Below are positions 1 through 64,000 of a DNA stretch of 64,000 bases, in pieces. The stretch covers positions 469,896-533,895 of the forward strand of contig NZ_GL397214.1 in the NCBI RefSeq assembly GCF_000146675.1, written 5' to 3'. Position numbers and translations under genes: made by a program. Origin of the DNA: Hoylesella marshii DSM 16973 = JCM 13450. Its GTDB lineage: Bacteria; Bacteroidota; Bacteroidia; Bacteroidales; Bacteroidaceae. Each line of letters opens with the position of its first letter. Within the stretch, counting starts at the first letter, position 1. Below the pieces are notes generated by a model, which saw only the letters and a list, made by a program, of their open reading frames with translations, ran no database searches and was not told where the DNA came from.

Positions 1-32
1 ACGTTTAAAGTATTATCTGATCGACGGTGCGA

Positions 33-67
<35 letters not shown>

Positions 68-233
68 ACTTTTTTTCCGGTGTATGCAAATATAAAGCGT
101 TAAAAGATGCAGAAAAACACACATTTTCCTGCACCGCATTCATTGGGTTATGGTTTCCTTTTCTTTGCATAGTGCCGGCAAAGGTAAATAAAGTTTGTGA
201 AACACGCAAATGTTTTCTTAAAAAAATATTTTG

Positions 234-260
234 CCCTCAACCGCAATAAGCTATTGAGGG
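234..260 (-). terminator. Rho-independent terminator of the DUF438 gene
   Basis: Read on the minus strand just after the DUF438 stop codon, a 7-bp stem (CCCTCAA / TTGAGGG) encloses a 13-base loop and is followed by CAAAATATTTTTTT. Position and T-tract fit an intrinsic terminator. Confidence 0.75.
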
Positions 261-298
261 ACAAAATAAATGTTACGTGACGAAAAGGCTGCAGGCCC

Positions 299-1846
299 TT
301 ACGGTTTCTCTTCTGATAAAATGGCTTTCAGTCGCTCAATGAGCGTTTCCAACGCGAGGCCGGAACGTTCGCTCATCATGCGTACATTGACTTTGGGAAT
401 CATGAGTTTGCCCAGCGGTGTATTGAGCATCTTAAACTCCGAGGCTATTTCCGGCAGTCGTTTCTTCAGTGCAGGATAGGTTGCTAAAAGGTCTTTGAGA
501 CGTGTCTCCGGGGTAATTTCGTCTATTGCCATCGTCGTTGTCGGAGTCTCCTCCGGCTCTTCTTTAACAGCTGTCTCTTCCCTTCCCGACCATGTGAGCA
601 GGGTTTGAGACCCTTGCATGGCACGGATGGCAGTGCAATCCTGCATCATTTCAAGGACACCGCGGAAGCGACCTTGGGCATCTCTCACAGCCACATAGGT
701 GATATAGATAAAGAGGTCGGGCTTGTTAATCCAGAAATCGGCCTTATCTTGCTCGCCGTTTCGGAATTTCTCTATTATCTCTTTCACAATGTGAACACTC
801 TTTCGTGGATGACAGTTCGTGACCTCGCGGCCAATCACGTTTTTGCTTCGAGGGAAGATTCGGTGGTCGGTATCGGAATAGAAGCATACGAGTTCGTTCT
901 CGTCTACAAACGAAATGTCGATAGGCAGATGCTTGTAAATGAGATTAATCTGCTCAAGCGTGAGCTTTCCATTGCTCACATCAAGAGGTGTGTTGGCTGC
1001 GTTTGCACCCACATTCATACCGTATTTCGCTAACAAGGCCTGCAGGTCGGCAGCCAATCCGGTGGTATCAGACGTAGAAGCCGAGAGCTGCGGTGATACG
1101 GGTTTCTCCATTTGATGGCCGATAAAGGCAAACCCTATCTCGTGGTCGCCGCTCTTCATCTCTTCAAACTCTGCGGGAGTGATGAGTGCGAGTGATGTGG
1201 GATAGAGAATGGTCTCTTCTTTATTCATGAGGTCTCGCGCGTGGTCAAGCAGTTGTTGCTGTGCGGCGATGAACTCATCGTCTTTGTCTTCTTCAAGCAG
1301 ACGGCGATTGTCTCGTATCTCATCGCGTACAATGTCGTCAAACATCCACATCGTGGTGCTGGGTTTGTCAAAGCCTTTCCGCTCGAGCATAGAATAGAGT
1401 TGGTTCTGCTTGCGGGCAAAGTGCTTGGTGTATTCTTTCAGACGGTCGTAGAGTTCCAGCCATTGATTCTTGATAAGAGGATATTGCACGAGGTCTTCCA
1501 CTGCGAGAAGCACCTTGCGCATCTCATCGTTCTCGCGGTAATAGCACATAATGGGATGGTCGGCGGGCAAATCTTCGGGGCGGGAAGTGTCGAGGACATC
1601 ACGCAAGAGGCTGAGCGTCATCTTCATATCTACACGCAGGCACTCATCGTCGGGTGCATTATCCATCAGATTCTGCTCAATATAGGCTATGTGATAGGGC
1701 TTGATTTGTCCCACGTTCTCCTTCAGTTGTTTGCGTGCCTCATCGAGTGTCAGCTTACCGGTTTCAAACTCTTCCTCTATTTGAAGAAGTATCTTCATTT
1801 TCTCTTGGTCGATTTTCGGAAGGTGTTGTATCATCTTATTTTCCAT
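299..1846 (-). CDS. DUF438 / hemerythrin-like / PAS / DUF1858 sensor protein
   Basis: A 515-residue cytoplasmic protein without signal peptide or membrane segment. Order of parts: an N-terminal DUF438 region (about 10-70), a hemerythrin-like HHE region (about 75-245) with the conserved DHP, HFARKQNQLY and EETILYP stretches and a late DHEIGFAF, a PAS-like domain (about 295-410, with INLIYKHLPIDISFVDE and a final GVLEMMQD strand), a linker rich in E, P and T, and a C-terminal DUF1858 domain (about 445-510). The family is linked to redox, oxygen or NO sensing, and the HHE residues would bind a di-iron centre. No output domain is fused, so its partner is unknown. It is a single gene with its own terminator. 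The start ATG at 1846 gives full length; a second Met lies four codons in. Confidence 0.85.
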   Translation of the reverse strand: MENKMIQHLPKIDQEKMKILLQIEEEFETGKLTLDEARKQLKENVGQIKPYHIAYIEQNLMDNAPDDECLRVDMKMTLSLLRDVLDTSRPEDLPADHPIMCYYRENDEMRKVLLAVEDLVQYPLIKNQWLELYDRLKEYTKHFARKQNQLYSMLERKGFDKPSTTMWMFDDIVRDEIRDNRRLLEEDKDDEFIAAQQQLLDHARDLMNKEETILYPTSLALITPAEFEEMKSGDHEIGFAFIGHQMEKPVSPQLSASTSDTTGLAADLQALLAKYGMNVGANAANTPLDVSNGKLTLEQINLIYKHLPIDISFVDENELVCFYSDTDHRIFPRSKNVIGREVTNCHPRKSVHIVKEIIEKFRNGEQDKADFWINKPDLFIYITYVAVRDAQGRFRGVLEMMQDCTAIRAMQGSQTLLTWSGREETAVKEEPEETPTTTMAIDEITPETRLKDLLATYPALKKRLPEIASEFKMLNTPLGKLMIPKVNVRMMSERSGLALETLIERLKAILSEEKP

Positions 1847-1987
1847 GTTCGGTGATGTTTTAGATAAATATTCGGCGCGAAGATAAAGGTAAAATGTTGT
1901 GTGTAAGGTAACAAATGTGCCGTGAGGGACTTAAAAAAGATTAAATCACCAACCGATTAAGGACAAAGGCAGAGTCTTTTCTGCCGG

Positions 1988-2398
1988 TTATCGGGGGAGA
2001 ATCTCTTGCAAAGGAGCCATCACGAAATCGCGTTCGTGCATGAGCGGATGGGGGATGGTGAGGTTATCCTCATGGATATGCAGGTCATCAAACAGGAGGA
2101 TATCTATGTCGATAGCCCTGTCATGGTATTGCCTGTTATGGGTTTTATGTGTGCGTCCGAGACTGCGCTCAATCTCTTGTGTGCGGTTGAGAACCTCATG
2201 AGGTGAGAGTTCGGTAGCACAACAGACTGCGGCATTGAGGAATTTATTGGCTGATTGGAATCCCCAAGGATTCGTTTCATGAAGCGAGGAACGGCGCACT
2301 ACGGCACCGATTCTCGCTTCCAATTGTTCAATTGCTCGACACATTGTCTGTTGCCTGTCGCCGAGGTTGGCACCAAGGCTAAAATATACAGTGTGCAT
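1988..2398 (-). CDS. folK: 2-amino-4-hydroxy-6-hydroxymethyldihydropteridine diphosphokinase
   Basis: HPPK transfers pyrophosphate from ATP to 6-hydroxymethyl-dihydropterin in folate synthesis. The 136 residues carry the N-terminal SLGANLGDR motif, the SSLHETNPWGFQS segment (usual form: S-x-x-Y-x-T-x-P-x-G) and the DRAIDIDILLFDD signature with Mg-binding aspartates, followed by the IPHPLMHERDFVMAPLQEI ending. Length is slightly short for the family, as usual for Bacteroidales. It is the last gene of the minus-strand ftsX-DUF3098-uppP-truB-queA-folK run, starting 10 bases after the queA stop, so it is probably translated from the same message. Confidence 0.93.
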   Translation of the reverse strand: MHTVYFSLGANLGDRQQTMCRAIEQLEARIGAVVRRSSLHETNPWGFQSANKFLNAAVCCATELSPHEVLNRTQEIERSLGRTHKTHNRQYHDRAIDIDILLFDDLHIHEDNLTIPHPLMHERDFVMAPLQEILPR

Positions 2399-2407
2399 AG
2401 CTGCGCG

Positions 2408-3604
2408 TCAGTCGTTTAGAATGAGCATGGCATCGCCGTAACATCCGAACTTATAGTCATTTTTCAGTGCCAAATCATAGGCTTCCATCACGAGGTCATA
2501 GCCCCCAAAGGCCGCTGTTGCCATGAGCAAAGTAGAGAGAGGATGATAGAAATTGGCTACCATCGTATCGGCCAAGCCAAACTCATAGGGTGGGAAAATA
2601 AACTTGCTTGTCCATCCATCGTATTCTTTCAATTGGCCATCTGGGCCGACAGCAGTCTCCGTAGCTTTGATAACGCTCGAACCAACAGCACAGATTCGAT
2701 GCCCCGTCTTCTTCGCCTCATTGACTGTTCGGCAGGCTTCTGCCCCTATGTACATCTGTTCCGACTCCATCTTGTGCTTCGTCAGGTCTTCCACTTCTAT
2801 ATTGTTGAAGTTGCCCAATCCGCAATGCAATGTAATGAATGCAAAATTGATACCTTTGATTTCCATGCGCTTCATCAGTTCTCGGCTGAAATGCAGCCCT
2901 GTGGCCGGTGCCGTGACTGCCCCTTCGTTTTTAGCAAATACACACTGGAAGTCTTCGAAATCTTCTTCCAAAGTCGGTCGGTCTGGATTTCCGTCCTTGT
3001 CTTTATGGTCTATGATATAGCGAGGTAAAGGTGCCTCTCCCAAGGCATACAGCTCTCGCTTGAACTCTTCATGCGGACAGTCGTAAAGGAATCTCAGTGT
3101 ACGACCTCGGCTTGTGGTATTGTCGATAACCTCGGCCACCATGGTACCGCTATCATCGAAAAAGAGTTTATTGCCGATGCGAATCTTTCGCGCCGGCTCT
3201 ACGAGCACGTCCCAGAGGCGCATTTCTGCGTTAAGCTCACGCAGGAGAAACACTTCAATCTTAGCGTCCGTCTTCTCTTTCGTGCCATAAAGACGGGCGG
3301 GGAATACTTTCGTATCATTGAAAATAAAGGCATCGCCCTCATCGAAGTAGTCGAGTATATTACGGAAGTCGAGGAATACGGGTTTCTTCTTTTTGTCTTT
3401 CAGCGGCTTACCGTCTTTATCGGTCTTATACATGTCTATCTTCTGTGATTTCCGATGTAGCACCATGAGCTTGCATTCGTCTCTTCGCTTCACTTTGAAG
3501 ACCGATTTTTTGCCTTCGGCGTTAGTCACTCTGTGTTCATCGGTATGGGGATAAAGTGCCACCTTATCGTCTGTGAGCTTAAAATTAAATTGTGATAGCT
3601 TCAT
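2408..3604 (-). CDS. queA: S-adenosylmethionine:tRNA ribosyltransferase-isomerase (first QueA copy)
   Basis: QueA makes epoxyqueuosine in tRNA by transferring and isomerising the ribose of SAM onto preQ1 at position 34. I start at MKLSQFNF (ATG at 3604), the family N-terminus; an in-frame extension to 3730 has no family likeness. Diagnostic segments are [47 protein letters not shown] and [11 protein letters not shown]. About 398 residues, longer than the usual 345-350, because of two lysine-rich insertions near the N-terminus (about residues 20-40 and 57-75). A second, more divergent QueA is encoded at 57206. The gene lies between truB and folK in the conserved cluster. Confidence 0.93.
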
Positions 3605-3686
3605 ATATATATGGAATCCTTTCGTTGTATAATATCGTTTTCTGTTGGAATAATCTCTGTGCCGATAGGTGATTGGCAAACGATTC

Positions 3687-4388
3687 TCAACCTTCCACTT
3701 CTTGCCGGTCGAGCCATTGCGGAACATCATCGAGTCGTATGCAGTCTTCCTGTTTCACATCGCCTACTCTTGTTCTACACAGGGAAGTAAGATATGCACC
3801 ACTGCCAAGGGCTTTCCCTATGTCGCGTGCCAAGGCTCTGATATAAGTACCCTTACCACATACAACGCGGATAGAGAGCAGCATCGTATCAGGGTCAAAG
3901 TCCGTGAGTTCTATTTTGTCTATGCGTATCTGCTTGGGGCTCAATTCCACATCCTTGCCGGCACGTCTCAGAGCGTAGGCTCTGTCTCCGCCTACTTTGC
4001 AGGCGCTGTAGGTGGGAGGCTTTTGAGTTATGTCTCCTTGAAACTGTTTCAATGTTTCTTCTATGAGCTGCCGTGTGATATGGGCAGTGGGAAAAGTGGC
4101 ATCTACAGCGTGTTCCATGTCGTAGCTGGGCGTAGTAGCACCAAGTTGCAGCGTGGCTGTGTACTCCTTGGTATGCAACTGCAGAGCCTCGATACGCTTA
4201 GTGGCTTTTCCCGTACATAAGATGAGTACACCCGTAGCCAAAGGATCGAGCGTTCCGGCATGTCCGGTTTTCACTCTCTTTACCCTCAACCGCTTCGAGA
4301 TGAGATAACGCACACGAGCCAATGCACCGAAACTCGTCATGCCATACGGTTTGTCTATACAGATTATTTCGCCTTCTTTGAAATTCAT
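3687..4388 (-). CDS. truB: tRNA pseudouridine(55) synthase TruB
   Basis: Makes pseudouridine 55 in the T-loop of tRNAs. The start is the ATG at 4388 ([16 protein letters not shown]), which shares one base with the uppP stop (TGATG), a translational-coupling arrangement; the longer frame would run into uppP. About 233 residues. Seen: the KPYGMTSF motif I, the catalytic-Asp motif [12 protein letters not shown], the [10 protein letters not shown] strand, [13 protein letters not shown], and [12 protein letters not shown]. The long C-terminal PUA domain of E. coli TruB appears reduced, as in other short bacterial TruB proteins. Confidence 0.94.
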
Positions 4389-5236
4389 CAGTCTACCATT
4401 GCTAATGGATGACCTGCCAGAAGCCATATGATGATAAAGCCTCCGACAAGGATTCTATAGATACCGAATGCCTTGAAACCGTATTTGGTGAGAAAGTTCA
4501 CAAACCCCTTGATAGCTGCCATGGCTACGAGAAACGCCACCACAGACCCAATGAGCAAAGGAGCCATATTGGCGGAAAGTGTTTCCAAACCTCCATCTCT
4601 TACCAATTTATACAAATCCCAGCAGGTTGCAGCAAACATGGTGGGCACTGCGAGGAAGAAAGAGAATTCCGCCGCCCTCTTCCGAGTAAGCCCTTGTGCC
4701 ATTCCTCCCACAATGGTAGCCATGGAACGGGATACTCCCGGAATCATGGCCAGACACTGAAAGAAGCCTATCTTCAAAGCTTTGCCTTCGGAAAGGCTCG
4801 TTTTTTCGTCGCCTTTATTGAAGAGGCGGTCGCAAAAGAGCATAAAGATACCTCCGACAACGAGCATCGTTGCCACCACCAACACTGAACCTAAAAGACG
4901 GTCAATGAGCTTATTGGCTAAAAAACCGATAACTGCTGCGGGAAGAAAGGCAATGAGCAACTTGTAATAAAAGTCCCATTTGTGCCGAAAAGCTTCATAA
5001 CGTGAACTGCCGGCAGGGGGTGGTGTGGTGTTCAGCCGAAAGAAACGTTTCCAATAGAGCACAACCACCGATAAAATGGCACCAAACTGTATGATGACCG
5101 TAAACGCCTTAACAAAAGGCGTACTCTCCATATTCAGCAGATTTTGGGTAATAATCATATGCCCCGTAGACGATACCGGCAGAAATTCTGTCAATCCTTC
5201 TACGATTGCGAGGATAATGGTTTCGAGTGTTGTCAT
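4388..5236 (-). CDS. uppP: Undecaprenyl-diphosphate phosphatase UppP (BacA)
   Basis: An integral membrane enzyme that dephosphorylates undecaprenyl pyrophosphate so the lipid carrier can be reused for peptidoglycan and surface glycans; overexpression gives bacitracin resistance. The 282 residues show both family signatures, [14 protein letters not shown] near the N-terminus and [13 protein letters not shown] in the middle, with about eight hydrophobic segments. The start overlaps the DUF3098 stop by four bases (ATGA) and the stop overlaps the truB start, so the three genes are translationally coupled. Confidence 0.96.
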
Positions 5237-5499
5237 TCTTCTTTGGTGTTCTCCTTCGTTTCTTCAACCGTATCTTTCGGTTTGTGCAAAATGGCAAATA
5301 CAATGGATATAAATCCAATGAAGCAGACAGCTGGTGCCACTTTCACATGCATAGCACTGAATATCTGCGGATTGAATGCCTTCTCGGAGGATCCCGATCC
5401 ACTCATCAACACAAAACCGATGAGAACTATCACCATACCGGCGGCCAACAAAATAAAGTTCATTTTGCCGAACGCAAAATTTCTTTTATCTATTTCCAT
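5233..5499 (-). CDS. DUF3098 small membrane protein
   Basis: An 88-residue protein with two predicted membrane helices (about 15-32 and 51-68) and a charged C-terminal tail rich in K, E and T. DUF3098 proteins are restricted to Bacteroidota and almost always sit between ftsX and uppP, as here: 14 bases after ftsX, overlapping uppP by four bases. The function is unknown; context suggests a role at the division site or in lipid-carrier recycling (inference). Confidence 0.88.
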
Positions 5500-5513
5500 A
5501 TCTGTTTATTCCT

Positions 5514-6392
5514 TTAAATCTTGTATAAATCGCCTGCCCGCATCTTCAAAAACCGATTGACCGAGAGGTATGCGCAAAACGTGGTAATCAAGATGCCGAA
5601 CAACAAAACGGTGGCTCCCATGATGGCCAACACTTGCCATGTTACCACCGTTAAAACCTCCGGCACATAATAAAACAAAGCATAGAGGCATCCGCTCAAT
5701 ACGATGATGGCAGCAAAAGCCGAGACAATGCCCTCGGTCACAGCAGCTTTGATAAACGGTCTTCTGATGAATGCCCACGAAGCCCCTACGAGTTTCATGG
5801 TGTGGATGGCAAATCTACGCGAATAAATGCTCAGCTTTACAGTGCTGTTAATGAGTGAGAACGATACGATGGTAAGCAATACGGCCAATACGAGCAACAC
5901 GATACTGACACGTTTCAGATTGTCGTTCACACTTTCCATTAGGCCTTTCTGATACGTAATATCTGTTACTTTAGCGTTTTGTTTCAGTTCTTTGGAAATC
6001 CATGCTAAAGAATCGGTGTTGGCATAATCGGCTTTCAACTGCAACTCGATAGAGCCGACGAAAGGATTGAAGCCGAGAAACTCGGAGGGGTCTGACCCCA
6101 TCTCGTTCGTTTGCTCTCGTAACGCCTGCTCTTTACTGATAAAGTCTACATGATTAATATAGGGACGTGTTTGCAACTTCTTGCAAAGCACTTGTGCTTC
6201 AGGAGTAGTCATATCCTCACCTAACATCATCGTTACAGTAATATTTTCTTTTACGTAAGAAGAAAGATTGTGCGCTGTGAGTACTGAAAATACTACCATG
6301 CCCAACAAAATAAGCACCAAAGAGATGCTGATACAAAGAGTAACGGCCTGTAAACCATGCCGGCTGCCGTGTTTCTTTCGCCTGTTTCCCAT
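5514..6392 (-). CDS. ftsX: Cell-division ABC transporter permease FtsX
   Basis: With the ATPase FtsE, FtsX activates peptidoglycan hydrolases at the septum. 292 residues: basic cytoplasmic N-terminus (MGNRRKKHGSRHG), first membrane helix (about 20-40), a periplasmic extracellular domain (about 45-165) with the family-type KLQTRPYINHVDFISKEQAL segment, then three more helices forming the FtsX permease fold (about 165-285). ftsE is not adjacent, which is common in this phylum. It is the first gene of the six-gene cluster down to folK and diverges from the tRNA-Ser gene. Confidence 0.92.
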   Translation of the reverse strand: MGNRRKKHGSRHGLQAVTLCISISLVLILLGMVVFSVLTAHNLSSYVKENITVTMMLGEDMTTPEAQVLCKKLQTRPYINHVDFISKEQALREQTNEMGSDPSEFLGFNPFVGSIELQLKADYANTDSLAWISKELKQNAKVTDITYQKGLMESVNDNLKRVSIVLLVLAVLLTIVSFSLINSTVKLSIYSRRFAIHTMKLVGASWAFIRRPFIKAAVTEGIVSAFAAIIVLSGCLYALFYYVPEVLTVVTWQVLAIMGATVLLFGILITTFCAYLSVNRFLKMRAGDLYKI

Positions 6393-6516
6393 TTTTTTAG
6401 CGGATATGATACACTAAGTGAGTTGCAAAGTAACAAAAAAAAATGCGAGATAACAACAGTTTAACCACTATTAACCATCCAGATAATTGCATATTACATA
6501 AAAAAACAATGAAATG

Positions 6517-6547
6517 TTTGGAGATACAAAAGTTTTTTGTACTTTTG
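6517..6547 (+). promoter_or_regulatory. Bacteroidetes-type promoter of tRNA-Ser
   Basis: TTTG (6517-6520), 19 bases, then TACTTTTG (6540-6547): an exact match to the Bacteroidetes housekeeping consensus (-33 TTTG, -7 TAnnTTTG). The tRNA begins 32 bases downstream. Confidence 0.85.
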
Positions 6548-6578
6548 CATCGCATTTTATTAGTCACGCTAATAGAAA

Positions 6579-6668
6579 GGAAGTTTGGGTGAGTGGCTGA
6601 AACCACCAGTTTGCTAAACTGACGTACGGGTTACCGTACCGGGGGTTCGAATCCCCCAGCTTCCGCCA
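6579..6668 (+). tRNA. tRNA-Ser (anticodon GCT)
   Basis: A type II tRNA of 87 bases plus an encoded CCA (6666-6668). The acceptor stem GGAAGTT pairs with AGCTTCC (one G-U), discriminator G at 6665. The anticodon loop TTGCTAA carries GCT, reading AGC/AGU. A long variable arm (GACGTACGGGTTACCGTACC region) and a T-arm GGGGGTTCGAATCCCCC are evident. Confidence 0.97.
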
Positions 6669-6724
6669 TTGTCGAATATAAGACTTTAATGAAAAAGTCA
6701 GAATAATAGTTTAAATGAATCGTG

Positions 6725-6759
6725 AAACGCTGTAGAACTTGGATTTTACAGCGTTTTTT
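6725..6759 (+). terminator. Terminator after tRNA-Ser
   Basis: A perfect 10-bp stem (AAACGCTGTA / TACAGCGTTT) with a 12-base loop, running straight into a T-tract at 6754-6759, some 57 bases after the tRNA. It ends the plus-strand transcript ahead of the convergent MATE gene. Confidence 0.85.
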
Positions 6760-6905
6760 GTTTATCCCCACTCGGTCGTTAAAGATGATAGGAAGCACAT
6801 ATCATCCCCATTGGAAAGGATGGATGAACTGTTTCATGACCGATTTGGGTTTATAGAGAGTAAGGCAATAGAGGGGTGTAGACCATCTTTTTGTTAGCTA
6901 ACAAG

Positions 6906-8255
6906 CTATGTCCGTTCTTCTGCGGACATCTCTCTAAAAGCTGACAGGATAATAGGCACGGTAATGACGGCTGAACAAACATCGCTCATAGCTTGACACA
7001 TCTCTACCCCCATAAGCCCAAAGCAACGGGGAAGAACAATGATAAGCGGAATGAAGAAAAGACCGCTGCGTGCCGAAGCGAGCAAGTTGGCACGGATGGG
7101 TTTTCGAATAGTTTGCATCAACATGTTACTAATCGTTGTCAGACCGGCCAGCGGCAATGCTGCCAGCTGCCAGCGTAGAGCGTCTGTTCCTACGGCAATC
7201 ACGGTGGCATCTCTGCGAAACAGTTCGATAATGTCTGCTGAAAAGAACCATCCGAGCACACAACACAACAACAAGAAGACACAGCATGTCTTGACAGAAA
7301 ACCAAAAACCACGTTTCACACGTCGGTAGAGACCAGCGCCGTAGCAGAAACCGCAGAACGGCTGAAAGCCCTGTCCGAAGCCGATTACGCAAGCCATCAC
7401 TATCAGACAAAACCTGTTTACTATCGACATAGCTGCCACTGCAGCATCTCCAAACGCTGCAGCACTGACATTGAGCAGTATCGTAGCCACACAACTAAGG
7501 CCTTGTCGAGAGAGCGAGGGAGTACCTCCGGCAACAATCTCCTTTATATAGACGACTGAAAAAGATACTTTCCGCAGATTCACGGGTATGTTGCCACCCT
7601 TTCTCATCAGGCTTAGTAAGACGAGAAAGCCCACAAACTGTCCGATAACCGTAGCAATGGCTGCCCCGCGAACACCCATATCGAAGCCGAAAATGAGAAT
7701 GGGGTCGAGTATAACATTCACGATGGCACCGCTCACAATACCCTGCATGGAGTAGAAAGCGTTGCCTTGAAAGCGCATCTGGTTATTCAGTGTAAACGAG
7801 CAGGTCATGAGCGGTGCCCCGAGGAGAATAATTCTAAGGTAATCTTCCGTATAAGGCAAAATGGTTGGCGTGCTGCCCAGCCATATTGAAAGTGGAGTAA
7901 GCAAAACCTCACCCACAAGCATCATGACGATGCCGGCTGCCAAAGCATAGAAGAATCCGGTAGAGGCCATCGTTTCGGCATTAGCCTTCCGCTGTGCACC
8001 AAGCTCTCTTGAAATGTAATTACCCGACCCATTACCAAAAAAGAAGCTAACGGCCATGATGAAAAACATGACCGAAAATACGATGCCTACGGCTGCTGTA
8101 GACTGCGTATCTATCTGTCCTACGAAAAAGGTGTCAGCCATGTTGTAGAAAGCTATTACCAACATGCCTGCAATCGTTGGCAGAGCCATTTTGACAATGA
8201 CTTTGTGGATAGCACCTTGGGTAAGATATGTATAGTTATCGGCTTTTATTTCCAT
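6906..8255 (-). CDS. MATE family efflux transporter
   Basis: A 449-residue polytopic inner-membrane protein with about twelve hydrophobic segments in two similar halves, matching the MATE (NorM/DinF/MepA-like) multidrug exporter architecture. Typical stretches: the N-terminal IHKVIVKMALPTIAGMLVIAFYNMADTFFVG (an opening helix with PTI and N-MADT, in pieces), the GNGSGNYISRELGA loop and GFGQGFQPFCGFCYGA. Such carriers use Na+ or H+ gradients to expel cationic or other drugs; the substrate cannot be read from sequence. It is a single gene behind the terminator that ends the wecB-SDR-SIMPL transcript. Confidence 0.9.
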   Translation of the reverse strand: MEIKADNYTYLTQGAIHKVIVKMALPTIAGMLVIAFYNMADTFFVGQIDTQSTAAVGIVFSVMFFIMAVSFFFGNGSGNYISRELGAQRKANAETMASTGFFYALAAGIVMMLVGEVLLTPLSIWLGSTPTILPYTEDYLRIILLGAPLMTCSFTLNNQMRFQGNAFYSMQGIVSGAIVNVILDPILIFGFDMGVRGAAIATVIGQFVGFLVLLSLMRKGGNIPVNLRKVSFSVVYIKEIVAGGTPSLSRQGLSCVATILLNVSAAAFGDAAVAAMSIVNRFCLIVMACVIGFGQGFQPFCGFCYGAGLYRRVKRGFWFSVKTCCVFLLLCCVLGWFFSADIIELFRRDATVIAVGTDALRWQLAALPLAGLTTISNMLMQTIRKPIRANLLASARSGLFFIPLIIVLPRCFGLMGVEMCQAMSDVCSAVITVPIILSAFREMSAEERT

Positions 8256-8286
8256 CTGTCGTTCGTATGCTTCGATGTAAAAAGAA

Positions 8287-8323
8287 GTCTCGTTCCATGC
8301 TTCTTTCTGTCATGAAACGAGAC
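8287..8323 (-). terminator. Terminator downstream of the SIMPL gene
   Basis: On the minus strand a stem GTCTCGTT / AACGAGAC, extended inside by CATG / CATG after one mismatch, is followed by TTCTTTTTAC. It lies about 75 bases past the SIMPL stop and just before the MATE start. Confidence 0.7.
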
Positions 8324-8398
8324 ACTGTTTCCCACCTTATTATAAACTCAAATCAATCATTAGACTGTTCATCTACCATGTTAATATGGATGACATGT

Positions 8399-9115
8399 TT
8401 AGTCTTTCAGCGAATAAGTGATGGTTGTCACCACGCGCACCTTCTTGATGTAAGGTGTATTCGTATCTCTGTCTTCGATAGAGAACTGTCCTTGGTCGGC
8501 ACTTATAATCTTGCTGAGTGTGCTGTTGCTGTTTTGTGCAAATTGTTGTGCCGTCTTTTGGGCATTAGCAATGGCCTCTTCCATCATCTTTGGCTTCATT
8601 GAGTGGAATGAAACATATTCGTATCTGACAGAATTGTCATAACCTCCCTCAACGATGGCCACGCCCTGTTTGAGTAACTCGCCTTGCCGGGCAATGATGC
8701 CACGGACAAGTTTCACGTTGCGCGACGTGACAGTCATAGTAGCAGTCACATTGTAACGGTAAGGCCGTTCATTCGTACTATACTGCTCGGCGTTGAGGTC
8801 TATCACCGCAGGAGCATTGACCTGAATCTCCGATGCCTGAATACCGTTTTTGAGCAAGAAAGCCTTGATGATGCGTTGTGTTACCGCCATATTGTTGTAA
8901 AGGGAAGGTAAATCGTTACCGATTTCCTTTGATACAATAGGCCACGTTACCTTATCGGCTTCCACTTCCTTTTCGGCCAAACCTTTGACGGTCACTTTTC
9001 GGTCTTTATTGGTAAAGTTATCAATGCCGGTTTTGAGACTCAATCCGAGTACGATGATACCCAGTGATAGAATAACGGCACAAATTACGCGGTTGTTCAT
9101 CCATTCTTTGTTCAT
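8399..9115 (-). CDS. SIMPL domain protein, membrane-anchored, periplasmic
   Basis: A 238-residue protein with an uncleaved N-terminal membrane helix (about 9-27, ICAVILSLGIIVLGLSL) followed by a SIMPL/DUF541 domain: the start strand RKVTVKGLAEKEVEADKVTWPI, a repeated beta-alpha pattern and the EAIANAQKTAQQFAQNSN helix are typical. Relatives include BP26-type and YggE proteins, periplasmic or outer-membrane proteins tied loosely to oxidative stress; the molecular role is not settled. It starts 15 bases after the SDR stop, so it is probably the third gene of the wecB-SDR-SIMPL operon, and the hairpin at 8287-8323 would end that transcript. Confidence 0.88.
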   Translation of the reverse strand: MNKEWMNNRVICAVILSLGIIVLGLSLKTGIDNFTNKDRKVTVKGLAEKEVEADKVTWPIVSKEIGNDLPSLYNNMAVTQRIIKAFLLKNGIQASEIQVNAPAVIDLNAEQYSTNERPYRYNVTATMTVTSRNVKLVRGIIARQGELLKQGVAIVEGGYDNSVRYEYVSFHSMKPKMMEEAIANAQKTAQQFAQNSNSTLSKIISADQGQFSIEDRDTNTPYIKKVRVVTTITYSLKD

Positions 9116-9130
9116 TGCAAATCCTCCTGT

Positions 9131-9895
9131 TTATTGTTTATTTCGATAAATGGTATTGCCATTGGCCTGATGGGTAGCCAATACCAACACTTCTGCTATC
9201 TGTACATGGGCAGGAGCATTGGCGGCATAAAATGCAACGTCGGCAATGTCATCGCCCGTCAACGGACAAATACCTTGGTACACTCCATCGGCGCGTTGCT
9301 TGTCGCCATGGAAGCGAGTAATGCTGAAATGAGTCTCCACAAGCCCCGGTTTCACCGTTGTTACTCTCACTGCAGTGTGGGCGAGGTCGATACGCAACCC
9401 GTCGCCGAGCGTCTTTACGGCTGCTTTTGTTGCGCAATATACGCCTCCGTTAGCATATGCGGCATCACCGGCTACCGACCCTATGTTGATAACATGGCCG
9501 CTGTTGCGTGACACCATGCGGGGTACCACGAGGCGTACCATCGTGAGCAACCCTTTGATATTGGTGTCTATCATGGTTTCCCAATCGTCCATATCACCTT
9601 CATACTCGGGTTCCAGCCCCAATGCCAACCCTGCATTATTGATTAAAATATCGACCTGTTGCCATTTCCCGTTCAGACTTTCCACAGCAGCCATAGTGGC
9701 TTTGCGGTCTCTTACGTCGTAACAGAGCGTGAGCACATCGGTCTTCTCACTTTTCAACTCCTGTTGCAGTGCATCTAATCGTTCGCGTTTTCGTCCGGTG
9801 AGAATTAAGTCGAAGTTGCCTTGAGCAAAGCGTCTGGCGCAGGCTTCACCTATTCCGCTCGTTGCGCCGGTAATCAATACGATTTTATTTTTCAT
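9131..9895 (-). CDS. Short-chain dehydrogenase/reductase, YdfG type
   Basis: A 254-residue classical SDR. Start chosen at ATG 9895 (MKNKIVLITGATSGIG), which puts the Rossmann TGATSGIG motif at residues 9-16; the open frame reaches further up to 10057 but that part lacks family likeness and overlaps wecB. Also seen: NNAG (about 87-90), the catalytic Ser in NIGSVAGDAAY, and YCATK with the Tyr and Lys. The family reduces 3-hydroxy acids, serine or related substrates with NADP. The specific substrate is unknown. It sits 80 bases after wecB and 15 before the SIMPL gene. Confidence 0.9.
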   Translation of the reverse strand: MKNKIVLITGATSGIGEACARRFAQGNFDLILTGRKRERLDALQQELKSEKTDVLTLCYDVRDRKATMAAVESLNGKWQQVDILINNAGLALGLEPEYEGDMDDWETMIDTNIKGLLTMVRLVVPRMVSRNSGHVINIGSVAGDAAYANGGVYCATKAAVKTLGDGLRIDLAHTAVRVTTVKPGLVETHFSITRFHGDKQRADGVYQGICPLTGDDIADVAFYAANAPAHVQIAEVLVLATHQANGNTIYRNKQ

Positions 9896-9975
9896 GATTT
9901 TCAGGTTTATGTATTGTTCTATTTTCTTACGCAAGATAGGGAATTCTCCCCTATCCACTTTGTGCACATCGCTAT

Positions 9976-11067
9976 CTATTTGTTTTCGAGCAGGATGCTC
10001 ACGATGCGTTCCGCACTCCGACCGTCCCATCTTTCGGGAATGGCACATTTTTTCCATGTGCCCGAAACGATGTCTTTCACGGCTTTACCCAGCTTATCGG
10101 CATCTTCTCCCACAAGCAGGTTCGACCCCACAGTTACTGTTTCCTGATGCTCGGTATAACTGTTGAGTGTGATACAAGGCACCCTGTTAAACGTTGCCTC
10201 TTCAGCCACATTGCCCGAATCGGTAACGATGCCGCGCGCATGTGCCGTCAGATAGCCGAATTCTAAATAAGAGAGAGGCGACACAAGATGGAAATGAGCA
10301 GGCAGACTGTCTAAACAACTCTTAACGGCTGCTGCGGCATCAGCACGCAATGGTGCAACGATAGGGCTTCCTGCGGCATTCTGTATCATGGCTGTCAGCA
10401 TCCTTTGCAGATTTTCAGGATGAGCAATGAGTGCCTTGCGGTTGAGTGTAAAGACGATATAATCGCCATCTACGAGGTTCAGTTCGCTGAGAATGTCGGG
10501 ACGCACCATTCTTGTATAATTGAAACGCAAGGTATCTATCAATATGTTTCCCACCATATAGACCCGCGAAGTTTCAGCCCCTTCGCGTGCTACGATGTTG
10601 TTGGCACCGGCACCGGCAATGAAGAGCAGGTCGGAAAGGCCGTCGATGACAAGGCGGTTGATTTCTTTCGGCATGTTGATGTCAAACGAACGGGTACCGG
10701 CTACGAGATGTGCAAGCATGAGACCGCGCTTTTTCGAGACAATGGAAACAGCCATCGTAGAGGCTAAATCGTCTACAACGATGACGACATCGGCAGGATG
10801 TGCGTCGAGGTATTTATCAAACTCAAACATGACTCGTCCCGTCAGTTCGTTCATGCGTTCGCATTCTACGCCTAAGAAAGCATCCGGCCGAGGGATAGAC
10901 AGGTCGGTAAACAACGACTCTTCCAATGTCTTATCGCTTTCTTCGCCCGTATATACGAGGTCGAAATCAATATCTTTTCCATTTACTTTTGCAGCATGAA
11001 TGGCTCTGATGATAGGAGCGACCTTGATAAAATTAGGTCGTGCTCCTGCAACGATACATACTTTCAT
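9976..11067 (-). CDS. wecB: UDP-N-acetylglucosamine 2-epimerase, Bacteroidales variant
   Basis: The non-hydrolysing epimerase family interconverts UDP-GlcNAc and UDP-ManNAc for surface glycans. The 363 residues have the GT-B fold hallmarks: MKVCIVAGARPNFIKVAPII at the start, GNILIDTLR in the middle, and the C-terminal VTDSGNVAEEATFNRVPCITL nucleotide site (in pieces). Odd: the usual HVEAGLRS motif reads HLVAGTRS (residues 120-127), so the catalytic Glu (E117 in E. coli WecB) is Val122, and the preceding GD is VD. MPKEINR with the second Glu is kept. Other Bacteroidales have this variant, from memory. First gene of a probable operon with the SDR and SIMPL genes. Confidence 0.85.
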   Translation of the reverse strand: MKVCIVAGARPNFIKVAPIIRAIHAAKVNGKDIDFDLVYTGEESDKTLEESLFTDLSIPRPDAFLGVECERMNELTGRVMFEFDKYLDAHPADVVIVVDDLASTMAVSIVSKKRGLMLAHLVAGTRSFDINMPKEINRLVIDGLSDLLFIAGAGANNIVAREGAETSRVYMVGNILIDTLRFNYTRMVRPDILSELNLVDGDYIVFTLNRKALIAHPENLQRMLTAMIQNAAGSPIVAPLRADAAAAVKSCLDSLPAHFHLVSPLSYLEFGYLTAHARGIVTDSGNVAEEATFNRVPCITLNSYTEHQETVTVGSNLLVGEDADKLGKAVKDIVSGTWKKCAIPERWDGRSAERIVSILLENK

Positions 11068-11136
11068 TGATAGTTATTTCCTTTCTTTTTCCTTTCAAAA
11101 TGACTTTTAGTCTGCTAAGTGCAACCTACCCTTATG

Positions 11137-11167
11137 CAAAGGTAGTTATTTTTACATGTACACCAAC
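11137..11167 (-). promoter_or_regulatory. Promoter of the wecB operon
   Basis: On the minus strand TACCTTTG (plus 11137-11144) matches the -7 box; GTTG (plus 11164-11167) lies at the -33 distance of 19 bases. wecB starts about 70 bases downstream. Confidence 0.6.
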
Positions 11168-11295
11168 ATTTTTCATGGCATTTTTTCTACCTGCGTAGGA
11201 ATCATCCGTTAGCCTTTCTATGCACCTAAAAGAACGTTTAAAAAGGGAAAGTATAAACAGCTGAAAAAGAGGAGGATAGAAATAAAAATGAAAAA

Positions 11296-11383
11296 GCATA
11301 GCTTTAACGCCGTGAAAAGATAGCTTTCACAAGCTCAAAGCTATGCTCTGACAAGGCGAAAGGATAGTTCTTACAAATAGGAA
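11296..11383. repeat. 22-bp tandem repeat array, locus 1 (4 units)
   Basis: Anchor hexamers GCATAG, AGATAG, GCTATG and GGATAG start at 11296, 11318, 11340 and 11362, exactly 22 apart. The rest of each unit resembles CTTTAACGCCGTGAAA or CTCTGACAAGGCGAAA. It lies upstream of wecB and downstream of the T9SS-plug gene, in a 362-base gap that otherwise holds only the wecB promoter. The same 4 x 22 layout recurs at 21308, 41469 and 61862. Confidence 0.85.
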
Positions 11384-11429
11384 GGTATGGAGTACTGTCG
11401 CCCGCGCTATTCGACCATGGTATGTCTGC

Positions 11430-12677
11430 TTACCGTTTGAAGTCTATTTCCGTGTATCCTACCAGTCGGTCGGCACGTGCTTCATTGGCACGAAAATAGA
11501 CCAATGCCTGATAGCGGTTCCCCGTTTGATAAAAACTACCCTCGATGGGGAAGACCGTGGCAGAGCCATCGCCGTGCAGCACCACGTATTGGTAGGAATA
11601 ATAGCCTTGCTTCAACGATATGGCGCAGCGATAGCAATGTGCTGCGGCATCGTATTCCATGCGGTATTGGGGTAGGAATCGGTCGTTTGTCCATGCTCCA
11701 TTGAGATACACGTCGCCCGCTACGGGTTGAGAAACATGGAGCGTGAAATGCACCACCACATACTCTGAAGCACAGTCGTTGTCGTGGTTGTCGCTGTTGC
11801 GGATATAGAACGCACCATTGGCATCTTCGTCGTAAACGTAGTTCCGGCGAATTTCATCGGGATAAAGCATCACGTGGTAATCCCGCCCATCCCAGCGAAT
11901 CTCGTTCACACCTAAGGTGGGACGGTCTACATCCAAAGCCTCGAACTTGCGATACTCATTACCCGCCTCGAAAATAAGGCTGCGTTCGTGAGTCCATCGC
12001 AGACCTTCGGGCATCACGTAGCGCGGTTGTGGATTGACCACAGCATTGTCCCAACGTCCATTCTGCAGGACGACGGTCTTTAGTTGTCGGGCAGGATCAA
12101 TCACCGTCTGTCCGCCGTAATTCACCTGCATATCTACCTGCTGATGGCTGCCGTTAAGGTCGATATCCGTATTGGTAGAGACACCGAGGCTCACCCCCAT
12201 GGCAGCTTCGGCCACCATGAAGTGAGCTGTGAACATCGGTTGGTCGTCGTTGTTGTCATCAAAGACTGTGAGACGATAATTACCACTCATCTTCAAAGTG
12301 CACCGCTCATTGGGAATGCGCAACTGATAGTGCGTGTAGAGCGTGTTGGTGCCCACAGATTCGCAGTTGTCGTCGATGGTATTGCCGCTATAGAAACCAC
12401 TGATGTAGTCGCTTGCAAAGAGTCCACGCGAGATACTCCAGTCGGCTTCGCAGTGGTCGATACGATAGGTGTAACGGTGATAGGTATGAGTAAGGTCATC
12501 GAATGCAATATGAATGGCTTCTCCGCTACCGAGCATCACGACGGGAAGAGACTGCCATCTGCTGCCTGCCACTACCTGCAGAGAGGCGATCCGCGGGTCG
12601 AATATCTCGTTACGTTGCGCATGGAGACAGCCAGCCACTACCATGAAAAGGAGCAAAAAGACTTTTCTCATACCCAT
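11430..12677 (-). CDS. Type IX secretion system plug protein (DUF5103)
   Basis: A 415-residue secreted protein: signal peptide (MGMRKVFLLLFMVVAGCLHAQ, in the start region 1-21) with possible lipoprotein-like Cys, then the T9SS_plug first domain (about 25-160, with HTYHRYTYRIDHCEADWS and SDYISGFYSGNTIDD) and the C-terminal plug domain (about 165-410). In Flavobacterium the homologous Plug closes the periplasmic face of the giant SprA translocon. Here it acts presumably at the outer membrane. No other T9SS gene is nearby. Start could also be Met3. It follows the Bax-inhibitor gene by 26 bases on the same strand. Confidence 0.85.
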   Translation of the reverse strand: MGMRKVFLLLFMVVAGCLHAQRNEIFDPRIASLQVVAGSRWQSLPVVMLGSGEAIHIAFDDLTHTYHRYTYRIDHCEADWSISRGLFASDYISGFYSGNTIDDNCESVGTNTLYTHYQLRIPNERCTLKMSGNYRLTVFDDNNDDQPMFTAHFMVAEAAMGVSLGVSTNTDIDLNGSHQQVDMQVNYGGQTVIDPARQLKTVVLQNGRWDNAVVNPQPRYVMPEGLRWTHERSLIFEAGNEYRKFEALDVDRPTLGVNEIRWDGRDYHVMLYPDEIRRNYVYDEDANGAFYIRNSDNHDNDCASEYVVVHFTLHVSQPVAGDVYLNGAWTNDRFLPQYRMEYDAAAHCYRCAISLKQGYYSYQYVVLHGDGSATVFPIEGSFYQTGNRYQALVYFRANEARADRLVGYTEIDFKR

Positions 12678-12703
12678 ATCATACGAAGGAGGTCTGCGCC
12701 ACG

Positions 12704-13417
12704 TTACCGTCTGTTGCCAAGAAGGCGGAGCAGATAGAGAAAGAGGTTGATGAAATCGAGATACAAAGTCAGTGCGCCGAACAGTGCAACCTTCTGCGCG
12801 GTCTCATCGGCATCAACTTGCTGCGCGAGCATTTGTTTGATTTTCTGCGAGTCGTAGGCCGTCAGTCCTACAAATATCAATACGCCGGCATAGCTTATAA
12901 CGAGAGAGAGCATACTGCTACCTACGAAGATATTCACCACCGTGGCTATCACAAGGCCTATCAGTGCCATAAACAGATACTTGCCCAAGGTCGTGAGGTC
13001 GCTCTTTGTGAAATAGCCGTAAGCGGCCATGGCGGCAAAAGTGCCCGCAGTAATAAAGAATACATTGGCCACCGACGACATCGTGTACACGAGGAAAATG
13101 GAAGAGAACATCACGCCGTTGAGCACCGAATATACGACAAACAGAAGCGTCGCCACGGAGAGAGACAAACGGTTGAGGGCTGCGGAGAGGGCAAAGACGA
13201 GCGCAAACTCGGCGATGACTACGCCCCACATCAGCATCTGGTTGGTATAAAACGCTGTGATGAGGCCGGGCGATGAGGCCACACCGTAAGCCGTGATACC
13301 GGTAATGATAAGTGCAAGGCTCATCCATACGTAGACTTTACGCATGAGTGCAGGGAATGCGAGCGACAAGGCGCCGTCTTTTTCCCTCATAAATCTGGTT
13401 AATTCCTGTTCATTCAT
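12704..13417 (-). CDS. Bax inhibitor-1 / YccA family membrane protein
   Basis: 237 residues with seven hydrophobic helices and a short polar N-terminus. Characteristic are LMRKVYVWMSLALIITGITAY, the FTKSDLTTLGKYLFMALIGL loop-helix and a helix ending in DSQKIKQ, where the conserved Asp sits. Bacterial relatives (YccA, YbhL, BsYetJ) are pH-gated Ca2+ leak channels or modulators of FtsH. It is located 82 bases after lpxH and 26 before the T9SS plug gene, all minus strand. Confidence 0.88.
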   Translation of the reverse strand: MNEQELTRFMREKDGALSLAFPALMRKVYVWMSLALIITGITAYGVASSPGLITAFYTNQMLMWGVVIAEFALVFALSAALNRLSLSVATLLFVVYSVLNGVMFSSIFLVYTMSSVANVFFITAGTFAAMAAYGYFTKSDLTTLGKYLFMALIGLVIATVVNIFVGSSMLSLVISYAGVLIFVGLTAYDSQKIKQMLAQQVDADETAQKVALFGALTLYLDFINLFLYLLRLLGNRR

Positions 13418-13499
13418 TTTCGTTTCTTTTTATAGGTTGATACGTTGTTTTGATGGGGACATCCCCGTAGAAAAAATTGCAAAAGGCATGCCGAACGTG

Positions 13500-14264
13500 T
13501 CAAGGACGACTCTCGCCTTCTATGTATTGCTCCATGATGAGGTGTTCGCCGTCGAACACAGCATAAGTAAACTGCCATATCCAATCGCCCAAGATAAGCA
13601 TGCGGGCTTTGCGCGAAAGCATCAAGTCGAGTTCTATGTGGCGATGACCGTAGATGAAGAAATCCACGTCTTCGTGCTCCTTCATATAGGCTTTGCTGAA
13701 TTGCACAAGATATTCGTCGTCCTCTCCGAGATAGGGAAGCTCGCGACCGTCGGGACGTTTGCCTCTGCTGTGCTTCGCCCAATTCAGTCCGAGCGCCATC
13801 CCCCATCGCGGATGAATGGCACAGAGCAAACGTTGGCAGACAGAATTATGAAACACCTTGCGCAACAGCTGATATGGATGGTCGGGGTCGCCCAATCCAT
13901 CCCCGTGGGCAAGGAAAAACACCTTGCCGTAAATCTCTGTCGTCATCGGCTGTTTATGCACAATCATGCCACACTCTTCCTCGAGGTATCCGTAAGTCCA
14001 AAGGTCGTGGTTGCCCACAAAAAAATGCACTTCCACACCCCTATCCGTCAGTTCGGAAATCTTTCCGAGGAAGCGTGTAAAACCTTTCGGCACAACGTAG
14101 CGATATTCATTCCAGAAGTCGAACATATCGCCCAATAAGTAGATGGCTGAGGCCTTATCCTTGATGCAATCGAGAAAACGAACCAAACGCCGCTCCTGCA
14201 TGCGAGCGTGAGGGATGGCCAGCGAACCCAAATGGGCATCGGAAAGAAAATAGACATTCTTCAT
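13500..14264 (-). CDS. lpxH: UDP-2,3-diacylglucosamine diphosphatase, LpxH-like
   Basis: A calcineurin-like metallophosphoesterase of 254 residues. All metal-binding blocks are visible: SDAHLG (8-13), GDMFDFW (about 46-52), GNHD (about 82-85), FLAHGDGLG (about 116-124) and YGHRH (about 206-210). The LpxH family cleaves UDP-2,3-diacylglucosamine to lipid X in lipid A synthesis at the inner membrane; the HPRWGMALGLNWAKHSR helical insert fits the membrane-associating cap. Bacteroidetes have more than one such protein, so the precise substrate is inferred. It starts 12 bases after the DUF59 gene. Confidence 0.82.
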   Translation of the reverse strand: MKNVYFLSDAHLGSLAIPHARMQERRLVRFLDCIKDKASAIYLLGDMFDFWNEYRYVVPKGFTRFLGKISELTDRGVEVHFFVGNHDLWTYGYLEEECGMIVHKQPMTTEIYGKVFFLAHGDGLGDPDHPYQLLRKVFHNSVCQRLLCAIHPRWGMALGLNWAKHSRGKRPDGRELPYLGEDDEYLVQFSKAYMKEHEDVDFFIYGHRHIELDLMLSRKARMLILGDWIWQFTYAVFDGEHLIMEQYIEGESRP

Positions 14265-14276
14265 GACAAGCGCCGA

Positions 14277-14597
14277 TTACTCAAACCCTAATTCCACCCG
14301 AGCCTCTTCGCTCATCATGCTCTGGTCCCATGCCGGCTCGAACACCAACTCCACATTCGCGCTCTTCACCCCTTCCACGCTTTCCACCTTCAGGCGCACG
14401 TCTTCGAGTATGAAGTCGGCAGCCGGACAAGCCGGAGCCGTAAATGTCATGTCGAGGTCGAGCGTGCCGTCGTCTTGCAAATCCACTTTATAGATAAGTC
14501 CGAGGTCGTAGATGTTTACGGGAATCTCGGGGTCATAGACCGTCTTGAGCACGTCTACGATGCGCTCTTCAATCCTTGTCTTTTCTTCTTGTGTCAT
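14277..14597 (-). CDS. DUF59 / MIP18-family iron-sulfur assembly protein
   Basis: A 106-residue single-domain protein: VDVLKTVYDPEIPVNIYDLGLIYKV is the DUF59 signature and FTAPACPAADFILEDVRLKV carries the conserved Cys. Relatives (SufT, PaaD, MIP18/CIA2) help Fe-S cluster maturation. No suf genes adjoin it; the Bacteroidetes -7 box TAAGTTTG lies about 28 bases upstream (plus 14625-14632), so this is probably the first gene of the transcript continuing to lpxH. Confidence 0.9.
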   Translation of the reverse strand: MTQEEKTRIEERIVDVLKTVYDPEIPVNIYDLGLIYKVDLQDDGTLDLDMTFTAPACPAADFILEDVRLKVESVEGVKSANVELVFEPAWDQSMMSEEARVELGFE

Positions 14598-14862
14598 GAC
14601 TGTTTGATGTGTTGATTACTTGTGCAAACTTACAAAAAATAGCCTAAATAACCGCAAGAAAAGCGAAGATTAACGTTATCGAAGCCCCATCCAACGCCCG
14701 TGTCTCCCCACAGCAGGCCAACCGATCCACTCCTCACAATCCATTGCCCCGAACCATCTTCCTTTTTCTTTTAAGTCTCTGCATGCACTCCGGATATAAG
14801 GAAAAATTTCGGTAAATTTTTATCTGCCATAGCATCCGATAAGTAAATATCTAAAATAAGGA

Positions 14863-15263
14863 TAGAAGTCTTGGCCGACGATAGTTAAACAAATGATAAA
14901 GTATCAGAAACTGCGGCCGATGGCAGTTAAATGTTTAAAATAGTATCGTCAGCTGTGGCCGATGATAGTTAAATGTTTAAAATAATATTATCGGCCGCGG
15001 CCGATGGCAGTTAAATGATTAAAATAGTATCGTCGGCCACGGCCGATGATGGTTAAATGTTTAAAATAATATCGTCGGCCGTGGCCGATGGTGGTTAAAT
15101 GATTAAAATAGTATCGTCGGCCATGGCCGACGTGAATTAAAGTTAATAGAAATATCGTCGGCCGCGGCCGACGTGAATAAAACATAATAAAATTATCGTC
15201 GGCCACGGCCGACGCAAATAAAAGTTAATGTGAGCTATCGTCGGCCGCGGCCGACGCATATAA
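14863..15263. repeat. 42-bp tandem array, GC-rich half (10 units with strong palindromes)
   Basis: Ten units whose anchor base falls at 14863, 14905, 14947, 14989, 15031, 15073, 15115, 15156, 15197 and 15239 (period 42, twice 41). The core of the best units is the perfect 18-base palindrome CGTCGGCCGCGGCCGACG; the central dinucleotide varies (GC, AC, GT, AT), always purine-pyrimidine. The first two units are degenerate. Linkers are AT-rich (TTAAATGTTTAAAATAAT type). Any transcript would be a string of stable hairpins. No open frame fits; the repeat-derived minus frame is an artefact. The region 14598-14860 to the left shows nothing beyond the DUF59 promoter. Confidence 0.93.
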
Positions 15264-15654
15264 AAAGTAATTTTACCTACCATTCTCTATAAAATTGGAT
15301 GTAAAAATGAGAAATAACCTACCATTCTCTATAAAATTGGATGTAAAAATGAGAAATAACCTATCTTCGGCTATAGATTTTGATATGAAAATGAGTAATT
15401 ACCTATCTTCTGCTATAGATTTGGATAGAAAAATAGGCAATTACCTATCTTCGGCTATAGATTTGGATAGGAAAATAGACAATTACCTATTTTCGACTAT
15501 AGATTTTGATAGGAAAACAAGGAAAAAAGTGTTTTTTGCTATAAAAAATGATAGGATAAAGAAAAAATCACTATATTTGCCCTATACCGAAGTATGTATA
15601 AAAAAGAAAATCAAGGCTTCGGCTATTGTTAGCGTATCAATAATTAACTATTAA
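15264..15654. repeat. 42-bp tandem array, AT-rich half, in phase with the GC-rich half
   Basis: The same 42-base phase continues without a break (anchors 15281, 15323, 15365, 15407, 15449, 15491, then decayed units at about 15533, 15575 and 15617). The first two units are identical (CCTACCATTCTCTATAAAA...), the next four have CCTATCTTCGGCTATAG and end in GATAGG, so CCTATC / GATAGG forms the stem. The final degenerate unit (GGCTTCGGCTATTG) ends 13 bases before the DUF6261 start codon. A possible -7 box TATATTTG (15572-15579) lies inside the array. Confidence 0.88.
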
Positions 15655-15666
15655 ATAAGAACAGCT

Positions 15667-16653
15667 ATGAAATTAAAGACTTTAAAGAAGAGTCATCTCC
15701 AAAATCTGGAGCATTCTCAGTTTGCTATTCATGTTTATAAAATAAGTAAGGAGGCCGACATTAAGAAACTGAATTCATTACTACCGGCGCTTAAAGCCGC
15801 TATTGATGCAGAAGAAGAAGTACTCAATCTGCCCCGGGAAAAAGAGTATACAAAAGAATTAAAAGTACTCGACAAGGCAAGAGACGAATCTTACAGAGCC
15901 TTTTGCCTATGCGTAGCTTCGGGAAAATATAGGCATTCGGAAGCTATACGTAAGGCGGCAGAAGAGGTCGGTAAGGTTTTAAAACGTTATCCAAGAGTGC
16001 CTTCGTCAAGTAATGATTATGAAACGGGTTCTATAAGAAATCTTATGGTAGATTTGAGAGATGAGAAATTTGAACCCTTGATTACCCTACTCGGAGCCAA
16101 GTCTGATTTAGATCAATTATCAGCTGATAATGACGCCTTCAGTCAATTGTTTCTGAAACACTTCTCGGCCAAAGCTCCTATTCCTACTGCACAGGTAAGA
16201 CGATCGCGCGCCATGACCGATAAGGCTATCAATGCCATTATACTACGCATTACCTCATTAAGTGATTTAGAGCCTGATACGATAGGTCTCAGTTCTCTTA
16301 TCATCCGATATAATAAATTGGTAAATAACCGTAAACTCACCCTCACTTTGCGTAAAGCAGCAAGAAAAAGGAGGAGCGGCGATGATATCATTCCGTTTGA
16401 AAATAAAAAAAGCAAGAGCGGCAAGGGCGAACAAGAGTCTGTTATTGCAGAAACCGTCGATGAGGATAGCATCGGAGAGGAGAAAATGGAAAAAACTGTC
16501 GAAAGCAGTGGCGGCGGAGAGGATTTTCCGGTAGAAACGAAGAGCGATGGTGGCGGAGAAGAGGAAAAGGCGGGGGAAAGGAGCAGACGGAAAAAGAATG
16601 ACAAGAAAATAAACAAAGAACCATCGGCAGGGGCGAAAGAAAAACTGCTGTAA
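15667..16653 (+). CDS. DUF6261 family protein
   Basis: 328 residues, no signal peptide or membrane helix. Residues 1-235 are helical and match the Bacteroidales-restricted DUF6261 pattern (opening LKTLKKSHLQNLEHSQFAIH, later YRAFCLCVASGKYRHSEAIRKAAEEV and the QVRRSRAMTDKAINAIILRI helix). Residues 236-328 are a low-complexity charged tail with K/R runs (RSRRKKNDKK) and E/G stretches, of a nucleic-acid-binding or disordered kind. Function unknown. The gene directly follows the 42-bp hairpin array, with AATAAGAACAGCT before ATG as a weak leader. The body is AT-rich compared with neighbours. I infer, but cannot show, that array and protein belong together. Confidence 0.8.
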   Translation: MKLKTLKKSHLQNLEHSQFAIHVYKISKEADIKKLNSLLPALKAAIDAEEEVLNLPREKEYTKELKVLDKARDESYRAFCLCVASGKYRHSEAIRKAAEEVGKVLKRYPRVPSSSNDYETGSIRNLMVDLRDEKFEPLITLLGAKSDLDQLSADNDAFSQLFLKHFSAKAPIPTAQVRRSRAMTDKAINAIILRITSLSDLEPDTIGLSSLIIRYNKLVNNRKLTLTLRKAARKRRSGDDIIPFENKKSKSGKGEQESVIAETVDEDSIGEEKMEKTVESSGGGEDFPVETKSDGGGEEEKAGERSRRKKNDKKINKEPSAGAKEKLL

Positions 16654-16697
16654 GCATGGGAACTTGCAGCAGTTGGGGCGGAAGCGGGTGAACGGGG

Positions 16698-18224
16698 TCA
16701 GAGATGTTGTTCGCGCAACAAATCGTTTACGTTTTTCACCGGATTGAACGTGGTGAGGGGCACTTCTACAAAGACGGTGTTCCAATGACTCATGGCTCCG
16801 TTCCACAATCCGGGTAATTCGAGGGCTTTGAGTTCTTTTCCGTCCTTACTTTTGTTGCTGATGAAGCCGGTGGCAGTGTCTACGTAGTCGGGCAGGTGGA
16901 ATTTGCGTCCTCGATAGTCTTTGATGGCACACACGAGGTCTACGGGATTGAAGTGCGTGCTTTTTTTGAACATTTCCATGGCTTTCGGGTCGTTTTTGTC
17001 TATCTGGCTGCTTTCGAGAATCTGCAGGCCGGTGGAGCCGTCGTTATTCCGTGTGATGAAGGGGCCTCCGCCGGGTTCTCCCTCGTTTTTAACCATGCCG
17101 CAGACGCGTATGGGTCGGTTGAGCTTCTTGTGCAGATAGGCAGCGAGTGCGTCGTCGGACAGTTGCGCGATGTCGGGCTGTATGCACCAGAATGCCTGCT
17201 CGAGGAATGCGACGATTTTCATCAGTTCGTTGCGGGTGTAATGGTGCGTATCGAGCAGTTCGAGATGGCGGAAGGTCTGCGCTTGAAGGTCTGCGAGAAT
17301 GCCTCCGATGAGCTGTTTGTACTCGGTGGTGTCGGTTTTGAGGCGGTCGGGTACAACGTTATCGATATTTTTGATAAATACGATGTCGGCCTCGATGTCG
17401 TTGAGGTTTTCTATCAGTGCGCCGTGTCCGGCCGGCCTAAAGAGCAGTGTGCCGTCTGCATTTCTGAAAGGCGTGTTGTCGGGGTTCACGGCGATGGTAT
17501 CGGTATGCTGTTTCTGTTCGGAGAAGGAGACGTTGTATTTCACATTGAAACGCGTGGCATAGTCGTTCTGTCGCTTGGCAATGAGCGATTGAAAGAGGTG
17601 CAAATGCTCGTGGGAGACGGTGAAATGGATGTTCACCTCGCCATTGCTTTCTGCATAGAGTGCGCCCTCTACGAGATGTTCCTCTACGGGCATGCGCACA
17701 CCGGCGGGATAGCGATGGAAGAGCAACAATCCCTTGGGTAATCGGCTGTAGTTGAGTCCGTCTTCATTGAGCATCAATGCTACGATGTTTTTATGTTTCC
17801 CCTCGGCCATGAGTTGGTCGATGCTTTTGCCCAAATGGTGCTTGCATGCGGCGGAGAGCTTATCGTAAAAGGCGAATTTGTGAATCCCTGCGAAGTAGGT
17901 CTTTTCAAATTCGGTGACCGGCTCGGGGTTGTCGGCCTGCAAGAACTCAAACATATCCTTAAACATTCTGCTGGCTGCTCCGCTGGCCGGCACGAACTTC
18001 AGGATGCGATGGTCGCCACTCTTCTTATAGGCATGCCATTTGTCGATGAATTCTTTGCGGCCGTTTGCATCTACAGCCATCATACCGTGGCCGATTGTGG
18101 CCGCCGCTTCAATCTTCAGGAAGGGGAAACCTGTTGCGAACTGTGCCAATTGGCGTTCTATCTGTTTTTCGGATATTCCTCTTTGAGAGAGTTGCTCAAA
18201 GTCTTTCTTCTCTAATCTGTTCAT
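16698..18224 (-). CDS. DUF4301 family protein
   Basis: A 508-residue cytoplasmic protein of a Bacteroidota family without known function. Start set at ATG 18224 (MNRLEKKDFEQLSQRGIS), the family N-terminus; the frame extends to 18266 but that would overlap the relA promoter region. Seen: FVPASGAASRMFKDM (nucleotide-sugar pyrophosphorylase-like GxGxxSRM pattern), LPKGLLLFHRY, RPAGHGALIENLNDI and KNIDNVVPD. These blocks resemble the sugar-nucleotidyltransferase fold, so an UDP-sugar pyrophosphorylase-like role is possible (inference). It diverges from relA. Confidence 0.82.
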   Translation of the reverse strand: MNRLEKKDFEQLSQRGISEKQIERQLAQFATGFPFLKIEAAATIGHGMMAVDANGRKEFIDKWHAYKKSGDHRILKFVPASGAASRMFKDMFEFLQADNPEPVTEFEKTYFAGIHKFAFYDKLSAACKHHLGKSIDQLMAEGKHKNIVALMLNEDGLNYSRLPKGLLLFHRYPAGVRMPVEEHLVEGALYAESNGEVNIHFTVSHEHLHLFQSLIAKRQNDYATRFNVKYNVSFSEQKQHTDTIAVNPDNTPFRNADGTLLFRPAGHGALIENLNDIEADIVFIKNIDNVVPDRLKTDTTEYKQLIGGILADLQAQTFRHLELLDTHHYTRNELMKIVAFLEQAFWCIQPDIAQLSDDALAAYLHKKLNRPIRVCGMVKNEGEPGGGPFITRNNDGSTGLQILESSQIDKNDPKAMEMFKKSTHFNPVDLVCAIKDYRGRKFHLPDYVDTATGFISNKSKDGKELKALELPGLWNGAMSHWNTVFVEVPLTTFNPVKNVNDLLREQHL

Positions 18225-18296
18225 GGTGTTTAATAGTATTTTGCGACAAATATAGTTACTTTTCACTGAATACGGAACTTTTCATTGAAAAATTTG

Positions 18297-18304
18297 TACC
18301 TTTG
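18297..18304 (+). promoter_or_regulatory. -7 box of the relA promoter
   Basis: TACCTTTG matches TAnnTTTG; the -33 element is weak. The relA ATG at 18350 is 46 bases downstream, consistent with a short leader. Confidence 0.55.
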
Positions 18305-18349
18305 CGCTACCCCGATTATCAGAGGAAAACTAACGAAGGAACAGTATTC

Positions 18350-20560
18350 ATGGAGGAAAAATTCATCTTTACAAACGAGGAACGGAAAGAGACCTTGCAC
18401 ATCATCGGACAACTGAAAAGGCTGATTGGCGACACGTTGCTCGCCGGCGACGAAGAGCGGTTGCGCGAGTATCTGAAGCGTTCTATCGACAAGAACCTCA
18501 TCCAACGCGACGTGTTCGGCCTCAACCCGATTCTCTTGGGCATGCAGACCACCTTGATTTCAGTAGAAGAAATCGGGCTGAAACGCGACGGTGTGTTGGC
18601 TATTCTGCTTTATACGGGTGTTATCAGCGGTAGTTCTTCTGTCGAGGAAGTGAGCCGTTCGTTCGGCGAAAGTGTGGCACATATCATCCAAGGGCTCGTG
18701 AGGATACATGACCTTTATAAACGAACGCCCGCCATTGAAAGTGAGAACTTCAGAAATCTGTTGCTGTCATTTGCCGAAGACATGCGCGTGATTCTTATCA
18801 TGATAGCTGACCGCGTGAACCTCATGCGGCAGATACGCGACTCCGACAACATAGAAGCGAAGAGGCGGGTGAGCGAAGAGGCCGGATATCTATACGCTCC
18901 ATTGGCACATAAGTTGGGACTCTATAAACTGAAGAGCGAATTGGAAGATCTCAGCCTCAAATATCTTGAACACGATGCCTATTATCATATCAAAGAAAAA
19001 CTCAACGCCACCAAGGCAGCGCGCGACAGTTACATAGAGCGGTTCATTACACCGATACAAGAGAAATTGTCGGCATCCGGCCTGCATTTCCATATCAAAG
19101 GACGCACCAAGAGCATCCACAGCATTTGGCAGAAAATGAAGAAGCAGAAATGCGGCTTCGAAGGGATATACGACCTTTTTGCTATCCGCATTATCTTAAA
19201 TTCGCCCATGAACCTTGAAAAAATGCACTGCTGGCAGGTCTACTCTATTATTACCGACATGTATCAGCCCAATCCTAAACGATTGCGCGATTGGCTCTCA
19301 GTACCAAAATCCAATGGATACGAAAGTCTGCACATTACTGTGCTCGGGCCGGAGAACAAGTGGGTGGAAGTGCAGATACGAACAGAGCGAATGGATGAAG
19401 TGGCCGAACGGGGGTTGGCTGCTCATTGGCGATACAAGGGAATCAAAGGGGAAAGTGGGCTCGACGAATGGCTTAACAATATCAGGGCGGCACTTGAGAA
19501 CAACGACGACCTGCAACTCATGGATCAATTCAAGATGGATCTCTATGAAGACGAGGTCTACGTGTTCACACCTAAAGGCGATTTGCTTAAATTTCCCAAA
19601 GGCGCAACGTTGCTCGACTTTGCCTATCATATCCATTCCAAAGTGGGTAATGCCTGTGTAGGCGGGCGCATTAACAACAAAAACGTCTCCATACGTGAGA
19701 AACTACATTCGGGCGACCAAGTGGAGGTGATGACTTTGGCAACACAAAAGCCCAAGAGCGACTGGTTGAAGATTGTAAAAACCTCGCGGGCAAGGACAAA
19801 AATTAAACTCGCGTTAAAAGAGACACAGGTAAAAGACGGCCTATATGCCAAAGAAATGTTGGAACGTAGGATGAAAAACCGAAAGGTAGATTTCGACGAG
19901 AGTTCCATGTCGCATCTCATCCAGAAGTTAGGTTTCAAGGAGGTGTCTGACTTCTATAAGAAAATTGCCGACGGCGATTTAGACCTCAACACGGTCATCG
20001 AGAAGTATCAGGAGATACGTCGCCACGACCAGAACTTATCTGGGAATACACCTGCAAGAAGTGCCGAGGAGTTCAGCTATACGGGGCCGGAGGAAGAGAA
20101 GTCCGAGAAAAATGACGACGTGTTGGTGATAGACAGCAATCTGAAAGGTATAGACTATCAGCTGGCGAAATGCTGTCGTCCCATTTACGGCGATGAGGTG
20201 TTTGGCTTTGTGACTGTCAATGGGGGTATCAAAATTCATCGAACCGACTGTCCCAATGCTCCCGAAATGCGCAAACGGTTTGGTTATCGCATGGTAAAAG
20301 CGAAATGGAGCGGCAAGGGATCTAATCAATACAGCATCGGACTCAAAGTAGTGGGTAACGACGACATCGGTATCGTGAACAATATTACCAGTATCATTTC
20401 CAAAGAAAACAATATCACGATGCGCGCTATCAACATCGATTCACACGATGGTCTCTTCAGCGGATACATTGAGGTGATGCTGGAAGACACTTCGAAACTC
20501 GATATGCTGCTCAAGCGATTGCGTACCGTGCGTGGCGTAAAACAGGTTATCAGACAATAA
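18350..20560 (+). CDS. relA: RelA/SpoT-family (p)ppGpp synthetase, hydrolase domain degenerate
   Basis: 736 residues, start at ATG 18350 (MEEKFIFTNEERKETL); the frame is open far upstream through the divergent DUF4301 gene but without family likeness. Domains: degenerate HD (about 40-190), synthetase (about 230-350; GRTKSIHSIWQKMKK, FEGIYDLFAIRII, PKSNGYESLH), TGS (about 395-455; VYVFTPKGDLLKFPKGAT), helical region, zinc-finger-like stretch with CCRPIYGDEVFGF (about 610), ACT (about 665-736). In the HD domain the metal ligands H, HD are replaced by Asn59, Tyr88 and Thr89; only Asp154 remains, so ppGpp hydrolysis should be lost. Acts in the stringent response. The phosphatase gene follows by 14 bases. 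Confidence 0.9.
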   Translation: MEEKFIFTNEERKETLHIIGQLKRLIGDTLLAGDEERLREYLKRSIDKNLIQRDVFGLNPILLGMQTTLISVEEIGLKRDGVLAILLYTGVISGSSSVEEVSRSFGESVAHIIQGLVRIHDLYKRTPAIESENFRNLLLSFAEDMRVILIMIADRVNLMRQIRDSDNIEAKRRVSEEAGYLYAPLAHKLGLYKLKSELEDLSLKYLEHDAYYHIKEKLNATKAARDSYIERFITPIQEKLSASGLHFHIKGRTKSIHSIWQKMKKQKCGFEGIYDLFAIRIILNSPMNLEKMHCWQVYSIITDMYQPNPKRLRDWLSVPKSNGYESLHITVLGPENKWVEVQIRTERMDEVAERGLAAHWRYKGIKGESGLDEWLNNIRAALENNDDLQLMDQFKMDLYEDEVYVFTPKGDLLKFPKGATLLDFAYHIHSKVGNACVGGRINNKNVSIREKLHSGDQVEVMTLATQKPKSDWLKIVKTSRARTKIKLALKETQVKDGLYAKEMLERRMKNRKVDFDESSMSHLIQKLGFKEVSDFYKKIADGDLDLNTVIEKYQEIRRHDQNLSGNTPARSAEEFSYTGPEEEKSEKNDDVLVIDSNLKGIDYQLAKCCRPIYGDEVFGFVTVNGGIKIHRTDCPNAPEMRKRFGYRMVKAKWSGKGSNQYSIGLKVVGNDDIGIVNNITSIISKENNITMRAINIDSHDGLFSGYIEVMLEDTSKLDMLLKRLRTVRGVKQVIRQ

Positions 20561-20574
20561 ACACAACTATTCCC

Positions 20575-21054
20575 ATGAAAGAAAAGAAATCTCTCCTGTT
20601 CATCTGTTTAGGAAATATCTGCCGTTCGCCGGCTGCCGAGGGTGTTATGAAGAAGAAAGCGGAAGAAGCCGGCATGGCCGACAGCCTCTATATAGACTCT
20701 GCCGGCATCGGCGGATGGCACATAGGCGAACTGCCCGACCGACGCATGCGTAGTCATGCCCTGCATCGCGGCTATATACTCGACAGTAGAGCGCGACAAT
20801 TCGCCCTACCCGACTTCCACAACTTCGACTACATTGTGGTAATGGACGATGAGAACTACCGCGCCATCCTTTCGCTCGCTACCGACGAAATGGAAAAGAA
20901 TAAGGTATGGAAAATGAGAGATTTCTTCACGAAATACAAAGGTATCGCCGACGTTCCTGACCCCTACTATGGTAGCGATGCGGAGTTCAATCGGGCACTC
21001 GACCTGATAGAGGACGGCTGCGAGGGACTCCTTACCCATCTTTTTCGGCAATGA
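20575..21054 (+). CDS. Low-molecular-weight protein-tyrosine phosphatase
   Basis: 159 residues with the P-loop CLGNICRSPAAEG near the N-terminus (C-x5-R-S), SAGIGGWHIGELPDRR, and the DPYYG loop supplying the general-acid Asp. This is the Wzb/Ptp/YfkJ class of cytosolic phosphatases, acting on Tyr-phosphorylated proteins such as BY-kinases that control surface polysaccharide. It starts 14 bases after relA, so the two are probably co-transcribed. No kinase gene lies close by. Confidence 0.93.
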   Translation: MKEKKSLLFICLGNICRSPAAEGVMKKKAEEAGMADSLYIDSAGIGGWHIGELPDRRMRSHALHRGYILDSRARQFALPDFHNFDYIVVMDDENYRAILSLATDEMEKNKVWKMRDFFTKYKGIADVPDPYYGSDAEFNRALDLIEDGCEGLLTHLFRQ

Positions 21055-21307
21055 CGAGTGCTCCGCAGTGCCTGTTATCGTGAATAACTTCGCAGATTCC
21101 ATTAGCAAGTGGGCGTTTATGTAACTCTGTTGTAAAACTATTGTCTTGGTGTTGAGAAGTTTAGTTCCTTTATTGGTCTTGAATTAATTTTCATCTGTAT
21201 TTGTTTTTTATTGCTCTCCGGTAAACCTTTCCCCCCCATATAAAGTTTAAGGGCTATCACACAGATAAATCATTGAGTGACAACATTATATAGACGTATC
21301 TGAAAGA

Positions 21308-21395
21308 GCATAGCTTTGAGCGTGTGAAAGCTATGCTCTGACGGCGTCAAAGCTAAGAGATAAGACAGTAATAGCTATGCTTTAAACCAGCTCGT
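21308..21395. repeat. 22-bp tandem repeat array, locus 2 (4 units)
   Basis: Anchors GCATAG (21308), GCTATG (21330), GCTAAG (21352) and GCTATG (21374), 22 bases apart each. The first units read GCATAGCTTTGAGCG + TGTGAAA and GCTATGCTCTGACGG + CGTCAAA. Lies between convergent genes (phosphatase and mutB). The rest of 21055-21307 shows no gene. Confidence 0.87.
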
Positions 21396-21430
21396 TGCTT
21401 CTTGGTAAGCGATGCAACGACAAAGTTGAT

Positions 21431-21708
21431 ACGCGAGTTCGGGATAAGAGAATCTTATCCAATAGCCCCAAAGGGGCAACAGACCTTAGACAGGGGTAAG
21501 CGATAGCGTAGCTCCTGTATCGTGGATACTCACTATCTAAGCCCTGAAGGGGCGGCAGAGCACTAACTCTCAATCCTCCGTCACCCCTACGGGGGGCACT
21601 TTCTACACATACTTATCAGGGGTGGTGCTCTTTCGAGCTTCACACCCTGTCTAAGGTCTTACGCCCCCTCGGGGCTTACAGTCCGATTGCCTTATCCCGA
21701 ACTCACGT
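21431..21708. mobile_element. MITE-like element with 18-bp terminal inverted repeats
   Basis: Left end ACGCGAGTTCGGGATAAG (21431-21448) and right end CTTATCCCGAACTCACGT (21691-21708) are inverted copies with one mismatch, enclosing 278 bp without a supported gene. Inside, a block with GCCCCAAAGGGGC followed by GACCTTAGACAGGGG (21465-21497) recurs inverted near the right end (21641-21677). Several GC-rich hairpins (CCCTGAAGGGG, CCCCTACGGGG) are present. This looks like a non-autonomous mobile repeat; no transposase of matching ends is in the window. Confidence 0.7.
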
Positions 21709-21769
21709 ATAGATATAAAAAAGAGCCTGCCCTTATCAGAACAGACTCTTCTATCGAATGAATCAGGAT

Positions 21770-23914
21770 TTACTTATCCAAAAGGATGTTCATCATCGTC
21801 AATGCCGATTTGGCTATGCTGGTACCAGGGCCGAAGATGGCTGCAACACCTGCTTTGTAGAGGAAATCGTAGTCCTGCGCAGGTATTACACCGCCTGCAA
21901 TCACCATGATGTCTTCACGTCCGAGCTTCTTCAACTCGGCTATCAACTGCGGAACGAGGGTCTTATGACCGGCAGCCAATGAACTGACGCCCACAATATT
22001 CACATCGTTCTCCACTGCCTCGCGGGCTGCTTCAGCGGGTGTCTGGAACAGCGGTCCCATGTCTACGTCGAAACCACAGTCGGCATATCCCGTTGCCACT
22101 ACCTTTGCGCCACGGTCGTGTCCGTCTTGTCCCATCTTAGCAACGAAGATACGAGGACGACGTCCCTCCTTGTTTGCAAACTCTTGTGTCAGTTCGCATG
22201 CCTTGTCGAAATCGGTGTCATTCTTACTCTCAGAAGAATATACACCAGAAATGGTTCTAATCACAGCTTTATATCTACCTACTATTACTTCACAAGCATC
22301 ACTTATCTCACCGAGCGTACAACGCACTTTTGCACATTCTACGGCCTTTTCCAAGAGGTTACCCTCACCGGTTTTCACGCATTCGGTCAGGGCAGCAAGT
22401 GTTTCTTTCACCTTTTGCTCGTCACGGTGAGCCTTTAACTGCGCCAAGGCTTCTTCCTGCTGACGACGAACAGCCGAGTTGTCAACCTCCAGAATATCGA
22501 TGGGGTCTTCATGCTCAAGGCGATACTTATTGGTACCAAGAATGGTCTGTACACCACTGTCGATACGAGCCTGCGTGCGGGCTGCCGACTCTTCGATACG
22601 CATCTTGGGAATACCGGTCTCGATAGCCTTGGCCATACCGCCGAGTTTCTCTACTTCCTGAATATGCTCCCATGCTTTGTGCACGAGTTCGTTGGTAAGA
22701 CTTTCCACATAATAGGAACCAGCCCACGGGTCGATTTCCTTACATATTTTCGTCTCGTTCTGCACATATATCTGCGTGTTACGGGCGATACGTGCGGAGA
22801 AGTCTGTAGGTAGGGCGATGGCCTCGTCAAGAGCATTGGTATGCAAACTCTGTGTGTGACCGAGTGCGGCAGCCATGGCTTCAATACAAGTACGGCCAAC
22901 GTTGTTGAACGGGTCTTGCTCCGTGAGTGACCAACCCGAGGTTTGCGAGTGCGTACGAAGTGCAAGCGACTTGTCGTTTTTCGGATTGAATTGCTTGATA
23001 ACCTTAGCCCAAAGCATGCGTGCAGCACGCATCTTGGCAATCTCCATAAAGTGGTTCATACTGATACCCCAGAAGAAAGAAAGACGAGGAGCAAAAGCGT
23101 CGATGTCGATGCCTGCGGCTACACCTGAACGCACATACTCTAAACCGTCGGCTATCGTATAGGCAAGCTCAATATCTGCGGTGGCTCCGGCTTCTTGCAT
23201 GTGGTATCCCGAAATAGAAATACTATTAAACTTGGGCATATACTTCGACGTATATCCGAAGATGTCGCTGATAATACGCATCGAGAAAGCAGGTGGATAA
23301 ATATATGTATTACGCACCATAAATTCTTTCAAGATGTCGTTTTGGATGGTTCCTGCCATTTCTTCGAGCTTTGCGCCCTGTTCCAAACCGGCCACAATAT
23401 AGAAAGCCATGATGGGAAGCACGGCACCATTCATGGTCATGGATACCGACATCTTATTCAAAGGAATACCGTCAAAGAGTACCTTCATGTTCTCTACCGA
23501 GCAGATAGATACGCCGGCTTTACCCACATCTCCTACCACACGTTCGTTATCGGGGTCGTAGCCACGATGGGTAGGTAGGTCGAAAGCCACAGACAGACCT
23601 TTTTGGCCGCTGGCAAGGTTACGACGATAGAAAGCATTGGATTCCTCCGCAGTGGAAAAACCTGCATACTGACGAATTGTCCACGGGCGGAACGGATACA
23701 TCATAGAGTACGGACCACGCAGGAAAGGTGGCAGACCCGATGTAAAATCCAAATGCTCCATACCATCGAGGTCTTCCTTTGTGTAGACGGGTTTTACCTC
23801 TATGTGCTCCGGAGTTTTCCAATTGGCGGTAATACCGTTCTTCTTCTGCCATTCGTTTCCATTGACAGATTTAATACCGCCGAATATATCTATATTTTTA
23901 AAATTCTTTCTCAT
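21770..23914 (-). CDS. mutB: Methylmalonyl-CoA mutase, large (catalytic) subunit
   Basis: B12-dependent isomerisation between succinyl-CoA and (R)-methylmalonyl-CoA, the key step to propionate in Prevotella and Bacteroides. 714 residues: TIM-barrel part (about 70-560; [35 protein letters not shown], and the [21 protein letters not shown] block) and a C-terminal B12-binding domain (about 585-714) with the DGHDRG motif that supplies the cobalt-ligating His, [12 protein letters not shown], and [11 protein letters not shown]. It follows mutA by 52 bases on the minus strand. No meaB or epimerase gene adjoins it. Confidence 0.97.
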
Positions 23915-23966
23915 AATGGTTTTACTTTATTATATGTACACGCGTACATTATATTAGAATAACGAA

Positions 23967-25823
23967 TTACTTCACTCCAAGTGCAGCATTATATGCTTTC
24001 AGAGTTTCCAAAACATTACTCTTTACATGTATAAAGTTCTCTATGCCTGCTGCTTTCAAGTCGTCCATGCAAGCCGGAGCACCTGCAACGATAAACATGG
24101 CACGACCATTCAGGTATTTGAATGCGGGTATTGCATATTCGGCATATTCGTCGTCGCTGGAACACAGCACAACAATATCGGCATTAGCCTTCAGTGCGGC
24201 ATCCACGCCTTCTTCCACTGTTTTGAAACCGAGGTTGTCGATAACCTTATAACCTGCACAGGCAAGGAAGTTGGAACTAAACTGTGCGCGTGCCTGACGG
24301 AATGCCAGCTTACCAATCGTCAGCATGAAAGCAACGGGAATCTTACCACTGTTTTCGGTCTGAATGCGGAGGTCTTCAAAATCAGAAGCCAACCTCTTGC
24401 TGTTGATATGTTTAAATGTGCCTTCCTCATGACTGCCACAACCGCAATCGCAAGTAATGGGAGTTTTTCCCTCCGACTTCTCTGTGAAGTTGGGGAATTG
24501 GTTAGTACCCAGTATGAACTCTTTCCGCTTACCTGCATTTTCATGGCGTTTGGCGTTTGTCGCGTTGATATCGTCTTGTATAACACCTTTCTTCAAAGCC
24601 TCCAAGAAACCGCCTTCATCCTCTATTTTCAAGAACAGTTTCCATGCCTCTGCTGCCAAGTGAGTGGTCAATTCCTCTATATAGTAAGAACCAGCTGAGG
24701 GGTCTACTACTTTATCGAAGTGACATTCTTCTTTCAGCAGTAGCTGTTGATTGCGTGCTATGCGCTCGGAGAAGTCGTCCGGCTGTTTATAGCATTTGTC
24801 AAACGGGGTAACAACTAAAGAATAAACGCCGCCCAAAGTTGCACTCATGGCTTCTGTCTGTGACCGCAGCATATTAACATAGCTGTCGAATAAAGTCATG
24901 TTATATTCAGATGTAGAGGCATTTACCACCATCTCACAACTGTCTATATCCTTCGGCTTATACTGTTTCACGATCTCTGCCCACAACATTCTGGCCGCAC
25001 GAAATTTGGCTATCTCCATGAAATAGTTTTCCGTAATGCCCATGTTAAACTTAATGTTATTAGCCGCTACGTCTGCATCCACACCCTGCAATGTCAGCAG
25101 GTTCATGTATTCATTACCCCAAGAAAGAGCATAGCCTAACTCTTGTACGATATAGGCACCGCTATTGTTTAATGTAGAAGAATTGACTGCTATTACGCGG
25201 AAATGGGGATATTCTGCCAAGATGGATATCAATTCAGATGCTTTAGACAGGATAGGAGTAACATCCACTCCCCGTTTTACGATTTTCTCCATGGGATCCC
25301 ATTCGATAGACCCCATCACTTTCTGTTTGTCATAACCCTTAGCCGTGAAATAATCGGCCAACATCTGTGCCAAATCTAAGCTGCGGCGTTTGCAGGTAGA
25401 AAAGTTAACGTCTATTTTCTCGCAGTCGATTCCATCCAGCAATGTGCTCACATATTCGGCAGAGAGCAATGCTTTGGGCACCTTAAAACCAAAGGAAGTA
25501 ATGCCTTTCGTTAGTAGTTTTTTTGCTTTCTCATTGGCATTTTTGGCATCGTCACAAAGAATGTTCTGACGCACAAACCACGAATTATCGGTTTTCTTAT
25601 TGCCTCTTACAAACGGGAATTCGCCCGGCAATGCCTCAGGTGTCTTCAGTTTCAAGACATCTTCACGACGATAAAAAGGTTGTACGTCAAAACCCTCATT
25701 TGTTCGCCACACCAACTTTTTTTGAAAATCTGCCCCTTTTAAATCGACCTGAATCTTATCAAGCCAATCTTGGGTAGTAGGCACGGGAAACTCTCCAAAG
25801 AGTCTTTCTTTTTTGTTTGCCAT
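23967..25823 (-). CDS. mutA: Methylmalonyl-CoA mutase, small subunit
   Basis: 618 residues, the non-catalytic partner that forms the MutA-MutB heterodimer. Start MANKKERLFGEFPVPTTQDW. The barrel part keeps FVRGNKKTDNSWFVRQ, YIVQELGYALSWGNEYM and EAMSATLGGVYSLVVTPFD. The C-terminal B12-like domain (about 490-618) has lost the DxHxxG motif, as expected of small subunits. An insertion TCDCGCGSHEEGT (about 465-477) with three Cys and a His lies between barrel and C-terminal domain and could bind metal (inference). First gene of a mutA-mutB transcript. Confidence 0.95.
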   Translation of the reverse strand: MANKKERLFGEFPVPTTQDWLDKIQVDLKGADFQKKLVWRTNEGFDVQPFYRREDVLKLKTPEALPGEFPFVRGNKKTDNSWFVRQNILCDDAKNANEKAKKLLTKGITSFGFKVPKALLSAEYVSTLLDGIDCEKIDVNFSTCKRRSLDLAQMLADYFTAKGYDKQKVMGSIEWDPMEKIVKRGVDVTPILSKASELISILAEYPHFRVIAVNSSTLNNSGAYIVQELGYALSWGNEYMNLLTLQGVDADVAANNIKFNMGITENYFMEIAKFRAARMLWAEIVKQYKPKDIDSCEMVVNASTSEYNMTLFDSYVNMLRSQTEAMSATLGGVYSLVVTPFDKCYKQPDDFSERIARNQQLLLKEECHFDKVVDPSAGSYYIEELTTHLAAEAWKLFLKIEDEGGFLEALKKGVIQDDINATNAKRHENAGKRKEFILGTNQFPNFTEKSEGKTPITCDCGCGSHEEGTFKHINSKRLASDFEDLRIQTENSGKIPVAFMLTIGKLAFRQARAQFSSNFLACAGYKVIDNLGFKTVEEGVDAALKANADIVVLCSSDDEYAEYAIPAFKYLNGRAMFIVAGAPACMDDLKAAGIENFIHVKSNVLETLKAYNAALGVK

Positions 25824-26264
25824 AGTTTGTGTATTAAATAATAAGTTTATAATGTTTTTAAATTGTTACGTAAATAAGAACAAGACATGGTCTATCTGCC
25901 TATTCTGCATGCAAATATAATGTTTTTTTTGCATATATGGTAACCTGTAAATAAGATTTTTATAAAAAACAATCCGTATAGGGGAAATAAAAAGCGTTTC
26001 TTTGCCTTCTTCTTTTCTATAATTAAAAGTATCTTACTCTCAATAATTTATTAGAGTAGTTACCGACTTTTCCATGTACAAACCGTATCTGTACCCTGTA
26101 CAAACGCCATTTGCACAGGGTACGAATGCCGACTTACCAATCGTAACTTTACAACCTTGAAAGGTTGCAATCTCAAACTTTTGAGTATCAAATTCCGAGA
26201 AACTATTACAAAAACGGGGCAAAAAGTTATGAATTAAGACCACCTCTTTCCAACGACAATACTT
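25824..26264. other. Gene-free stretch between carB and mutA with short inverted repeats
   Basis: No open frame is supported. Three perfect small inverted repeats cluster at 26091-26185: GTACCCTGT / ACAGGGTAC (26091-26099 and 26115-26123), CAACCTTGAAAGGTTG (26152-26167), and CTCAAACTTTTGAG (26172-26185). They may end the carB transcript or act upstream of mutA. I saw no cobalamin riboswitch core here. Confidence 0.6.
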
Positions 26265-29200
26265 TTACTTATATTCAGACCATGATTTTATCTCTATTTC
26301 ATCGGGTTGCATTGTACAAAAAGCATTGATGAATGCACTTGCAAGCCGACTGTTGGTGATAAGTGGGATATTTAAATCAATGGCTGCGCGACGTATCTTG
26401 TAGCCGTTGGTCAGCTCATGGGGCGAGAGGTCTTTCGGCATATTCACAACCATGTCTATCTCTCGGTTGTGTAACATGTCGAGAGCCTGGGGCTGACGGC
26501 CTTCTTCTGATGGCCAGTAAACCCTTGTGTTCTCAATGTCGTTTTCAGAAAGATATTTGGATGTACCACTCGTTGCATATAGTCGATAGCCATGTTTTAC
26601 AAGCATTCTGGCTGCATCCAGCATTTCAGCTTTCTGCTTGGCACCACCAGTAGACAGCAGTATGGATTTCTCGGGTATGCGATAGCCTACGGAAAGCATA
26701 CTCTTTAAGAGGGCATCGTTGGTGTCGTCGCCCAAACATCCCACCTCTCCGGTCGATGCCATATCTACTCCAAGTACGGGATCAGCTTTCTGCAAACGAT
26801 TGAAAGAGAACTGTGAGGCCTTAATACCAACATAATCAAGGTCGAAAAGGTTTTTATTAGGTTTCTCTACAGGTAGGCCAAGCATAACGCGAGTTGCCAA
26901 ATCGATAAGATTGATTTTCAGTACCTTACTCACAAAAGGGAATGAGCGAGAGGCACGGAGGTTGCATTCGATGACAAGAATATCGTTATCGCGCGCCATA
27001 AACTGAATATTGAAAGGACCGCTGATATGCAATTCGTGTGCAATCTGTCGGCTTACGCGCTTGATTCGGCGCATCGTTTCAACATAAAGTTTCTGAGGTG
27101 GAAACTGAATGGTAGCATCTCCGGAGTGAACGCCTGCAAATTCTATGTGCTCACTGATAGCATATGCAAGAATCTCTCCATCTTTTGCTACCGCATCCAT
27201 TTCTATTTCCTTAGCATGCTCTATAAATTGGCTCACTACAACAGGATGGTCTTCGCTCACATTAGCTGCCAATTGAAGGAATCTTTCTAATTCGCCACGG
27301 TTGGAACAGACATTCATTGCCGCACCGGAAAGCACGTATGACGGGCGTACTAATACGGGGAAGCCTACTCGTTCGATAAAGAGATTGATATCATCTATTG
27401 ATGTTAATGCACTCCATTCCGGTTGATTAATACCATTTCGCGTAAGCATCGATGAGAACTTCGCTCTATCTTCGGCATTGTCTATATCTTTTGCAGATGT
27501 ACCCAGTATGGTAACGTGTTGTTCATACAGTTTCATAGCTAAATTGTTGGGTATCTGTCCACCCGTAGAAACGATGATGCCATACGGATTTTCGAGGTCG
27601 TAGATGTCCATGACTCGCTCAAATGTGAGTTCATCAAAATAAAGACGATCGCACATATCGTAATCGGTAGACACTGTTTCGGGGTTATAGTTAATCATCA
27701 CAGACCTGTATCCTTGCCTGCGAATGGTATTAAGTGCCTGAACGCCACACCAGTCAAATTCCACCGAACTCCCTATGCGATAGGCACCTGAGCCAAGAAC
27801 AACGATGCTGCGTCTGTCGTTTTCAAACTGAATATCATGTGCTATACCCGAATAAGTAAGATAGAGATAATTGGTTTGAGCAGGGTATTCAGCTGCCAGC
27901 GTATCGATTTGTTTCACTACGGGCAAGATACCATAGCTTTTGCGCAGGTTCCGGATAACCAGAGCAGCCTTGTGCATGTTGCCAAGTTCTTGTTCCAGAC
28001 CGACAGCACGGGCAATCTGGAAGTCGGTAAATCCATAGACCTTTGCCGTACGCAGCAAGTCTTTATCCAACACATTGACGTTAGTACAACGGTGCATGGC
28101 TTCGTCGATATCAATGACATGTTTCAGCTTCTCTAAGAACCACTTGTCTATCTTCGTCAGCTCATGAATCTCATCGGTAGTATAGCCTTTGTGCATAGCT
28201 TTTGAGATGATAAATACACGCTTGTCGGTGGGTTCTCTTAAAGCTGCGTCTATATCGTTTATCTCGAGTTCTTTATTCTCGACAAACCCATGCATGCCTT
28301 GTCCTATCATACGCAGACCTTTCTGAATAGCTTCCTCAAAGTTGCGTCCGATGGCCATCACTTCGCCCACCGATTTCATAGAAGACCCTAACTCCTTGTC
28401 TACCCCTCTAAATTTACTGAGGTCCCAACGAGGTATCTTGCAGACCACATAGTCAAGTGCAGGTTCAAAGAAAGCACTGGTAGTCTTTGTAACAGAATTT
28501 TTCAGTTCAAAGAGGCCATAGCCAAGACCGAGCTTTGCAGCAACGAATGCCAGAGGGTAGCCTGTTGCTTTTGAAGCAAGCGCAGAAGAACGACTCAATC
28601 GTGCGTTTACTTCAATTACTCGATAATCTTCGCTTTTCGGATCGAAGGCATATTGCACATTGCATTCACCCACAATTCCGATATGACGAATGATTTTAAT
28701 AGCAAGCGTACGGAGCTTGTGGTATTCGCTATTCGTTAAGGTTTGAGAGGGCGCAATAACAATACTTTCACCCGTATGAATGCCCAACGGGTCGAAGTTC
28801 TCCATATTGCAGACTGTAATACAGTTGTCATATCGGTCGCGAACTACTTCATACTCTATCTCTTTCCATCCCTTTAAACTCTTTTCTACAAGCACTTGGG
28901 GAGAAAAAGAGAAGGCTTTCTCCGCCAATTTGATAAGCTCCTCCTCATTATCACAGAAGCCACTACCCAATCCCCCTAAAGCATATGCTGCACGAATAAT
29001 TATAGGATACCCCAACTCCGCTGCCGCCTTACGAGCTTGTTCTATATTCTCACATGCCTCGCTTTTAATGGTCTTTATATCTATCTCTTTTAGTTTCTCT
29101 ACAAACAGTTCACGATCTTCCGTGTCCATAATGGCTTTTACCTGTGTTCCTAACACCCTTACACCATACTTCTCTAATACACCACTTTTATATAGCTCCA

Positions 29201-29495
29201 CTCCGCAGTTTAAAGCCGTTTGCCCCCCAAAGGCCAACAGAATACCGTCGGGACGCTCTTTCTGAATAACCCTCTCCACAAAGTAGGGTTGTATGGGTAG
29301 GAAATAGATTTGGTCGGCCACCCCTTCAGAAGTTTGCACCGTCGCAATATTGGGATTGATAAGTACAGTTACAATCCCTTCCTCTTTCAATGCTTTCAAT
29401 GCTTGGGAACCGGAATAATCGAATTCGCCGGCTTCTCCTATCTTTAAAGCTCCAGAACCGAGCAATAATACTTTTCTTATATTCTCATCTTTCAT
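26265..29495 (-). CDS. carB: Carbamoyl-phosphate synthase, large subunit
   Basis: Makes carbamoyl phosphate from bicarbonate, ATP and CarA-derived ammonia for pyrimidine and arginine synthesis. 1076 residues: two ATP-grasp halves (about 1-400 and 550-935), each opening with a VLGSGALKIGEAGEFDYSG or VLGSGAYRIGSSVEFDW type motif, an oligomerisation region between, and the C-terminal MGS-like allosteric domain (about 940-1076, YRLYATSGTSKYL). It follows carA by 7 bases. The C-terminal domain binds UMP or IMP in relatives. Confidence 0.97.
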   Translation of the reverse strand: MKDENIRKVLLLGSGALKIGEAGEFDYSGSQALKALKEEGIVTVLINPNIATVQTSEGVADQIYFLPIQPYFVERVIQKERPDGILLAFGGQTALNCGVELYKSGVLEKYGVRVLGTQVKAIMDTEDRELFVEKLKEIDIKTIKSEACENIEQARKAAAELGYPIIIRAAYALGGLGSGFCDNEEELIKLAEKAFSFSPQVLVEKSLKGWKEIEYEVVRDRYDNCITVCNMENFDPLGIHTGESIVIAPSQTLTNSEYHKLRTLAIKIIRHIGIVGECNVQYAFDPKSEDYRVIEVNARLSRSSALASKATGYPLAFVAAKLGLGYGLFELKNSVTKTTSAFFEPALDYVVCKIPRWDLSKFRGVDKELGSSMKSVGEVMAIGRNFEEAIQKGLRMIGQGMHGFVENKELEINDIDAALREPTDKRVFIISKAMHKGYTTDEIHELTKIDKWFLEKLKHVIDIDEAMHRCTNVNVLDKDLLRTAKVYGFTDFQIARAVGLEQELGNMHKAALVIRNLRKSYGILPVVKQIDTLAAEYPAQTNYLYLTYSGIAHDIQFENDRRSIVVLGSGAYRIGSSVEFDWCGVQALNTIRRQGYRSVMINYNPETVSTDYDMCDRLYFDELTFERVMDIYDLENPYGIIVSTGGQIPNNLAMKLYEQHVTILGTSAKDIDNAEDRAKFSSMLTRNGINQPEWSALTSIDDINLFIERVGFPVLVRPSYVLSGAAMNVCSNRGELERFLQLAANVSEDHPVVVSQFIEHAKEIEMDAVAKDGEILAYAISEHIEFAGVHSGDATIQFPPQKLYVETMRRIKRVSRQIAHELHISGPFNIQFMARDNDILVIECNLRASRSFPFVSKVLKINLIDLATRVMLGLPVEKPNKNLFDLDYVGIKASQFSFNRLQKADPVLGVDMASTGEVGCLGDDTNDALLKSMLSVGYRIPEKSILLSTGGAKQKAEMLDAARMLVKHGYRLYATSGTSKYLSENDIENTRVYWPSEEGRQPQALDMLHNREIDMVVNMPKDLSPHELTNGYKIRRAAIDLNIPLITNSRLASAFINAFCTMQPDEIEIKSWSEYK

Positions 29496-29502
29496 AATCA
29501 GT

Positions 29503-30579
29503 CTACTTTAATACATCGATAAATCGGTCGAAAATAAACAGGGTATCCAAAGGTCCACTACATGCTTCGGGATGGAACTGTGAAGAGAACCATGGTTTGG
29601 AGCAATGTCGTATTCCTTCATTCGACCCGTCATTCATATTGATGAACAACTCTTCCCAATCAGAATCAAGTGTCTTTGCATCAACTGCATAACCGTGATT
29701 CTGACTTGTTATGTAGCAGTTCTCTGTGCCTACCATGCGTACCGGCTGGTTGTGTGAACGATGTCCGTATTTCAATTTATAAATAGAAGCTCCTGCTGCT
29801 TTGGCCAACAACTGATTTCCCATGCAGATACCACATACAGGTTGATTGTTTTGGCTTAGTTGCTTCTTCAATACATTCACAGCCTCTACACACAAATCGG
29901 GGTTTCCCGGTCCGTTGCCTAAGAAAAGACCATCGAACGAAAGTTCTGTATAATCATAGTCCCAAGGTACCCGAATTACTTCAACTCCTCTGTCAATAAG
30001 GCAACGAATGATATTTATCTTTACCCCACAATCTACAAGTACCACTTTCTTGCCTGCTCCTTCATTATAATATATAATGTCTTTGCAACTTACTTTCTCT
30101 ACGAAATTAACGCCTTCATAGTCGGCTTGTGGAATGTTGTCGGGTTCATCGTCAAAGGTAATCTTTCCCATCATAACACCGTGTTCACGAAGCACTTTAG
30201 TCAATTCTCTCGTATCTATTCCCGTGATACCTGTCACTTGTTCGCGCTTCAACCAATCCGATAGACTCTCATGGGCATTCCAATGACTATAATGTTCGCT
30301 GTAATCGAAAACGATAATGGCAGAAGCATATATCTTGTTACCCTCCATGAAAGTTGGAAGTCCGTTGCTTTCGATTGTGAGAGGGGGAACTCCGTAGTTG
30401 CCAACAAGCGGATACGTGAGTGTCATCAACTGTCCGGCATATGATGGGTCGGTAAGACTTTCGGGATAACCTGTCATAGCTGTATTGAATACAACTTCCC
30501 CTGCAACGGGTATTTCATAGCCAAAAGACTTGCCATGAAACGCTGTTCCGTCTTCTAATGTTAAAGTTACGTTTCTCAT
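29503..30579 (-). CDS. carA: Carbamoyl-phosphate synthase, small (glutaminase) subunit
   Basis: 358 residues. The N-terminal CPSase small-chain domain (LTLEDGTAFHGKSFGYE, NTAMTGYPESLTDPSYAGQ) is followed by a class I amidotransferase domain with the nucleophile in GICMGNQLLA and the partner residues in FHPEACSGP. It hydrolyses glutamine and passes ammonia to CarB. Start ATG 30579, 63 bases after the amidophosphoribosyltransferase stop; carB follows, so the three genes form one operon. Confidence 0.96.
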   Translation of the reverse strand: MRNVTLTLEDGTAFHGKSFGYEIPVAGEVVFNTAMTGYPESLTDPSYAGQLMTLTYPLVGNYGVPPLTIESNGLPTFMEGNKIYASAIIVFDYSEHYSHWNAHESLSDWLKREQVTGITGIDTRELTKVLREHGVMMGKITFDDEPDNIPQADYEGVNFVEKVSCKDIIYYNEGAGKKVVLVDCGVKINIIRCLIDRGVEVIRVPWDYDYTELSFDGLFLGNGPGNPDLCVEAVNVLKKQLSQNNQPVCGICMGNQLLAKAAGASIYKLKYGHRSHNQPVRMVGTENCYITSQNHGYAVDAKTLDSDWEELFINMNDGSNEGIRHCSKPWFSSQFHPEACSGPLDTLFIFDRFIDVLK

Positions 30580-30642
30580 TCCTTTTTATATTTGCTGCCT
30601 AATCATTTGTTTTGGCAATAGGTTCGTAAAAATCAAAAGGTT

Positions 30643-32529
30643 TTAAATACGCTTATATACCTTTTCAAAGAAATTGATATAGGCCTGATTGCAGAGCTTT
30701 GTACCCCCTGCAGTAGGATATTTCCCCGTGAAATACCAATCTCCCTTATGTCCCGGAATGGCCTTGTGTAAGCCTTCTATCGACTGATAAACTATTTCTA
30801 TCGGTGTTATCATACCCTCGGGACGCAGCATTTCTGCTATCTTCCCATTGATTACTTCTACGGTAAAAGGTTGATATATCTCTCGAACACGATTTTTCAT
30901 TTCCTTCTTAGGCTTTTTCAATTCCTCTAAACAGTTCGTATAAGTCTCTTCTATGATGTATTGCATGCCTTGCTCCTTCAGTAACTCGATGGCTGCACGA
31001 AAGACGCAAAACTCCTCTAAACTCGACATATCAATGCCATAGTAGTCGGGATAGCGTATTTGAGGAGAGCTACTGATGATAATAATCTTCTTGGGATGTA
31101 GTCTGTCTAATATCTTTAGGATGCTTTCTTTCAGCGTTGTGCCACGCACAATGCTGTCGTCTATGATAGCTAAATTATCTATATAGGGGCGAACACTTTC
31201 ATAAGTAATGTCATAGACATGGGAGACCAAGTCATTTCGGGAATTACCTTCGGTGATAAAAGTTCTCAGTTTGACATCTTTCCATGCTATCTTCTCAGTG
31301 CGGACGCGTTCGTTTATAATCGTTTCCAATTCTTTATGAGTGGGAGTATGGTCTAAACTTTCCAGCTTTTTTATTTTCTTTTCGTTCACATAGGATTTAA
31401 AGCCGTCTAACATTCCACAGAAAGCTATTTCCGCAGTGTTGGGGATAAATGAGAAAACAGTATGGTCGATATCGTAATTCACTGCTTTCAGAATAGGTTC
31501 TTGCAGTTGTCTGCCCAATTGTTTTCTTTCCTTATAGATGTCTCTGTCTGAGCCTCGACTAAAATAAATACGTTCAAACGAGCAAGCGGAATCGCCTCTT
31601 TGTTCGATAATATTGTTAATAGAGTAACTTCCGTCACGTTTTACCAAGAGGGCGTGGCCAGGCCTTAATTCTTCAATATCATCACATTCAATATCGAATG
31701 TCGTCTGCAATACCGGACGCTCGCTGGCCAATGCCACAAACTCTTCATTCCTAAACCAGAATGCAGGACGTATACCCCAAGGGTCGCGCATGGCAAATTG
31801 CTCTCCGCTACCTGTCTGTCCGCATACTACGTAGCCACCGTCGAAATCTTCCATCGTGTCTTTCAGCACATTCGACATCTCCACATGGTCTTCTATATAG
31901 CGGGTGATGTCTGTACGAGAGAGCCCCTGTGCTTTCGCTGCCACGAAGTTGCGTTCCACTTCGCGGTCAAGTCTATGTCCCATCAATTCGAGCATGATAT
32001 TACTATCGCTGTAGATGCGGGGGAATTGTCCCTGTTCCAACAACTTGTCGAATATTTCTTCGATATTGGTCATGTTGAAGTTTCCGCAGATACATAGGTT
32101 TTTTGCTTTCCAGTTGTTTCTGCGCAAGAAAGGGTGAACATAGGTAAGTCCGCTCTTTCCTGTGGTAGAATACCTGAGATGTCCCATATATAATTCTCCT
32201 GCAAAGGGCAGATACTTATAGGCATAAACGGGGTCTGCCAATTGCTCTTTCGATACTTTATTATATTCCTTGTGCACATTGGCAAAGATATGGGTGATGG
32301 CATTCGAGCCTTCGCCTCGTTCGCGAAACATGTATTCGTTGCCGGGGGTCGAGTTCAGCTTCACACAAGATATGCCTGCTCCCTCTTGTCCTCGATTGTG
32401 TTCTTTCTCCATCATCAGGTACAACTTGTTCAGCCCGAACATCCACGTACCATATTTTTCTTGATAATACTCCAAAGGCTTCAGCAATCGAATCATTGCT
32501 ACTCCGCATTCATGCTTCAAAGGTTCCAT
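30643..32529 (-). CDS. purF: Amidophosphoribosyltransferase-like class II amidotransferase
   Basis: 628 residues, longer than ordinary PurF (about 470-500). N-terminal class II glutaminase with the nucleophile Cys8 after a short propeptide (MEPLKHE), HNRGQEGAG, HLRYSTTG and CGNFNMTN. The C-terminal phosphoribosyltransferase part carries the PRPP loop AIIDDSIVRGTTL. An extra segment (about 370-430, DGFKSYVNEKKIKKLESLD) and a long tail set it apart. Bacteroidales commonly pair this version with carAB. It should catalyse the first step of purine synthesis, but a related role cannot be excluded because of the extra length. Confidence 0.85.
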   Translation of the reverse strand: MEPLKHECGVAMIRLLKPLEYYQEKYGTWMFGLNKLYLMMEKEHNRGQEGAGISCVKLNSTPGNEYMFRERGEGSNAITHIFANVHKEYNKVSKEQLADPVYAYKYLPFAGELYMGHLRYSTTGKSGLTYVHPFLRRNNWKAKNLCICGNFNMTNIEEIFDKLLEQGQFPRIYSDSNIMLELMGHRLDREVERNFVAAKAQGLSRTDITRYIEDHVEMSNVLKDTMEDFDGGYVVCGQTGSGEQFAMRDPWGIRPAFWFRNEEFVALASERPVLQTTFDIECDDIEELRPGHALLVKRDGSYSINNIIEQRGDSACSFERIYFSRGSDRDIYKERKQLGRQLQEPILKAVNYDIDHTVFSFIPNTAEIAFCGMLDGFKSYVNEKKIKKLESLDHTPTHKELETIINERVRTEKIAWKDVKLRTFITEGNSRNDLVSHVYDITYESVRPYIDNLAIIDDSIVRGTTLKESILKILDRLHPKKIIIISSSPQIRYPDYYGIDMSSLEEFCVFRAAIELLKEQGMQYIIEETYTNCLEELKKPKKEMKNRVREIYQPFTVEVINGKIAEMLRPEGMITPIEIVYQSIEGLHKAIPGHKGDWYFTGKYPTAGGTKLCNQAYINFFEKVYKRI

Positions 32530-32564
32530 TTTAATATCGAAGAGTTGTTGTTGTAATAAGAAAG

Positions 32565-32590
32565 ATGGGCGGGCATAAACGCCCGCCCAT
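32565..32590 (-). terminator. Terminator of the Wza-like gene
   Basis: A perfect 10-bp GC-rich stem (ATGGGCGGGC / GCCCGCCCAT) with a 6-base loop, followed on the minus strand by CTTTCTTATT. It lies 15 bases past the Wza-like stop and before purF. Confidence 0.85.
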
Positions 32591-32604
32591 ATAGAAAACG
32601 AAAT

Positions 32605-33378
32605 TTATCTCAAGAGGTTAAGCACCAATGAAGTTACCGACATGGCAATACCAAACATGGAGAACCATAAGGTTGTGGAAGTACCGATGTCTGCATTTCT
32701 CGCCTTTACTTTATTGGGTTGCACATAAATCACGTCATTTTGTTGCAGATAGTAATAAGGCGAATTAATCAAGTGGGCATCATTCAGATTCAGTCGTTGA
32801 ATATGCTTTTCACCGGAATTATCTTCGCGAATCAGCAAAATATTGTCGCGTTTGCCGTAGATAGATAAGTCGCCTGCCTGTGCCAACGCTTCTATGATGC
32901 TTATCTTTTCAGTAGTTACGGGAATCACACCCGGGGAATTCACTTCGCCTATCACTGTTACCCGATAACTCGACATGCGCACGGTTACGATGGGATTTTC
33001 CGTCTTTGCCATATAGGGCAGCACTTTGCTGCGTATCAAATCCTGACATTCTTCTTTCGTTAAACCGGCAACATGAATCTTTCCCACTACAGGAAAGTTG
33101 ATGGCTCCGCTGTTATCTACCAGATAATCTTGATTTCCCAAGCTTTGATTACCTCCCATACTTATCAGATGGAACGGGGTTGAAGCTTCCGGTTCTATGG
33201 TACTCACCGTAATGGTCAGCATGTCTTTCGGCATAATCTTAGCATCATATAAATGCTTGGATGCCGCCAAACTTACGGTGTCTATATTCTGGAAATAGGC
33301 TACTTGCTTACTTGATGTGCATCCCGTTGCAAGACATATTGCAACCATGGCTATATATAAAAAAGGAAGTCTTTTCAT
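32605..33378 (-). CDS. Polysaccharide export (Wza-like) outer-membrane lipoprotein
   Basis: 257 residues from ATG 33378 (MKRLPFLYIAM); an upstream Met gives six more. Lipoprotein signal with lipobox LATGC. Then a Poly_export domain (about 45-140, MPKDMLTITVSTIEPEASTPF and DYLVDNSGAINFPVVGKIHVAGLT) and a SLBB domain (about 145-225, VTVIGEVNSPGVIPVTTEKISIIEALAQAG), ending in one hydrophobic helix (about 235-256) that would form the outer-membrane segment as in Wza. It has no neighbouring Wzc kinase or glycosyltransferase, so it is an orphan exporter component. Confidence 0.88.
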   Translation of the reverse strand: MKRLPFLYIAMVAICLATGCTSSKQVAYFQNIDTVSLAASKHLYDAKIMPKDMLTITVSTIEPEASTPFHLISMGGNQSLGNQDYLVDNSGAINFPVVGKIHVAGLTKEECQDLIRSKVLPYMAKTENPIVTVRMSSYRVTVIGEVNSPGVIPVTTEKISIIEALAQAGDLSIYGKRDNILLIREDNSGEKHIQRLNLNDAHLINSPYYYLQQNDVIYVQPNKVKARNADIGTSTTLWFSMFGIAMSVTSLVLNLLR

Positions 33379-33505
33379 TCTTAAAAAACAACTCATTCGT
33401 TAAAAACATTGCAAAAATAAATCTATTTTTCCAATTCCACAAATATTTCAAACACTAATTACGAGTTCGGAATAACTTATGATTTTTCATTTCTGCAACC
33501 TTTTC

Positions 33506-33536
33506 TTTGCGTAAATAAGAAAAAAATGTACTTTTG
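33506..33536 (+). promoter_or_regulatory. Promoter of the small secreted protein
   Basis: TTTG (33506-33509), 19 bases, TACTTTTG (33529-33536): a full consensus match; the ATG is 30 bases further. Confidence 0.82.
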
Positions 33537-33566
33537 CATCATAATTCAGCTTAAAAATCAGAAATT

Positions 33567-34130
33567 ATGAAGAAATTTTTAATAATGCTCTTTGCGAGCG
33601 TATGTTCTACAACCGCAACCTATGCACAAGTAAAAGTAGAGGAACCCGAATTTGCAGAAGAAACCCTGTTGCTCACTTCTAACATTGAAGGCGTGAAATT
33701 AAACCGCGAAAACGGAACCGTAAAAACCAAAGCAGGGGCAAGCCTCTATCTTACAGGCATCGGAAAAGTAAAATCGCGCCTCACACTACCGGGCATAAAA
33801 TCTACCAGTCAAGCAAAAGGTAGCACAGAAACACGCCTCATTGTTAAGGCCGTCAACAACGAAACCGACCCAAACTCGTTCATCAACATTTTTAAGTTCG
33901 AAGTAAAGGGGAAAGAGCGGAGATATCAGCTTGCCGAAGCTGGCACACTCTCTAAAACCGAAACGAACAATCTTTCGAGTGTGGAATACAAAGCAAAGAA
34001 ATACGGAAAAAGCTCCTATCTACTCGTACTCGAAGGACTCACACCTGGCGAATATGGTATCGTTATCGGCGACCCTAATCACGAAAACACAAAAAACTCA
34101 ATGAAAGTTACCACTTTCACCGTAGAATGA
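33567..34130 (+). CDS. Small secreted protein of unknown function
   Basis: 187 residues with a cleavable signal peptide (MKKFLIMLFASVCSTTATYAQ, cut near 21). The mature part is beta-rich and soluble without cysteines, with repeated TLPGIKSTSQAKG and VLEGLTPGEYGIVIG segments. I do not recognise a family; the closing LxGLxPGEYxIxxGD pattern is seen in many small Bacteroidetes beta-sandwich proteins. It has its own consensus promoter and a strong terminator, so it is a single-gene unit, probably well expressed. Confidence 0.8.
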   Translation: MKKFLIMLFASVCSTTATYAQVKVEEPEFAEETLLLTSNIEGVKLNRENGTVKTKAGASLYLTGIGKVKSRLTLPGIKSTSQAKGSTETRLIVKAVNNETDPNSFINIFKFEVKGKERRYQLAEAGTLSKTETNNLSSVEYKAKKYGKSSYLLVLEGLTPGEYGIVIGDPNHENTKNSMKVTTFTVE

Positions 34131-34160
34131 ACAAAAAGTAAATTTAAGTTCATAAAACCG

Positions 34161-34186
34161 ATACGTCTCCTTATTGGGAGACGTAT
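34161..34186 (+). terminator. Terminator of the small secreted protein
   Basis: Stem ATACGTCTCC / GGAGACGTAT with a 6-base loop followed by TTTTC, 30 bases after the stop. Confidence 0.82.
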
Positions 34187-34342
34187 TTTCGTGTGTTCTT
34201 CACCGCCACTCTCGCACACACCACCGCCCCAAGATATAATTCTACGCGAGTTCGGGTTTCGTACGTCTTTTTAAAAGTTGAGACCTCTGCAAAACTCCTC
34301 TTATAATTTGTCTTTCTTAAATATTTTTTGTGCCTTTATCGT

Positions 34343-35217
34343 ATGAAACAGAAGTTATCCTCTCCCAGTTTTGCTGACCTGTTCCTTGGACAAAGAAAGG
34401 TCAAGCAGACATTCTTTTCACAAATAGTATGATACGCTTCTTGTGGAGTTTAATCGGCAATTGGAAGCTAAAGGAATCATTGTTAAGCGAGGTGCCATCG
34501 TTGATGCCAGCATTACGAATACGCCCCGCCGCCCCCGCGGAGATAAGAGCTATGAGGTCGTTGAGGATAGAAAAGAGGATGAGAACATGGAGGCTTCGGA
34601 GAAAACCATGCTCAAAGAAGTTGTCAAGCCTAACGTAGATACTTTTTTTCGCTTAGTCGGACGCCACGACAACTGGCGGGAGGCTTGCCCGGCTGGGGCA
34701 AACGCCAAACCAAAAGGAAAGTTAAATGCCCGGCGTTGCAAATGTCAAACCGAAAGGAAAGTTAAATGCAACGGCGTTGCAAACGTCACACGGTAACGGA
34801 TGAAAACGGAATGGTGCTTGCCGAGGAAACGACAGCTGCCAATGAAAGTGATATGAAACACTTAGAAACACCCCTGAAGAAAGCCAAGCTACCACGGAAA
34901 GCACTTGTCTATGCCGATAAAGGATATGACTCGATGGAGAACAAAGAAACCCTCAAACGTATGAAACTTAAAAGTCGTATCATGCATAAGGGAACAAGAG
35001 GACATGAAATTACGAAAGGCAGCAGCGTATCAATGTTGCGATAAGTAAGACACGCTACAAAGTAGAACGCACCTTTGGTTCTATGCATAGATGGTTTGGT
35101 GCTGGAATAGCAAGATACGTCGGACTTTCAAAAACACATGCGCAGCATATTATGGAATCCATTGCCTACAACTTATACCGAACGCCAGGGATTATTGTGT
35201 CAAATTCTATCAGATAA
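34343..35217 (+). pseudogene. Transposase remnant (IS5 family, DDE type)
   Basis: The start (MKQKLSSPSFADLFLGQRK) is typical of these transposases, but a large internal part is missing after FFSQI; the next homologous stretch is LLVEFNRQLEAKGIIVKRGAIVDASI with PRRPRG and the YEVVEDR block. Two 40-bp repeat units then interrupt it, and the frame changes before KRHTVTDENGMVLAEETTAAN and VYADKGYDS. A single-base deletion at GAAATTACGAAAG (35016 region, compared with the second copy) shifts the frame again, and the final part reads ERTFGSMHRWFGAGIARYVGL in another frame. It cannot make an active enzyme. Confidence 0.85.
34698..34795. repeat. 40-bp tandem repeat inside the transposase remnant
   Basis: GTTAAATGC occurs at 34721 and 34761, with flanks AACCRAAAGGAAA and GGCGTTGCAAA also repeated at 40-base spacing, in about 2.4 copies. 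Each unit holds the palindrome-like GCAACGGCGTTGC. It replaces or interrupts transposase sequence, so it arrived or expanded after the IS decayed, or caused the decay. Confidence 0.75.
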
Positions 35218-35368
35218 GGGGAAAATACACCGATAAAAGATTATTATCTACTCAAAAATTACCTCCAACGGCATCTTTTGGTCAAAAATATTCATTCTTC
35301 TAAGAGTATATGGATGAAAATTGAGAGGGTGGTAGGTTTTGCAGAGGTCTCGTTAATGTAAGATATGA

Positions 35369-36718
35369 TTATGGAGTTATTATCAATCTGAGACTATCTG
35401 CTTTACAACGTTCCTTAAGCCAGAGTTGTAGTCTTTGTCTGTTTGAACTATTAAATCTTAACTTACTGTTTATAATTACAACTATATATCTTTTGTGATT
35501 GGCTGAATCTGTCTCAAATTCCTTGATATTTGAGATGCTGATTTGACTAACAGAAGGAAAAAGTTGTTTCATCTCACCGGAAACTTCAGAACTTAAAGAC
35601 TCGTAACGTGTATAGGTTTCCAATTGTTTTTCCAACTCATGAATTTGTTGTGATTGTTCTATTATTTTTTTGTCATTAGCTTCCCTTGACATTGTGACTG
35701 TCGAAAGTTCTTTATTCATGAGTAATAGGCTGTCGGATTGGTCTCCCTGAATAATATTGAGCTTGTAGTCGGCCAACTGATACTTGGATAGCTTCTTGCT
35801 TGCTTTCTTGATGGTATCATGCGAAATTATTTTCCCCAAAGCAACTATATTGAGCATTTTGTCATGCTCATTGATATTCTGTGATAAAATATGTGTACCT
35901 TTAAACGTCAGTTCTTCCCTTACAAAGCTCCTTAGATTATTTTTAGTAATGCTCTGTTTAATGATAAGCATGGTCATATATGCAGCAGGGAGCATGGTCA
36001 ATACCACGACAGCCATAATAAATCTTTTAACCTTGACTATCTTTTCGGCATCAATGATGGTGGTCTGCCTGAATTTGAACATTCTGGTTCCAACGAAAGT
36101 TGCCAGACAAATAAAAACGGTATTGATAAAGAATAGATAGAAAGCCCCAAAGAAATAGGATAAATTTCCAACTGCAATTCCATATCCAGCTGTACACAGT
36201 GGTGGCATGAGTGCTGTGGCAATTGCTACGCCCGGAATAACATTACTTTTGCCTTTTGTAGCCAATGCTATGAATCCGGCAGCTCCACCTAAAAGAGCAA
36301 TCAGCACATCATAGAGCGATGGAGAAGTTCGTGCCAATAATTCTGATTGTGCTTCGTTCAAAGGTGTAATTAAAAAATAAATGGTGGCTGTGAGCACACT
36401 GATAACCGTAGCTATCAGATAATTGATTGCCGAACGTTTCAACAATCCAATATCATAAATACCAACAGCCAATCCAATACCGATGATAGGTCCCATTAAG
36501 GGGGAAATCAGCATGGCACCAATGATAACTGCCGTAGAATTGACATTTAATCCCAAAGAAGCAATGAAGATAGCAAAAATCAATATCCATAGCTGTGCTC
36601 CATGGAAGCTAATGGAACTTTCCACATTCTCAATCGTAGTCTGTTCATCTTCCTTGTCAGCATTGATATTGAAGTATTTTTTTAGTAATTTGAAGAATGA
36701 TAATTCTTGGTGTTTCAT
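35369..36718 (-). CDS. DUF389 membrane protein
   Basis: 449 residues from ATG 36718 (MKHQELSFFKLLKKYF); the frame is open further but without likeness. A cytoplasmic N-terminus, then the DUF389 membrane core (about 42-270) with the signatures SLGLNVNSTAVIIGAMLISPLMGP and GVAIATALMPPLC, both in pieces; the C-terminal 170 residues are a soluble, partly coiled-coil region (HELEKQLETYTRYE). Transport role unknown. It lies between the two IS remnants and is AT-richer than its surroundings, so acquisition by transfer is possible. The stop is 18 bases from the IS end. Confidence 0.85.
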   Translation of the reverse strand: MKHQELSFFKLLKKYFNINADKEDEQTTIENVESSISFHGAQLWILIFAIFIASLGLNVNSTAVIIGAMLISPLMGPIIGIGLAVGIYDIGLLKRSAINYLIATVISVLTATIYFLITPLNEAQSELLARTSPSLYDVLIALLGGAAGFIALATKGKSNVIPGVAIATALMPPLCTAGYGIAVGNLSYFFGAFYLFFINTVFICLATFVGTRMFKFRQTTIIDAEKIVKVKRFIMAVVVLTMLPAAYMTMLIIKQSITKNNLRSFVREELTFKGTHILSQNINEHDKMLNIVALGKIISHDTIKKASKKLSKYQLADYKLNIIQGDQSDSLLLMNKELSTVTMSREANDKKIIEQSQQIHELEKQLETYTRYESLSSEVSGEMKQLFPSVSQISISNIKEFETDSANHKRYIVVIINSKLRFNSSNRQRLQLWLKERCKADSLRLIITP

Positions 36719-36880
36719 AAGAATAACTTTTTTTAGAGTCGCTTGCAAAGATATAAAAAAAGTTATAAAAGAGAGAAATACTTGCTTGTATGTTGTCAAA
36801 CAAAAGTGCACAACTGCAAATATAGTTATTTACTCTGAAATTTCTTTTTTTTTATTGGTTGACTCTTTAATTGAGAATAA

Positions 36881-37120
36881 AAAACCCTCAAACGTATGAA
36901 ACTTAAAAGTCGTATCATGCATAAGGGAACAAGAGGACATGAAATTACTGAAAGGCAGCAGCGCATCAACGTTGCGATAAGTAAGATACGCTACAAAGTA
37001 GAACGCACCTTTGGTTCTATGCATAGATGATTTGGTGCTGGAATAGCAAGATACGTCGGACTTTCAAAAACACATGCGCAGCATATTATGGAATCCATTG
37101 CCTACAACTTATACCGATAA
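36881..37120 (+). pseudogene. Second transposase fragment of the same IS type
   Basis: Nearly identical to 34947-35174 of the first copy, in the same direction. It keeps the base missing in the first copy (ACTGAAAG versus ACGAAAG) but has an in-frame TGA where the first has TGG (SMHR-stop-FGAG). It ends with NLYR-stop. Both IS ends are absent. The stretch 36812-36880 before it is the DUF389 upstream region, with nothing else recognised. Confidence 0.85.
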
Positions 37121-37192
37121 ACCGAGAAAAAACGTTCCTCCCTTACAGTCTTTTCCTCCATAGAGGAAGACAGAAAGATTCATAAAAACGTT

Positions 37193-37253
37193 CGTCATCC
37201 ATGGAAGAAGAAGTCTTTTTAAACAGGATACCTCTTTTCATCCATGGATGACG
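37193..37253 (-). terminator. Long inverted repeat downstream of the cyclophilin gene
   Basis: 13-base perfect arms CGTCATCCATGGA / TCCATGGATGACG with a 35-base centre. On the minus strand the second arm is followed by AACGTTTTTATG, consistent with termination of the cyd-cyclophilin direction. Confidence 0.5.
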
Positions 37254-37280
37254 ATACTATAAAGCATTTGCAATACGCTA

Positions 37281-37964
37281 TCAACGTATAACAGTAGCTC
37301 TGATGATTCTCACATCGTCGCATGGTCTGTCGTTCTCATCACATTCCACCTGCTGTATCTTATCCACAACCTCCATACCCTCTAACACTTCACCAAAAAC
37401 GGTATATTGGGCATCAAGATGCGGCGTGCCGCCCACCTCTTTGTAGTATTCCCGTTGTTCAGCGGGCATCGTTGCCTTGCCGTCGGTGGCCTTTGTCATG
37501 TTTTTTTGTATGTTATCAAGCGAGGCATCGCTATGTTTACGTCCCCAAACAATATAGAATTGGCTGGCAGAAGACGCCCGTTGAGGATTCACTTTATCCG
37601 GTTCGCGGGCAGCTGCAACGGCTCCGCGCTTATGGAAATACTTGGGATAAACGATTTCTGCGGGTATCTGATAATACTCCGGAGAATCTCCCACCCTATC
37701 TCCCGGGTGAGCATATCTGCTCAGGCTGTCGCCCGTCTGTATCATGAAATTGGGTATCACACGATGGAATAACACACCGTCATAGAATCCTTTGCGCGTA
37801 AGTTTCAAGAAATTGTCTCTATGAAGTGGCGTTTCATTGTACAGAGCGATACGAATATTGCCTGCTGTGGTTTCCAACAACACCTCATGGCGCGTGTCCT
37901 TTTCCTGCGCACAGAAAGGTATTGCAAGGACAAACATAAGGAAAGAAAGGATTGTTTGCTTCAT
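37281..37964 (-). CDS. Peptidyl-prolyl cis-trans isomerase, cyclophilin type, secreted
   Basis: 227 residues; signal peptide (MKQTILSFLMFVLAIPFCAQ, cut near 20) then a cyclophilin domain: TTAGNIRIALYNETPLHRDNF, GFYDGVLFHRVIPNFMIQTGD with the catalytic Arg, and the ASSASQFYIVWG strand, closing in YTVFGEVLEGMEVVDKI. It helps fold exported proteins in the periplasm. It lies 13 bases after cydB on the same strand but is functionally separate. Confidence 0.94.
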   Translation of the reverse strand: MKQTILSFLMFVLAIPFCAQEKDTRHEVLLETTAGNIRIALYNETPLHRDNFLKLTRKGFYDGVLFHRVIPNFMIQTGDSLSRYAHPGDRVGDSPEYYQIPAEIVYPKYFHKRGAVAAAREPDKVNPQRASSASQFYIVWGRKHSDASLDNIQKNMTKATDGKATMPAEQREYYKEVGGTPHLDAQYTVFGEVLEGMEVVDKIQQVECDENDRPCDDVRIIRATVIR

Positions 37965-37977
37965 TTCGTAGTTTTAT

Positions 37978-39120
37978 TTAATAGGTATCTTCTTCGTGTA
38001 TCTTAATATGGTCAATCTTTTTGCTGTCCATGACACGCCATACATATATAATATAGGTCAACACAAAAGGAATGAAGAGAGAGACAACAGACATGGCACC
38101 GAGTGTAAACTTACTGCTGCAACTGTTGGCGATGGTGAGACTACTCTGCAAATCGGCATTGGAAGGATAATAGGCCGTATGGTTCCAGCCGGCACAAAGG
38201 AAAATAACGAGTACCACAAGTATCACACCCACTCCCGCAAACCATATTCCTTTCACGTAATCGGCACGCATGACGGTGCGCAGAATGGCTGTCAGCAGCA
38301 ACACTACGCCCAACAGCAGCACGAGCGTAAGATACCACATATCGGTCAAGTTGTGAAGATACTTCATCGGTTCCATCAGGATTTCACCCGTCAAAGGGTC
38401 TTCGCTGAAACCATCTTTCAGCAGTGTACGCACAAAGAAGGTGAGAAACAGTGCGAGGAATAACCCCGAATTGCCAATCAGTTGCTTACGGCAACGCTCG
38501 CGGATAATAGCATCGTTTACGTTGTTGATGGTATAGAACAAGCCGAGAACCCGTGCGAGGAAGAATACAGCGAGACCAAATATCAGATTCCACACATCGA
38601 GCAATGCGTCCAAGCCATGACTTGCATTAGCCCATCGGCTAATGACGGGTTGCATGCCATCGGTAATGTTCATCTTATCTACGATGAAGTTGGAACCGTT
38701 GAAGAAAGTGGCTACGGCACCACCGAGCAGCAGCGGACCTACGACACCATTGATAACGAGGAGTATTTGAAAGGTCTTTGCTCCGAAGATGTTGCCGGCC
38801 TTATTCTGGAACTCATAACCCACCGCCTGCAGAATAAATGAAAACAAAATCACCATCCATAGCCAGTATGCCCCGCCAAAGCTCGTACTGTAAAACAAAG
38901 GGAAAGAGGCAAAAAACGCCCCACCAAAAGTAACGAGTGTAGTAAATGTTACTTCCCATTTTCTACCTGTGGAGTTGATGAGCATTTTCCGTTCTTCCTC
39001 TGTTTTTCCGAGGTTGAATATCAAAGAATTGGCTCCCTGAACAAACATCAAAAAGACGAGTAATGCTCCTAAAAGCGATATGAGGAACCACCAATAATGT
39101 TGATAGAAATCGTATATCAT
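37978..39120 (-). CDS. cydB: Cytochrome bd ubiquinol oxidase, subunit II
   Basis: 380 residues with about nine membrane helices, forming with CydA the high-affinity quinol oxidase that lowers oxygen in the cytoplasm of these anaerobes. Start MIYDFYQHYWWFLISLLGALLVFLMFVQGANSLIF (first helix). It follows cydA by 29 bases. Compared with E. coli CydB the sequence is diverged, as usual in Bacteroidota. Confidence 0.94.
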   Translation of the reverse strand: MIYDFYQHYWWFLISLLGALLVFLMFVQGANSLIFNLGKTEEERKMLINSTGRKWEVTFTTLVTFGGAFFASFPLFYSTSFGGAYWLWMVILFSFILQAVGYEFQNKAGNIFGAKTFQILLVINGVVGPLLLGGAVATFFNGSNFIVDKMNITDGMQPVISRWANASHGLDALLDVWNLIFGLAVFFLARVLGLFYTINNVNDAIIRERCRKQLIGNSGLFLALFLTFFVRTLLKDGFSEDPLTGEILMEPMKYLHNLTDMWYLTLVLLLGVVLLLTAILRTVMRADYVKGIWFAGVGVILVVLVIFLCAGWNHTAYYPSNADLQSSLTIANSCSSKFTLGAMSVVSLFIPFVLTYIIYVWRVMDSKKIDHIKIHEEDTY

Positions 39121-39149
39121 TGTATAAATCTGTTAAAGTAAAGTCATTC

Positions 39150-40718
39150 TTATTCTATAGAACTCAATTCCGGTCCCTTCTTAATCTCTTTACATAAGAT
39201 GCTGATTTCTGTAATCAACATAGCTGTAAAGAGTGCGAGGAAAATAAAGAAAGTAATCGCGATAGAACCGGAATGTAGGTCGGAAACAGCTGCCCATGTA
39301 GGGAGCATGTCTTGAATCGTCCACGGTTGCCGTCCTAACTCTGCCACTATCCACCCCGCTTCACTGGCTATATAACCCAGAGGCAGCATGGCGATACCCG
39401 CGACATGCAACCAGCGAGGACGGGAAATGTCTTTCTTATACAAATAGAACACGAGTACTCCAAAAAACAAGATAAAGAGACAACCCAGTCCTACCATCAA
39501 TCTGAACGACCAGAAAGTGAGGGGAATGTGTGGTACGATTTGGTCTGGATCTTTCACATAGCCGTAACCAAAGTACTTCATATTACGGGTCAATACATCT
39601 GAATATTTCTTCGTTTCAGCTGAATTACCTGCTTCTTTTGCTTTTCGATAGGCACTCAAAGCCTGAATAGCAGCTCTTCCACGGAGCATTTTCTCTTTAA
39701 CAGACAATTCTTTCTCGCCATTAGGTAGCGTATAGCCCCCTTTGATGATGTCGTTTACCCCCGGAACATACCCTTTGAAGTCTTTTGTGGCAAGAAAAGA
39801 GAGGGCATTGGGCACGGCAATACGTAGCGGAGCTTCTTCGCCGCTCTTGTAATCGGGCTGTTGAAAGGGGTGTAATAGCGATACCACCGTGAGTGATTGC
39901 GATTCACCACCATCGTATAGCGCCTCCATGGCTGCGAGTTTCATCGGTTGCACCTTAGCCACCTGATAGGCGGAGCTATCGCCTGTGACCGCTGCCAGCA
40001 GTGCTGCCACGATACCCACTGCTGCCCCAATCTTTAAACTCTCTGTAGCAAAATAGCGTTCCCGTTTTTTCAATAGATAATAGCTGCTAACGGCTACGGT
40101 AAACACTGCTCCGACAATCCATGAAGAGGTAATGGTATGGAAAAACTTATCTATGGCGAAGGGAGAAAGAGCCACCTCTACAAAAGAGGTCATCTCATTT
40201 CTCATCGTATCGGGGTTGAATGTTTGTCCCACAGGATATTGCATCCAAGCATTGGCAACAAGAATCCACCAAGCAGAAAGCGTAGCTCCAAGTCCGGTCA
40301 GCCACGTCGAAGCAAGATGAAAACCACGGGAAACTTTGTTCCATCCGAAGAACATTACGGCCACGAAAGTAGACTCCATAAAGAAGGCCACAATACCTTC
40401 GATGGCTAATGGAGCACCGAAAATGTCGCCTACAAACCATGAATAGTTACTCCAATTGGTGCCGAATTCAAACTCAAGGATAATACCCGTCGCCACCCCC
40501 ATTGCGAAATTCACTCCAAAGAGCTTTTGCCAGAAGCGTGCAGTATCCTTCCAGAATTGCTTGCCTGTTCGGTAATAACAGGTCTCCATGATACCCATCA
40601 CGACGGCAAGTCCCAGTGTGAGCGGCACGAAAAGCCAATGGTAGATGGCTGTCAGCGCAAACTGTGCGCGAGACCAATCTACAGTTCCCGAATCAATTGC
40701 TAAGAAAAGATTTGTCAT
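39150..40718 (-). CDS. cydA: Cytochrome bd ubiquinol oxidase, subunit I
   Basis: 522 residues. The N-terminal RAQFALTAIYHWLFVPLTLG holds the haem b595 ligand His; GWNKVSRGFHLASTWL and the later LTFWSFRLMVGLG helix (with the axial Met) are family blocks. The Q-loop is present (about 255-330) with additional insertions. CydA binds all three haems and oxidises quinol. Within the operon DUF4492-cydA-cydB it follows the small DUF4492 gene by 80 bases. Confidence 0.95.
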   Translation of the reverse strand: MTNLFLAIDSGTVDWSRAQFALTAIYHWLFVPLTLGLAVVMGIMETCYYRTGKQFWKDTARFWQKLFGVNFAMGVATGIILEFEFGTNWSNYSWFVGDIFGAPLAIEGIVAFFMESTFVAVMFFGWNKVSRGFHLASTWLTGLGATLSAWWILVANAWMQYPVGQTFNPDTMRNEMTSFVEVALSPFAIDKFFHTITSSWIVGAVFTVAVSSYYLLKKRERYFATESLKIGAAVGIVAALLAAVTGDSSAYQVAKVQPMKLAAMEALYDGGESQSLTVVSLLHPFQQPDYKSGEEAPLRIAVPNALSFLATKDFKGYVPGVNDIIKGGYTLPNGEKELSVKEKMLRGRAAIQALSAYRKAKEAGNSAETKKYSDVLTRNMKYFGYGYVKDPDQIVPHIPLTFWSFRLMVGLGCLFILFFGVLVFYLYKKDISRPRWLHVAGIAMLPLGYIASEAGWIVAELGRQPWTIQDMLPTWAAVSDLHSGSIAITFFIFLALFTAMLITEISILCKEIKKGPELSSIE

Positions 40719-40798
40719 AATGATAAATTTGTATATAATATAGAAATGTGATTTCCAGTCCGAAAGTTTCTGCTTGTTCTCTGTTCGGTCAGCATTTG

Positions 40799-41065
40799 TT
40801 ATTTTACAGAGCGGTGAATCAGTTCACTCCCCACAAATTTCGCCTCTTCTCCTTCCTGCGCATGCTCTTTTAGAAAGTTAGGAAAAAAGAATAATTTCAA
40901 TACGAGAAACATGACCAACAGTTTAATGATGATAATCGTCCACAACGTTTTGCCCAAAGTCATATGGGTAAAGCCATCGTAATAAAGGTCGAACACTCTG
41001 TAGAAAAATCCTGACCTTTTAGTGGTTTGCATCGATTTAAACATGTATTGTCTTATTTTCCGCAA
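40799..41065 (-). CDS. DUF4492 small membrane protein of the cyd operon
   Basis: 88 residues with one strong membrane helix (about 43-62, WTIIIIKLLVMFLVLKLFFF) following the conserved FYRVFDLYYDGFTHMTLGKTLW segment. DUF4492 proteins are encoded next to cydAB in Bacteroidota and some Campylobacterota, and are probably an accessory subunit of the oxidase, in the way of CydX (inference). Start could be Met8 or Met12. It is the promoter-proximal gene. Confidence 0.85.
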   Translation of the reverse strand: MRKIRQYMFKSMQTTKRSGFFYRVFDLYYDGFTHMTLGKTLWTIIIIKLLVMFLVLKLFFFPNFLKEHAQEGEEAKFVGSELIHRSVK

Positions 41066-41119
41066 GTCTGACGATTACCTATACTCACCTTGATTGCCCT
41101 GCTTTTTACCTTACCAAGA

Positions 41120-41259
41120 TAGCGCAAATGAGCGCAATGTAAACTTGTTTACTGATTGCCGAATGCAGCTTATCTTATGCAAAGGTAGCGCAAATGAGCG
41201 CAATGTAAACTCGTTTACTAATTGCCGAATGCAGCTTATCTTATGCAAAGGTAGCAAAA
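41120..41259 (-). promoter_or_regulatory. Duplicated 66-bp promoter/operator unit upstream of the cyd operon
   Basis: Two full 66-bp units (boundaries at 41120, 41186 and 41252). Each ends in a -7 box for the minus strand: TACCTTTG at plus 41180-41187 and 41246-41253; a decayed one (TATCTTGG) is at 41114-41121. Each also holds the perfect inverted repeat GTAAAC-N2-GTTTAC (41139-41152 with TT, 41205-41218 with TC). The second palindrome covers the -33 position of the promoter at 41180, so a dimeric regulator could block or recruit polymerase there. Confidence 0.75.
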
Positions 41260-41468
41260 CTATTCCAACCATCATTCTATTTTTACGAAAAAACTAAAAT
41301 TTTTTATTGCGTCCGATAAAAAACCGCTAAGTACCTATTATTCTTTTCTTTCAGCACACGTTAAATAGCTATCTATAAATACATGGAACAAAACGAGGTA
41401 GAGTATAGCCGGAGAAATGTCGAGATATAGATAAGGTCACAACAGTCTTTACACGTCAGTAGACAAGA

Positions 41469-41556
41469 GCTAAGCTTTTAACGCGTAGAAGCATAGTCCT
41501 TACACGGTAAAAGCTATGTTTTCGGGCGATAAAAGCTATGCTTTTTCAAAACGGCA
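41469..41556. repeat. 22-bp tandem repeat array, locus 3 (4 units)
   Basis: Anchors GCTAAG (41469), GCATAG (41491), GCTATG (41513) and GCTATG (41535), again exactly 22 apart. Located in the divergent gap between the cyd operon and the export operon. The remainder of 41260-41750 contains no supported gene. Confidence 0.87.
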
Positions 41557-41751
41557 TCTATCTGATTGATTTTTATACTATTATGTTACTCGTTTTTACT
41601 TGTCTTTTTTATATTTATAAAGACTGTCTTATGACAGATGGGGTGCTTGGTTTGGGAACTTATAAACTTGTTTCATTTCATGTGTTTTGCTATCCATCTG
41701 TCCTAAAAACATTAAATTTAAACTAATTAAAGATTTGGGTGTCGCTATTTT

Positions 41752-41782
41752 TTTGTTATTTAATCGGAAAAGATTATTTTTG
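41752..41782 (+). promoter_or_regulatory. Promoter of the TolC/HlyD export operon
   Basis: TTTG (41752-41755), 19 bases, TATTTTTG (41775-41782); the ATG of the first gene is 35 bases further on. Confidence 0.8.
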
Positions 41783-41817
41783 CAGTCTATTGTTAAACGA
41801 GAAAAAATAAAAATTCT

Positions 41818-42690
41818 ATGAATAAGAAAACATGGATTTCTATTATAGCCATTGGCATACTATTGATAGCCGGCATTGTCTATCTCACATTGAATTTAAG
41901 TCGCCAACGGGAAGAAAACAAGGCGATGCAGGAACTTGCCGAGATGGATAAAAAAGAGATGGAAAACGAATATCGGCAGTTTGCTAACCAATATAGCGAG
42001 ATGAAAACGCAAATCAACAATGATTCCATCATCGCACAGCTTACTCAAGAGCAAATCAGAACACAGCAATTGCTGAAAGAATTACAAAATGTAAAGAGTA
42101 CCGATGCCCGTGAAATCACACGACTGAAACGTGAATTAGCCACTGTTCGGAAAGTATTACGCAGCTATGTGATGGAAATTGATTCCCTCAACCGTCTCAA
42201 TCAGAATCTTACTGCAGAGAATACGCAAATCAAAGGGCAGTATGCCGAAGCGACTAAGCGCATCGAAGGTCTGAGTACGGAAAAGGCTTCGTTGTCGGAA
42301 AAAGTAGCCATCGCAGCACAGTTAGATGCTACAGGCATCAATATGATTGCTAAAAACAAGCGTGGGAAAGCTACCGATGACATGAAGAAATGCAAAAGCA
42401 TTCAGGTAAACTTCACCATTACTAAAAATGTTACAGCAACCAATGGTATGCGAACACTTTACGTGTGTATCACCACTCCTACGGGAACGGTTCTTACAAC
42501 AGGAGGTACATTTCATTATGAGAATCGTTCATTGCCGTATTCCATGATGAAAACCATCGAATATACAGGCGAAGAAACACCCGTAACAGTATATTGGAAC
42601 GTATCGCAGTTTATGAGTAGCGGTACATATCGGGTGAGTATCTTTGCCGATGGCAATATGATAGGTTCGCGAAACTTTATATTCAAATAA
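41818..42690 (+). CDS. Membrane-anchored coiled-coil protein
   Basis: 290 residues: one N-terminal membrane helix (about 7-26), a long coiled coil (about 28-165, with heptad-like runs such as RLKRELATVRKVLRS and LNRLNQNLTAENTQIKGQ), then a compact beta-rich C-terminal domain (about 190-290). Often auto-named an SMC-like protein in Bacteroidetes, though it has no ATPase. Its stop overlaps the TolC start by one base (TAATG), so it belongs to the export operon and may bridge the periplasm (inference). Confidence 0.8.
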   Translation: MNKKTWISIIAIGILLIAGIVYLTLNLSRQREENKAMQELAEMDKKEMENEYRQFANQYSEMKTQINNDSIIAQLTQEQIRTQQLLKELQNVKSTDAREITRLKRELATVRKVLRSYVMEIDSLNRLNQNLTAENTQIKGQYAEATKRIEGLSTEKASLSEKVAIAAQLDATGINMIAKNKRGKATDDMKKCKSIQVNFTITKNVTATNGMRTLYVCITTPTGTVLTTGGTFHYENRSLPYSMMKTIEYTGEETPVTVYWNVSQFMSSGTYRVSIFADGNMIGSRNFIFK

Positions 42691-44177
42691 TGAAAGGTCT
42701 GCTTTCTCTGTTCCTTTTCGCAGGTTCGGCCTTGCCTTGCCTTGCCCAGCAGCTCTCTTTAGACAGTTGCCGGCAGCTTGCTTTGCGCAACAACAAACAG
42801 TTGAATATTGCCAAGATGAAGCAGGATGTCGCTTTGAATACGCGTAAGGCAACCCATACAAAACTGCTTCCTCATGTGAATGCCGTGGGTGGGTACACCT
42901 TTTTCAGTCGCAAAATATCGCTGTTGAACAATGAGCAGAAAGCCGGGCTGAGCAATTTAGGTACGACCGCAGCCACAAAGACTACACAGGGTATATCGAA
43001 TACCATTACCTCTTTAGCACAACAGGGCATCATCACGCCCGCTCAGGCACTGCAACTCCAACAGATGATGACGACTGTCGGTCCGCAGATAAGCGGGGGC
43101 ATTGCGCAGATGGGCAACGAATTGGGCGCATCTTTACGCGATGCCCTCGATACAGATACCCGCAATGTGTGGTCGGGAGCTGTCATGGTAACCCAACCTA
43201 TCTATATGGGTGGCGGATTATTGGCCGCCAACCGGATGGCAAAACTCGCTGAAAAGCTCGCCTCAAATGGCGTAGACGAACGTAGACAAACCACTCTTTA
43301 CGATACAGATCAAGCCTATTGGACTGTAGTTTCTCTGCGACAAAAAGAGAAGTTGGCAACAAGTTATCTCAATCTCGTAAGGAAATTAGATACAGATGTG
43401 GCAAAAATGATTCGCGAAGGCGTAGCCACACGCGCCGACGGGCTCAAAGTAAGTGTGAAAGTAAATGAGGCAGAAATGCAGCTGACACAAGTAGACGACG
43501 GATTGTCGTTAGCCCGTATGTACCTTTGTCAGTTGTGTGGATTGCCTTTAGACAGTAATATCACATTGTCAGATGAAGGTAAAGAGACACTTCCCTCAGC
43601 CGAAGTAATTCCCGAAGTCACGGAAATCAACAATCGACCGGAGCTACGCATGCTGGAAACAGCAGTGAATATGAGCAAAGAAGCCACAAAGATGGTACGT
43701 GCAGCCTATCTTCCTCAAGTCGGATTAACAGGCGGTTATTTGATTTCTAACCCGAATCTATTCAACGGATTCCAACGTAAATTTGCCGGAGTATGGAACG
43801 TTGGTATCGTTGTAAGAGTGCCCGTTTGGAATTGGTGCGAGGGCGATTATAAAGTAAGGGCTTCCAAAATCACCTCCCGCATTGCGACCTTAGAGCTAAG
43901 TGAGGCAAAAGAAAAGATAGAGCTACAAGTAAATCAAAGCCGATTTAAAGTAAAAGAAGCCTATAAGAAATTGGCAATGGCACGCAAAAACATAGAACGT
44001 GCCGATGAAAATCTGCGTTGCGCCAATCTCGGATTTAAGGAAGGTGTCATGGAAACCACAGATGTCATGGCTGCACAAACCGCATGGCTACAAGCACAAA
44101 CGCAGAAGATAGATGCAGAAATAGATGTTAAACTATCACTGGTAAACCTGAAAAAGGCACTTGGTGTATTAGAATGA
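42690..44177 (+). CDS. TolC family outer-membrane efflux protein
   Basis: 495 residues; signal peptide (about 1-19, ending LPCLAQ), then two OEP repeats typical of TolC: LDSCRQLALRNNKQLNIAKMK near the start and the mirror helices (about 180-310 and 330-490), with the second-half opening EVIPEVTEINNRPELRMLETAV. A 70-residue Gln/Thr-rich insertion (about 85-155) follows the first strand. The protein forms the outer-membrane channel of the export system. It is nine bases before the HlyD-type gene. Confidence 0.92.
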   Translation: MKGLLSLFLFAGSALPCLAQQLSLDSCRQLALRNNKQLNIAKMKQDVALNTRKATHTKLLPHVNAVGGYTFFSRKISLLNNEQKAGLSNLGTTAATKTTQGISNTITSLAQQGIITPAQALQLQQMMTTVGPQISGGIAQMGNELGASLRDALDTDTRNVWSGAVMVTQPIYMGGGLLAANRMAKLAEKLASNGVDERRQTTLYDTDQAYWTVVSLRQKEKLATSYLNLVRKLDTDVAKMIREGVATRADGLKVSVKVNEAEMQLTQVDDGLSLARMYLCQLCGLPLDSNITLSDEGKETLPSAEVIPEVTEINNRPELRMLETAVNMSKEATKMVRAAYLPQVGLTGGYLISNPNLFNGFQRKFAGVWNVGIVVRVPVWNWCEGDYKVRASKITSRIATLELSEAKEKIELQVNQSRFKVKEAYKKLAMARKNIERADENLRCANLGFKEGVMETTDVMAAQTAWLQAQTQKIDAEIDVKLSLVNLKKALGVLE

Positions 44178-44186
44178 TGATAAGAT

Positions 44187-45173
44187 ATGACAATGAAGTC
44201 TCAACGTAATAACATATTGTTGGCGGCTATCGCATTCGTCGGTGTGGTCGCTATTACAGCTTTGATTGGATATTTCACCTTAGGCAAGACCGAAGAAACT
44301 ATCCAAGGGCAGGTGGAAGTAACGGAATACAGAGTGTCGAGCAAAGTCCCGGGGCGTATATTGGAACTCCGTGTAAAGGAGGGAGATTACGTTCATGTAG
44401 GCGATACCTTGGCCATCCTTGATGCCCCCGAAGTGAAAGCGAAGATGACACAGGCACAAAGTGCTGAGAATGCTGCTGCCGCTATGAGTGAAATGGCTGA
44501 TGCCGGTGCCAGACAGGAACAGATTAGAGGTGCATATCAGGTGTGGCAACAGACGATAGCTGGCCTTGAGATTGCAAAGAAATCGTATGAAAGAGTGCAA
44601 CGACTGTTCGATGAAGGGGTGATGAGTGCGCAGAAACGCGATGAAGCCTTTGCCAATTACAAGGCAATGGAAGCACAACAGAAAGCCGCAAAGAGCCAAT
44701 ACGACATGGCTACTAACGGTGCACGCAAAGAGGAACGTCGTGCTGCCGCTGCACAGGTGGGCAGAGCGCAAGGTGCCGTTGAGGAAGTGCGTTCTTATAT
44801 CCATGAGACCGTGCAACTTGCACAGATGGAAGGCGAGGTAAGCGAAGTGTATCCGAAAGTGGGAGAATTAGTTGGCACGGGGTCTCCCATCATGAGTATC
44901 TCTGTGATGAAAGATATATGGGGTACTTTCAACGTGCGGGAAGACCAATTGAAGGGGCTGAAAGTGGGCGATACTTTTACCGCTTTTACCCCGGCTTTCA
45001 ATAAAAACATTACGATGAAGGTTTTCTATATCAAAGACCAAGGTTCGTATGCTGTGTGGAAAGCCACAAAGTCTAACGGACAATACGACCTGAAAACCTT
45101 TGAAGTAAAGGCGCGTCCGGTGCAGAAATTCGATGGTCTGCGCCCGGGCATGTCGTTGATTGTCAAAGAATAG
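44187..45173 (+). CDS. HlyD/EmrA-type periplasmic adaptor
   Basis: 328 residues; N-terminal membrane helix (about 10-29), a lipoyl-type domain split around a helical hairpin: EVTEYRVSSKVPGRILELRVKEGDYVHVGDTLAIL (start half, in pieces), a helical part (about 80-205) rich in Ala and Gln, then the second half ETVQLAQMEGEVSEVYPKVGELVGTGSPIM and a beta-barrel domain. This bridges an inner-membrane transporter and TolC. Start is ATG 44187; Met3 is an alternative. Confidence 0.92.
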   Translation: MTMKSQRNNILLAAIAFVGVVAITALIGYFTLGKTEETIQGQVEVTEYRVSSKVPGRILELRVKEGDYVHVGDTLAILDAPEVKAKMTQAQSAENAAAAMSEMADAGARQEQIRGAYQVWQQTIAGLEIAKKSYERVQRLFDEGVMSAQKRDEAFANYKAMEAQQKAAKSQYDMATNGARKEERRAAAAQVGRAQGAVEEVRSYIHETVQLAQMEGEVSEVYPKVGELVGTGSPIMSISVMKDIWGTFNVREDQLKGLKVGDTFTAFTPAFNKNITMKVFYIKDQGSYAVWKATKSNGQYDLKTFEVKARPVQKFDGLRPGMSLIVKE

Positions 45174-45180
45174 GGATGCA

Positions 45181-46359
45181 GTGAAGTCGTCATCCGTTAT
45201 AAGACGCATCTTACATGTTTCGCTCCGTGAGTGTAGCATTCTAAGAAGAAATCCCATGTATCTTTTTTGCATGGTTATCTTCCCTGTCTTTATTATCTTT
45301 TTCTTCACTTCTCTATTGAACGAAGGGCTTCCTGAGAAGATGCCCGTAGGTGTGGTAAACCTTGATGATACGCCTACGACAAGGAGTATGATACGGAAGT
45401 TGAATACTTTTCAGGCTACTGATGTCGTGGCGAAATATGCGAGTGTGAGCGATGCGCGCACAGCGATGCAACGCAATGAGATATACGCTTTTCTCTATAT
45501 TCCGCAGCGGATGACCGAAGATTTGCTGGCTTCGCGACAGCCGAAGATTTCTTTTTATTACAGCAATGTGTCTATTACGGCCGGTTCTCTCCTGTTTCGC
45601 GATTTAAAAACCATTTCGTTGTTAGGGTCGGCGGCCGTCAGTTCGTCAGTCATGTCTGCCAAAGGATATACGGAAAAGCAGATAAGAACCTTTCTGCAAC
45701 CCGTAACCATAGACCTGCATCAGATAGGTAACCCGTGGGCAAACTATAATATTTACCTCAGTACGATGCTTATTCCGGGCATACTGATGCTTTTTATCTT
45801 TCTCGTCACAGCCTATTCATTGGGTACAGAACTGAAATTCGGACGGGCGAAAGAATGGATCGCGATGTCGGGCGATAACCTTTTTGTGGCGTTAGCAGGC
45901 AAACTACTACCTCAATTCTTGGTGTTTTCTGTTGTTACTTTCGGCTACATGTTCTATGTTTTCGACCTGTTGAACTTTCCGCATCCCGGAGGAATCGGCG
46001 TGTTGATGCTTTTAGGACTTCTGTCTGTGATAGCCTCACAAGGCCTCGGGGTGTTTATGTTCGGACTGACACCCTCTTTGCGCATGTCGATGAGCCTTTG
46101 TTCTCTGTGGGGCGTTGTGAGTTTCTCTATTTGCGGAGCAACTTTCCCCGTATTCTCAATGGATTCTTCGCTTGAAGTCCTTTCGTTTCTATTTCCTCTC
46201 CGGCATTATTACATGATATACCAAATCTGCATTTTCAACGGATTTCCTCTCTCAGATGCTGGGACAAATATCCTTTCACTCATGGTATTTTCTTGTTTAC
46301 CACTTTTCATCGCAAGCCGATTGAAGATGGCCATGCAGCAATTCACATACATACCTTAA
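45181..46359 (+). CDS. ABC-2 type transport permease (first of two)
   Basis: About 392 residues from GTG 45181 (preceded by TAGGGATGCA); a TTG at 45160 would overlap the HlyD gene by 14 bases. One N-terminal helix (about 22-42), a large periplasmic domain (about 45-180; PVGVVNLDDTPTTRSMIRKL, RQPKISFYYSNVSITAGSLLFRDL), then five helices (about 190-385). This is the YhhJ/YhgE-like ABC-2 fold. Usually such permeases need an ATP-binding partner; none is encoded here. Confidence 0.87.
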   Translation: MKSSSVIRRILHVSLRECSILRRNPMYLFCMVIFPVFIIFFFTSLLNEGLPEKMPVGVVNLDDTPTTRSMIRKLNTFQATDVVAKYASVSDARTAMQRNEIYAFLYIPQRMTEDLLASRQPKISFYYSNVSITAGSLLFRDLKTISLLGSAAVSSSVMSAKGYTEKQIRTFLQPVTIDLHQIGNPWANYNIYLSTMLIPGILMLFIFLVTAYSLGTELKFGRAKEWIAMSGDNLFVALAGKLLPQFLVFSVVTFGYMFYVFDLLNFPHPGGIGVLMLLGLLSVIASQGLGVFMFGLTPSLRMSMSLCSLWGVVSFSICGATFPVFSMDSSLEVLSFLFPLRHYYMIYQICIFNGFPLSDAGTNILSLMVFSCLPLFIASRLKMAMQQFTYIP

Positions 46360-46373
46360 TCTGCAATGAGACG

Positions 46374-47636
46374 ATGGATAAAGACGGACTGTTATACAAG
46401 ATAAAAGAAGGCATCCACGACATGGGCTACATCTGGATGCAGGAGATACGCCTCACGGTGAAAGACGAAGGTGTACTCATCTTCTTCATCCTCGTACCGT
46501 TTCTTTATCCGCTGCTTTATTCATGGATTTATAACAATGAGACGGTGAGAGAAGTACCCGTAGCCGTGGTAGACCTATCCCACAGCAAAGCCTCTCGTGA
46601 GTTCATACAACGCTACGACGCATCGCCCGATGTGCAGGTCGTGGCTTATTGCAACAGCCTTGACGAGGCACGCACGCTTGTTGGCAAACAGACGGTACGA
46701 GGCATACTGCTCTTTCCCACCGATTTCAGCGTGCAGTTGCACCGCATGGAACAAACGACCGTGAGCGTATATTGCGACATGAGCCTGATGTTAACCTACA
46801 AAGCCATCTATCAGAGTGCCACCTCCGTAGCCCAGCGCACGAACAGAGACATTCAGATAACCCTTTCCGGTAACTATACTGACAGAGACGACGAGGTGAA
46901 CACACAACCTTTAGCCTTTGAAGAAGTACCCATCTTCAACACAACAGGCGGCTATGGCAACTTCATCATTCCCGCCGTGCTACTGCTCATCTTGCAGCAG
47001 ACACTGCTGTTGGGTATCGGTCTGTCGGCAGGCACATCGCGCGAACACAACCGTTTCCGCGACCTTGTACCGATGGTGAAGCATTATAAGGGTATTTTCC
47101 GCATTGTGTTCGGCAAATCGCTTTGCTATTTCATGATTTATACGGTCATCTCGGCCTATCTCACCCTCGTCGTTCCCCGCATTTTCGGTTTTGTTTCCAT
47201 GACGCAGCCCGCCGACCTCACCGCCTTTATGCTGCCTTATTTGCTTGCCTGCATTTTCTTCGGAATGATTATTTCCTGTCTGGTGCGCTATCGCGAGAAT
47301 ATCATGTTGCTTGTCGTATTCACTTCCGTGCCCTTACTCTTCCTGTCGGGCATATCATGGCCGCAAAGCAGTATCTCCGGTGCATGGCAGGGCGTATCAT
47401 GGATATTCCCCTCAACATTCGGTATTAGAGGCTTTGTCAGAATGAACTCGATGGGTGCCACGCTCAACGACATCCAACCCGAATACATTGCATTGTGGAT
47501 TCAGGCAGTCGTTTATCTGATTGTTGTGTGTCTCCTCTATCGCTATCAAATCCTCCGTTCGCGCCGTCATGTGCTTGCAAGGTTAAAGCAGGTAAAGGAA
47601 AAGCGTACGAATCTTACAGCTACAAATGCTTCTTGA
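46374..47636 (+). CDS. ABC-2 type transport permease (second of two)
   Basis: 420 residues from ATG 46374 (MDKDGLLYKIKEGIHDMGY); upstream codons overlap the first permease. Same architecture: helix (about 33-50), periplasmic domain (about 55-200; PVAVVDLSHSKASREFIQRYD), five helices to about 395, then a basic tail. Paralogue of the first permease and its probable heterodimer partner. Last gene of the operon; the 148-base gap to moxR follows. Confidence 0.87.
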   Translation: MDKDGLLYKIKEGIHDMGYIWMQEIRLTVKDEGVLIFFILVPFLYPLLYSWIYNNETVREVPVAVVDLSHSKASREFIQRYDASPDVQVVAYCNSLDEARTLVGKQTVRGILLFPTDFSVQLHRMEQTTVSVYCDMSLMLTYKAIYQSATSVAQRTNRDIQITLSGNYTDRDDEVNTQPLAFEEVPIFNTTGGYGNFIIPAVLLLILQQTLLLGIGLSAGTSREHNRFRDLVPMVKHYKGIFRIVFGKSLCYFMIYTVISAYLTLVVPRIFGFVSMTQPADLTAFMLPYLLACIFFGMIISCLVRYRENIMLLVVFTSVPLLFLSGISWPQSSISGAWQGVSWIFPSTFGIRGFVRMNSMGATLNDIQPEYIALWIQAVVYLIVVCLLYRYQILRSRRHVLARLKQVKEKRTNLTATNAS

Positions 47637-47749
47637 AGGCGTTATCATTTCCCTGAATCGGGAGACTTAAAAGTTTATAAAAAGTGCGCAGAGCCCTTTG
47701 TTTTAATATAATTTAGTCTGCAATATTCGCCCATCACTCATTTATATTG

Positions 47750-47757
47750 TATTTTTG
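47750..47757 (+). promoter_or_regulatory. -7 box of the Bat operon promoter
   Basis: TATTTTTG fits TAnnTTTG; the -33 element is weak (TTCG). The MoxR start codon lies 27 bases on. Confidence 0.55.
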
Positions 47758-47784
47758 CCCCGATTTTATAGTAGTAAAAAACAG

Positions 47785-48786
47785 ATGAATATGGCAGAAT
47801 CAATGGATATTCGCGAACTAAACGTACTAATAGAGCAACAAAGTGCTTTCGTTACTAACCTCACCACAGGAATGGACAGGGTTATTGTGGGGCAGAAACA
47901 CCTCATCGACTCCCTGTTGATTGGTCTGTTAAGCGATGGTCACATCCTGCTGGAAGGTGTGCCCGGGTTGGCAAAAACCCTCGCCATTAAAACACTCTCT
48001 CAACTGATAGACGCGAAATACAGTCGCGTACAGTTTACGCCCGACCTATTGCCGGCCGACGTCATCGGTACCATGGTCTATTCGCAGAAGGAGGAGAACT
48101 TCCAAGTGAAACGAGGCCCCGTGTTTGCCAACTTCGTATTAGCCGATGAAATAAACCGAGCTCCGGCTAAAGTGCAGAGTGCTTTGCTTGAAGCCATGCA
48201 GGAACATCAGGTGACGATAGGCGAAACGACGTTTGTGCTCCCCCACCCTTTCCTTGTGATGGCTACGCAGAACCCGATAGAACAAGAGGGTACTTATCCG
48301 CTACCGGAAGCGCAGATGGACCGTTTCATGCTGAAAGTGATCATCGGTTATCCCACCCTCGAAGAAGAGAAACTCATCATCCGAGAGAATCTCGCAGGCA
48401 GTTTGCCCGAAGTGCACCCCGTAACCACCGCCGAGGAAATCGTGAAAGCCCGCGAAACGGTACGACAAGTGTATATCGACGAGAAGATAGAACAATATAT
48501 CGCTGACCTCGTATTTGCCACCCGTTATCCCGACAAATATGGCTTGCAGGAACTGAAAGATATGATTTCTTTCGGCGGTTCACCCCGTGCCAGCATCAAT
48601 CTAGCCAAGGCTTCGCGCGCCTATGCCTTTATCAAACGTAGAGGTTATGTAGTGCCCGAAGACGTGCGCGCTGTGGCTCACGACGTATTGCGCCATCGTA
48701 TCGGTCTGTCTTATGAGGCCGAGGCCGGTAATCTCTCCGCCGAAGAAATCGTAAGCAACATTATTAACAAAGTGGAGGTTCCTTAA
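47785..48786 (+). CDS. MoxR family AAA+ ATPase
   Basis: 333 residues from ATG 47785 (MNMAESMDIRELN); earlier TTG in the same frame overlaps the promoter. Walker A GVPGLAKT (about 64-71), Walker B with ADEINRAPAKVQSALLEAMQE (about 115-135), sensor 1 ATQNPIEQEGTYPLPEAQMDRF. MoxR ATPases act as chaperones that mature von Willebrand-type proteins. It heads the Bat operon and its stop abuts the DUF58 start. Confidence 0.96.
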   Translation: MNMAESMDIRELNVLIEQQSAFVTNLTTGMDRVIVGQKHLIDSLLIGLLSDGHILLEGVPGLAKTLAIKTLSQLIDAKYSRVQFTPDLLPADVIGTMVYSQKEENFQVKRGPVFANFVLADEINRAPAKVQSALLEAMQEHQVTIGETTFVLPHPFLVMATQNPIEQEGTYPLPEAQMDRFMLKVIIGYPTLEEEKLIIRENLAGSLPEVHPVTTAEEIVKARETVRQVYIDEKIEQYIADLVFATRYPDKYGLQELKDMISFGGSPRASINLAKASRAYAFIKRRGYVVPEDVRAVAHDVLRHRIGLSYEAEAGNLSAEEIVSNIINKVEVP

Positions 48787-49656
48787 ATGGACACTTCGGA
48801 GATTCTGAAGAAAGTACGGAAGATAGAGATTAAGTCCCGCGGTCTTAGCAACAATATCTTTGCCGGCCAATATCATTCGGCCTTTAAAGGCAGAGGTATG
48901 GCCTTCTCGGAAGTGAGAGAATATCAATACGGAGATGACGTGAGAGACATAGATTGGAACGTGACAGCACGCTTTCACAAGCCCTATGTCAAAGTGTTTG
49001 AAGAAGAGCGAGAGATGACCGTGATGTTGCTGATCGACGTATCGGGGTCTCTGGATTTCGGAACAACACAACGCACAAAGGCAGAATTGGTGACGGAAAT
49101 TGCTGCTACGCTCTCTTTCAGCGCCATACAGAACAACGACAAGATAGGTGTTATCTTCTTTTCAGACCAAATAGAGAAGTATATTCCTCCCCAAAAAGGA
49201 CGCAAACATATCCTGTATATCATCCGAGAGATGCTCGATTTCCACGCTGAAAGTCGGCGAACGGACATTGGTATGGCTGTAGAATTTCTTACCCGGGTGA
49301 TGAAGCGTAGGTGTACGGCCTTTGTGCTAAGCGACTTTTATACTCGACAGGACTTTGAGAGGCAGTTGCAGATATGCAATTCCAAACACGATGTCGTGGC
49401 GATACAGGTCTACGACATCCGCGCCAAAGAACTGCCTGATGTGGGATTGCTAAAGGTATGCGATGCCGAAACGGGTCACGAAATGTATATAGACACGTCG
49501 TCGAAAAAGCTGCGTGCAGCCCACAGAAATTATTGGCTCTCTCGGGAAGCCTCTTTGCAGACAACATTCAACAAAAGCAATGTAGACCGCGTTTCTGTAG
49601 CTACCGACGAAGACTATGTAAAGGCACTGATGCATCTGTTTGCCATGAGAGCCTGA
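48787..49656 (+). CDS. DUF58 domain protein of the Bat operon
   Basis: 289 residues, soluble. DUF58 signature (about 35-110; YHSAFKGRGMAFSEVREYQYGDDVRDIDWNVTAR, in pieces), followed by a vWA-like fold with LLIDVSGSLDFG, which retains the DxSxS metal site. The start codon directly follows the moxR stop. DUF58 proteins always partner MoxR ATPases. Confidence 0.93.
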   Translation: MDTSEILKKVRKIEIKSRGLSNNIFAGQYHSAFKGRGMAFSEVREYQYGDDVRDIDWNVTARFHKPYVKVFEEEREMTVMLLIDVSGSLDFGTTQRTKAELVTEIAATLSFSAIQNNDKIGVIFFSDQIEKYIPPQKGRKHILYIIREMLDFHAESRRTDIGMAVEFLTRVMKRRCTAFVLSDFYTRQDFERQLQICNSKHDVVAIQVYDIRAKELPDVGLLKVCDAETGHEMYIDTSSKKLRAAHRNYWLSREASLQTTFNKSNVDRVSVATDEDYVKALMHLFAMRA

Positions 49657-49683
49657 GAAAAGCCCTATAAAAACTGTTACCTC

Positions 49684-50757
49684 ATGAGAAGACTCCTTAT
49701 CCTGACAGCTTTGTTGTCGTGTATATGGTTTCAACTGCCGGCACAAGTGGCCGTTGAATCCAAGATTGATTCGATACAGATATTTATCGGACAGCAGACG
49801 CATATCGACCTTTCCGTTACCGTGAAAGAAGGACAGAAGGTGCGCTTCCCCCACTACAAACCGCAACAACCATTGGTACAGGGGATAGAGGTACTATCTA
49901 TGAGCAAGCTCGATACCACGGAGTTGGAAAACGATTTTCTGCAAATCAGTCGGCGTTACACGATTACATCGTTCGACGAGAAACTGTATTATCTGCCTCC
50001 GATGACAGTCACTGTAGACGGTAAAACCTACTCTGGAAAGAATCTCGCATTGAAAGTGCTCACCGTACCTGTGGATACGATACATCCCGATAAGTTTTAT
50101 CCGCCGAAAGATGTGCAGAACAATCCGTTTCTGTGGTCGGAATGGGCACCCCTCTTCCTGTTGAGCATTCTTGTCATTGTGCTCTGCCTTTTAACTCTCT
50201 ATCTCTATATGCGGTTACGAAGCAACAAACCCATCCGATTCTCTGTAAAAGCGGTGAAGCGTTTGCTGCCCCATCAGCGAGCCATGAACGAGATAGACCG
50301 TATCAAGGCAGAACGAATGGTTAGTTCGGAAAACCAAAAAGAATATTATACGCTACTCACCGATACGCTGCGAAAATACATACAGGAACGTTTTGGATTC
50401 AGCGCTATGGAGATGACGAGTTCGGAAATCATCACCCATCTACGACAACTCGGAGACCGACAAATGCTCGACGAACTGCAATCGCTTTTTGATACAGCCG
50501 ACCTCGTTAAGTTTGCGAAATACTCTACACTCATCAATGAAAATGATTTGAATCTCGTTCATGCCATCGAGTTTATCAGGAGTACGAAGCAGGAAGCACC
50601 ACTTCAAGAAGAGAAAATCGCCCCTCAATTATCGGAAGCAGACCGACAGACCCTCCGAATGCGCCTTACACTGAAATGGTTGATTATCGTTCTTGGGCTT
50701 GCTGTTCTCGGAATCTCAGCCTATGTAGCCTACCAAACGTATCTGTTGCTGGTATAG
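49684..50757 (+). CDS. Bat operon membrane protein with BatD-like N-terminal domain
   Basis: 357 residues: signal peptide (about 1-21, ending LPAQ), a periplasmic beta domain (about 22-140; VESKIDSIQIFIGQQTHIDLSVTVKEGQKVRFP), a membrane helix (about 155-177), a cytoplasmic helical domain (about 185-310; YYTLLTDTLRKYIQERFGFSAMEMTSSEII) and a second helix near the C-terminus (about 330-354). This second-position gene is constant in Bacteroidetes Bat operons but has no accepted name. Confidence 0.85.
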   Translation: MRRLLILTALLSCIWFQLPAQVAVESKIDSIQIFIGQQTHIDLSVTVKEGQKVRFPHYKPQQPLVQGIEVLSMSKLDTTELENDFLQISRRYTITSFDEKLYYLPPMTVTVDGKTYSGKNLALKVLTVPVDTIHPDKFYPPKDVQNNPFLWSEWAPLFLLSILVIVLCLLTLYLYMRLRSNKPIRFSVKAVKRLLPHQRAMNEIDRIKAERMVSSENQKEYYTLLTDTLRKYIQERFGFSAMEMTSSEIITHLRQLGDRQMLDELQSLFDTADLVKFAKYSTLINENDLNLVHAIEFIRSTKQEAPLQEEKIAPQLSEADRQTLRMRLTLKWLIIVLGLAVLGISAYVAYQTYLLLV

Positions 50758-50793
50758 ACTGTACCGTACCGTTATCATAGAAAAAGAAGAAAG

Positions 50794-51792
50794 ATGGAGT
50801 TTGCCAATAAAGAATACTTCTTACTGCTATTACTGCTGATACCTTGGGTATTGTGGTATTTCCTCTATCAGCGGAAGAAAGAGCCGACACTACTGTTGAG
50901 CGATACCTACGCTTACCAATTTGCCTCTAAGAGCTGGCGACAATATATCTTAGGGCTACCTACGCTACTACACAGCTTCATCTTCGTGATGGTAGTCTTT
51001 ATATTAGCGAGGCCGCAAACCTACAACGCATGGGGGCAAAACTCTGTAGAAGGCATAGACATTATGCTGGCTATGGACGTATCGACAAGTATGCTGGCAG
51101 AAGACTTGAAGCCCAACCGCATGGAAGCGGCTAAGGACGTGGCAGCCGAGTTTATATCCGGTCGGCCTAACGATAATATCGGCCTGACAATATTTGCCGG
51201 TGAAGCGTTCACGCAATGTCCCATGACAACAGACCACCAATCGCTGCTCAATCTGTTGCAGAATGTGCGTACCGACTTGTCTGCACGGGGTTTAATAGAA
51301 GACGGAACAGCCGTCGGAATGGGATTGGCCAATGCTGTTTCGCGTTTAAAAGACTCGAAAGCGAAGAGCAAGGTTGTCATCCTGCTCACCGACGGTAGTA
51401 ATAACCGCGGCGACCTGTCGCCCATGACGAGTGCCAATATTGCTAAAAGTTTGGGTATTCGGGTTTATACCATCGGTGTGGGAACCAATAAGGTTGCCCC
51501 CTACCCGATGCCTGTGGCCGGAGGCATTCAATATGTAAACATCCCTGTAGAGATAGATACCAAGACTTTGAGCGGCATTGCTTCCGTGACGCATGGAAAC
51601 TTTTACAGAGCTACCAATAATAACGAATTGAAACAGATATACAAGGACATTGACAAGTTAGAGAAGACGAAGATGAACGTGAAGCGATTCTCCAAGCGGT
51701 ACGAAGCGTATCAGCCTTTTGCCGTTGCGGCCATCGTGGCATTGCTGTTGGAGTTGTTGCTGCGTCAGACGGTGCTTCGGCGCATTCCCTGA
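50794..51792 (+). CDS. batA: BatA, von Willebrand factor A membrane protein
   Basis: 332 residues. Two N-terminal helices (about 5-23, 51-71), a vWA domain (about 85-280) with the intact MIDAS AMDVSTSMLAED, TDHQSLLN and the acidic LLTDGSNNRGD, and a C-terminal helix (about 300-325). In B. fragilis BatA-E aid oxygen tolerance. Its neighbour BatB has the same plan. Confidence 0.95.
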   Translation: MEFANKEYFLLLLLLIPWVLWYFLYQRKKEPTLLLSDTYAYQFASKSWRQYILGLPTLLHSFIFVMVVFILARPQTYNAWGQNSVEGIDIMLAMDVSTSMLAEDLKPNRMEAAKDVAAEFISGRPNDNIGLTIFAGEAFTQCPMTTDHQSLLNLLQNVRTDLSARGLIEDGTAVGMGLANAVSRLKDSKAKSKVVILLTDGSNNRGDLSPMTSANIAKSLGIRVYTIGVGTNKVAPYPMPVAGGIQYVNIPVEIDTKTLSGIASVTHGNFYRATNNNELKQIYKDIDKLEKTKMNVKRFSKRYEAYQPFAVAAIVALLLELLLRQTVLRRIP

Positions 51793-51832
51793 TACGAACT
51801 TTTGTCGGTTTCACGTATGATAAGATATAAAG

Positions 51833-52855
51833 ATGTTTAGATTTGAAGACCCTATATACCTATGGCTGTTGTTGCTTTTGCCGGTATTGGTAATGCTACG
51901 ACTGCTTTCCATCGTCAGACAGAGACGTGACATCCGCCGGTTAGGCGCTCCCTCGCTCATTGCCCGTCTCATGCCCTCGGTATCGAAAGTCAGACCTCAC
52001 GTGAAGTTCGGTCTCTGTTGTTGTTTACTTGCCGTATTGATATTCATGCTTGCTCGTCCGCAGATGGGAAGCAAGATTACCCACGAAAAGCGCAACGGCA
52101 TCGAAGCCATCATCGCTCTCGACATCAGCAACTCCATGTTAGCACAGGATGTGGTACCTTCGCGATTGGAAAAGAGCAAGATGTTGATAGAAAACATGGT
52201 AGACAATTTTACGAACGATAAGGTAGGACTGATAGTCTTTGCTGGTGATGCTTTCATACAATTGCCCATTACGAGCGACTTTGTGTCTGCCAAAATGTTC
52301 TTACAAAATATTGACCCCTCGCTTATTGCAACACAAGGCACAGACATTGCCAAGGCCATAGATATGGCCATGAAGAGTTTCACGCAACAAGAGAATGTGG
52401 GCAAGGCCATTATCGTGATTACCGACGGTGAAGACCACGAAGGCGGTGCCCTCGAAGCCGCCAAGACCGCCAAAGCAAAAGGGTATAACGTATTTATTTT
52501 AGGCGTGGGCACCGCAAAAGGCGCACCCATCCCTACAGGAGACGGGTCTTATCTCAAAGACAACACGGGACAGACGGTTATCACTGCCCTCAACGAGGAT
52601 ATGTGTAAGGAGATTGCCGCGGCCGGCAGTGGTACGTATATCCATGTAGACAACACGAACGAGGCACAGAAGATACTGAACAACGAGCTAACAAAAATGC
52701 AGAAAGGCGAGCTCACGAGCGTTATCTACAGTGAATACGACGAGCAGTTTCAGGCGTTCGGCATCATCGCTATCCTGTTGCTCATAGCAGAAAGCTGCAT
52801 TTTAGACCGCAAGAATCCGCTGTTTAGAAATATCCGTCTCTTCAAAAGAAAATAA
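51833..52855 (+). CDS. batB: BatB, von Willebrand factor A membrane protein
   Basis: 340 residues, paralogue of BatA with the same layout: N-terminal helices, vWA domain (about 85-300) with MIDAS ALDISNSMLAQDV, ITDGEDHEGG, and a C-terminal helix (about 305-325). RKNPLF is a typical ending motif. Follows BatA by 40 bases; BatC starts 11 bases after its stop. Confidence 0.95.
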   Translation: MFRFEDPIYLWLLLLLPVLVMLRLLSIVRQRRDIRRLGAPSLIARLMPSVSKVRPHVKFGLCCCLLAVLIFMLARPQMGSKITHEKRNGIEAIIALDISNSMLAQDVVPSRLEKSKMLIENMVDNFTNDKVGLIVFAGDAFIQLPITSDFVSAKMFLQNIDPSLIATQGTDIAKAIDMAMKSFTQQENVGKAIIVITDGEDHEGGALEAAKTAKAKGYNVFILGVGTAKGAPIPTGDGSYLKDNTGQTVITALNEDMCKEIAAAGSGTYIHVDNTNEAQKILNNELTKMQKGELTSVIYSEYDEQFQAFGIIAILLLIAESCILDRKNPLFRNIRLFKRK

Positions 52856-52866
52856 GAATCACACCG

Positions 52867-53865
52867 ATGAAAAGAAACGATATACACGACCACGGAATAA
52901 CGATATATGTCGGCGAAGTGTGCGACGGGTTCCCGGAGTGCCGTGACATGTCGGCGAAGTGTGCGACGAGACAAGACGAGCGCCAAACCATGCCGTCGAA
53001 GTCTTCGCCAAGACTCCCTGAGTGCCGTGAAGTGCCGGCGAAGTGTGCGACGAGACAAAACGAGTGCCAAACCATGCCGGCGAAGACTTCGCCGAGGCTC
53101 CCTGAGTGCCGTGAAGTGTCGGCGAAGTATGCGACGAGAGCAAAACGAATCAGAATAGCCTCTTTGTCAAGAACTTACACATTATATATATATATAACCC
53201 TGTTGCTGATAATGGGCGGAATATCAGCCCATGCACAATCCGACAGGCAATTCATACGCAACGGCAACCAACTCTACCACGAGCGAAACTATGCCAAAGC
53301 CGAGGTAGAATATCGAAAAGCTCTCGATAAAAATCACAACAATACACATGCCGCCTATAACTTAGGCTGTGCGCTGATGATGCAGAAGAAAGACTCGGTC
53401 GCTATCCAGCAATTTGAAAATGCGGCAAAAGCAGAACCCAACAAACTTCGCCGAGCACAATCCTACCATAACATCGGAGTGGTATGCCAACAACATCGCA
53501 TGTATGCCGAGGCCATCGCAGCCTATAAGAATGCGCTGAGAAACAATCCATCGGATAACGAAACGCGCTATAATCTTGCCCTGTGTAAACGACTTCTGAA
53601 GCAGCAGCCGCAAAACAAACAGAACCAACAAAACAAACAAAACGATAAGAACAAGAACCAACAAAACGGAAACAACAAAAACCAACCGGAGAAAGACGAA
53701 AATAAGAAAGACAAGTCCAATCCACAACAACCCAAGGAGCAGATGAGCAAGGAAAATGCAGAGCAACTGCTCAATGCTGCAATGCAGGAAGAGAAAGCTA
53801 CGCAGCAAAGGCTGAAAAAGGCCATGCAGCAACCTCGCACCCGAAAGTTGGAGAAAAATTGGTGA
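52867..53865 (+). CDS. batC: BatC, TPR protein with repeat-expanded N-terminus
   Basis: 332 residues as annotated. Residues 15-92 are translated 42-bp repeats (CREVSAKCATRQ, MPAKTSPRLPE types) placed before the true secretion signal (about 105-124, IYITLLLIMGGISAHAQ). The mature part has TPR repeats (about 128-245; YHERNYAKAEVEYRKALDKN, AEAIAAYKNALRNNPSD) and a Q/N/K-rich C-terminal tail (about 250-332). The signal would be internal with the annotated ATG; no ATG lies between the repeats and the signal, so either a TTG just before the signal is used or the long form is made. BatD overlaps little. Confidence 0.85.
   Translation: MKRNDIHDHGITIYVGEVCDGFPECRDMSAKCATRQDERQTMPSKSSPRLPECREVPAKCATRQNECQTMPAKTSPRLPECREVSAKYATRAKRIRIASLSRTYTLYIYITLLLIMGGISAHAQSDRQFIRNGNQLYHERNYAKAEVEYRKALDKNHNNTHAAYNLGCALMMQKKDSVAIQQFENAAKAEPNKLRRAQSYHNIGVVCQQHRMYAEAIAAYKNALRNNPSDNETRYNLALCKRLLKQQPQNKQNQQNKQNDKNKNQQNGNNKNQPEKDENKKDKSNPQQPKEQMSKENAEQLLNAAMQEEKATQQRLKKAMQQPRTRKLEKNW
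52910..53146. repeat. 42/84-bp tandem repeat at the 5' end of batC
   Basis: CGGCGAAGTGTGCGACG-type units start at 52910, 52951, 53035 and 53119 (spacing 41, 84, 84). Each 84-bp period splits into two 42-bp halves that both open with CCGGCGAAG or a close variant. The second half contains the perfect palindrome CGGCGAAGACTTCGCCG. As 42 and 84 are divisible by three, most units keep the batC frame open. Confidence 0.88.
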
Positions 53866-53888
53866 TATTCCGTTATAACAATGATAAT

Positions 53889-56453
53889 ATGATAAAACGG
53901 TCGCTATTCATACAGATTCTATTGCTATTGTCTGCCATGACATGGGCACAGAAGATAACGGTAAATGCACCGTCGGCTGTGTCTGTGGGCGAACAATTCA
54001 GGCTTCAGTATACCATCAATACGCAAGACGTAAGTAGCTTTAAAGCCGGAAATATACCCGAAGAATTGGAAGTGCTGATGGGACCGAGCACATCTTCGCA
54101 ATCCAGCTTTCAGATGGTGAACGGTCACACCAGCAGTTCTTCATCTATCACCTATACCTATATATTATCGGCCAACAAAAACGGCGTCTTTACCATCCCG
54201 GCAGCTCATGCACGGGTCAGAGGGAAAAACATCGCATCAGTTTCCGTCAGAATCAAAGTATCTGGCTCGGCCAATAACCGGAACTCGGCACGTAACGGAC
54301 ATTCCAACGCAGGCGCTCAAGTGCATGCGGCCGGTTCTCGTATCAGTGGCAGCGACTTGTTTATCCGCGTCAGTGCCAACAAGCGAAGAGTCTATGAGCA
54401 AGAACCGGTGGTATTGACCTACAAAGTGTACACACAGGTGGAATTGACGCAATTAGAAGGTAAAATGCCCGATTTGACAGGATTCCATACACAGGAGGTG
54501 CAACTTCCCCAGCAGAAGAGCTTCCATGTAGAATCTGTGAACGGACGGCCTTACCGCTGCGTGACGTGGAGTCAATACGTGATGTTCCCGCAAATGACAG
54601 GGAAACTGAAGGTGCCCAGCATCACATACCGCGGCATCATCGTACAGGAGAATAGAAATGTAGACCCCTTCGAGGCTTTCTTCAACGGCGGTTCGGGTTA
54701 TGTGGAGGTAAAGAAAGACATCCTTGCACCCGGGATAGAGATTCAGGTAGACCCTCTGCCCAAGAAACCTGCGGGCTTCTCGGGAGGAGTAGGTCGGTTC
54801 AACATATCGGCGCAACTGAACAAGAAAGAAATAAAAGCCAATAATCCTATCACACTGCGAGTCATTGTTGGAGGTATCGGTAACCTGAAACTCATTAAAC
54901 AACCCGAAGTAAAGTTCCCCAAAGACTTCGACAAATATGACGCAAAAGTAACAGACAAAACCAGACTGACGGCCAACGGACTGGAAGGAAACATTATCTA
55001 CGACATTTTGGCTGTGCCCAGAAACCAAGGCAAATATACAATTCCTGCCGTAGAATTTACCTATTATGATACGAGCATTGGTACTTACAAGACCATTCGC
55101 ACCCAGAGCTTCGACATACAAGTGGGGAAAGGAGACGGTTCCAAAAGCAATGACGTGAATGACTATTCAGATGTGAAAGACCAAGATATACGCCCTTTAC
55201 GAACAGGAACAATTACACTGCATCGAACCGACGATACTTTCTTCGGCTCTGCAGTCTATTGGATATGTCTACTCATACCGTTTGTAGCATTCATCGTCTT
55301 ACTGATACTCTTCCGCAAACGTGCTCTGGAAATGGCAAACGGAGCATTGATGCGAGGCAAGAGAGCCGATAAAGTGGCCAAGAAACGCTTGAAGCTGGCA
55401 GGTAAATTACTGACTGAAGGACGTGCCGGTGAGTTCTACGATGAGGTACTCCATGCTTTGTGGGGTTATATAGGCGACAAACTGAACCTGCCTGTAGAGC
55501 AACTGTCACGGGAAAATATCGCCGAAAAACTTTCGGCACGCCATATCAGTCAGTTGGTTGTTGCCGGATTCATTGCCGCTTTGGATGAATGCGAGTTTGA
55601 ACGATATGCCCCAGGAGACGAAAAAGGAAATATGAACAAGACTTTTGAAGCGGCCATCAGCGCCATTACGAATATAGACAATGAGTTTAAAACTCAGAAA
55701 AGACAGCAGAAGAAAACTCTGACGCTGCTCTTCCTGCTCTGTGCCCTATCGTTGCCGCTATCGGCCATTACGAAAGAGAACGGCGACAAGGAATACGCTA
55801 AAGGCAACTATCAGCAGGCCATTAAAGACTATGAAGAAGTGTTGAAAGGCGGTGTTTCTGCAGATATTTACTACAACTTGGGGAATGCCTATTATCGCAT
55901 CGACAATATTCCTCGCGCCGTATTGGCATACGAACGTGCGGCATTGTTGTCTCCGGGCGACAGAGATATACGTTTCAATTTGCAGATGGCACGCTCGAAG
56001 ACCATTGATAAGATAACGCCCGAGAGCGAGATGTTCTTCATAACATGGGGCAAGTCGTTGGTCAATATCATGGGAGTAGACGGATGGGCTTATACCGCAA
56101 TCATCAGCATCACGCTTTCATTACTCCTCATCTTGATTTACCTGTTCGGCACGAAGATACTTGTACGCAAGATTGGATTCTGGGGCTCAGGTTGTTTGTT
56201 CCTTCTGTTCCTCTTCAGCAATATTTGTGCATACCGACAAAACAAGATGCTGAAAAACAGAGACAGCGGCATCATCATCGTGCCTTCTGTTACCTTAAAG
56301 AAGACTCCCTCTAAGGTCAGTTCCGACCTTTTCGTTATCCATGAAGGTACAAAGGTGGAGATAGAAGACGGAACCATGGCACAATGGTATATGATACGAC
56401 TTGCCGACGGGCGCGAAGGATGGATATCGGCATCGAGTCTCGAAGTGATATGA
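53889..56453 (+). CDS. batD: BatD-BatE fusion protein
   Basis: 854 residues from ATG 53889 (MIKRSLFIQILLLLSAMTWAQ: signal peptide); the frame reaches 53859. BatD part (about 22-500): Ig-like beta domains (ITVNAPSAVSVGEQFRLQYTINTQ; SNKRRVYEQEPVVLTYKVYTQVELTQLEG), a helix (about 455-478) and a cytoplasmic helical region. BatE part (about 610-854): a second hydrophobic helix (TLTLLFLLCALSLPLS), TPR units (KEYAKGNYQQAIKDYEEVLK, YYNLGNAYYRIDNIPRAVLAYERA), two helices and a C-terminal SH3b-like domain (VTLKKTPSKVSSDLFVIHEGTKVE). In some genomes BatD and BatE are separate. The second hydrophobic stretch looks like a former signal peptide. Confidence 0.9.
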   Translation: MIKRSLFIQILLLLSAMTWAQKITVNAPSAVSVGEQFRLQYTINTQDVSSFKAGNIPEELEVLMGPSTSSQSSFQMVNGHTSSSSSITYTYILSANKNGVFTIPAAHARVRGKNIASVSVRIKVSGSANNRNSARNGHSNAGAQVHAAGSRISGSDLFIRVSANKRRVYEQEPVVLTYKVYTQVELTQLEGKMPDLTGFHTQEVQLPQQKSFHVESVNGRPYRCVTWSQYVMFPQMTGKLKVPSITYRGIIVQENRNVDPFEAFFNGGSGYVEVKKDILAPGIEIQVDPLPKKPAGFSGGVGRFNISAQLNKKEIKANNPITLRVIVGGIGNLKLIKQPEVKFPKDFDKYDAKVTDKTRLTANGLEGNIIYDILAVPRNQGKYTIPAVEFTYYDTSIGTYKTIRTQSFDIQVGKGDGSKSNDVNDYSDVKDQDIRPLRTGTITLHRTDDTFFGSAVYWICLLIPFVAFIVLLILFRKRALEMANGALMRGKRADKVAKKRLKLAGKLLTEGRAGEFYDEVLHALWGYIGDKLNLPVEQLSRENIAEKLSARHISQLVVAGFIAALDECEFERYAPGDEKGNMNKTFEAAISAITNIDNEFKTQKRQQKKTLTLLFLLCALSLPLSAITKENGDKEYAKGNYQQAIKDYEEVLKGGVSADIYYNLGNAYYRIDNIPRAVLAYERAALLSPGDRDIRFNLQMARSKTIDKITPESEMFFITWGKSLVNIMGVDGWAYTAIISITLSLLLILIYLFGTKILVRKIGFWGSGCLFLLFLFSNICAYRQNKMLKNRDSGIIIVPSVTLKKTPSKVSSDLFVIHEGTKVEIEDGTMAQWYMIRLADGREGWISASSLEVI

Positions 56454-56498
56454 CGAGCAAGCCGCTTCACTTCGTCCTCTTATGATTTTAATGGATAG

Positions 56499-57194
56499 AT
56501 GTTTCTAACGATAATAGACATAGACCGTTTCATACTCGGACTGTTCAACGGCAGCAGTTCGTTGTTTCTCGACTCGCTGGTCACGATACTTACTTCGGGA
56601 CTGACATGGATTCCTCTTTATATTGCGTTACTCTATCTTGTTATTAAAAACAATGAGACGATGGCGCAGATTGCGCTTGTCATCGGTTGTGTCGCCTTAT
56701 GTTTCGTCCTGTCTCATGGCATGAGTGCAGGAATCGTAAAACCGTTGATTGGAAGATTTCGCCCGGGCAACGACCCGATTTATAAATATACGATAGACGT
56801 GGTGGGCAATATGCGTGGCACAGATTTCAGTTTCTTTTCTTCGCATGCGTCCAATACTTTCAGCGTCGCCGTATTCTTCATATTGCTTGTTCGCAACCGA
56901 CTACTGTCACTTGCCCTTGTGGCATGGGCGATGGTAAACTGTTGGACACGTCTTTATCTTGGCGTTCATTACCCATCAGACATCATTGTCGGCATGATAT
57001 GGGGATGCGTGGTCGGGATTATCGGTTATTCCGTCTATACGAGACTATACGGAAAATTACTCGTTGAGATGCCCGTCGCCTCCCCGCAACATGCTGTCGG
57101 CAAATATAACACCGAGGATGTAGATGTCGTTTTATGTACCTTGTCGTTTATCCTTGTTTGTGCATTGGTGGGTGCTACTTTCACGACTTTATGA
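56499..57194 (+). CDS. PAP2 superfamily membrane phosphatase
   Basis: 231 residues with five to six membrane helices. Motif 1 KPLIGRFRP, motif 2 FFSSHASN (instead of PSGH) and motif 3 TRLYLGVHYPSD with the catalytic His. The class includes lipid A 1- and 4'-phosphatases (LpxE/LpxF), undecaprenyl-PP and PG-phosphate phosphatases. The substrate cannot be assigned; LpxF- or LpxE-like action would fit the phosphate-poor lipid A of this phylum. Eleven bases before queA copy 2. Confidence 0.88.
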   Translation: MFLTIIDIDRFILGLFNGSSSLFLDSLVTILTSGLTWIPLYIALLYLVIKNNETMAQIALVIGCVALCFVLSHGMSAGIVKPLIGRFRPGNDPIYKYTIDVVGNMRGTDFSFFSSHASNTFSVAVFFILLVRNRLLSLALVAWAMVNCWTRLYLGVHYPSDIIVGMIWGCVVGIIGYSVYTRLYGKLLVEMPVASPQHAVGKYNTEDVDVVLCTLSFILVCALVGATFTTL

Positions 57195-57205
57195 ACAGAA
57201 TATAA

Positions 57206-58426
57206 ATGGAAATGGACACAAAACACATACGAATAGCAGACTACAACTATCTGCTGCCCGAAGAACGGATAGCCAAATATCCTGTCACACCGCGAGATCA
57301 CAGCAAACTGTTGGTCTATCGCCATGGCGCTATAACAGAAGAGAAGTTCTACCGTCTCCCGCAACTCCTCCCACAAGGCGCATTGATGGTCTATAACAAT
57401 ACGAAAGTGATACAGGCGCGCATCCACTTCCGCAAAGATACAGGCGCACAGATAGAGGTGTTTTTGCTCGAACCCCTCACACCCGCCGATTATGAATTGA
57501 TGTTCCAAAGCCGCCGGCGATGCACATGGCTTTGTCTTGTGGGCAACTTAAAGAAGTGGAAAGAAGGCACACTCACCCGTACACTCAGCATACAAGGAGA
57601 ACCTTTTACACTTACTGCAACGCGCGAAGAAGCCATGCGTTCCGGCCATCGGATAACTTTTGAATGGGACAATCCCCGCGTATCTTTTGCAGAGATTCTC
57701 GAAGCCGTGGGCGAACTGCCCATCCCGCCCTATCTGAACAGAGCAACGCAGGAAAGCGACAAACAGACTTACCAGACCGTTTATTCCAAGATAAAAGGAA
57801 GCGTGGCTGCCCCTACCGCCGGACTTCACTTTACGAACGATGTGCTGCAAGCGTTGGATACTGCCGGCATTGAGCGCGAAGAAGTAACGCTTCACGTGGG
57901 CGCGGGCACCTTCAAACCCGTGAAGGCCGAGGAGATTGAAGGCCACGAGATGCACACCGAATACATCTGCGTGCACCAAGAAACACTCGAAAAACTAATT
58001 ATGCACAAGGGGCACGCCATCGCCGTGGGCACAACCAGCGTGCGCACACTGGAGAGCCTCTACTACATCGGCCTAAAGCTAAAAGCCAATCCGCAGCTCT
58101 CGGAAGAGGAATTGCACGTCAACCAATGGGAACCCTATGAGCAGGAAGCCACGCTGACACCCGTTGAGGCAATCATTCGCGTTCTCGATTATCTGTATCG
58201 GAATCAGCTCAAAACATTGCACACCAGCACGCAAATCATTATCGCACCCGGATATGAATACAAGATTGTAAAAATGCTGATAACCAACTTCCACCAGCCG
58301 CAGAGCACGCTCTTGCTATTGGTGAGTGCATTCGTCAAGGGAGATTGGCGACGCATCTACGACTATGCGCTCGACCACGACTTCCGCTTTCTCAGCTACG
58401 GCGACAGTTCGTTGCTCATCCCGTGA
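57206..58426 (+). CDS. QueA-like S-adenosylmethionine:tRNA ribosyltransferase-isomerase (second copy)
   Basis: 406 residues from ATG 57206. Hallmarks are NTKVIQARIHF, LGELPIPPYLNR (as VGELPIPPYLN), SVAAPTAGLHFTNDVL, EVTLHVGAGTFKPV, MHTEY and NFHQPQSTLLLLVSAF. It is clearly of the family but only distantly like the copy at 2408, and lacks that copy's lysine-rich inserts. Members of Bacteroidota often carry this second type next to a PAP2 gene and a DUF2027-Smr gene. Function may be the same or altered (inference). Confidence 0.85.
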   Translation: MEMDTKHIRIADYNYLLPEERIAKYPVTPRDHSKLLVYRHGAITEEKFYRLPQLLPQGALMVYNNTKVIQARIHFRKDTGAQIEVFLLEPLTPADYELMFQSRRRCTWLCLVGNLKKWKEGTLTRTLSIQGEPFTLTATREEAMRSGHRITFEWDNPRVSFAEILEAVGELPIPPYLNRATQESDKQTYQTVYSKIKGSVAAPTAGLHFTNDVLQALDTAGIEREEVTLHVGAGTFKPVKAEEIEGHEMHTEYICVHQETLEKLIMHKGHAIAVGTTSVRTLESLYYIGLKLKANPQLSEEELHVNQWEPYEQEATLTPVEAIIRVLDYLYRNQLKTLHTSTQIIIAPGYEYKIVKMLITNFHQPQSTLLLLVSAFVKGDWRRIYDYALDHDFRFLSYGDSSLLIP

Positions 58427-58576
58427 CAACGGGGATACGCGAGCGGGAGACATCGATTTCAATGATTCCGAGACTATGCAGCTGATGCAAAACAAAAAAT
58501 CGAGGATTTCGAGGCCTCACGGGCGATTTGGTATCCCAAAATTCACATGATATACAACTTAAAACGACATAACAAG

Positions 58577-59757
58577 ATGAAAATAGGTGATAAAGTAAAA
58601 TTCCTCAGCGAAACCGGAGGCGGCCGAATAGCCGGCTTCCAAGGCAAAAACATCGTGTTAGTAGAGGATGCCGACGGATTCCAGATTCCCACGCCCATCA
58701 ATGAACTTGTGCTCGCAGAAGACGACAATTACGATACTTCTCGGCTGCTTGCCGGCAAAAAATCCGTAACCCACGCCAACTCCCCTACTCCCGACGGACG
58801 TTCTGTCAAGGCTATGATGAACGACTACGCGCAGGAAGAACCCGAAGAAGATGACGACCCATCACTCAAGGAAATCACGTTTCGGCAACCCATCGTGGAG
58901 CGCAAAGGTGGCAATCAACTCTCGGTCTACATAGCCATCGTGCCGCATAACGCCAAAGAGATGACGACCACCCGTTTCGAGGTCTATTTCATCAACGACA
59001 GCAACTATACGCTATACATCACCTATTCCGCCATCGACAACACCACACACACACTGAAATATGCCGGCGAGATAGACCCCAACACAAAAATTCCTATCGA
59101 AGAGATAGGTCGAGATACTGTCAATGAAATGGGACGCGTGTCCGTGCAGTTGCTGGCATTCAAAAAGACCGACCTTTCATCAGCAAACCCGCAATAGAAG
59201 TCCGGCTACGCATCGAACCTCTGAAACTCTACAAGCTGCATTCCTACAAAGAAAACGATTTCTTCGATGAGCCGGCACTGCTCTATACCATCGTGGAAAA
59301 CGACCGCGTGGCACAGCCGCTCACTGTCGATACCGAAAAGTTGAAAGAGGAGATGTTTCGTAAAACAAAACCTGATAAAATGCAACAGAAGACAAATGGC
59401 CGGCACACAGATGGCACGCTTGTGCACAGATACGACCATCCACACACGGCGAAGCAACCCCGACTCTCAGACAATGCCCCCATCGTTGTTGACCTCCACG
59501 CCAATCAACTACTCGACACAACTGCCGGTATGCAGGCTGCCGACATTCTCAACTACCAAATAGAAACATTCAAAAAGACGCTCGAAAACTATAAAGACAA
59601 GAAAGGTACGAAGCTTATCTTCATACACGGAAAGGGCGAAGGCGTGCTGCGCCAAGCATTGATTCATGAACTCACCTACCGCTACAAACAATATCCCTAC
59701 CAAGATGCCTCCTTCCGCGAATACGGATACGGCGCAACACAAGTCACTATCAAATAA
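58577..59757 (+). pseudogene. DUF2027-Smr protein interrupted by a frameshift
   Basis: Normal proteins of this kind are about 390 residues: DUF2027 (MutS2-associated-like) followed by a C-terminal Smr nuclease domain. Here the first frame (58577-59197; MKIGDKVKFLSETGGGRIAGFQG) ends early at LLAFKKTDLSSANPQ-stop. In another frame the expected continuation KPAIEVRLRIEPLKLYKLHSYKENDFFDEPALLY follows, and the Smr domain comes at 59470-59757 (IVVDLHANQL, IFIHGKGEGVLR). The break lies at TTCAAAAAGACC (about 59158-59169): one more A would restore the frame. Real mutation, programmed shift or sequencing error are all possible. Confidence 0.8.
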
Positions 59758-59769
59758 CCCGACATCCTT

Positions 59770-61722
59770 ATGAATCACTACGGATATATCAAAGTGGCCG
59801 CCGCCGTGCCTAACGTGCAGGTGGCCGATTGCGACTACAACGCAGCACAAATAGAAACACTCATCGCCCGCTCAGAGGCCGAAGATGTGGAAATCGTCGT
59901 CTTTCCCGAACTGTCTGTCACGGGCTACTCGTGCCAAGACCTCTTCCGACAGCAGACCCTTCTTCACAGCGCAGAGCAGGCCATGGAGCGACTGCTGGAT
60001 TTCACACGCTCACGCGATGTCATCGCTATCGTGGGATGTCCCCTTTCCCTTGGCAACTTGCTGCTCAACTGTGCCGTCGTCATCCAACACGGAGAACTTC
60101 TCGGCATCGTTCCCAAAACTTTCTTGCCCAATTACAACGAGTTTTACGAGCGACGTTGGTTCGCGTCCTCACGCGATTTGCAACCAACAGAGATAGTCTT
60201 TGCCGGCAAACACACAATCATCTCCCCCGCTCCTATCTTGTTTCGCACGCAAAGTAGGGTGACTTTCGGCGTGGAGATTTGCGAAGATGTATGGACACCC
60301 CAACCGCCAAGCACACGCCTTGCCTTGTCGGGCGCAGAAGTCATCTTCAACCTCTCTGCCAGCAACGACCTCATAGGCAAGCACGCCTACCTGCGCACCC
60401 TACTCATGCAACAGAGTGCACGCACTATCAGCGGCTACGTGTACAGTGGATGCGGATGGGGCGAGAGCACGCAAGACGTTGTGTACGGAGGCAATGCCAT
60501 TATCGCAGAAAACGGACGACTGATTGCCGAAGGCGAACGGTTCTCTCTCCACCCCCAACTCATCGTCAGCCAAATCGACACCGAAAAGCTGTGCCACGAC
60601 CGACTGACCGATACAACTTTCACCGCCACCCTCTCTGCCGAACATCTGCCTCGCCTTACCATCATCGATTGCTTGGCTGTGCGACCGCGCCCATTCCACC
60701 TTTGCCGCAACGTGGAGCCTCTCCCATTCATTCCACGCACTGCTGACCTTCACGCCGATTGCGAAGAAATACTCAACATTCAAGCCACCGGACTTGCACA
60801 CCGACTTACCCACATCCGCTGTCGCTCCGTCGTATTGGGCATCAGTGGAGGCCTCGATTCTACACTCGCCTTGCTGGTGTGTGTGCGCGCATTCGACAAG
60901 CTCGGCTACGACCGCCGCGGTATTGTCGGCGTTACCATGCCCGGCTTCGGAACCACAGACCGCACTCACGACAATGCCGTAACCCTGATGGAAAGCCTCG
61001 GTGTCACACTGCGTGAAATCAATATCTCTACCGCTGTCTTACACCACTTCAAAGACATTGGCCATGACCCCTCCATCCATGATGTTACCTACGAGAATGC
61101 ACAAGCACGAGAACGCACACAGATACTCATGGACATGAGCAACGAACTCGGCGCCATCGTTGTCGGAACCGGAGATTTAAGCGAGCTTGCCCTTGGCTGG
61201 GCAACCTACAACGGAGACCATATAAGTATGTATGGAGTGAATGCAGGCGTACCCAAAACGCTGATACGACACCTCGTGCGCCATGTAGCCGACTTCGTCC
61301 TTGACGCACCTGCTGCCGATACTTTACGCGACATCATAGATACGCCCATCAGTCCCGAACTCATCCCTGCCGATGAACACGGACATATTCAGCAAAAGAC
61401 CGAAGACTTAGTAGGCCCTTACGAACTCCACGACTTCTTCCTATATCACATGATTCGCCATGGCTTCGCCCCCGCAAAACTCTTCATGCTTGCCTGCGCA
61501 GCTTTTAACGGACACCGACCTGATGCCGGTTCCTACGATGCAGCCACCATCAAACATTGGCTTACTGTCTTTATCCGTCGCTTCTTCTCCCAGCAGTTCA
61601 AACGCTCCTGCACACCTGATGCCCCAAAAATCGGGAGTATCAGCCTCAGTCCCCGCGGCGATTGGCGCATGCCCAGCGATGCCACTGCCCGTGCATGGCT
61701 CGACGAATGCAAACAACTCTAA
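59770..61722 (+). CDS. nadE: Glutamine-dependent NAD+ synthetase
   Basis: 650 residues. N-terminal nitrilase-type glutaminase (about 1-290) with the triad Glu47 (VFPELSVTGYSCQD), Lys116 (IVPKTFLPNY) and Cys171 (GVEICEDVW). C-terminal synthetase (about 330-650) with the P-loop SGGLDS (359-364), the GVTMPGFGTTDRTHDNA segment and GTGDLSELALGWATYNGDH. It amidates deamido-NAD as the last step of NAD synthesis. It follows the DUF2027-Smr gene by 12 bases. Confidence 0.97.
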   Translation: MNHYGYIKVAAAVPNVQVADCDYNAAQIETLIARSEAEDVEIVVFPELSVTGYSCQDLFRQQTLLHSAEQAMERLLDFTRSRDVIAIVGCPLSLGNLLLNCAVVIQHGELLGIVPKTFLPNYNEFYERRWFASSRDLQPTEIVFAGKHTIISPAPILFRTQSRVTFGVEICEDVWTPQPPSTRLALSGAEVIFNLSASNDLIGKHAYLRTLLMQQSARTISGYVYSGCGWGESTQDVVYGGNAIIAENGRLIAEGERFSLHPQLIVSQIDTEKLCHDRLTDTTFTATLSAEHLPRLTIIDCLAVRPRPFHLCRNVEPLPFIPRTADLHADCEEILNIQATGLAHRLTHIRCRSVVLGISGGLDSTLALLVCVRAFDKLGYDRRGIVGVTMPGFGTTDRTHDNAVTLMESLGVTLREINISTAVLHHFKDIGHDPSIHDVTYENAQARERTQILMDMSNELGAIVVGTGDLSELALGWATYNGDHISMYGVNAGVPKTLIRHLVRHVADFVLDAPAADTLRDIIDTPISPELIPADEHGHIQQKTEDLVGPYELHDFFLYHMIRHGFAPAKLFMLACAAFNGHRPDAGSYDAATIKHWLTVFIRRFFSQQFKRSCTPDAPKIGSISLSPRGDWRMPSDATARAWLDECKQL

Positions 61723-61861
61723 ACTCAATCCAATCATTAAAGACTACATTTATTATATAACAAAGAAACATTCTTCGTCTCACATGCTGAGAATAGAAAC
61801 AATGGGAGGGGACAACTTGTAAGTCACTGCCATACAACGTCATACAAAGTTGCTTGAAAAA

Positions 61862-61949
61862 GCATAGCTCTGAACTTATTGAAGCATAGCTCTGAACGTG
61901 TGAAAGCTACCTTTTTAAGGGCTAAAAAGGATGCTAATGCTCAACTAAT
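61862..61949. repeat. 22-bp tandem repeat array, locus 4 (about 4 units)
   Basis: Anchors GCATAG at 61862 and 61884, GCTACC at 61906 and a degenerate AGGATG at 61928, all 22 apart. The first two units are almost equal (GCATAGCTCTGAAC...). Downstream of nadE. Confidence 0.82.
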
Positions 61950-61958
61950 GTCCATAGG

Positions 61959-61975
61959 GAGATCTCTGCAAAACT
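61959..61975 (+). mobile_element. Solo IS end
   Basis: GAGATCTCTGCAAAACT matches 16 of 17 bases of the left inverted end of the IS at 34280 (one C to T). No transposase or matching right end follows, so this is a relic. The rest of 61976-62350 holds no supported complete gene. Confidence 0.55.
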
Positions 61976-62186
61976 ATCATCCACGGATTTGTTCATGTCA
62001 GAAATAGTCAGTACCTCTATATTATGAACTGTAATATACTCTCTATTGGACTTCCTCCGGATAACTTTATATCTACTCTCGCCCCTCTTTGATTAATATA
62101 GGTAGTGAATACGACAAAGTAAAACTACAATAGATTTTCTGGACATAATAAAAGGTGTAAACCACGTTATGCGCTGATTTACACCT

Positions 62187-62275
62187 CTACTTGCGGAGAG
62201 AGGGGAAAATGACCATTTCGCTGCAACTCCTTGTATCATAGTCTTTTATTTTTTTATCCTTTTTAATTGTAGCCA
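62187..62275 (-). pseudogene. Possible truncated gene start behind a minus-strand promoter
   Basis: On the minus strand a TACTTTTG -7 box (plus 62354-62361) with TTG at about the -33 distance precedes a 29-codon reading frame starting MATIKKDKKIKDYDTRSCSE and ending FPSLRK. An MATIK-type start is common for tyrosine recombinases of Bacteroidetes elements; this could be an integrase cut off at the element junction, but the evidence is thin. Confidence 0.25.
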
Positions 62276-62427
62276 TATTGTAGCCACAACAGAGTATTTT
62301 GAGAGTACACGCAGATACTGCTACCCGAAATGCGCACTTGCATTTCTTGGGTTCAAAAGTACAAAAAAGTAGAACATCCTCCAAATTATTGTGGGAAAAT
62401 GTTTTAGAAATCTTTTGGCTACAATTT

Positions 62428-62480
62428 TCAGTGCATGGTGCAAGTCTATATATATAGATAGACCTTGCACCATGCACTGA
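62428..62480. other. Long perfect inverted repeat (17-bp arms)
   Basis: TCAGTGCATGGTGCAAG (62428-62444) and CTTGCACCATGCACTGA (62464-62480) flank a 19-base AT centre that pairs further (TCTA / TAGA). No T-tract follows on either strand. It sits about 200 bases before the first gene of the element. It may be a recombination or replication site, or an attenuator. Confidence 0.8.
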
Positions 62481-62675
62481 CAGTCCCAAAGGTGTGATTG
62501 ATATGGCAGGCTCAATATTTTCGCCTACGTATTGGGCAACACGGCAACAAATAACGCATAATGTTAAAAATGCAAAATGGCAATATAATGCCAATATTGG
62601 CAATTTAATATTCTTTCTAAAGCCCTATTTGTTAAGAACTTTGCAGCATTATTTCTAACAAAAAGACGGATACAT

Positions 62676-63092
62676 ATGAATACAAAGAAACAAAACTCCG
62701 GAAGTAATGCAAAATTCTACGTTGTACTTCCGACACTTGAAATCATGCTCTCCGCCAGCAAAAACTGCAAGCTAAGGGCAGGCTATGCCAATATGGAATA
62801 TTCCAACTTTATGAAACACTGCAAGATGCAGACCGACCTTCGTATCAACACTTATGCAAGATGTGCGGCAGCCTTCGATATGGACGTGCTCTTGATACAT
62901 CTCCCCAAGGGTATGATTGAGTCCATGATAGCAACCACGCCCCATAAAAGCCTTCGCTTCTCCACAATGGAGCAGGAAGATCTCATCGTCATTCTCAATC
63001 GGCTGTGCAAGCTGGACAGTAGAAGATTTAAGCAGCATCTTATGCAGTTATTGCACCAATTGGGGAAGGACTCTGAATTTCCAGACGGATGA
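62676..63092 (+). CDS. Small element-encoded protein, possible HTH regulator
   Basis: 138 residues, no signal peptide. I do not recognise a family. The segment SNFMKHCKMQTDLRINTYARCAAAFDMDVLLIHLP (about 49-83, in pieces) resembles the last helices of Cro/XRE-type HTH domains, so DNA binding is possible. It is followed by a second excisionase-type HTH gene and a primase-like gene on the same strand, so it probably belongs to the same mobile element. Confidence 0.6.
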   Translation: MNTKKQNSGSNAKFYVVLPTLEIMLSASKNCKLRAGYANMEYSNFMKHCKMQTDLRINTYARCAAAFDMDVLLIHLPKGMIESMIATTPHKSLRFSTMEQEDLIVILNRLCKLDSRRFKQHLMQLLHQLGKDSEFPDG

Positions 63093-63143
63093 TAATCCAC
63101 GGAGAGCAACTATTCAATCCTAAACTGAAAAGAGAAGTGGCAT

Positions 63144-63542
63144 ATGACAGAAGAAGACAATTTACAAAAGACGGTAATTGCAGAGTTACGCTCACTAAGG
63201 AACGACATGGAGCGGATAGCCGGCTTTATCGTGGAAATGAGACGCGATTATTCCGTTTTGGAGGATAAGATGGAACTCAGTTCCTCCGACGTCATCAGAC
63301 TCTTGGGCATTTCGCGGGCATCCCTTGCCCGATGGAGGGACACCAACGCAATCCCGTTCAGGTATATATCATGCAACCACGTTGCCTATCCGTTCAAGGG
63401 ACTTTACGTCGCCATCAAGAGCGGACGTGCCTCCTTCAAGGGTTTCAGACGAGTGGAAGCCCTACAACGGCTCAACGCCTACAAGGATGGTGTCCTTAAA
63501 GGATATATGGGTGATGGTCAAACTTTATTTGAGGAGCTATGA
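63144..63542 (+). CDS. Excisionase/MerR-type helix-turn-helix protein
   Basis: 132 residues. An N-terminal coiled coil (about 7-45, LRSLRNDMERIAGFIVEMRRD) precedes an HTH_17-like domain: SSSDVIRLLGISRASLARWRDTNAIPFRYISCNHVAYPFKGLY (about 48-90, in pieces), the pattern of excisionase-like DNA-binding proteins in Bacteroidetes conjugative and mobilisable elements. Its stop overlaps the next start by four bases (ATGA). Confidence 0.8.
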   Translation: MTEEDNLQKTVIAELRSLRNDMERIAGFIVEMRRDYSVLEDKMELSSSDVIRLLGISRASLARWRDTNAIPFRYISCNHVAYPFKGLYVAIKSGRASFKGFRRVEALQRLNAYKDGVLKGYMGDGQTLFEEL

Positions 63543-64000
63543 ACATCAAAGAAGAAATACTGAGCCGAACCAACAAAGGACTGGATGTGTTCTGCTTCTA
63601 TATGCCTATCGACTTTGTGCCAAAGCGCAATTTCCGAAATCCTATGTATGACGACAGGCGTGCATCGTGCAATATCTATCTCGACAACAAGTCCGGCTGC
63701 TACCGAATGAAGGACTTTGGCAACGATGCCTACTCCGGCGACTGCTTTTGGTTTGCAGCCACAATGCTCGGACTGGACGTGAGGAAAGACTTTGTTAAGG
63801 TGCTTGAAACCATAAATCGGGACTTGCAGCTGAATATTTGCATTGAAAGGAAAGAACATAGTAATCCCCACACAATGATGATGAAGCCTTGCAAACCACC
63901 CTTAGTACAACCACCTAACCAGCTCAAGAAGATGGAAGGTAAAAAATGGTACAAGCTAATTGAGCAATCTTTCAATGTCAAAGAACTAGACTATTGGGAG
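63539..64000 (+). CDS. Primase-like protein of a mobile element (5' part only)
   Basis: The frame runs off the window after 154 codons. MNIKEEILSRTNKGLDVFCFYMPIDF and the following CNIYLDNKSGCYRMKDFGNDAYSGDCFWFAATMLGLD (in pieces) resemble the zinc-binding N-terminal part of primase/toprim proteins that process DNA in Bacteroidetes elements; a CHC2-like finger with widely spaced Cys is possible. Assignment is by pattern only. It overlaps the HTH gene by four bases. Confidence 0.6.
   Translation, partial: MNIKEEILSRTNKGLDVFCFYMPIDFVPKRNFRNPMYDDRRASCNIYLDNKSGCYRMKDFGNDAYSGDCFWFAATMLGLDVRKDFVKVLETINRDLQLNICIERKEHSNPHTMMMKPCKPPLVQPPNQLKKMEGKKWYKLIEQSFNVKELDYWE

Follow-up and report, generated by a model that had tools for sequence, protein, structure and literature searches.

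Why does a long array of tandem palindromic units stand directly upstream of a gene for DUF6261, a protein family with no described function, and does such an array belong to the gene? This question is raised by a locus of Hoylesella marshii in the 64,000 nucleotides analyzed here (the window; C1:469896-533895 of a 2.56-Mb genome in 11 contigs). An earlier note on this DNA had proposed nineteen units in one 42-base phase running into the gene, with array and protein forming a combined RNA-protein or DNA-protein module. The following features of the window bear on the question.

14869-15288, plus strand: array part 1, ten 41-42-bp units of the GTCGGCC-N2-GGCCGAC type (lag identity, TRF)
15289-15540, plus strand: array part 2, six 42-bp units with a sequence unrelated to part 1 (lag-42 identity up to 0.95; TRF rows 15273-15521)
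15541-15666, plus strand: leader between array and gene (lag-42 identity 0.33-0.45)
15667-16653, plus strand: DUF6261 gene, 328 aa, with a helical core (to about residue 236) and a disordered tail (PF19775 match, model)
34686-34788, no strand assigned: short 40-bp array, 2.5 copies, without DUF6261 (TRF)
52931-53148, no strand assigned: array of period 84, i.e., 2 x 42, without a DUF6261 gene (TRF, flanking genes)

A 42-bp-phased array with a 41-bp stretch upstream of a DUF6261 gene was confirmed by lag identity, TRF and the PF19775 match: in part 1 the identity reaches up to 0.88 at lag 42, followed by a stretch with best lag 41, and the protein is above the gathering score of Pfam PF19775 (108.6 bits, cut-off 27; E 3.5e-31). 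The array is composed of two unrelated unit types, ten GGCC-palindrome units and then six others, and not of the single type supposed earlier. The sixteen clear units were recovered (ten plus six), while the three "decayed" units placed beside the gene are unsupported, because the TRF rows stop at 15521 or before and the lag-42 identity there is like that ahead of the array (0.31-0.48): it is 0.60 at 15494 and 0.33-0.45 from 15515. From the row ends and this fall in identity, the supported array ends approximately 125-145 bp before the ATG, and not 13 bp before it. Since the units abut without spacers between them (TRF, lag identity), the array is not CRISPR, as had been stated. The leader has a TATATTTG box at 15572-15579, which we take to fit the Bacteroidetes -7 consensus.

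In Bacteroidales, DUF6261 genes are usually preceded by tandem palindromic arrays, and the spacing is almost always 41-42 bases. The sample of 99 DUF6261 loci in 46 genomes has three sources. The window's genome supplied 11 PF19775 places (two match only the last third of the model), and a search of 100 relatives added 22 loci in 13 other genomes. In a draw of 392 genomes of the order, 44 were positive; 32 of these gave 26 loci picked automatically and 40 picked by choice, the latter from high and low ranks alike among the matches listed. The second part of the L069 gene (L078) was excluded from the 99; two copies in one genome (L101 and L117) were both counted, and L117 was excluded from unit analyses. 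With an array defined by a TRF period of 38-45 or a multiple, and at least 900 bp upstream required for the upstream count, an array was found upstream in 65 of 88 DUF6261 loci and downstream in 7 of 97. This outcome of the check proposed earlier, a search of DUF6261 genes for upstream repeats, favors the link. The best periods over all 99 loci are 41 (44 loci), 42 (23), 43 (2), 40 (1), and 83 (1), and the upstream TRF rows have peaks at 41 (51 rows) and 42 (33 rows) and at multiples, with little else within 25-80. In the sampled loci with arrays, the array ends a median of 126 bp before the ATG (range 18-549), and the copy number per array varies widely between loci, from 1.9 to 11.1. In 12 of the 23 array-less loci the strongest lag between 25 and 89 is 41, 42 or 82-84, and in a thirteenth it is 86; the one locus among them with a run of N belongs to the 10 of 88 with neither an array nor a lag of the 41-43 type.

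In the window's genome, 10 of 11 DUF6261 places have an upstream 41/42-bp (or double) array by TRF and the eleventh has a 42 lag; the units at these ten arrays all differ, save one pair with a common unit (L026/L027). An upstream array was also found in 17 of 26 named loci collected separately, about six of which are already counted in the 99 and three of which have less than 350 bp upstream. Of five loci examined later as a hold-out, two have a TRF array (41, 42) and another has a 42 lag; of the three that belong to another order of the class, two show 41/42. The family itself is patchy: counting the window's genome each time, it occurs in 14 of the 100 relatives, in 44 of the 392 genomes from the order, and in 4 of 197 from the class.

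As a control, the gene at window 16698-18266, present in 88 of 100 genus genomes, was searched at 29 genus loci under identical array criteria. Of those with enough flank, none of 27 has an array upstream and 1 of 26 has one downstream; an earlier, cruder pass over whole loci had given periods of 38-45 in 3 of 29. A comparison meant to reveal an empty site at this gene gave none: the tested window neighbors, which we take to be MIP18-like, LpxH and relA genes plus the gene at 12704, lay within flanks of at most 1.5 kb in 0 of the 29 relatives. Of random 960-bp segments, 1 of 400 from DUF6261-free genus genomes and 7 of 379 from the window's genome carry an array, and 41/42 or its double is the strongest lag in 28 of 400 segments (7%) from the DUF6261-free genomes.

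As to whether such arrays occur equally often at unrelated genes, which would have counted against the link, the finding is a mixed one: similar arrays do exist away from DUF6261. In a 393-400 kb sample of the window's genome, with DUF6261 genes kept in the draw, fifteen arrays of period 39-44 lie at about ten places, four at DUF6261 genes; several of the other places hold copies of units linked to DUF6261. In 140 kb of another genome (G233), eight arrays of period 39-44 lie at seven places, beside ordinary chromosomal genes as read by eye, and tblastn (1e-4) found no DUF6261 relatives in these stretches. One with at least nine DUF6261 genes (G436) has no array in the 140 kb sampled, and G444 has a single array in 120 kb, immediately ahead of its DUF6261 gene. 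For comparison, 400 kb from three single-contig genus genomes lacking DUF6261 hits contain two arrays of period 39-44, one of 2.5 and one of 2.0 copies. Among the four sampled genomes that carry DUF6261, two are rich in arrays, and the three DUF6261-free ones have almost none; arrays away from a DUF6261 gene are common in G000 and G233.

Arrays of other periods were also seen. Tandem arrays of 22-23 bp, about half the 41-42 period, are many in the window's genome (random stretches; window 61859-61907) and occur in DUF6261-free genus members too. A 66-bp unit in 2.1 copies at window 41116-41255 is partly similar, by eye, to a 66-bp array at C1:1484848. At C1:149466-149834 (L038), a 61-bp array of six near-identical copies (97% matches) lies beside the 41/42-bp arrays at one DUF6261 gene.

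What the arrays have in common is geometry (period, inverted repeats, and half-period dyad) and not unit sequence. Unit consensus sequences were built for 69 arrays (L117 left out), and their longest perfect inverted repeat has a mean of 5.93 bp vs 4.07 bp in shuffles (best of 200 permuted means, 4.38). The palindrome test on single arrays gives p < 0.05 in 26 of 69, perfect 6-bp arms are present in 28 of 69, and the pooled units have a palindrome of about 16 bp beyond chance. A second, weaker dyad is located half a period away (20.5-21 bp; z 5.2 to 7.6) and is absent from shuffles; since the two palindromes that a unit tends to hold are about 20.5-21 bp apart, the dyads recur about every two helical turns of B-DNA. 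Within the 28 perfect-arm arrays, pairing of the innermost positions is no better than chance (7 of 28), and positions 12-19.5 from the dyad are complementary in 107 of 224 cases (p 2e-13). When 79 arrays were considered, the palindrome ends tend to TT...AA in the perfect-arm arrays (31 of 79), the two outer 3' positions being A in 24 and 23 of the 31, respectively, and GCAAAC is found on the gene strand in 11 arrays and on the other strand in 3.

These regularities bear on one account of the arrays, in which they are minisatellites generated by replication slippage, neutral or promoter-tuning and kept for expression variation, and the protein never touches them. The wide variation in copy number and the adjoining of other genes are as this account expects; slippage, however, leaves unexplained one period common to unrelated sequences of many families, the excess palindromes with their half-period dyad, and the near-absence in DUF6261-free relatives, and we regard the account as quite improbable.

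Units are unrelated between genes unless the proteins are approximately 65% identical or more. The mean local score of units on the same strand (observed vs shuffled) is 23.2 vs 6.8 for 13 pairs with 65-95% protein identity, 9.0 vs 6.5 for two pairs with 55-65%, 8.2 vs 6.2 for 32 pairs with 45-55%, and near the shuffled level below 45% (6.5-6.8 vs 5.9-6.1). Because unit similarity tracks protein identity, the arrays are inherited and diverge with the gene, yet at a faster rate of change than the gene. Among 23 unit pairs, 73 cells are the same and 32 are changed on one side, and double changes left 11 cells still paired and 10 unpaired; this is weak evidence for compensatory change, since many of the 23 pairs are barely related. 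In the clearest case, read by eye, L102 and L119 (proteins 76% identical) keep the dyad position with 4 of 6 arm pairs swapped for other complementary pairs.

Copies of DUF6261-linked units without a gene look like dispersal from a home locus. The window unit recurs at C1:1212345, 2505105-2505643, 2224503, and 1634568, and the array at C1:1212345 is followed by a DUF6261 tail fragment. Seven places carry copies of the unit that belongs to the gene at C1:1047437 (E < 1e-5). Four of these copies are composite arrays with, as read by eye, a common downstream segment containing a terminator-like hairpin, and three of the four share upstream sequence too; the shared flanks indicate that segmental duplication explains part of the spread. 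The remaining copies, again by eye, have the array alone in common, with unrelated flanks. The unit of the window array at 34686-34788 resembles by eye that at the DUF6261 gene C1:2207506; the search gave only a weak match (E 0.3), at C1:504556, just beside the short array. When 12 gene-less array places in ten stretches were searched for DUF6261 remnants (tblastn, E 0.01), only the C1:1212345 tail fragment was found, the other matches being weak and far from arrays or of short stretches. One DUF6261 protein used as a query found no plasmid record and two short phage-labeled fecal records (34% and 28% identity), and a pattern search of viral contigs gave no match; the system was treated as chromosomal.

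Our tentatively preferred reading is that the array serves in cis as a DNA site for the adjoining DUF6261 protein, its predicted binder. Binding of each protein to its own array would be, we infer, the simplest account of the joint inheritance and of the privacy of units between paralogues. DUF6261 dimers, or dimers of dimers, might occupy successive dyads on one face of the double helix and so build a regular nucleoprotein array. The home array would then regulate the adjoining gene, and dispersed arrays with the home unit would be further sites for that home protein; the outcome could be gene regulation, chromosome organization, or array mobility. With a unit sequence particular to each protein, the paralogues of a genome would be kept from cross-reacting. 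This reading is favored by the upstream position, the period, the palindromes with their half-period dyad and common ends, the strand-symmetric mismatches, the co-inheritance of unit and protein, the dispersed copies, and the density of arrays in carrier genomes. The strand bias of GCAAAC argues against this reading, as the units are not fully symmetric and have more than a pure dimer site needs; so do the 10 of 88 loci with neither array nor lag, the arrays away from the gene, the array-poor stretches of G436 and G444, and the double changes, which broke pairing about as often as they kept it.

The protein itself was examined with 22 members, all of which match PF19775. The 22-sequence model is all-helical (mean pLDDT 90.2, pTM 0.58), and the window protein has a core of like kind plus a disordered tail (pLDDT mostly >90 in the core and mostly <50 in the tail). 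With hits accepted up to E 0.1, these 22 members matched no transposase model in Pfam and no Rep model in Pfam, NCBIfam or PHROGs; nor did DUF6261 match a Par model. The family libraries gave no function for the protein. No DNA-binding fold was recognized, and a Foldseek search of the PDB yielded nothing at E 0.001 or below. Fold comparison was uninformative, since neither the best Foldseek hit (E 0.24) nor the best VIA hit (McpZ, Z 9.7) names a function. In most members the core is acidic (median pI 5.9 for 94 members; 9.7 for the window protein), which counts against a classic DNA-binding surface. The best stray hits of a few members, to DNA polymerase IV (one, E 1.8e-4), ZorA (one, 5.8e-5), JetD (three, 0.009), and a PHROG of unknown function (four, 0.036), and a profile match to BibA in PDB (E 0.0021), were not trusted.

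Two peculiarities of the paralogues were recorded separately. The diverged L033, L034, L036, L037, and L041 have a nearly identical disordered KKPDDGG-rich tail ending in GPxPSDPLPMxPK[DE], as if tails had been exchanged between genes. The DUF6261-like L040 and L041, which match only positions 105-154 of the model and have no early ATG, have a common array unit.

If the hairpins acted as RNA, the array would be transcribed and bound by DUF6261, or would serve as a structured leader or a small RNA. The strong folding predicted for the window array suits this possibility: as the earlier note said, hairpins form on either strand, window 14863-15275 folding far better than shuffles (z -11.5 and -11.1). 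A also exceeds T in the gene-strand unit consensus in 43 arrays and is fewer in 22. Both strands fold equally well, however, and selected RNA stems would show an excess of G-T over A-C mismatches, which is not seen in the 57 arrays with stems of at least 5 bp (52 G-T vs 47 A-C) or at the consensus level (8 vs 11). All 14 Rfam hits are under the gathering scores. A -7-like box (TAnnTTTG) is weakly enriched between array and gene (13 vs 7.0±2.7 expected, 68 loci) and weakly depleted inside the array (1 vs 3.9±2.0, 68 loci), which speaks weakly against a transcribed array and is too weak to settle transcription. We therefore consider an RNA module improbable. Of the combined module proposed earlier, the RNA-protein part is disfavored by mismatch symmetry and the DNA-protein part is plausible, with binding predicted. 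Mismatch symmetry fits duplex DNA and DNA hairpins alike; the fixed spacing favors duplex DNA, and the A-rich foot with its strand bias favors hairpins.

DNA hairpins are the substrate in REP/BIME systems, whose RAYT proteins (TnpA-REP) are Y1 HUH transposases. These systems have palindromic intergenic repeats, dispersed copies, and a cognate gene per repeat family in one genome, as in the present case. By analogy, the palindromes could be recognized as folded single-stranded hairpins with a 3' foot (AAAC), DUF6261 or a partner aiding their spread and the dispersed arrays being non-autonomous copies. Home-unit copies do lie elsewhere on the chromosome without a gene, some with unrelated flanks by eye; thus dispersed cognate repeats are found here as in REP/RAYT systems, cognate meaning shared sequence only. 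The foot motif is strand-biased, the chance pairing of the innermost positions (7 of 28) is as in a hairpin loop, and the strand-symmetric mismatches suit DNA hairpins as well. The enriched foot motif is GCAAAC on the 3' side, where RAYT tags are GTAG or CGTC. On the other hand, DUF6261 is all-helical and matches no Y1 HUH or other transposase model, and the one Y1 transposase hit of the genome (C1:1594075) is near none of the listed arrays. Four dispersed copies with common flanks point to ordinary segmental duplication for some of the spread, a hairpin substrate needs no fixed 41-42 period, and, unlike REPs, the units are unrelated between genes, with only the 41-42 spacing and the symmetry kept. 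We judge a REP-like system unlikely.

Another use of the arrays would be as cassette exchange sites at the 3' ends of fimbrillin-like genes, i.e., array-guided recombination. Six of the 11 DUF6261 genes of the window's genome follow a lipoprotein gene that we presume, from reading by eye, to be fimbrillin-like, with the array between (C1:1047477, 966018, 1073700, 1180430, 2537211, and 296152; L037, L036, L034, L033, L040, and L041, respectively), and composite arrays recur at four places. Three such neighbor proteins, however, have no Pfam family at E 0.01, the window DUF6261 gene has no fimbrillin-like neighbor, and elsewhere 39 of 111 loci have their closest ORF to the left on the opposite strand, a count that includes some spurious intra-array ORFs and for which ends were skimmed. 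Such recombination is thus highly improbable.

The preferred reading, a DNA site for the adjoining protein, has its closest counterparts in iterons with Rep initiators and in centromere arrays with ParB, ParR or Omega, where tandem helically phased sites lie directly upstream of the binder gene. The DUF6261 arrays have the same arrangement, with a putative binder, and differ in being chromosomal, in having many paralogues per genome, and in a 41-42-bp unit with two dyads; no ParA/ParM-type NTPase was recognized by eye among the array neighbors in the window's own genome. The BrickBuilt MITE minisatellite of Porphyromonas gingivalis is likewise an intergenic tandem repeat without spacers, in many copies, in Bacteroidales, and its abstract names no linked protein family (PMC4596501). 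It has a leader and a tail and a 23-nt unit of one sequence (PMC4596501), in contrast to the period of 41-42 at DUF6261 loci.

Among the known kinds compared, there is none in which a protein family is paired with arrays conserved in length and symmetry and free in sequence. A bolder reading, which we place on the unlikely side, sees in the arrays a bacterial version of satellite DNA, in which the proteins would read, or even build, DNA by geometry, with 41-42-bp units and dyads every two helical turns, letters drifting freely yet homogenized per array, a private code for each protein-array pair, and arrays seeded across the chromosome. If geometry and not sequence is read, this would be a bacterial parallel to centromere-type satellites; binding data could bring the pairing nearer to the iteron, centromere or REP kinds. 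DUF6261 is hereby tied to a non-coding feature recognizable by metric and symmetry, and, since it is not recognizable by sequence, it would be missed by sequence searches. No description of such arrays was found in the literature searched on 41/42-bp Bacteroidales repeats, Bacteroidetes palindromic repeats, P. gingivalis, or iterons, and no on-topic account in the portion of the DUF6261 literature accessible to us. The pairing gives the family its first testable role, and the dozens of diverged protein-array pairs are material on the joint evolution of DNA recognition and repeat arrays.

Diversity-generating retroelements were also considered, on account of a fold match and the fimbrillin-like neighbors: Avd aligns weakly with the middle helical bundle of DUF6261 (Z 9.0, rmsd 3.0, 91 residues; for helix bundles the tool warns of scores under about 13). 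Both RVT_1 hits of the window's genome (E 0.01) have PADLOC models as their best match, Drt3b and Drt3a, and, since both reverse transcriptases are of the Drt3 type and the fold score is one that common helix bundles reach, the idea was dropped. The adjacent Drt3a and Drt3b reverse-transcriptase defense genes of this genome are located at L219:29-3120 (about C1:844-847 kb).
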